This document shows, piece by piece, positions 1-7,661 of a stretch of 7,661 bases of DNA. The notes below the pieces were generated by a model. The model was not told the DNA's origin and ran no database searches. It was given only the letters and a program-made list of their open reading frames with translations. Made by a program: the position numbers and the translations under genes. Every line of letters begins with the position of its first letter. Position 1 is the stretch's first letter. Source of the stretch: Anaerolineales bacterium (GTDB taxonomy: Bacteria > Chloroflexota > Anaerolineae > Promineifilales > Promineifilaceae); assembly GCA_020432595.1 (NCBI GenBank), contig JAGQGA010000247.1, positions 1-7,661 of the forward strand, written 5' to 3'.

Positions 1-351
1 TCCAGGGGGAAAAAGGCTGATTTTACAGCGGCGACAGTATCCTTTGCTTCTCTCTAGCTCTACCTCCTGGTTATGCGCTGTCATTAATCGTCGCTTTTGC
101 TGCCCATTAGCAGCCATGGGTTTGCCGCAGTGCGGGCACGTTGGCCGTTCTTCTTCACTCAATTGGCTCAAATTCTGTAGCTTGCTTTCCAAGACCAGTT
201 CTTGCAGCATCTTCGTTCTCACGCTAGCTAGTTGTTTATCCACCTCAGCCTCTATCTCATTGAAGGTTGCTTTGGGTCTTTCTTCGCGCCATTGGCTCAC
301 TTCTTCACTTTTTTGACTAAACAGGTCTATCCACTCATCGCGCTTTTTCAT
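1..351 (-). CDS. ISKra4-type transposase, N-terminal part (runs off the left edge)
   Basis: The frame is open from ATG at 351 to the first base, giving 117 residues with no stop. The first 70 residues are charged and helical (starts MKKRDEWIDLFSQKSEE). A zinc-ribbon-like pair follows: CPHC (Cys72, Cys75) and CRRC (Cys106, Cys109), then a run ending LFPPG. This layout (helical start, two CxxC knuckles, then 'F-P-P') is what I recall of ISKra4-family transposases; the DDE catalytic part would lie outside the window. A GGGAG sequence about 9 nt upstream of the ATG (on the minus strand) supports the start. It is transcribed away from the uvrB duplicate at 478-655. The family call comes from memory of the pattern, not from a search. 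Another IS family with an N-terminal zinc ribbon is possible. I cannot tell whether the element is intact. Confidence 0.75.
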   Translation of the reverse strand, partial: MKKRDEWIDLFSQKSEEVSQWREERPKATFNEIEAEVDKQLASVRTKMLQELVLESKLQNLSQLSEEERPTCPHCGKPMAANGQQKRRLMTAHNQEVELERSKGYCRRCKISLFPPG

Positions 352-477
352 CTTTCTTGTCTCCCGCTTTTTCCCCTAGTTTCTCATCAACAACAACTTC
401 GCGCACCCAAGGGCAACAGAGGTTGCTACATGACCAACAGGGAGGGCAATAAGAAATCTCACGCAAAGGTTTTTTTC
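352..477. other. gene-free leader and probable IS end region
   Basis: This stretch lies between the transposase start and the left uvrB-upstream copy. One end of the insertion sequence should fall here, because the sequence becomes recognisably uvrB-like from about 478. I could not identify a terminal inverted repeat or target duplication, since the other end of the element is outside the window. It contains a weak complementary pair (GGGCAACAG near 411 and TGTTGG/CCAACAGG near 434). I see no convincing gene. Confidence 0.35.
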
Positions 478-501
478 CCTCTCTCACCCCATCCTTACCA
501 A

Positions 502-519
502 ACCTGACAGCAGGTGTCA
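502..519. promoter_or_regulatory. overlapping inverted repeats, left uvrB operator candidate
   Basis: Two nested dyads are visible: ACCTG-N4-CAGGT (502-515) and TGACA-N5-TGTCA (505-519). The same 18 bases occur at 1357-1374 upstream of the intact uvrB, inside the longest identical block of the duplication. uvrB is a classic SOS gene, so a LexA-type operator is a reasonable guess. I do not know the LexA box of this lineage, and the motif is not the E. coli or Bacillus one. Confidence 0.35.
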
Positions 520-598
520 TGTATGCCGCGTATCCTTGTGGAAGATGAGACAGGTAGCAAGGGAAACCTGTCACTTGTTTCTTGCTTTGGAGGCAAAA

Positions 599-655
599 AT
601 GACACAATTTGAGCTAGCGGCCGATTATGTGCCGATGGGCGACCAGCCGCAGTCG
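599..655 (+). pseudogene. uvrB: truncated uvrB 5' fragment (codons 1-18)
   Basis: It starts with ATG at 599 after a GGAGG site (589-593). It encodes [18 protein letters not shown], which differs from the start of intact UvrB only at residue 7 (Ala for Val). From codon 19 the frame runs into unrelated sequence and stops at TAG 713-715, so translation would give a 38-residue peptide overlapping the 3' end of hicB on the opposite strand. No Walker A or any other UvrB domain is present, so it cannot function in repair. It marks the left boundary of the duplication around hicBA. Confidence 0.88.
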
Positions 656-674
656 TTTCCCACCCCCCCACTCA

Positions 675-1031
675 TCAAACGGCTTCGCGTCTGCCCAAAC
701 TCTCTGCCAAAATAGAAGTCACCAGAGAATTCATGCTAACACCTTCTTGTTTTGCCCGCATTACTAAACGGGCATGAATACTTTTGGGAACTCGTTGAAT
801 GAACTTGCCGCTATAACTGCCTTCGCTGCCCGGTTCTGGAACGGGCATGTTCAGGCTTTCTAAAGCGGCAATCGTTTCCTGCAAAGCATCCATGCCATTT
901 TCAATGGCTTCCGCTATCGTGTTGCCATCTGAAATACACTCGGAAAAGTCAGGGAAAGAAATTAAATATCCGCCACCATCTTCTTCTGAAAGAGGGCGAA
1001 TCTCGAACGGGTATTGACTTAAATTTTTCAT
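675..1031 (-). CDS. hicB: HicB-family antitoxin
   Basis: This 118-residue protein should bind and neutralise the HicA mRNA interferase and repress the operon. Residues 7-66 form the HicB partial RNase-H-like fold: YPFEIRPLSEEDGGGYLISF, then FPDF, then a GNTIAEAIENGMDAL helix. Residues 76-113 look like a ribbon-helix-helix DNA-binding domain (GKFIQRVPKSIHARL, then a GVSMNSLV helix). The two-domain form with a C-terminal DNA-binding domain is typical of autoregulating HicB proteins. It starts with ATG at 1031, three bases after the hicA stop, so the two are co-transcribed and probably translationally coupled. The TGA stop (675-677) lies 20 bases from the truncated uvrB fragment. Codon use is less G-rich than in uvrB, consistent with acquisition. 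Confidence 0.9.
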   Translation of the reverse strand: MKNLSQYPFEIRPLSEEDGGGYLISFPDFSECISDGNTIAEAIENGMDALQETIAALESLNMPVPEPGSEGSYSGKFIQRVPKSIHARLVMRAKQEGVSMNSLVTSILAESLGRREAV

Positions 1032-1034
1032 GGC

Positions 1035-1259
1035 TCAATCCATCACAAAATCAACAAACTTTTTGACGTAAATCGGCTTGATAGGCCGATGTGCAGGGAC
1101 AGGTAATGTCCGACCATCGGCACGCACAAAGACGACGTGACTTGTACCCCGTTGCCTCCACTCAATATTGTAAGCGGCGGCAACGGTTTTCAAACTTTCA
1201 ATCCGCCAGTTAAGCGGATTGTTTTGCATCTGCTGGAGGATTTTGTCTGCTTTGCTCAC
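1035..1259 (-). CDS. hicA: HicA-family toxin (mRNA interferase)
   Basis: This is a 74-residue small toxin with the dsRBD-like HicA fold. HicA toxins cleave mRNA and are held in check by HicB. The visible hallmark is the RGTSHVVF strand with the presumed catalytic His41, followed by the TLPVPAHRPIKPIYVKKF tail that corresponds to the usual 'VPVH...K.GTL...' ending. The start is GTG at 1259. No Shine-Dalgarno sequence precedes it, and a -10 box ends 6 bases upstream, so the message may be leaderless. An internal ATG at residue 11 is the alternative but would remove part of the first helix. Toxin-first order with antitoxin immediately downstream is the standard hicAB layout. No inactivating change is visible, so the module may be active. 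Confidence 0.88.
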   Translation of the reverse strand: MSKADKILQQMQNNPLNWRIESLKTVAAAYNIEWRQRGTSHVVFVRADGRTLPVPAHRPIKPIYVKKFVDFVMD

Positions 1260-1265
1260 GAGATT

Positions 1266-1294
1266 ATGATACTAAATGCAGTAGCATGGTGCAA
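1266..1294 (-). promoter_or_regulatory. hicAB promoter with overlapping operator dyad
   Basis: On the minus strand, TTGCAC (1289-1294) and TATCAT (1266-1271) are separated by 17 bases, a good sigma-70 arrangement. The expected transcription start is 1259, exactly the G of the hicA GTG codon. An imperfect inverted repeat with 8-base arms lies within it: ATGATACT (1266-1273), a 6-base spacer, then AGTAGCAT (1280-1287), seven of eight positions pairing. It covers the -10 box and spacer, where the HicB ribbon-helix-helix domain would be expected to bind for autorepression. Promoter and operator roles are inferred from position and sequence. Confidence 0.6.
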
Positions 1295-1356
1295 GAGGAT
1301 AAAATTTGTCACGGCTGCCCAAACTGAAATGAAATCCTCTCATTCCCTTTTTCCAA

Positions 1357-1374
1357 ACCTGACAGCAGGTGTCA
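1357..1374. promoter_or_regulatory. overlapping inverted repeats upstream of uvrB
   Basis: ACCTG-N4-CAGGT (1357-1370) and TGACA-N5-TGTCA (1360-1374) lie about 105-120 bases before the uvrB start codon. They are identical in the decoy copy at 502-519, while flanking bases have changed. This makes them the best operator candidate for uvrB, possibly for LexA. No clear -35/-10 pair could be assigned; CTGACA (1359-1364) and TATCCT (1386-1391) are spaced 21 bases apart, which is too far. Confidence 0.38.
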
Positions 1375-1403
1375 TGTATGCCGCCTATCCTTAAGGAAGA
1401 TGT

Positions 1404-1466
1404 GGCAGGTAACAAGTGGCAAGTAGCAAGTCAGTCAAACTTGCCACCTGCCACTTGTTACCTGCT
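1404..1466. repeat. inverted heptanucleotide repeat array forming a hairpin
   Basis: Sixty-three bases divide exactly into nine heptamers. Four are of the type GGCAAGT (GGCAGGT, AACAAGT, GGCAAGT, AGCAAGT; 1404-1431), one is a centre (CAGTCAA), and four are of the complementary type ACTTGCC (ACTTGCC, ACCTGCC, ACTTGTT, ACCTGCT; 1439-1466). The two halves pair through a perfect 17-base stem (1405-1421 with 1449-1465). An alternative 9-base inner stem pairs 1417-1425 with 1439-1447. The array ends one base before the uvrB Shine-Dalgarno sequence. The left copy (549-586) has only about five units, so unit number varies. It resembles the short tandem heptamers known from cyanobacteria; any effect on translation is inferred. 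Confidence 0.85.
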
Positions 1467-1467
1467 C

Positions 1468-1473
1468 AGGAGG
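1468..1473 (+). promoter_or_regulatory. ribosome binding site deciding the uvrB start
   Basis: AGGAGG lies 5 bases before ATG 1479. It fixes the uvrB start there rather than at the in-frame ATG 1416, whose extra 21 codons are made of the heptamer repeats and upstream region. Confidence 0.85.
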
Positions 1474-1478
1474 CAAAG

Positions 1479-3464
1479 ATGACACAATTTGAGCTAGTGG
1501 CCGATTATGTGCCGATGGGCGACCAGCCGCAGGCGATTGCGGAGCTGGTGGCGGGGGTAGATGGCGGGGAGCGGCGGCAGGTGCTGCTGGGGGCGACGGG
1601 GACGGGTAAGACGTTTACGATGGCGAATGTGATTGCCCAGACGCAGCGGCCAACGCTGGTGCTGGTGCACAACAAAACGCTGGCGGCGCAGCTTTACGCC
1701 GAGTTCAAGCGGTTTTTTCCCCACAACGCCGTCGCCTACTACGTCAGCTATTACGATTATTACCAGCCGGAAGCGTATGTGCCGCGCACCGACACCTATA
1801 TTGAAAAGACCACCGACATCAACGAAGAGATTGAACGGATGCGCCACGTGGCGACGAATGCGTTGGCGACGCGGCGGGATGTGATTGTGGTTGCCAGCGT
1901 CAGCGCCATTTATGCGCTGGGCGACCCGGAAACGTATGGGCAGGCGTTTGTGCAGTTTGTGGTGGGGGAGATGAAGCAGCGGCAGCGGGTGCTGCGGCGG
2001 CTGGTGGATATTTATTATGAGCGCAATGAGCTGAATTTGAAGCATGGGACGTTTCGCGTGCGGGGCGATGTGCTGGAAGTGCGGCCGCCGCACGGGGATG
2101 ATGTGTACCGGGTGGAGTTTTGGGGGGATGTAGTGGAGCGGATTAGCGAACTGGATGCGCTGACGGGGGAGGTGAAGCGGGAGCTACAGGAGCTAACGAT
2201 TCGCACGGCACGCCATTTTGTGCTGCCGCAGGAAGAGATGGAGGGTTCGATTGCGCGGATTGAGGCGGAGTTGGCGGAGCGGTTGGCGGAGTTGGAAGGG
2301 CAGAAGCGGCTGCTGGAAGCACAGCGATTGGCGCAGCGGACGCGGTATGATATTGAGATGCTGCGGGAGCTGGGGTATTGCAGCGGCAGCGAAAATTATT
2401 CGCGCCACTTTTATGACAAGCCGGCCGGAACGCCCCCCTGGACGCTGCTCGACTACTTTCCCGATGATTTTTTGACGATGGTAGACGAAAGTCACATGAC
2501 GCTGCCGCAAATTCGGGCGATGTTTCGCGGGGACAGGCAGCGCAAGGAGACGCTGGTGGAACACGGCTTCCGGCTGCCGAGTGCGCTGGATAATCGGCCG
2601 TTGACCTTTGCCGAGTGGGAGGACAGGGTGGGGCAGATGGTGTTTGTGTCGGCGACGCCAGGGGGGTATGAAACGGCCGTTTCCAGCCATATCGCCGAGC
2701 AAATCATCCGCCCCACCGGGCTGGTTGACCCCGACGTGGTGGTGCGCCCCACCGCCGGGCAAATTGACGACCTGCTGCTTGAACTGCGGCAGCGGGCGGC
2801 GCGGGGGGAACGGGCGCTGGTGACGACGCTGACCAAGCGCATGGCCGAGCAGTTGGCCGATTATCTGGCGGAAATGGGGCTGAAGGTGCAATATTTGCAC
2901 AGTGAGATTGATACTTTTGAGCGGGTGGAGATTTTGCACGATTTGCGGGCGGGGGTGTATGATGCCGTGGTGGGGATTAACCTGCTGCGCGAAGGGCTGG
3001 ATTTGCCGGAAGTGTCGCTGGTGGCGATTTTGGATGCGGACAAGGAGGGGTTTTTGCGCTCCGACACGGCGTTGATTCAGACGATTGGGCGGGCGGCGCG
3101 GCATGTGGCGGGGCGGGTGGTGATGTATGCCGACCGGGTGACGGATTCGATGCAGCGGGCGATTGACGAGACGAACCGGCGGCGGGCGAAGCAGGTGGCG
3201 TATAACGAGGCGCATGGCATTGTGCCGCAGTCGGTGCAAAAAGAGGTGGGGGAACGGCTGCGGCAGTGGGCGGCGGATGGGGATGTGGGGGGATTAACGG
3301 CCGTTGCTGAACCTACCCCCATCTACGAAACCAGCGACCTGCACGCTGAGATGGTGGCACTGGAGGCGGCCATGTTGGCGGCGGCGCAAAAGCTTGAGTT
3401 TGAAAAGGCGGCGCAATTGCGGGATAAAATGATGGCGATACGCGGCCAGCTTGTTTTGGTATAG
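1479..3464 (+). CDS. uvrB: UvrABC excinuclease subunit B
   Basis: UvrB is the damage-verifying helicase-like subunit of nucleotide excision repair. It is loaded by UvrA and recruits the nuclease UvrC. The protein has 661 residues, a normal length. Walker A is GATGTGKT (38-45). The beta-hairpin that inserts between DNA strands is at about 88-115 ([20 protein letters not shown]). The Walker B-like DESH is at 336-339, SAT at 391-393 and the motif VI region QTIGRAAR at 534-541. The C-terminal UVR coiled-coil motif that binds UvrC is at about 621-656 ([13 protein letters not shown]). All key motifs are present. Codons end mostly in G, with two sharp C-rich patches starting at the palindromes at 2671 and 3296. 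The upstream region carries an operator-like dyad and a heptamer hairpin. A DinB-like gene follows 29 nt downstream. Confidence 0.98.
2671..2682. repeat. AAACGGCCGTTT palindrome, copy 1
   Basis: This exact 12-base palindrome lies in uvrB and is read as (E)-T-A-V at residues 398-401, a position where UvrB families vary. The 60 bases before it hold 31 G and 9 C; the 60 after hold 17 G and 23 C. Confidence 0.9.
3296..3305. repeat. AACGGCCGTT core palindrome, copy 2 (10 bases)
   Basis: This is the core of the same palindrome without the outer A/T pair. It lies in uvrB in the linker before the UVR motif and is read T-A-V. The 60 bases before hold 33 G and 7 C; the 60 after hold 16 G and 20 C. Confidence 0.75.
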
Positions 3465-3493
3465 AGTGGGGATGGTTGGAAAAAGGATTTATG

Positions 3494-4057
3494 ATGTTAA
3501 TAAAAGAAGAATCTCTGACAGCTATTTTTGAAGGATGGAATGGGTATCATCAGAGCATTGTCAATGCCGTGGAGCCATTGACGCGGGAACAGCTTGTATG
3601 GCGGCCGGCGCAAAACTTTCACTCGGTGGGGGGACTGGCTCGTCATATCAGCCTGGGGCGGCTAACGTGGTTGACACGTATGGCGGCACCGGGCAGTGCG
3701 GCGGTGGCGGCGCAAATCAGCGATTGGGTGGCTGATGACGATGGCAACCGGGACATTGTCGAGGAATCCATTGCCATTGTAGAGCAGCCAGCGGAGTTGG
3801 TGCGCTGGCTGAATTTGAGCTGGGGCATTGTTGAGCAAACGCTGACAGCCTGGGAGGTTCGTGACCTGTTTCAAACGTATCGGCATACGTGGAATGGGAA
3901 TGTGTATGCGGTGTCACGGCAGTGGACGCTGTGGCGCGTCATGAATCATGATCTCCATCATGGCGGCGAGCTTTCGCTGATGCTGGGTTTACAGGGGATT
4001 GAGGCGTTTGAACTGAGTGCGCTTTTTGGGCATATTATTTTGCCGTCCCTAGCTTAA
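3494..4057 (+). CDS. DinB/YfiT-like putative metalloenzyme
   Basis: This is a protein of 187 residues with the four-helix-bundle pattern of the DinB (YfiT) superfamily. That family includes thiol-dependent transferases and many stress proteins, and it is unrelated to DNA polymerase IV. The expected metal-binding histidines are visible: one in GGLARHISL (His51), and two or three in the C-terminal signature MNHDLHHGGELSLML (His152, His155, His156), corresponding to the usual HxxHHRGQ. The substrate is unknown. I chose ATG 3494 because AAGGA (3483-3487) lies 6 bases upstream. ATG 3491 is equally possible, and TTG 3476 is less likely. It lies 29 nt after uvrB on the same strand with no terminator between, so read-through from uvrB is likely. 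Confidence 0.82.
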   Translation: MLIKEESLTAIFEGWNGYHQSIVNAVEPLTREQLVWRPAQNFHSVGGLARHISLGRLTWLTRMAAPGSAAVAAQISDWVADDDGNRDIVEESIAIVEQPAELVRWLNLSWGIVEQTLTAWEVRDLFQTYRHTWNGNVYAVSRQWTLWRVMNHDLHHGGELSLMLGLQGIEAFELSALFGHIILPSLA

Positions 4058-4082
4058 CTGATCTTGTGTAGCTTGCTTGTTT

Positions 4083-4111
4083 TTGACAACAACTATCGCT
4101 TGGAGTATATT
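4083..4111 (+). promoter_or_regulatory. near-consensus sigma-70 promoter
   Basis: A perfect TTGACA (4083-4088), a 17-base spacer and TATATT (4106-4111) form the strongest promoter in the window. Transcription would start near 4118, leaving a leader of about 130 nt before the gene at 4250. The leader (4118-4249) holds no recognised riboswitch. I see only a possible long-range pair, CTTGAA near 4154 with TTCAAG near 4208. Confidence 0.75.
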
Positions 4112-4249
4112 TTTTATGGTTTGAGCCTAGGTTAATCAAACTGTGTTTCGGGGTCTTGAATTTTCGATTTTGTAGTTCGACAATTTGATATGGCGAAGCG
4201 TTGAGAGTTCAAGGCTCTTTGGTGATCCTTTCTACCCACAGGAGGTTCT

Positions 4250-4615
4250 ATGAAAAATCCAACCGTTGTTCGCGTTACCACGCTTTCGGTCTTGACTTCT
4301 CTTGTAGATGGTCAAGCAACTTCTGACGAGCTGGATATTATGTCCCAAGAAATTTCATCGGTGTTTGGTGTGGCAGAGGATGAGGTGCGCGGATTTGCCC
4401 AGAAATTGATAGACGTTTATCAAAAAAAGAACATTGCGGCGAATCCGGTTGCCTTGGTGAAGCAGGGACAAAGTGCCCTAGGGTCGCTTAGTGGCTCTAA
4501 CCGCACCAAAACGATGGAAATTGCCCGGAAAGTTGCCAATAGCGGTGGTTTGGAAGCCAGCGAGGCGACCTTCCTAGACAATTTGGCACAATACGTCAAG
4601 CGTTATCGCCGTTGA
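4250..4615 (+). CDS. hypothetical small helical protein, possibly TerB-like
   Basis: I do not recognise this 121-residue protein with certainty. A strong AGGAGG (4240-4245) 4 bases before ATG supports the start. It has no signal peptide, membrane segment or cysteine and looks cytosolic and all-helical. The stretch DGQATSDELDIMSQEISSVF, followed by GVAEDEVRGFAQKLIDVY, resembles the 'DG.....E...' helix pairs of TerB-like proteins, and the GLEASEATFLDNLAQYVKR ending could be the last helix pair. That resemblance is weak, and I see no clear metal-ligand set. It is the first gene after the strong promoter, and the ferredoxin starts 65 nt downstream on the same strand, so the two probably share a transcript. 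The region is more AT-rich than uvrB. Confidence 0.75.
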   Translation: MKNPTVVRVTTLSVLTSLVDGQATSDELDIMSQEISSVFGVAEDEVRGFAQKLIDVYQKKNIAANPVALVKQGQSALGSLSGSNRTKTMEIARKVANSGGLEASEATFLDNLAQYVKRYRR

Positions 4616-4680
4616 GCCGAGATAGTGCATTTTGCATGATTTCCTGAACAATTTAAATCCATTGGGAGATACGACATACG

Positions 4681-4941
4681 ATGACACATATTATTACAAC
4701 GCTCTGTGTTGGGTGTAAAGACACAGCTTGTGTGGATGTTTGTCCGGTTGACTGTATTTATGGGGCCGATGAAGATTGGGAGCAACTGTATATTCAGCCT
4801 GAAGAGTGTATTGATTGCGGGTTATGCGTAGATGCTTGCCCTGTCGAAGCGATTTTTCCTGAGGAGGAAATGCCAGACCCGTTGAAAGCATCTATTGCGG
4901 TAAATTATGAGCACTTCGACCTTGAGCCACCAGATATTTAA
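4681..4941 (+). CDS. fdxA: FdxA-type seven-iron ferredoxin (3Fe-4S / 4Fe-4S)
   Basis: This is an 86-residue soluble electron carrier. The nine cysteines follow the spacing of Azotobacter ferredoxin I: Cys9, 12, 17, 21, 25, then 43, 46, 49 and 53. By that template Cys9, 17 and 53 would hold a 3Fe-4S cluster, Cys21, 43, 46 and 49 a 4Fe-4S cluster, and Cys12 and 25 would be free. The signatures CPVDC and CIDCGLCVDACP, and the following IFPEEEMP, match the family. It differs from the Azotobacter protein by a loop three residues longer between the clusters (GADEDWEQLYIQPEE) and by lacking the C-terminal tail of about 25 residues. A GGGAG lies 12 bases before the ATG, an unusually long spacing. A terminator follows. 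The redox partner is not shown by the neighbours. A 2[4Fe-4S] form cannot be excluded. Confidence 0.92.
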   Translation: MTHIITTLCVGCKDTACVDVCPVDCIYGADEDWEQLYIQPEECIDCGLCVDACPVEAIFPEEEMPDPLKASIAVNYEHFDLEPPDI

Positions 4942-4969
4942 TCGTCGTGCTGTTTAAGGCCTTCTTTGC

Positions 4970-5016
4970 AGAGCAGGTGTGGTGAGAGAAATTACCCCAT
5001 CTGCTCTTTTTATTTT
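4970..5016 (+). terminator. intrinsic terminator after the ferredoxin
   Basis: AGAGCAGGTG (4970-4979) pairs with CATCTGCTCT (4998-5007) over 10 base pairs with one G-U pair. A T-rich tract TTTTTATTTT follows immediately. It closes the 4250-4941 unit and separates it from the acyltransferase gene. Confidence 0.85.
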
Positions 5017-5085
5017 GTATAAGGTATGGTGATTGGCCGGGAAATATCAAAATAGTCAAATTAAACAGTAACTCTGGTTTCGTTG

Positions 5086-5091
5086 TATACT
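5086..5091 (+). promoter_or_regulatory. -10 box placed for a leaderless start
   Basis: TATACT ends 7 bases before ATG 5099, so transcription would begin at 5098 or 5099, at the start codon itself. No Shine-Dalgarno sequence is present. The -35 region (AAACAG, 5063-5068) is poor, so the promoter may be weak or activator-dependent. Confidence 0.45.
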
Positions 5092-5098
5092 TGTCCGC

Positions 5099-7661
5099 AT
5101 GGAAGAAGTATTAAACAGTCCCCATTTTCAAAAAGCCGTAGCCGAATTGGCGCACAGCCTCGGCAAATCAATTGAAAGCATCATGCCAGAGGTCGAAGAG
5201 TGCCTCAAGGAGATGTATGCCACCCACAACCCGCTGGGTGACTTTATTGGCATGGTCGGCAGCCAGTTTCTGGTGTCGCGTGGTTATGACCATGTGATTG
5301 ACGTAGATGCTGACCAACTGCGCCGCGTCGAAGAGCTGGTGCGAAGCCGTTCGGTGGCCTTTGTCATCACCCACAAAACCTACCTCGACACCTTTGTGCT
5401 GAGCGTGGTGCTGGGGCAAAACTACATGCCCATCCCCTACACCTTTGGCGGCATTAACATGAGCTTTATGGGGCTGGGGCAGTTGGGCCGGCAGGCAGGA
5501 GCCATTTTTATCCGCCGCTCGTTCAAAGACAATGACGTGTACAAAATGGTGCTGCGGCAATACATTGCCCATTTGGTGCGCCACAAAGCCAGCTTTATGT
5601 GGGCGTTGGAAGGAACGCGGTCGCGCACGGGCAAGCTGCTGTGGCCCAAGCTGGGGATTTTGAAGTATATGATGGAAGCGTCGCAGCAGTTGCGGCGCGA
5701 CAGCGTGCAATATGTCCCGGTTTCAATTGTCTATGACCTGATTCCCGACGTGCATTCGATGACGGCCGAGCGCACCGGCAGCGAGAAAAAGCCGGAGAGC
5801 CTGGGCTGGTTTGTCAACTACATTCGCAGCATGATGAGCGGTGATTATGGCCGGATTACGCTGCGTTTTGGCGAGCCGGTGACGCTGGCGGAAACGCCCA
5901 ACGTGCCAGAAGTAGATTTGGAAATTCAGGCGCGGTATTCATCCGACCAAATTGCGCTGCAGAAGCTGGCGTTTGAACTGGTGCACCAGATTAACTGCGC
6001 CACACCGGTGACAACGACCTCGCTGGTGTGTACGGCATTGTTGAGCAAGTTTGCCGCCAGCAAAGCTGAGATTGAGCGGGATGTGGCGCAATTGATGACG
6101 ATTGTGGCGCGGCGTGACCCCAAGGCAGTGCTGTCGCCGGAGGTGGTGCTGCGGGAGCGGGTGGGGCAGGCTTTGGAACTGCTGGTGAAGGACGGGGTGG
6201 TGGAGCGCAAGGGGATGGGGCTGGAGGTTCGGTACGCCATTCCGCCGGAAAGCTATCTCATGGCGGTGTATTACAGCAATATGGCGATTCATCATTTGGT
6301 GAACCATGCCTTTATTGAGCTGGCGCTGCTGCACGTGGCGGCGAAAGAACGGCCGAAACCGCTGCTATCGTTTTGGGCGGAAATGATGCGGCTGCGCGAC
6401 TTGTTTAAGTTTGAGTTTTACTACCCGACACGGCCGCAGTTTAGCGATGAGATTGAGGCGGAATTGGCGTTGATGGCTCCAGATTGGGAGGCACGGCTGG
6501 GAGAAACGGCCGTTTTGCAAACCCAACCCCTCTACGTTGCCCACGCCATCCTCGCGCCCTACATCGAAGCGTACCGCGTCGTTGCCTTTGCCTTGCAGCA
6601 GCGGCAGCCGGGCGAGCCGTCTGACGAAGAGAAATTTCTCCAGCACTGCATTGCGTTGGGCGAAGAGCTTCATTGGCAGGGGGAAGTGCAGCGGTTGGAA
6701 GCGATTTCGCGCCCGTTTTTGGTCAATGGCATCCATTTGGCGCGGAATCGGGGGCTGATTGACAATCCGCAGCCGCAGGCGATGACCAACTTCTTGCGTG
6801 AGTTGGACAAGATCGGCGGGCAGTTGCACACGCTGCAAAGCTGGACGCTGACGCGGGACAAGGCGCATTTGCCGCCACCGTCGCTGGCTGAGATTTTGCC
6901 GGAAACGGCCGTTTCAGAATCCGTTATCCAGGAAGTAATGGTCTCGCCCGAAGGTGCCCACATCGGCGCTTTCTTTGACCTGGATCGGACGCTTATCGAA
7001 GGGTTTTCCGCCAAGGAGTTTTTCCAGGAGCGGCTGTTTAGCCGCACCATGACCGCCCGTGAAGTGGTGTCACAGTTTGCCGGGGTGCTGGTCTACGCGA
7101 TTGGCAACCGCAACTTTGCCAGCCTGGCGGCGGTGAGTGCGCGGGGGGTCAGCGGCACGCCGGAGTCGGTCTTTATGGAGTTGGGGGAGGAGGTGTACCG
7201 CAAACATTTGGCGGACAAGATTTACCCGGAGGCGCGGGTGCTTGTGCAGGCGCATCTGGCGAAGGGGCATACGGTGGCGATTGTGTCGGCGGCGACGCGC
7301 TATCAGGTGGAGCCGGTGGCGCGGGAGTTGGCGATTCATGAGGTGATGTGTACGAGAATGGAGGTGAAAAACGGCCGTTTTACCGGCCAAATCATCCATC
7401 CACCCTGCTGGGGCGAAGGCAAAGCCTACGCCGCCCGCCAGTTGGCCGAAACCCACAGCTTGGATCTGGCTCAAAGCTACTTCTACACCGACAGTGCCGA
7501 AGATTTGCCGCTGCTGGAAATCGTCGGCAAGCCACGCCCGCTGAACCCCGATGCCGAACTGGACAAAATTGCTCTGGAGCGCGACTGGCCGATTCAACGG
7601 TTCCGCAGTGGGGCGCGCCCCGGCATGACCCATTTGGTGCGAACGGGGCTGGCCTTTGGCA
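5099..7661 (+). CDS. PlsB-like glycerol-3-phosphate acyltransferase fused to HAD-IB phosphatase (runs off the right edge)
   Basis: One frame stays open for 854 codons to the window edge. The N-terminal half carries the glycerolipid acyltransferase blocks in order: HKTYLD (catalytic His92, Asp97), GAIFIRRSF (134-142), EGTRSRTGK (171-179) and VPVSIVYD (206-213). A GSEKKPES stretch and a C-terminal region (about 285-590) follow, like PlsB, which acylates glycerol-3-phosphate at the membrane surface. The second half is a HAD-IB phosphatase: FDLDRT (Asp627, Asp629), Ser730 in VAIVSAATR, Lys775 in GEGKAYAA, and TDSAEDLP (Asp798, Asp802). The residues after about 845 leave room for more, perhaps a PlsC domain. 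In Mycobacterium tuberculosis PlsB2 and a HAD-PlsC protein are separate neighbouring genes. The start is ATG 5099; no ribosome site is seen. The gene contains three copies of AAACGGCCGTTT. Confidence 0.9.
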   Translation, partial: MEEVLNSPHFQKAVAELAHSLGKSIESIMPEVEECLKEMYATHNPLGDFIGMVGSQFLVSRGYDHVIDVDADQLRRVEELVRSRSVAFVITHKTYLDTFVLSVVLGQNYMPIPYTFGGINMSFMGLGQLGRQAGAIFIRRSFKDNDVYKMVLRQYIAHLVRHKASFMWALEGTRSRTGKLLWPKLGILKYMMEASQQLRRDSVQYVPVSIVYDLIPDVHSMTAERTGSEKKPESLGWFVNYIRSMMSGDYGRITLRFGEPVTLAETPNVPEVDLEIQARYSSDQIALQKLAFELVHQINCATPVTTTSLVCTALLSKFAASKAEIERDVAQLMTIVARRDPKAVLSPEVVLRERVGQALELLVKDGVVERKGMGLEVRYAIPPESYLMAVYYSNMAIHHLVNHAFIELALLHVAAKERPKPLLSFWAEMMRLRDLFKFEFYYPTRPQFSDEIEAELALMAPDWEARLGETAVLQTQPLYVAHAILAPYIEAYRVVAFALQQRQPGEPSDEEKFLQHCIALGEELHWQGEVQRLEAISRPFLVNGIHLARNRGLIDNPQPQAMTNFLRELDKIGGQLHTLQSWTLTRDKAHLPPPSLAEILPETAVSESVIQEVMVSPEGAHIGAFFDLDRTLIEGFSAKEFFQERLFSRTMTAREVVSQFAGVLVYAIGNRNFASLAAVSARGVSGTPESVFMELGEEVYRKHLADKIYPEARVLVQAHLAKGHTVAIVSAATRYQVEPVARELAIHEVMCTRMEVKNGRFTGQIIHPPCWGEGKAYAARQLAETHSLDLAQSYFYTDSAEDLPLLEIVGKPRPLNPDAELDKIALERDWPIQRFRSGARPGMTHLVRTGLAFG
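6504..6515. repeat. AAACGGCCGTTT palindrome, copy 3
   Basis: An exact 12-base copy in the acyltransferase half, read E-T-A-V near residue 469. The 60 bases before hold 27 G and 9 C; the 60 after hold 9 G and 28 C, the cleanest reversal in the window. Confidence 0.9.
6903..6914. repeat. AAACGGCCGTTT palindrome, copy 4
   Basis: An exact copy read E-T-A-V near residues 602-605, in the linker between the acyltransferase and HAD domains. The skew change is weak here: 22 G and 18 C before, 15 G and 18 C after. Confidence 0.88.
7368..7381. repeat. AAAACGGCCGTTTT palindrome, copy 5 (14 bases)
   Basis: The 12-base core (7369-7380) is extended by one pair on each side. It lies in the HAD domain and is read in a different phase, as K-N-G-R-F. 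The 60 bases before the core hold 28 G and 7 C; the 60 after hold 14 G and 25 C. Confidence 0.9.

Follow-up and report, generated by a model that had tools for sequence, protein, structure and literature searches.

Why does one short palindrome stand, five times over, where a DNA strand changes from G-rich to C-rich sequence? The question is raised by a contig of an Anaerolineales bacterium (JAGQGA010000247.1), and the whole stretch analysed, 7,661 nucleotides, is referred to below as the window. AACGGCCGTT, a perfect palindrome, is found in it at 2672, 3296, 6505, 6904 and 7370; the expectation in 7661 bases is 0.01 copies, and none of 200 shuffles reached five. These copies (0.65 per kb) all lie inside genes, where four are read as ACG-GCC-GTT (T-A-V) and one as AAC-GGC-CGT (N-G-R).

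The palindromes and the genes that carry them

The window encodes UvrB (1479-3464), a DinB-family protein (3476-4057), a 121-aa ORF with no Pfam match, a ferredoxin-like protein (4681-4941) and an acyltransferase/GPAT_C/HAD fusion that runs from 5099 to the end of the window (7660). Palindrome 1 (GAAACGGCCGTTTC, 2670..2683) encodes E-T-A-V-S in uvrB and separates a left flank of G/T-ending codons (2617..2669, plus strand, as are all the flanks given here) from a right flank (2684..2736) where A/C-ending codons cover conserved UvrB residues. Palindrome 2 (AACGGCCGTT, 3296..3305) encodes L-T-A-V-A in the UvrB linker, with G/T-ending codons on its left (3241..3295) and A/C-ending ones on its right (3306..3360). 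The acyltransferase-HAD gene carries palindrome 3 (AAACGGCCGTTT, 6504..6515, E-T-A-V), which is preceded by G/T-ending (6450..6503) and followed by A/C-ending codons (6516..6569). At palindrome 4 (GAAACGGCCGTTTC, 6902..6915, E-T-A-V-S), the left flank (6849..6901) is G/T-ending at synonymous sites, a feature unseen in raw base counts, and the right flank (6916..6968) is A/C-ending. Palindrome 5 (AAAACGGCCGTTTT, 7368..7381) is read in the other frame, as N-G-R-F, and lies between G/T-ending (7315..7367) and A/C-ending codons (7382..7434). The strong form of the switch thus comprises five sites, spread over two genes of a single contig.

Among the near relatives of UvrB, those that bear names are MAGs of Ardenticatenaceae and Anaerolineae; for the fusion protein, a relative at 55% identity carries the name Candidatus Promineifilaceae. 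Judged by protein similarity, a Chloroflexota host is therefore likely. T-A-V occurs 30 times in the 30 UvrB proteins nearest to that of the window versus twice in ranks 91-120. It is present at the linker, before the UVR domain, in 16 of the 30 nearest relatives (P0001-P0030), and at site 1 in three of the 30. On the basis of the linker T-A-V, the palindrome seems to influence protein sequence throughout the lineage. Site 3 of the fusion protein is present in a 95%-identical relative and absent from a 67%-identical one, which has site 4. Copies would therefore come and go, and such patchy sharing points to their gain and loss in evolution, with the proviso that protein letters do not prove a DNA palindrome.

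Other features of the window deserve mention. A direct repeat of about 90% identity (495-658 and 1350-1538) corresponds to the uvrB upstream region plus the first codons, and a HicB-like antitoxin gene (675-1031, minus strand) lies between its two copies; the arrangement suggests that a toxin-antitoxin cassette went into the start of uvrB and left a truncated duplicate behind. Immediately 5' of uvrB there is an inverted repeat (1405-1465; 27 nt, 93% complementary, 7-nt gap). Large skew or synonymous switches with no exact palindrome were observed near 642, 1690, 2383 and 6224, the first of them where the duplicated uvrB start ends. Close relatives of the acyltransferase-HAD fusion (5099-7660) are numerous in Saprospiraceae and other Bacteroidota, and a genome scan with the acyltransferase yielded 29 loci, most of them in Bacteroidota, so transfer of this gene between phyla is suggested.

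Size, shape and specificity of the switch

With 60-nt flanks, the four largest all-base G-to-C skew drops of the window (0.62, 0.62, 0.58 and 0.50; sd over window positions, 0.156) were those of four palindromes, and the palindrome at 6904 displayed an ordinary one (0.10, top 25%). The mean of the five was 0.467; random sets of five coding positions gave 0.000 ± 0.069 and did not reach the palindrome mean in any of 200,000 trials. Among 6121 circular shifts, the unshifted palindrome set alone reached its own mean. Other flank settings were weaker and, with flanks of 8-110 nt, 8 of the 6121 circular shifts reached the palindrome value. That the palindromes sit where the strand changes from G-rich to C-rich, as the first-pass annotation had claimed, is confirmed here, and the coincidence is stronger than had been judged.

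For the main score we used only synonymous third positions and took keto (G/T-ending) minus amino (A/C-ending) codons over 7-60 nt on each side. At the palindrome centres this score was 20, 16, 20, 23 and 28 for sites 1 to 5 (sd 7.2). The five top local maxima in coding DNA were at 7376, 6909, 6508, 2677 and 3286 (28, 23, 21, 20 and 19, respectively), and the next one after the palindrome five was 16. None of 1,000,000 random five-site sums reached the palindrome sum in any of the three scores tried, a figure that serves as a guide and not as an exact p, since neighbouring positions are correlated. When G minus C was scored over all synonymous codons, the palindromes were five of the top six, with a palindrome-free place near 1699 ranking second, above four of them; with fourfold codons only, that same place tied for top rank. 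The site at 6903, which had been considered weak, ranks second on synonymous positions once amino-acid content is removed.

The bases involved were the following. At fourfold sites 9-60 nt upstream of the palindromes, C was found in 0 of 44, and 9-24 nt downstream there were nine C, no G and two T. Over 7-60 nt, NNY codons ended in C in 2 of 10 cases upstream versus 13 of 15 downstream, NNR codons ended in G in 18 of 22 versus 3 of 15, and Ile was ATT in all three upstream codons versus ATC in all ten downstream. The change from G-ending to C-ending codons noted previously is therefore real but broader than described: two-fold codons and Ile also switch, so that it runs from G/T to A/C and not from G to C alone. 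Codon position 3 dominated (8.2 ± 0.5, versus 3.2 ± 1.5 for position 1 and 0.6 ± 1.0 for position 2, at 9-30 nt), and every site was marked on both sides of the palindrome. The per-codon difference stayed between 1.05 and 1.39 out to 60 nt and was 0.38 at 60-75 nt. The fall near 60 nt is steep, and the return to G-rich sequence takes place without a palindrome, as remarked earlier.

Several trivial sources of the signal were considered. In the window, neither 28 codon-pair-matched control sites nor the one-mismatch palindrome site at 2598 displayed a switch, and on the flat codon-pair-matched controls we rejected a codon-pair or patch artefact. Selection for an RNA or DNA hairpin was rejected on the folding of 10 strands (z from -1.73 to +0.60, RNA energies only). 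By this measure the palindromes did not fold more stably than shuffles, as an RNA hairpin or terminator would, and symmetric flank positions showed no excess complementarity over shifted ones. A longer hidden inverted repeat was also discarded: some flanks are alike, but they have no common half-site past the 16-bp consensus. Nor does any palindrome suffice, as z=3 was passed by 1 of 42 six-base palindromes in the cyanobacterial set described below and by none of 30 in the virus records; the sole one with z>3 was CGATCG, that is, the HIP1 core outside HIP1. Among the controls run, the two-sided switch is specific to the iterated palindrome.

Recurrence in virus records and at HIP1

IMG/VR contigs with AACGGCCGTT were found by pattern, and 20 of them (619,409 bases) were used. 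They hold 341 copies versus 2.44 expected, a figure to be read for records selected for carrying the palindrome, and their symmetrised consensus is GGAAACGGCCGTTTCC. We left out L050, L068, L055 and L051, which have stretches in common with other records, L166, which is part of G019, and G025 and G026, with three and two copies. Also unused were G006 and G008 (the records of L051 and L055), G012, which repeats the spacings of G010, and G014-G018 and G001, with one or no copies. G002, G004 and G007 were kept despite some common 31-mers, and the records are therefore not fully independent. Phage portal, terminase or capsid genes were present in both records checked (G019, through L166, and L183). 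Of 24 uvrB loci in viral contigs, none carried AACGGCCGTT. In G013 (L145-L149, 92206-96526) the palindromes are clustered, with four in 180 bases and pairs 22 bases apart. Near-identical SPPY-type methyltransferase-like proteins are encoded in two palindrome-rich records (G004, 47547-48800; G009, 12567-13475); the one protein scanned gave weak family matches, and we consider it a putative methyltransferase.

A first all-base pass over the virus records gave a weak signal, due largely to the palindrome's own GG...CC extension. With counts begun 7 nt from the centre, which therefore include part of that extension, 18 of the 20 records were positive; later counts begin at 9 nt, and z=4.1 remained when they were begun at 12 nt. 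At exact copies, the genic synonymous G-minus-C switch over 9-24 nt was 0.80 ± 0.16 (n=241, 20 records); it fell to 0.47 ± 0.12 (n=463) for a single mismatch, 0.29 ± 0.10 (n=718) for two and -0.06 ± 0.06 (n=2237) for three. The switch of the virus records is thus weaker than that of the window, has the same polarity and is graded by motif match. A within-gene, same-frame permutation at fourfold sites yielded z=5.05 (n=261). An equal change at matched control positions, which the first-pass annotation had named as evidence against a role of the palindrome, was absent in these records from codon-pair-matched sites (-0.05 ± 0.04, n=2404) and from GGCC, and CGGCCG-only sites gave +0.07 to +0.28. 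An intermediate switch (3.33 ± 0.62, n=12) was found in G019, the codons of which are as G-ending as those of the window. In these records, the fourfold statistic of L183 (n=14) was null, and 12-bp palindromes over 9-60 nt (n=58) and frame-1 sites (n=28) gave null or contrary results. Intergenic copies agreed weakly over 9-62 nt (0.044 ± 0.016 per base; n=79), but a stricter set yielded 0.39 ± 0.58 over 9-30 nt (n=54).

The five palindromes of the window all lie in plus-strand genes, and the earlier worry was that gene direction and replication direction could not be told apart there. In record coordinates, the virus records gave 1.35 ± 0.42 in plus-strand genes (n=144) and 1.76 ± 0.43 in minus-strand ones (n=119). 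The sign is equal on both gene strands, and gene direction does not orient the switch because the pattern is symmetric about the palindrome's centre.

We extended the analysis to HIP1 (GCGATCGC) in nine cyanobacterial plasmids, comprising the whole of pAQ7, 50 kb each of pSYSM and pANACY.01 and 200 kb from each of six others. The pooled genic switch over 9-60 nt was 0.97 ± 0.14 (n=924), while on the same plasmids other GATC gave 0.14 ± 0.07 (n=4108) and codon-matched sites 0.09 ± 0.05 (n=5889). It was positive on eight of the nine plasmids (pSYSM, -0.32 ± 0.63) and peaked at 9-30 nt. On pAQ7, fourfold sites had given 0.41 ± 0.17 for GGCGATCGCC and 0.00 ± 0.20 for other HIP1, and the all-synonymous statistic z=4.3; since this statistic was chosen on pAQ7, the other eight plasmids are the fair test and, with the statistic fixed, they gave 0.90 ± 0.16 (n=702). 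An early test on the 50 kb of pANACY.01 was weak. CGATCG outside HIP1 gave 0.63 (n=956, from 1306 such sites in all), so the HIP1 effect is graded too. Intergenic HIP1 agreed weakly (0.77 ± 0.38, versus -0.29 ± 0.18 for GATC, over 9-30 nt). The GATC of E. coli is a palindromic, iterated and methylation-directed nick site, the classical site of MutH mismatch repair, and over 9-60 nt in 100 kb of MG1655 it was flat (0.18 ± 0.26, n=317). The replications in virus records and at HIP1 are statistically solid but small.

What may act at the palindrome

At synonymous positions, each strand is C-poor for about 60 nt 5' of the palindrome and G-poor on its 3' side. In yeast, according to the accessible portion of PMC6786661, breaks resected 5'-to-3' in both directions carry mutations of C to their left and of G to their right. 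As the polarity is the same, we propose that the palindrome, as a HIP-like one, is the site of a strand nick or break processed outward 5'-to-3', a plausible explanation that we hold tentatively and in which we infer the cut, the enzyme and the chemistry. A nick or break there would leave the 5' flank of each strand as a 3'-ended single strand; alternatively, a degrading enzyme might halt at the palindrome from either side, in the manner of a two-way chi, or the 3' flank might be left for resynthesis. Recurrent damage to the exposed strand, or recurrent error-prone fill-in of a short patch, would create the bias over evolutionary time. The edge near 60 nt would then reflect the length of the patch, and it would be compatible with a footprint of fixed size or a brief run of a polymerase. 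The motif in virus records may fit chi-like protection or a common methylation mark. Plain cytosine deamination was rejected, since fourfold C gives way chiefly to G in the window and, in cyanobacteria, to G and A. A MutH-like nick alone is insufficient, as the flat GATC of E. coli indicates.

Of the interpretations offered in the first-pass annotation, a boundary of strand-biased mutation or repaired patches fits best with a switch that affects mainly position 3, recurs elsewhere, is graded by motif and is independent of gene strand. Copying from the other strand fits poorly, in that after site 1 UvrB retains its conserved residues and only their codons are changed. These residues (QIIRPTGL) are common or nearly so to the 30 nearest UvrB relatives shown, the majority of them without ETAV at that position; the C-ending patch is therefore a synonymous change on conserved sequence and not an insert.

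The weaker signature of the same kind at HIP1 suggests that highly iterated palindromes share this trait in general. It is possible, although we put it forward with some doubt, that HIPs of unrelated phyla serve as programmed DNA end sites and act as a two-way chi, with the strands opened, a patch of tens of bases rebuilt and a lasting two-sided strand signature left in the nearby codons. If true, this would offer a direct mechanistic handle on HIP1, which has been without settled function since 1995, and synonymous codons near such motifs would be set by DNA transactions and not by translation. A strand-polar scar at two unrelated motifs points to an activity on both strands, of definite direction and reach, and it turns a statistical oddity into testable predictions about ends or nicks at HIPs, patch length, mutation polarity and loss of the pattern in exonuclease mutants.

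The steep edge of the window plateau near 60 nt is also what a protein footprint would give. A symmetric complex bound at the palindrome, contacting or loading onto about 60 bp on each side and preferring the G-rich strand toward the centre, could tune synonymous sites by selection, and all codon classes follow the switch. We find this rather unlikely, however, as the flanks show no common half-site outside the 16-bp consensus and both reach and size of the switch vary widely among the window, the virus records and HIP1. Methyl-directed mismatch repair, in which the palindrome would be methylated and nicked when hemimethylated, with excision from the nick creating the bias, has a precedent in what Elhai proposes for HIPs. 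As far as the accessible text of Elhai (PMC4390886) goes, HIP abundance tracks matching methyltransferases in cyanobacteria, and HIPs are proposed to be methylated and nicked while hemimethylated by a postulated HIP-directed nicking enzyme. The SPPY-type methyltransferase-like proteins of two virus records also agree with such repair, but the flat E. coli GATC (0.18 ± 0.26, n=317) makes it distinctly improbable.

Less probable still is a roadblock, that is, a protein bound at the palindrome that halts replication or transcription, so that one strand is exposed alongside. At stalled forks the lagging template is exposed on the approach side, and this gives the right sign there; however, a single approach direction would leave a one-sided mark, while the sites of the window are two-sided and gene strand is irrelevant. 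We give hardly any credence to recombination patches, with the palindrome as a crossover joining pieces of differing codon style: iterated palindromes have been tied to site-specific recombination (work cited in the accessible part of PMC4390886) and palindrome 3 stands at a stretch shorter than in most homologues shown, but imports predict both orders, and all five sites have one order here, with the same mean sign elsewhere. Coincidence, or a compositional artefact in a genome made of patches, with palindromes placed between G-ending and C-ending codons at patch borders, is largely refuted and, despite the large palindrome-free switches near 1690 and 2383, next to incredible in view of the flat codon-pair-matched sites, the flat one-mismatch site at 2598 and the equally strong switch at the other-frame palindrome at 7370.

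Comparison with known systems helps to place AACGGCCGTT. Chi, the RecBCD/AddAB site, is an abundant short motif as well, but it is non-palindromic and one-way. A halt of degradation at Chi leaves the strands on its 5' side as 3'-ended single strand; a two-way version would give the geometry found here, and AACGGCCGTT differs from Chi in being a perfect palindrome. GATC with MutH is similarly palindromic and iterated, but has no strand switch in the 100 kb of E. coli MG1655 measured. The yeast clusters at resected breaks, as the accessible part of PMC6786661 presents them, are like the window in that the affected base is C to the left of the centre and G to its right; they differ in involving an APOBEC deaminase, tracts of many kb and random breaks, whereas here there is a fixed palindrome, about 60 nt and evolutionary time. 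The methylated motifs given for lake Chloroflexi in the accessible part of PMC6329791 are GANTC, TTAA and GCWGC. In the open-access literature, to which the search was confined, we found no mention of AACGGCCGTT as an iterated palindrome or of skewed HIP flanks. The closest likeness is to cyanobacterial HIP1, described in 1995 and of little known significance (as cited in the accessible part of PMC4390886). HIP1 (treated together with alternate HIPs in Elhai 2015, same portion) is also an over-represented palindrome with a GC-rich core, mostly genic and at about one copy per kb, and the polarity of its synonymous flank switch, measured here, is the same. The two differ in sequence and phylum, in the reach of the switch (60 nt in the window versus about 30 nt at HIP1) and in its amplitude, about 19 to 21 per site in the window and some 20 times that of HIP1. 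Far above chance, near one per kb in genes and flanked by a synonymous strand switch, a trait that we propose here as a mark of the class, AACGGCCGTT is in these respects like a HIP.
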